Part shown: piece after piece, positions 1 through 9,952 of the stretch
Position numbering within the stretch: the stretch's first letter is position 1
How the letters are laid out: every line of letters starts with the position of its first letter
NCBI GenBank assembly: GCA_001412365.1
Contig: LKUE01000394.1
Location: forward strand, 1-9,952
Direction of reading: 5' to 3'
DNA from: Desulfuromonas sp. SDB
Lineage (GTDB): Bacteria; SDB-A
Length of the DNA stretch: 9,952 bases
Translations under genes and position numbers: made by a program
Notes under the pieces: model-generated
The model's input: only the letters and a program-made list of their open reading frames with translations
Databases searched by the model: none
Told to the model about the DNA's origin: nothing

Positions 1-92
1 GGACTATCTTGTGTGTGTTATGATTTACTTACTTGATAAAAGGGATGAAGTTGGGTTAAAGAAGTTTTTCCTCTTTTTGTCTTATCTCTTCT

Positions 93-395
93 TTAGTCAT
101 AATGTCGTTTTTCTATCGGAATTATCTTAATTTTCTCAATATTAGCAATAATTTTCTTAAGTGTGAAATGTAGTTTATGTTTTTCTGGTGGATTTCCCCA
201 AAACAGGTCATCTAACTCGTAATCATCAGCTTGCATTATTTCTCTTGTGAGCTTATAGGCTTTATCGATGTATTCAGTCTCATCTTTGCAATCGTAAGAA
301 AGCAAACCGTAATATAATGTCAAATCATGAGTTAATTTCTCAGCCTCTACTAAAATCCCATGATAAGATTCTGTTGATAAATCATCTGTATCCAT
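93..395 (-). CDS. Small hypothetical protein (100 aa), probable cassette gene
   Basis: I do not recognise a named family. The product is a 100-residue, acidic, probably all-helical soluble protein with no signal peptide or membrane segment. Visible landmarks are EAEKLTHDLTLYYGLLSY at about 17-34, a DDLFWGNPPEKHKLHF stretch in the second half, and a basic IPIEKRHYD end. The ATG at 395 has no convincing Shine-Dalgarno sequence. It begins only about 23 bases after half-site TTGGTGTAAAC (418-428) and has no clear promoter of its own, as expected for a cassette gene read from outside. It shares strand with all other array genes. The reading frame is intact with a TAA stop, and the composition (helical, charged, no low complexity) argues for a real gene. 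Function is unknown. Confidence 0.6.
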   Translation of the reverse strand: MDTDDLSTESYHGILVEAEKLTHDLTLYYGLLSYDCKDETEYIDKAYKLTREIMQADDYELDDLFWGNPPEKHKLHFTLKKIIANIEKIKIIPIEKRHYD

Positions 396-417
396 ATACA
401 GGGATGTCTTTTTTTAC

Positions 418-533
418 TTGGTGTAAACCTTTCGCGGCTATATGAAGTTTTTGCAGAACGCAGTGGAGTTTAAATTTAACTGGAGTCGAAGGGGTAACCT
501 CATATTCCTTGTTATCGGCAGTACATAATTTTA
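418..533 (-). repeat. attC-like cassette recombination site A (weak palindrome)
   Basis: The site lies between the 100-aa gene and the TPR gene. Its ends are half-sites in opposite orientation: TTG-GTGTA-AAC at 418-428 and GTT-ATCGG-CAG at 511-521. Between them is a poor imperfect palindrome centred near TTTAAATTTAA (about 470-480), with TATGAAGTT on one arm and a TATGAGGTT equivalent on the other. The right end (511-533) is an inverted copy, 20 of 23 bases, of 1134-1156 on the far side of the TPR gene. The TAA stop of the TPR gene lies inside this end. By integron logic this is the 3' site of the TPR cassette. Internal pairing is much weaker than in site B, so the call rests mainly on the end half-sites. 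Confidence 0.5.
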
Positions 534-1155
534 TTCACCGAAAAGTTTTAACCACAGACCAAATTCCTTTTTATGATTTTTAATCTTTTTATCAAACCAA
601 TTATCAATTTCTTCATCCCAATAGCCATTTTTATCAAATCGTTTGTAAAATTGTTTTTCAGACATTTTTTCTAAAATACCAAGCATGAAATATCGAACAC
701 CTACATTATCATTAGGATTTGTATCTAATAACTTTTGAAATAGTGAGTAAGCTTCAAGTGTCTTATTGTTTTTCCAATATAATATGCCCATATTCACAAA
801 TGCTCTAATAATATGACGGTTTTCAAGCCAGCCCCATTCAAGTTTTTCAGGCCATTGTCCGGTCTTTTCGGTTACCAATTCCAGAGCTTTCTCATATGCA
901 TCAGTTATAACTTTATCTGATTCAGCTTTATCACCTGTCGCTTCAAGCAAATCAGCTAATAATAAATAAGGATCTAAAAAGTATTGATCTTTGTTAATTA
1001 ATTTTTTTAGCTTTTTAATTACTGATTGAATATTATCTTCAGTAATAGAATCCTGAAGATCATAAAACTCCATGTTTGTTTTTCGTTTTGTATCTATAAA
1101 TTCCTTCATTTCTCTTTCCTTCTATGTTGATGTTAAAATTATGTATTGTCTATAA
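428..1155 (-). mobile_element. Inferred gene cassette 1 (TPR gene plus site A)
   Basis: Assuming crossover after the G of GTT, as in integrons, the cassette runs on the minus strand from TT at 1155-1154 to G at 428, 728 bp in all. It holds one gene with about 25 bases between the 5' half-site and the Shine-Dalgarno region and no visible promoter, followed immediately by site A. Its 5' terminus (1134-1155) is complementary to its own site A arm (511-533). On circularisation these would rejoin as the two arms of one palindromic site. Boundaries are inferred. Confidence 0.5.
531..1109 (-). CDS. TPR-like helical protein, cassette gene
   Basis: A 192-residue soluble protein with tetratricopeptide-like helical repeats. 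One unit spans about 47-80 (PYLLLADLLEATGDKAESDKVITDAYEKAL) and a second about 103-136 (AFVNMGILYWKNNKTLEAYSLFQKLLDTNPND), ending in the NPND turn typical of TPRs. The remainder is Trp- and Lys-rich and probably helical (WDEEIDNWFDKK at about 164-175). There is no signal peptide. TPRs are protein-interaction scaffolds; no enzymatic motif is visible, so a specific role cannot be given. The ATG at 1109 is preceded by AGAAGGAAAG, a good ribosome binding site; Met13 is a weaker alternative. The gene fills its cassette tightly, with its stop codon inside the end repeat of site A. TPR identity is moderately sure. Confidence 0.75.
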   Translation of the reverse strand: MKEFIDTKRKTNMEFYDLQDSITEDNIQSVIKKLKKLINKDQYFLDPYLLLADLLEATGDKAESDKVITDAYEKALELVTEKTGQWPEKLEWGWLENRHIIRAFVNMGILYWKNNKTLEAYSLFQKLLDTNPNDNVGVRYFMLGILEKMSEKQFYKRFDKNGYWDEEIDNWFDKKIKNHKKEFGLWLKLFGE

Positions 1156-1289
1156 CGGTTACGCATATACGCAGTAGCGGGTTTTAAACCACTTACTTTG
1201 ATACTATCACTGTTGTTTATTTGGTTCATATTATGTTGTTTTATAGTATTTTGCCCGCTATTGCGTATATGCAATGTTCTCGGCAATAT
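1134..1289 (-). repeat. attC-like cassette recombination site B (strong imperfect palindrome)
   Basis: A palindrome of about 150 bp. GCATATACGCAGTAGCGGG at 1163-1181 pairs with 1254-1272 at 18 of 19 positions. Outer half-sites TTGTCTATAAC (1146-1156) and GTTCTCGGCAA (1276-1286) face each other. They are offset by unequal bulges, 6 versus 3 bases between the half-site and the main stem, as in the extrahelical bases of integron attC sites. An inner stem pairs ATACTAT (1201-1207) with ATAGTAT (1243-1249). The left end matches site A and the right end matches site C, so the site marks a junction between two cassettes. A terminator is less likely because there is no flanking T run and the stem is interrupted. 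The minus-strand adenine methylase gene ends inside its right arm. Confidence 0.7.
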
Positions 1290-2136
1290 TTTTTTCATAT
1301 TCATCAAATAATGTTCTTGTTTTCTGTGCTTTCGTTTCTAATGGATAATTGGATATAAATAATTCGTTTCCCTTTTGGTTTCCGCTGTTTCCTACATTTC
1401 GCATACCATAAGTCAAGTTCCATTTTTTAATATTGGCAAACGAAAATAAATTTCTGATAAATTCGCTATCGTCATAAGTGATGAGCCATTTATGATTAGT
1501 GTGTTTCAAAACTTCTGCAAATCTTTCGTGGTCAAAGGTTTTATGTAAATTTCCGTTTTTACCGTAAAGAGCGGAGTTGGTTGCAGAATAATATGGTGGG
1601 TCAAGAAAAATGAAAACATTTTCGCCTTCAGCTTCTATTACTTTTTGGTAATCAAGATTTGTGATTTTTGTATTTCCTAAAATATAAGACAAAGCTTTTA
1701 CTCTCTCTATACTTGATTGAGTAAACCGCTTGCTATACGCCGCATTTGAAAAACCACCACTTTCGGTTGTTCCCGAAAATGTTATACGATTAAAAACAAA
1801 AAATGCTGCTGCCCTTTTCAAATTATCAAAACAATCAATATTTTCCATTAGATATTTGTGCAATTCTTTACCTACATTTGAATTAACATGCCAATATTGG
1901 ATTTGCTCAATGAGTTTATCAGGGTTTTGTTGAGTTTGTTTCCAAAAATGATATAAATTTTCATAAATATCGTTTATCCAAAATTTTTTGTTCGGGAATT
2001 TTTGTTTGAGATATACAAAAACAGAACCACCACCGACAAAAGGTTCCCTAAATTCATCAAATTCAGGAATTAAATGGTCAATGAATTTTATGGCTCGGCT
2101 TTTACCGCCCGGATATCTTAATGGACTTTTTATCAT
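1258..2136 (-). CDS. D12-class (Dam-like) DNA adenine-N6 methyltransferase
   Basis: Transfers a methyl group from S-adenosylmethionine to adenine N6 in the target of the adjacent endonuclease, protecting host DNA. The 292 residues carry the alpha-class motif order: SPLRYPGGK (4-12), the SAM-binding loop EPFVGGGSVF (31-40), an acidic ND pair (55-56), catalytic LDPPYY (178-183) and NELFISNY (257-264) near the end. Length is usual for D12 enzymes. The closest named families are Dam/DpnM-type, but specificity for GATC cannot be read from these motifs. The ATG at 2136 lies 2 bp after the endonuclease stop, so translation is probably coupled. The last ten residues (NIAENIAYTQ) and the TAG stop are encoded by the right arm of palindrome B, so the recombination site forms the end of the gene. 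Confidence 0.9.
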   Translation of the reverse strand: MIKSPLRYPGGKSRAIKFIDHLIPEFDEFREPFVGGGSVFVYLKQKFPNKKFWINDIYENLYHFWKQTQQNPDKLIEQIQYWHVNSNVGKELHKYLMENIDCFDNLKRAAAFFVFNRITFSGTTESGGFSNAAYSKRFTQSSIERVKALSYILGNTKITNLDYQKVIEAEGENVFIFLDPPYYSATNSALYGKNGNLHKTFDHERFAEVLKHTNHKWLITYDDSEFIRNLFSFANIKKWNLTYGMRNVGNSGNQKGNELFISNYPLETKAQKTRTLFDEYEKNIAENIAYTQ

Positions 2137-2138
2137 TG

Positions 2139-3218
2139 TTATTCTGCTTTTTCGATTATTATTTGAAAATTATTTTCATCTGCTTCGTCAAACAAATTTT
2201 TTAGGATTTCTTTATGTTTTTTATTCAATTCAGGATTTGTTTCAAAATCAGATTGATAAATATCGTTTGTCAATTTTGACGAAGTGAGTTTGAGAATAGG
2301 AATTGCCAAATATTCATTGTCATTTACCGATACATTTTTCAAATTTGAGTAAAGTATCATTTTCAGCAATCCGTCTTTAATGTCGCCAATGCTTGGCAGT
2401 ATAGAATTTCGTGAATGTTTGGCTTCAATTAAATAGACTTTGTCTTTTTCTATTCTTATTTCATCGGTTGTAAAATAATATTTTCCGCCAAGATAGTTTT
2501 CAATAGTTATGGTTGCTTTTGTCAGAGTTGATAAAACTTCTTTGGGCTGAATAGTTTGCATTTCACGGTTTTGTGCTTCTTGTGCTTTTTGCCGTGATGT
2601 TTGCATAAACTCTTTAACACCGTTAATGAATTGATTGGCAAAACGGTCAATTCCCTGTTTGTTGTGAAATGATACATTTAATCGTTTTCCGATTTCATTA
2701 TAACTTGTTTTTACTTTTTGGATTAAATCGGAGAATGACTTTTCAATTTCTTTCAAATTCCAATGCAAAGCTGAACTGTGATAATTTTTTATTTCGGTAA
2801 TTTTTTGCTTTACCAACTCATTATCAAATTGTTGATTAGTGATTTTATTATCTCGTGTCTTATGTTTTTCGGCTGTTTTGTAATATGCAAAAACGACAAA
2901 AACATCAAGCAAACTCATAAGCGAAACAGTATCCCATTGGATAAAATCTCTGTCCCCCTTTTTACCTTCATCTTTGATAATTGGGATAACGGTTATTCGT
3001 TTTGCTGTTCCAAGCGTGTTATAAACTCTTTCGTATGGATAGGAACGGGTTCTTTTGGGCGAAACCCATTTTGACAAGCCAAATGAAAATCCGTTATAAT
3101 TTATCAAACAATTAGCAGGAAGTTCATTGATATTTAAACTATCAAAGTCAAATACTGCCAAATCACTTGTCAATTTAGATTTATATTCAATTCCCGTTAT
3201 TTTTGCTGTAATATCCAT
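2139..3218 (-). CDS. Probable type II restriction endonuclease, PD-(D/E)XK fold
   Basis: A 359-residue protein between two DNA methyltransferase genes, which strongly suggests the cognate endonuclease. A candidate PD-(D/E)XK site sits in the C-terminal half: TTDEI at 250-254, then VYLIEAKHS at 261-269, giving D252 or E253 plus E265-A-K267 for metal binding. A helix and the strand EYLAIPILKL follow, as in this fold. The N-terminal part holds a conserved-looking block, SPKRTRSYPYERVYNTL then RITVIPIIKDEGKKGDRDFIQWDTVSLMSLLDVFVVFAYY (53-113), possibly for target recognition. A charged helical segment at 150-225 may be coiled. The ATG at 3218 lies 4 bp after the upstream methyltransferase stop, behind AAAGGTAG. 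Cleavage site is unknown. An N-terminal region shared with non-nuclease proteins would be the main alternative. Confidence 0.75.
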   Translation of the reverse strand: MDITAKITGIEYKSKLTSDLAVFDFDSLNINELPANCLINYNGFSFGLSKWVSPKRTRSYPYERVYNTLGTAKRITVIPIIKDEGKKGDRDFIQWDTVSLMSLLDVFVVFAYYKTAEKHKTRDNKITNQQFDNELVKQKITEIKNYHSSALHWNLKEIEKSFSDLIQKVKTSYNEIGKRLNVSFHNKQGIDRFANQFINGVKEFMQTSRQKAQEAQNREMQTIQPKEVLSTLTKATITIENYLGGKYYFTTDEIRIEKDKVYLIEAKHSRNSILPSIGDIKDGLLKMILYSNLKNVSVNDNEYLAIPILKLTSSKLTNDIYQSDFETNPELNKKHKEILKNLFDEADENNFQIIIEKAE

Positions 3219-3222
3219 AAAA

Positions 3223-4077
3223 TTAAACTACCTTTTTCTTGTTTTCGATGTAATCCAAAGTTACAAATCTATACTTTCCTTGGTTACGTTCTATAACTTC
3301 CAAATTATCGGAATTAACCTTTTTTCTGATAACACTTTCCAAATCTCTAATAATTTCAATCCCGATTGAATTTCTGCCTAAATGATTTGCTACCTTCATT
3401 GTGGTTCCGCTACCGACAAAAGGATCAAGAACTGTGTCGCCAACATACGAAAATAGTTTTATTAACCGGTAGGGTAATTCGTCAGGGAAAGCGGCAACGC
3501 CTTTCTCAAGCTTTGATCCAGGTAAAACATTTGTCATTTCCCAAATGGTTTTATGCCAATTGTTATTTTGAAATTCTTTTTTATCAATTTTTGATTTTTC
3601 TCTTATTTCTTTTGAAATTGATCGATAATTAAATTTTCCTTTTTGGAAAATAATGATGCTTTCCAATAAGTTGTCAGGATAAAAATACATTGGATAAGGA
3701 TTTTGCAATAATACCCCGCTACGTTTACTTATTCGTAAATAACCATCGGGCTTTTTCCAAACAATTTTATCTCTGTATCTAAATCCAACACTTTGAAATA
3801 TCTTTATGGCATCAGCTGTTATAGGATATTTTTCTCCATTTACAAGCATATCATCAATATTTAAGGCAAATATTCTACCTTTTTGCAAAACACGATAGGC
3901 TTCTTTTGCCATTTTTTTTAAGACACCGAGATATTGTTCGTAATTTTTAAAAAGGTCTTTATAGTCAAACGGCGCATTAAAATAAGGTGGAGAAGTAATA
4001 ATTAAATGAATACTTTCAACAGGTATTTCAGCCATACTCATTGAATTACCGAATATTATTTTATGTTTTGTATTCAT
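3223..4077 (-). CDS. Beta-class DNA methyltransferase (N4-cytosine or N6-adenine)
   Basis: A 284-residue SAM-dependent DNA methyltransferase with the circularly permuted beta order. The catalytic motif TSPPYF comes first (28-33) and the SAM-binding motif DPFVGSGTT last (218-226), preceded by AAFPDELPYRLIKLFS (195-210). KIVWKKPDG (104-112) and IWEM (178-181) are also typical. TSPPY is compatible with N4-cytosine or N6-adenine methylation; the base cannot be settled here. It is first in a three-gene operon with the endonuclease and a D12 methylase. Systems with one alpha and one beta methyltransferase include DpnII-like systems and type IIS systems that need one enzyme per strand. The ATG at 4077 has no good Shine-Dalgarno; a TAATTTTG box lies just upstream. 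Confidence 0.88.
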   Translation of the reverse strand: MNTKHKIIFGNSMSMAEIPVESIHLIITSPPYFNAPFDYKDLFKNYEQYLGVLKKMAKEAYRVLQKGRIFALNIDDMLVNGEKYPITADAIKIFQSVGFRYRDKIVWKKPDGYLRISKRSGVLLQNPYPMYFYPDNLLESIIIFQKGKFNYRSISKEIREKSKIDKKEFQNNNWHKTIWEMTNVLPGSKLEKGVAAFPDELPYRLIKLFSYVGDTVLDPFVGSGTTMKVANHLGRNSIGIEIIRDLESVIRKKVNSDNLEVIERNQGKYRFVTLDYIENKKKVV

Positions 4078-4081
4078 GTTG

Positions 4082-4089
4082 CAAAATTA
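4082..4089 (-). promoter_or_regulatory. Possible Bacteroidota-type -7 box for the restriction-modification operon
   Basis: On the minus strand the sequence TAATTTTG fits the Bacteroidota -7 consensus TAnnTTTG exactly and ends 4 bases before the methyltransferase ATG. The TTG expected about 20 bases further upstream is not clear. If used, transcription would start at or near the ATG. AT-rich DNA gives such matches by chance, so this is only a candidate for an in-cassette promoter. Confidence 0.25.
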
Positions 4090-4135
4090 CCTTTTTTTTC
4101 AAAGTTTATCATTTAATCTCAGTATTTCCTTTATA

Positions 4136-4209
4136 TTGCCGAGAACGTTTGTGTAAATCCTATTGCGTATATTCCGCTAAATTGGTGGAATAAACACAAT
4201 TGCGTATAT
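4136..4209 (-). repeat. Integrase-proximal recombination site C (candidate attI-like site)
   Basis: TTGCCGAGAAC at 4136-4146 is the half-site that is inverted and identical at the other end of the restriction-modification cassette (1276-1286). Next to it lies a hairpin: TTGTGT (4149-4154) pairs with ACACAA (4194-4199), and TATTCCGC (4170-4177) pairs with GTGGAATA (4185-4192) with one G-T wobble, around a 7-base loop. The 13-mer CTATTGCGTATAT (4160-4172) is identical to 1258-1270 in site B. Unlike A and B there is no facing second half-site before the recombinase gene. A one-sided site between recombinase and first cassette fits an attI role; a decayed attC is the alternative. Confidence 0.45.
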
Positions 4210-4234
4210 TTTTCTTTTATCATTTTTAAACCCC

Positions 4235-5083
4235 TTAATCAAAAAAATCATCAATGGGATTTCTTATTTTATCAATTGCCTTTTTTGATACATGCGTATA
4301 AATTTCAGTTGTTTTAGAACTGTTATGTCCCAATAACTCCTGGATATATCTTAAATCAGTTCCTTGTTCGAGTAAGTGAGTGGCAAAACTATGGCGTAAC
4401 ATGTGTGGAGTAACAGTTTTACGGATTCCCGCCTTTAATGCAGCCTTCTTCAAAATATTTGCTACGCTGGTTGGAGAATACTTCCCTCCATTTTGACCTT
4501 CAAAGAGATATTTTTCCGGCTTATACTTTTTATAATAATCTCTTAATAGTGTAAGTAAATTTTCTGAGAGCAATGAAATTCTATCTTTCTTGCCCTTTGC
4601 TCCTTTTATATTAATTACCATTCTTTCAGAATCAATATCAGAAATACTGAGGTTAAATAATTCACTTCGTCTTAACCCAGCAGAATAGATCAACATTAAA
4701 ATAGATTTGTGTTTTATATTGTCGCATGATTTTAAAATACTTTTCACCTCGTTTTTACTTAATACTTTTGGCAATTTATGTTCTTTTTTAGGCCGATGTA
4801 AATCGTAATATTGTTTTTCTCTGCCAAGAATTTTTTCATAATAGAATTTAATTGCATTGATTCTTTGATTTTGCTGACTTGCAGAAATATTTTTTGTATT
4901 TATAAGCTCTAAAATATAAGAATTTATCTGACTTGTTGTCACATCCTGAATTTTTTCAACCTCATTCAATACCTCAAAATAGTTAAGAAAATCCTTAAAA
5001 TAGTTACAATATGTTTTTATCGTATTTTTGCTATATCTCTTTTGAATAAGTAAATTCTTATATTTTTCAATAACTTCTTGCAT
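4235..5083 (-). CDS. Xer-like tyrosine recombinase, probable cassette integrase
   Basis: Catalyses site-specific DNA cutting and joining through a tyrosine nucleophile. The 282 residues comprise an N-terminal SAM-like core-binding domain (about 1-90, KRYSKNTIKTYCNYFKDFL) and a C-terminal catalytic domain. The full set is visible: R138 (SAGLRRSEL), K163 (GAKGKKDR), H227 and R230 (HMLRHSFATHLL), H253 (LLGHNSSKTT) and Y262 (IYTHV). Length and layout match XerC/XerD. The segment from about 180 to 220 is short, so the insertion that marks integron integrases (IntI) near the HxxR box is absent. The C-terminal KIRNPIDDFF resembles the RSPLD end seen in IntI. The gene is codirectional with the cassettes, with its 3' end facing them, an arrangement known from reverse integrons such as that of Treponema denticola. 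The role as cassette integrase is inferred from context. Confidence 0.85.
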   Translation of the reverse strand: MQEVIEKYKNLLIQKRYSKNTIKTYCNYFKDFLNYFEVLNEVEKIQDVTTSQINSYILELINTKNISASQQNQRINAIKFYYEKILGREKQYYDLHRPKKEHKLPKVLSKNEVKSILKSCDNIKHKSILMLIYSAGLRRSELFNLSISDIDSERMVINIKGAKGKKDRISLLSENLLTLLRDYYKKYKPEKYLFEGQNGGKYSPTSVANILKKAALKAGIRKTVTPHMLRHSFATHLLEQGTDLRYIQELLGHNSSKTTEIYTHVSKKAIDKIRNPIDDFFD

Positions 5084-5382
5084 TACAATTCTCTCTTAAA
5101 GTATAACATAACATTAGGTGTACTAATGAAAAAAGCAAAAGTTGCTCTTCATGACTACATAATCTATATCGTTTGTTGATTGCTAACTGTTTACTATTAT
5201 TAAATATAATCTCTTTTTCTCCTTAATTTTTTCTTTGTATATGTTGCTCTATTCGGCAATCTAATCTAAAAAATAAGCGATAATCCTTTTCTTATAATTC
5301 TTTACTTCCCCAAAATCTTACTGATAACATCCTGATAAACGTATTGTGTTTAATGCGTCTATATGTTAATTTTAGTTGCATT

Positions 5383-5399
5383 TAGTATAATATATACTA
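5383..5399. repeat. Short perfect inverted repeat TAGTATA-ATA-TATACTA
   Basis: TAGTATA (5383-5389) and TATACTA (5393-5399) are perfect inverted copies around three bases, and TATAAT overlaps the centre. It could be a small operator or simply chance in an AT-rich spacer. No gene near it clearly depends on it. Confidence 0.25.
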
Positions 5400-5502
5400 T
5401 TATTTGTATGAAAAAGCAAGAGATAAATGAGAAATTCAAGAAACAGATGACAATAGAAAGAAAATAGACTGAATACTTGGATTCACTTTGACGGTCTAAA
5501 TA

Positions 5503-5517
5503 TGTCTTAAAAAGACA
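5503..5517 (-). terminator. Weak candidate terminator after the sigma/anti-sigma operon
   Basis: TGTCTT (5503-5508) and AAGACA (5512-5517) form a 6-bp stem with an AAA loop, 16 bases downstream of the anti-sigma stop codon on the minus strand. A few outer pairs (GGACTA with TAGACC) may extend it. The stem is AT-rich and followed by TATTTAG instead of a proper U run, so termination is only possible. Confidence 0.3.
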
Positions 5518-5532
5518 GTAGTCCAGCAGAAA

Positions 5533-6684
5533 TTAAGGATCAACAAAAATTTTTACCTTCAGCAAGGTATCGTTTACTTGTATAGTATCTATTTCAAATC
5601 TTCTGCCGATAGTATTTGACAGTAATTCTTGGACATCCGGAGAAATTTTCTTTTCATTGAAGCCATCCTCAATGCTCAAATCAGTAATATAACCTTGATC
5701 ATCAAGATAAATATTCAGCACGGTGGAATCCCGGTTATTTCTGCGGATTAAATAATCCCCAAAAATCATAACTAAATTATAGGACACCATGGAATCAAGT
5801 TTATCTCTTTGTTCCATTCCGTATCCACCTGTATATTCCTGGGAAGGTAATATGTCTCCGGTTGTTTCTTCATCAGGAGCTTCAGCATTCTGATAATATG
5901 ATTGCTGAGTCTGCAGGCTAGCCGGAGATTCCAGGGTTGTAGTGGTTTCACCTACTGCTCCTGCCACCACCTCCATGCTTCTGTCTTCAGCTTCCACCAT
6001 ATCCGTAGATTCAGATACCGATTCCACTTCCGATACAGTTTCCTCTGTTCCCCCTACTCCTTCCGCTAATTCTCCCCCCCCGGTCATATCAGCAGCAGAG
6101 CGGGTTACTGCATAATCTAAATCTTGCTGCTCCTGCTCAGTTATACCATCAGGGGCAAATTCAACTTCCTCTAATCCTGAATCCTCAGATAGTTCACCTG
6201 ATGAGGTATACTGATCTCCGGGAAGTTCATCTATCTGAAATGAATGTTCCATTTCATCCGGGGGTAAAAACCTGCTGTATTGAGGAGTCTGCATTTGCTG
6301 GGTTTGGGGCTGTTTAATTTGTTCAAAGAAATTATCGGAAACATACCTAATTGCTAAAACAAAAACCAGAACCAAAGTCATCACTGCTACTGCGGAGATT
6401 TCTTTTTTAGTTAAAAATCCGAAGTACTTTTTCCAGGAAGGTTCGGGTTTGTAAGGCAGCTGGGTGAGAATAGCTGATCTCAAACCCCGGAAGTACTGAT
6501 CCGATGGTATTTCCTGCTTTAAAACAGCATCTTTCACCTGCTGGTCTAGTTTAATTAGATTATTCAGCAAATCCCGGCATTCACTGCACTGCTTTATATG
6601 TTTTTCCACTTGCTGTCTTTGATCGGAACTTAATTCTCCGTCAACAAAGCTGCCAAGTAACTCTTTAATCTGCTGATGATTCAT
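5533..6684 (-). CDS. Membrane-anchored zinc-finger anti-sigma factor
   Basis: Probably binds and holds the ECF sigma factor encoded just upstream at the inner membrane until an envelope signal frees it. The 383 residues show an anti-sigma zinc domain at 1-45 with FVDGELS then H29-x3-C33-x2-C36, one membrane segment (about 97-113), a long acidic low-complexity stretch rich in E, S, T and G (about 135-295), and a folded C-terminal domain (about 300-383, LNIYLDDQGYITDLSIEDGF). After the membrane segment the rest should be periplasmic. Its C-terminal domain is unlike any sensor I can name. The ATG lies in an ATGA overlap with the sigma stop, behind GGGGAG, so the two are translationally coupled. 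The gene contains a run of eight identical bases (6074-6081). Confidence 0.8.
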   Translation of the reverse strand: MNHQQIKELLGSFVDGELSSDQRQQVEKHIKQCSECRDLLNNLIKLDQQVKDAVLKQEIPSDQYFRGLRSAILTQLPYKPEPSWKKYFGFLTKKEISAVAVMTLVLVFVLAIRYVSDNFFEQIKQPQTQQMQTPQYSRFLPPDEMEHSFQIDELPGDQYTSSGELSEDSGLEEVEFAPDGITEQEQQDLDYAVTRSAADMTGGGELAEGVGGTEETVSEVESVSESTDMVEAEDRSMEVVAGAVGETTTTLESPASLQTQQSYYQNAEAPDEETTGDILPSQEYTGGYGMEQRDKLDSMVSYNLVMIFGDYLIRRNNRDSTVLNIYLDDQGYITDLSIEDGFNEKKISPDVQELLSNTIGRRFEIDTIQVNDTLLKVKIFVDP

Positions 6685-7283
6685 TTCTCCCCTACCTGCA
6701 TTTTCAGATAAGCCAATTTCTCCTGCAAGCTAATTCTCGCCCGGTTAAGTCTCGACATTACAGTTCCTTGGGGGACATCTAATTTTTCAGAAATTTCAGC
6801 ATAAGAATATCCTTCCGCCCTTAAAATCAACACTTCCCGCTGATTCTGAGGTAATTTCTTAATTGCCTCAGTAATGGTCTCCAGTCCCAAAATCTCATCA
6901 TTTAATTCATTTCTTTCACTAATATTATCCCGGGGGGGATATAATTCCTCAAGTCTTTTCCGGTTGGATTTCTTTTTCAGGTAATCTTTGCACACATTTT
7001 CAGCAATTTTTACCAGCCAGGGATAAAAACTTCTGCCTTTTTTAAAAGTCCTCAAGCTCTTATAGCTTCTAATAAATGCATCTTGCATAATATCATCCAT
7101 ATCCTCAGGGCTGAAAAAAAACCTTCTTTTCAAATGAATGTACAACTTTTTATCATACCTCTGCATTAGAATTTTAAATTGCTGCTTATTACCATTTAAA
7201 ATATCATTAATAACCAAATCATCATCAAGTTCATCCTTCAGCATCCCTTGTTTTAATTCTTCATCTAATATACTGTTTCCCAT
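6681..7283 (-). CDS. ECF-type RNA polymerase sigma factor
   Basis: An extracytoplasmic-function sigma factor of 200 residues with region 2 (about 36-105: MQRYDKKLYIHLKRRF, then DDIMQDAFIRSYKSLRTF, then FYPWLVKIAENVCKDYLKK) and region 4 (about 132-184: LPQNQREVLILRAEGYSYAEISEKL, then PQGTVMSRLNRAR, a helix-turn-helix). There is no extra domain. I chose the ATG at 7283; a TTG at 7289 extends the frame by two codons and directly abuts the lspA stop, but gives no better spacing to the weak GGA upstream. The stop overlaps the anti-sigma start by 4 bp. Placement directly behind lspA suggests a link to envelope or lipoprotein stress, which is inference. Confidence 0.92.
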   Translation of the reverse strand: MGNSILDEELKQGMLKDELDDDLVINDILNGNKQQFKILMQRYDKKLYIHLKRRFFFSPEDMDDIMQDAFIRSYKSLRTFKKGRSFYPWLVKIAENVCKDYLKKKSNRKRLEELYPPRDNISERNELNDEILGLETITEAIKKLPQNQREVLILRAEGYSYAEISEKLDVPQGTVMSRLNRARISLQEKLAYLKMQVGEK

Positions 7284-7289
7284 TAACAA

Positions 7290-7838
7290 TTATTCCAAGT
7301 TTTGATTATTTTCTGTTATTTTATGCTGAGAATGAATTACAGTGGGTAAAATCCACAAAATAGCGCCGATAGTTATGGAAGCATCAGCAATATTAAAAGA
7401 CCAAAATCTATAATGTGAAAATCCAATGTCAATAAAATCTATTACATAACCCCGTAATAACTTGTCCAGCAAATTTCCAACCGCTCCGCTTAACACCATA
7501 ACCATACCGATATCGCTGCTCAAACCAGCCAGGTCATTCCGAATCCAGTTCCGGATAAAAATATAGCCTACGATTAAAGTAGCCAGAGCAGAAGTAATCA
7601 TGTGCACCCAGGGAGGGCCGAATTTCAATCCCATCGCCCCGTAAGGATTCTTAATATATACAAAATTCAGTATATTTCCGATTATATGAATTCTTTCTCC
7701 TCCCGGAGGTATATATTGCTGAACTAATATTTTACTTACTTGATCAGCAATCAATAAAAGAAGAAATAACAGGGGTAAACCAATTCTGCGGTTTAGCCAA
7801 ATATTACGATTAGAATTTTGATCGGAATTATTATTCAT
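7290..7838 (-). CDS. lspA: Lipoprotein signal peptidase (signal peptidase II)
   Basis: Cleaves the signal peptide from diacylglyceryl-modified prolipoproteins in the inner membrane. It is an aspartic protease of four membrane helices. The 182 residues include membrane segments at about 19-40, 77-97, 107-122 and 146-167. Family blocks are ADQVSKILV (31-39), YIKNPYGAMGL (61-71), GAVGNLLDKLLRGYVIDF (118-135) and FNIADASITIG (148-158). The catalytic aspartates are D134 and D152. Two small departures from the common form are NPYGAMG where many have N-x-GAAF, and GNLLDK where GNLIDR is usual. The ATG at 7838 follows AGGGAAAGG, a good ribosome binding site. The 3' end abuts the sigma gene. Confidence 0.95.
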   Translation of the reverse strand: MNNNSDQNSNRNIWLNRRIGLPLLFLLLLIADQVSKILVQQYIPPGGERIHIIGNILNFVYIKNPYGAMGLKFGPPWVHMITSALATLIVGYIFIRNWIRNDLAGLSSDIGMVMVLSGAVGNLLDKLLRGYVIDFIDIGFSHYRFWSFNIADASITIGAILWILPTVIHSQHKITENNQNLE

Positions 7839-7892
7839 ATTTTACCTTTCCCTAAACTACCGTTTTACAATGCTGAAATTTTTTCTAATATA

Positions 7893-8621
7893 TCAGGAAT
7901 CAATATCCTTTTCCAATGCTTCCAATGATTTCAATAACACAGAGGCTTCAGTATCATCAGGATTTTCATCAAGCAGTTTTTGCCAAATTATCTTAGCTTT
8001 AACTTTCATCCCCTGTTTTAAATACACTGATCCAAGTAACCGGGCTGCCTCTTTATAATTCGGATCTTTAGTGAATATTTTTTCCAGAGTTTCCTCAGCC
8101 CTGGATAAATTGCCCTTGGCTAAATATGCTTTGGCTAACTTAAAAGCAATATCCAGAAAATCAGGGGCAATAATTACCCCCTTTTGATACTCTTCAATAG
8201 CCTGATCAAAGGCATCAATATCACAATACAGATCTCCCACCGTAGCATGAGCATTAGCTATCCTGGATCCAGCTGCTCCAAAAATAAATCCGGCATTGTT
8301 TTCCAGTTCTTTGGCTTTTTTAAAATGCATCATCGCTTCTTCGTCCCTGCCCATATCTGAAAGGGTAATTGCCAGATTTAACCTGGGTTCCAGATAATTT
8401 GGATTTAATTCCAAAGAACTTTTAAAATATTCAATGGCTTTTTCATGTTTTCCGGTAATTGCGTAGACAATCCCAATTTCATGTCTTATGTCTGCATAAT
8501 CGGGGGCTAAAGCCAAGGCAGCCTTAAATTCTCTTAACGCATCTTCTTTTCGACCTCTCCTCAAATAAGCCCTGGCCATTTCAAGATGTAGCTGAATATC
8601 AGCTCTTTTTTCTTCCTGCAA
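7893..8621 (-). CDS. TPR-repeat protein
   Basis: A 242-residue protein made almost wholly of about six tetratricopeptide repeats (about 8-41, 42-75, 76-109, 120-153, 154-187 and 188-221), with the usual A-x-x-Y...A...F-x-x-A-L-x-x-x-P spacing. A short Gly/Ala linker (113-118) follows repeat three. There is no signal peptide, so it should be cytosolic, and no enzymatic domain, so a scaffold role is likely. The start is TTG at 8621, chosen because a full AGGAGG lies 5 bases before it; the first ATG is at residue 14, after the first repeat begins, and would cost part of it. It lies 9 bp after the upstream membrane-protein gene and 54 bp before lspA, so all are probably one operon. Confidence 0.88.
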   Translation of the reverse strand: MQEEKRADIQLHLEMARAYLRRGRKEDALREFKAALALAPDYADIRHEIGIVYAITGKHEKAIEYFKSSLELNPNYLEPRLNLAITLSDMGRDEEAMMHFKKAKELENNAGFIFGAAGSRIANAHATVGDLYCDIDAFDQAIEEYQKGVIIAPDFLDIAFKLAKAYLAKGNLSRAEETLEKIFTKDPNYKEAARLLGSVYLKQGMKVKAKIIWQKLLDENPDDTEASVLLKSLEALEKDIDS

Positions 8622-8626
8622 TTAGT

Positions 8627-8632
8627 CCTCCT
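8627..8632 (-). promoter_or_regulatory. Shine-Dalgarno AGGAGG that fixes a TTG start
   Basis: AGGAGG on the minus strand ends 5 bases before TTG at 8621-8619 and overlaps the TAG stop of the preceding gene (8631-8633). No ATG lies at a usable distance, so the TPR gene very probably starts at TTG. The strong site also shows that this host uses Shine-Dalgarno initiation. Confidence 0.7.
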
Positions 8633-9155
8633 ATTTAATTATGTAGAAAGAGTAAATTATACCTGAACATAATATACCCACCGCCAGTATTTCCCACCAA
8701 TTTCTTCGGTTATTTTCCAGAGTTAATATGTTTGGATAATCTCTCGGTTCAAACTCATGTTCATTAACAAAACTTACCCAATGGGTATAACCCGAAGGGA
8801 AGATGAACTCTCCCCTGCCCGAAATTTCCCAATAGTACTTTTCAGAATTCAGGAGGGTAGCTGGTTGACTTTTCCAGGAAATGGAAAGTTGATGAGCATG
8901 AATTATAAAAGTATCCCTGCCTTGATCAACCACCTTAAATCCGGAACTTACCAGGATATTATTCCAGGAGGTTTTGATAATCTCATTGTATTCCCCGGTG
9001 TCGGTTAATACTGAATATTCAATTTCCCGGTCTAATTCTGACAGTTGTTCAGCTATTGCCGAATCAGATGTAATTGACATGGTAAGAGAATTAAGCAGAA
9101 CTTCATTCTCCTCGGGCAGTATAGACATGACCAAAAATAAATAAAACCAAATCAT
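8631..9155 (-). CDS. Hypothetical membrane-anchored protein
   Basis: I do not recognise the family. The 174 residues begin with a short hydrophobic stretch (MIWFYLFLVMSIL) that may be a signal peptide, followed by a soluble, beta-rich looking middle (about 20-150: SSGFKVVDQGRDTFIIHAHQL, YYWEISGRGEFIFPSGYTHWVSFV) and a C-terminal membrane helix (about 154-172, EILAVGILCSGIIYSFYII). This suggests an envelope protein held by its tail, with the middle outside the cytoplasm. It is first in the operon leading to the TPR protein, lspA and sigma/anti-sigma genes. The ATG at 9155 lacks a Shine-Dalgarno; Met10 (9128) is an alternative that would remove most of the hydrophobic N-terminus. Function is unknown. 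Confidence 0.7.
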   Translation of the reverse strand: MIWFYLFLVMSILPEENEVLLNSLTMSITSDSAIAEQLSELDREIEYSVLTDTGEYNEIIKTSWNNILVSSGFKVVDQGRDTFIIHAHQLSISWKSQPATLLNSEKYYWEISGRGEFIFPSGYTHWVSFVNEHEFEPRDYPNILTLENNRRNWWEILAVGILCSGIIYSFYIIK

Positions 9156-9160
9156 AATGA

Positions 9161-9189
9161 ATTATATTATGTTTAGAAATCAAAATAAA
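9161..9189 (-). promoter_or_regulatory. Possible sigma-70 promoter for the minus-strand operon
   Basis: On the minus strand a perfect TATAAT (9166-9161) lies 17 bases after a poor -35 (TTTATT, 9189-9184). Transcription would start close to the annotated ATG at 9155, leaving almost no leader, so either the downstream Met is used or the true promoter is elsewhere in this divergent spacer. Confidence 0.3.
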
Positions 9190-9201
9190 GACCAGTATAA
9201 A

Positions 9202-9230
9202 TTTACATTATTTGTTTATTTTCGTAAAAT
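9202..9230 (+). promoter_or_regulatory. Sigma-70-like promoter for the glycosyltransferase gene
   Basis: TTTACA (9202-9207) and TAAAAT (9225-9230) each match the -35 and -10 consensus at 5 of 6 positions and are separated by exactly 17 bases. The ATG follows 34 bases later. This is the best promoter visible in the window. Confidence 0.55.
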
Positions 9231-9264
9231 GTGATTTAAAAAAAACAATACCTTTAACTTAACC

Positions 9265-9952
9265 ATGGGGAAATTGATTAAACTAAAACAGTTTATACAT
9301 AAAAACAAAAATATTTTATTACTAATAATCTTATTAATTATATCTTTTACCAGAATGTACAACTTGGGCTGCCTGGAGATTCAACCTTGGGATGAAGCGA
9401 TGTATGCGATAAGAGCAAAAGCAGCCGCACTTAACAATCAATGGTTTGATCAAACTGATTATTCAGTGGGAGGATTGTATTCATCATCCCATCCCCCCAT
9501 TTTTATCTGGTTAACCGCAATTGGATTTAAAATTTTTGGGGTCAGTTCATTTTCTGTGAGACTGTGGTCATCATTAATGGGAATAGGGATATTAATTTTC
9601 TTATTTTTTATTCCCTCCCGGAGGAAAGCAGGTTTTTTAGCTGCCTTAATTTTAGCCACTAATGCTTTCTTCAATTCCTATACCCGGCAGGGGCAGCTTG
9701 ATATTGCCTACATTTTTTTCATAGTGGCAGGTTTATGGTTCTGGATTAAATTTGAAAAAACCGACCAAAAAAAGTACCTGCTGGTCACCGGATTTATTTT
9801 CGGATTAGCATTAATGAGCAAAATCATCGTGGGATTGTTTTTTATAATATCACTGACTTTATACAAACTGCTGAAATTTATATATAAACAGACAGATTTA
9901 AAAAACTGTTTTATCCATCTGCTGGTAATTGATTCAGTTGGCTTGTGGACTG
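9265..9952 (+). CDS. GT39/ArnT-like integral membrane glycosyltransferase (5' part, runs off the window)
   Basis: An inner-membrane GT-C glycosyltransferase of the GT39/PMT_2 group, which uses polyprenyl-phosphate sugars to modify lipid, glycan or protein on the periplasmic face. The 229 visible residues show a basic N-terminus, a first membrane helix (about 16-30), then the loop with WDEAMYAIRAKA (42-53), whose D43-E44 is the family's acidic catalytic pair. SHPPIFIWLTAIGFKIFGVSSFSVRLWS follows (75-102), then R141-x4-D146 (RQGQLDIAY) and further helices. Full members have about 450-600 residues, so more than half is missing. The ATG at 9265 is the only start after an in-frame stop at 9232; its ribosome binding site is weak. 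It is transcribed away from the lspA operon. The acceptor cannot be told. Confidence 0.85.
   Translation, partial: MGKLIKLKQFIHKNKNILLLIILLIISFTRMYNLGCLEIQPWDEAMYAIRAKAAALNNQWFDQTDYSVGGLYSSSHPPIFIWLTAIGFKIFGVSSFSVRLWSSLMGIGILIFLFFIPSRRKAGFLAALILATNAFFNSYTRQGQLDIAYIFFIVAGLWFWIKFEKTDQKKYLLVTGFIFGLALMSKIIVGLFFIISLTLYKLLKFIYKQTDLKNCFIHLLVIDSVGLWT

Follow-up and report, generated by a model that had tools for sequence, protein, structure and literature searches.

An integron-like cassette array headed by a tyrosine recombinase that lacks the IntI-specific domain

Integrons are the systems that spread resistance genes, and in reverse integrons of the Treponema type the recombinase is oriented as the cassettes are. 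The original rAID paper, by Ross et al. in 2019, is said to have perhaps already noted a likeness of rAID to integrons. These immunity arrays are described as a tyrosine recombinase with co-oriented short genes and conserved intergenic motifs, and how they are built is an area of active research (PMC12247911). Both IntegronFinder and the integron surveys take the IntI-specific domain as a requirement (PMC9668308, PMC2426708), and Salinibacter is the one Bacteroidetes that IntegronFinder 2.0 names as having a complete integron (PMC9024848). A survey of recombinases reported that the insertion is not fully conserved within an integron-like subgroup, yet called it essential (PMC8138268). Our literature search, whose coverage was incomplete, found no paper describing the arrays reported here, and they appear to form an overlooked family of integron-like arrays with short integrases that is common in Bacteroidota. 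The array analyzed below seems to work like an integron though it lies outside the usual definition, since tests for the IntI domain and for the GTTRRRY core found neither. We rate this integron variant as surprising, widespread, and invisible to current definitions.

The window (the whole stretch of DNA analyzed, 9,952 nt; contig C394, bases 1-9952) comes from a genome of 433 contigs and 3.1 Mb, 98.7% complete, whose host belongs to a small group; its phylum is represented by four genomes only in our comparison set. The minus strand holds every gene between 93 and 5083, as the initial annotation had stated. Leftwards from 5083, these are a 282-aa tyrosine recombinase, three type II restriction-modification genes, a TPR gene, and a 100-aa open reading frame (ORF) near the contig end, and the array runs from the recombinase through an attI-like block and cassettes 1 and 2 to cassette 3, which is broken by the contig end. 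Rfam and tRNA scans of the window gave no match. Right of 5083 lie chromosomal genes of an ordinary kind, encoding an anti-sigma factor, an ECF sigma factor, LspA, and a TPR protein. The features are as follows.

4235..5083, minus: short integron-type tyrosine recombinase, 282 aa (PF00589, 1.4e-44), in the same orientation as the cassettes
4146..4225, minus: attI-like block that separates the recombinase stop from the first cassette, with an imperfect palindrome at about 4160-4205
1156..4145, minus: cassette 1, holding a complete operon for type II restriction-modification; its 5' end GTTCTCGGCAATA and its 3' R'' TATTGCCGAGAAC are perfect reverse complements
3223..4077, minus: cassette 1 gene, N6_N4 DNA methyltransferase (PF01555, 1.4e-48; PADLOC MTase_II, 3e-78)
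2139..3218, minus: cassette 1 gene, type II restriction endonuclease (PADLOC REase_II, 4e-80)
1258..2136, minus: cassette 1 gene, D12-class (Dam-like) adenine methyltransferase (PF02086, 6e-41; PADLOC MTase_II, 1e-110), its 3' end overlapping attC site A
1145..1286, minus: attC site A, with R'' at 1276-1286, R' at 1146-1156, and a long L-stem in the middle
428..1155, minus: cassette 2, with a TPR-repeat protein gene at 531-1109 (TPR_8, 5.6e-6) and ends complementary over 23 nt (87%)
418..521, minus: attC site B, weak, with R'' at 511-521, arms TATGAGGTT/AACTTCATA, and R' at 418-428
1..427, minus: cassette 3, incomplete at the contig end (the window starts at contig position 1), with an ORF of 100 aa at 93-395 for which a protein family search gave no match

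The recombinase lacks the IntI insertion, as the initial annotation had claimed. Its alignment to IntI4 (2a3v) falls into two pieces with about 37 residues skipped, and the spacing from the catalytic K to the H of HxxR has a median of about 65 residues in the short group, compared with 69 to 73 in Xer and 103 to 107 in classical IntI, which carries the extra domain of about 40 residues. The residues R137, K162, H226, R229, H252, and Y261 are invariant among 26 aligned sequences. In profile searches the protein passed the cut-off of NCBIfam NF040815, reached 214 bits against a cut-off of 265 for TIGR02249, in two split stretches, and stayed below the XerC/XerD cut-offs (TIGR02224/02225). Its AlphaFold2 model, made from the 26-sequence alignment with the plasmid-collection row left out, has a pLDDT of 85 (only 45 without an alignment), and its best folds are XerA (Z 24.5) and IntI4 (Z 22.1); the solved structures closest in sequence are XerA enzymes.

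Phylogenetically, the short recombinases group with classical IntI, apart from Xer (100/100); the outgroup is thin, as the tree included only four Xer and nine classical IntI sequences. By this placement and by equivalog score the window's enzyme is not a XerC/XerD resolvase. The initial annotation had left the choice between a divergent integron and an independent relative; an independent relative is unlikely, because the clade that excludes Xer contains the short family together with classical IntI. Classical IntI is itself a 100/100 clade placed among the short recombinases, but we did not adopt this nesting given its weak support (about 82/90) and an AU test in which a single short clade was not rejected (p 0.23).

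One scan of genome contigs yielded 48 relatives of the recombinase. The closest, at 72 to 79% identity, come from KSB1, Neomarinimicrobiota, Cloacimonadota, Syntrophaceae, Fermentibacterota, and Spirochaetaceae, and the others are mostly from Bacteroidota; a short recombinase of the window's family was found in 91 of 146 genomes of one flavobacterial genus group. Recombinase and attI are common to relatives of at least seven phyla, while the first cassettes are all different, with no homologous ORFs among 16 of them (E 1e-5). The attI-like block shares 73% mean column identity with the KSB1, Neomarinimicrobiota, Cloacimonadota, Syntrophaceae, Fermentibacterota, and Spirochaete relatives, and in close relatives the 80 to 90 nt 3' of the recombinase stop can be aligned up to a TATACACAAAC-like stretch followed by GTT, beyond which the sequences are unrelated. 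The same boundary marks the attI next to the integrase gene as the cassette entry point in two further comparisons. Two genomes of the Polaribacter group (G058 and G109) show no difference in the 1,393 bases that lead up to the junction and part immediately past GTT. A third genome (G065) has recombinase and attI in duplicate; the copies agree at 98.9% over 1,361 bp, each is followed by its own first cassette, and cassettes are shared at several positions. Identical gene order, named by the initial annotation as its refutation, was not seen; gene content differs at every locus. RNAalifold found no structure in a mixed attI alignment; a hand-drawn attI hairpin pairs 83% of cells in seven close relatives, and its covariation, marginal in that 14 of 500 shuffles reach the score, is no more than suggestive.

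The five YTG-N5-AAC half-sites from which the cassette array had been proposed are where they were claimed to be (TTGGTGTAAAC at 418-428, GTTATCGGCAG inverted at 511-521, TTGTCTATAAC at 1146-1156, GTTCTCGGCAA inverted at 1276-1286, and TTGCCGAGAAC at 4136-4146). As evidence by itself the motif had to be dropped, since five copies per strand against 4.95 expected is chance frequency. What exceeds chance is the relation between the half-sites. In cassette 1, GTTCTCGGCAATA, read from 4146 down on the minus strand, pairs as reverse complement with TATTGCCGAGAAC, read from 1276 upward on the plus strand, without a mismatch (13/13 bases); by chance, about 0.0001 such 13-mers would be expected per strand. 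The two ends of cassette 2 are reverse complements at 20 of 23 bases. Complementary ends of this kind are the expected trace of integron insertion at G^TT: when the cut falls between G and TT, the incoming cassette keeps most of each R' box, so that R' matches the cassette's own R'' and not its neighbor's. The sites fall outside the classical consensus RYYYAAC/GTTRRRY, as had been noted; none of the R' boxes in the window (GTTCTCG, GTTATAG, and GTTTACA) agrees with GTTRRRY; the GTT/AAC cores do agree.

Two of three sites had also been called palindromic. Site A (1145-1286) is a true hairpin, with arms of 19 nt that are 95% complementary and a DNA fold z of -3.5, equaled by 1 of 200 shuffles. 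An attC model trained on 73 sites from elsewhere, with no window sequence among them, detects it at 70.7 bits (E 2e-13), compared with 39.9 on the opposite strand; it is the model's top match in the 3.1-Mb host genome and scores better on the expected strand. Site B (418-521) folds no better than shuffles (z +1.0) and gave no strong match to the attC model; it is supported by the cassette 2 ends (R'') and by its TATGAGGTT/AACTTCATA arms, which resemble a site at a related locus (L009). Further sites, sought in the genome and in relatives as had been proposed, are abundant in the relatives. Since the contig stops before the array does, the genome of the window yields just two, site A and the weaker site B. 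The strict pattern TTGCCGAKAAC-N-GTTAT had no match in that genome, and a second, weak attC match (C225:4877-5018, 28 bits) was discarded as apparently ABC transporter coding sequence.

Conservation of the attC structure was assessed on 14 sites of about 120 nt, in which 20 of 25 stem pairs show compensatory changes on both sides. Their covariation score was 0.433, compared with 0.182 ± 0.023 after shuffling and at most 0.153 with slid partners. These 14 sites had been picked for pairing, and a test of cassette ends, which pairing does not force, is therefore the stronger evidence. An earlier test of this kind on first cassettes was biased, its pairs having been found by similarity; the test on long arrays of Polaribacter and Cyclobacteriaceae is unbiased. 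On a contig of Polaribacter MSW5, with sites taken by the covariance model alone, 38 of 41 cassettes match their own end at 6 or more of 8 positions, compared with none of 39 same-site control pairs; the own-end mean of 6.54 stands against 2.86 ± 0.23 in shuffles, and the maximum in 5,000 shuffles was 3.73. The Cyclobacteriaceae array gave an own-end mean of 6.11 (shuffles, 3.47 ± 0.30). The Polaribacter isolate carries at least 44 sites, all on one strand and over about 80 kb from the recombinase, and its array is by size a superintegron.

We regard it as very probable that an integron mechanism, with the short recombinase as integrase, built the array in the window, which by its layout would be the integrase end of a reverse-oriented integron. 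The initial annotation's central idea, integron-like cassette logic with a recombinase free of the IntI insertion, is borne out by the shared attI-like block, the unrelated first cassettes, the cassette-end rule, the covarying attC sites, and the missing insertion. The short recombinase would join the attI just 3' of its own gene with attC hairpins borne on cassettes. Insertion would occur at G^TT, in the window probably between 4146 (G) and 4145 (T), so that new cassettes would enter beside the recombinase, all facing away. We infer that recombination uses a folded single strand, and likewise which strand is cut, that the short enzyme is the catalyst, that the attI palindrome has a role, and that expression comes from upstream. 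The absence of the extra domain counts against this explanation: the domain is necessary for IntI activity according to the title of Messier and Roy 2001, as cited (PMC9668308, PMC2426708), and the short enzyme would have to manage without it.

The window's genome (G000) also encodes a classical IntI with the extra domain, on contig C253, in divergent orientation and with defense-like cassettes. For this one genome, that enzyme could have acted, or helped to act, on the window's cassettes. That it is the classical IntI which moves them, with the short recombinase a bystander or a cassette passenger, we consider improbable. Such an IntI is present in G000 and in six of 28 other carriers, but it is absent from the remaining 22, several cultured flavobacteria among these, and many have long arrays that start at the short recombinase. 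The attI-like block, moreover, accompanies the short recombinase across phyla, and attC model R1 found no site on the classical-IntI contig. In 12 array-bearing genomes no IntI profile match exceeded the cut-off, the top matches being halves split around positions 181-235. Across the short-recombinase family, classical IntI as a helper can be excluded.

An Xer-like enzyme that flips or resolves genes between short inverted sites, as in an array of XerCD/dif-type modules or an invertible shufflon, would agree with the XerA enzymes as closest solved relatives and with genes bounded by short palindromic half-sites. We nevertheless hold it to be very improbable, since cassettes are co-oriented (counting ORFs of 80 aa or more, the Polaribacter array has 66 in one direction and 12 in the other), the sites form long, asymmetric hairpins whose arms covary, the array is fixed at attI on one side while the other end of a cassette matches its own partner only, and the recombinase clusters with IntI rather than Xer. 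Chance palindromes in an AT-rich genomic island of fixed gene order would explain the chance frequency of YTG-N5-AAC and the fold of site B, but are scarcely credible in view of the exact 13-mer cassette ends, the detection of site A by an independent model, and the different gene content at each relative locus; several of the relatives' arrays come from isolate genomes, which speaks against assembly artifacts.

If arrays with short integrases are working integrons, then integrons have a far wider known range and a far larger pool of cassettes, their recombination can do without the extra domain, and the build-up of rAID immunity arrays becomes directly testable. Finding both types of integrase in the same genome also suggests that cassettes pass between two pools. 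More tentatively, and in our view less likely than not, the short integrases may be a stem group from which classical IntI arose by domain gain, and their integrons, including rAID and the flavobacterial superintegrons, may be the main type in Bacteroidota, overlooked by surveys that recognize IntI by the domain.

Among described systems, sedentary integrons of the Vibrio type share with the window an attI by the recombinase, tandem co-oriented cassettes of mostly one gene, attC hairpins of about 120 nt, and a cassette 5' end complementary to its own R'' with insertion at G^TT. They differ in that the window's recombinase lacks the IntI extra domain and has the orientation of the cassettes, and in the R' core, which is GTTRNNNNYAA-like here and GTTRRRY there. 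Reverse integrons of the Treponema denticola type have the same single orientation, seen at the window and at related loci L007-L012, L034, and L046, and an attI downstream of the recombinase gene; the T. denticola IntI has the extra domain and in this differs from the window's enzyme. The short two-domain tyrosine recombinase fold is shared with XerA, XerC, and XerD, but the window's enzyme is by context no dif resolvase and is parted from them by a 100/100 branch. The rAID of gut Bacteroidales resemble the window in a 57% identical recombinase that heads an array with repeated, conserved intergenic motifs, in co-oriented short genes, and in the cassette-end rule. Among plasmid-borne relatives the nearest (57%) is from Parabacteroides distasonis, where it stands at the head of SMI1/KNR4 and Tdi1 immunity genes, in an array that fits the description of rAID (PMC12247911). 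The mean own-end match there was 7.1/10 against 5.56 ± 0.36 in shuffles, none of 5,000 of which was as high, on a looser site list that includes one evidently spurious site (a first automated list gave one site). As the gut arrays obey the cassette-end rule, they look like members of the short-integrase group. They differ from the window in cargo, which is T6SS immunity genes there and type II restriction-modification, TPR, and unknown genes here, and in their sites, which are small hairpins (about 40 nt) with the core A^TT, compared with G^TT in the window.

Besides the short recombinase of the window, Desulfuromonas sp. SDB encodes an integron integrase of the classical kind, in which the extra domain is present (locus L068), and this is one genome with two integron types. 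The cassettes of L068 are divergent from the classical integrase and, judged by their translations only, have a defense-like appearance:

Contig C253, positions 1 to 8,692: among the cassette products, one protein with a TIR-like domain and one OLD-like ATPase/nuclease (from translations only)

A conserved palindrome lies inside the attI block of the window (4160 to 4205) and recurs in the attI of relatives' loci L007 to L012, L028, L030, L046, and L052; in flavobacterial relatives its arms vary in sequence, with a loop that closely resembles CACCCAATTTTGGGTG. At two further loci (L033, 1339 to 1530; L019, 6816 to 7200), the normal attI-cassette junction is replaced by tandem palindromic or direct repeats that directly adjoin the recombinase on its downstream side.

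Many Polaribacter-group genomes carry a second subfamily of short recombinases, 45 to 48% identical to that of the window (L107, L110, L112 to L115, and L117), accompanied by its own attI-like block, TATATTTGATTnnATATAACnnGTT, and with a different first cassette at each locus. Within the Polaribacter array (L081 to L085), most cassettes show one mismatch between R′ and their own R″, always at the eleventh base, which is A in R′ and G in the complement of R″; this constant asymmetry may be an orientation mark. The integron of the Polaribacter-group carrier G058 (L118, C1:838000-857000) has a partial tRNA-Met-like copy upstream of its recombinase and lies between this copy and an apparently intact one ∼16 kb away, placed as though within a tRNA-targeted island. 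Genome G065 has the recombinase-attI unit twice in one chromosome (C1), 57 kb apart (L127 and L128), and near-identical cassettes of ∼1.4 to 1.6 kb recur at several positions in each array.

An immunity-gene array of the rAID type is found in Parabacteroides distasonis (NZ_OY725747.1; L055, 8801 to 15300). Its cassette ends obey the integron rule of complementarity to their own R″, but its core is A^TT rather than G^TT, and its hairpins are very small (∼40 nt).
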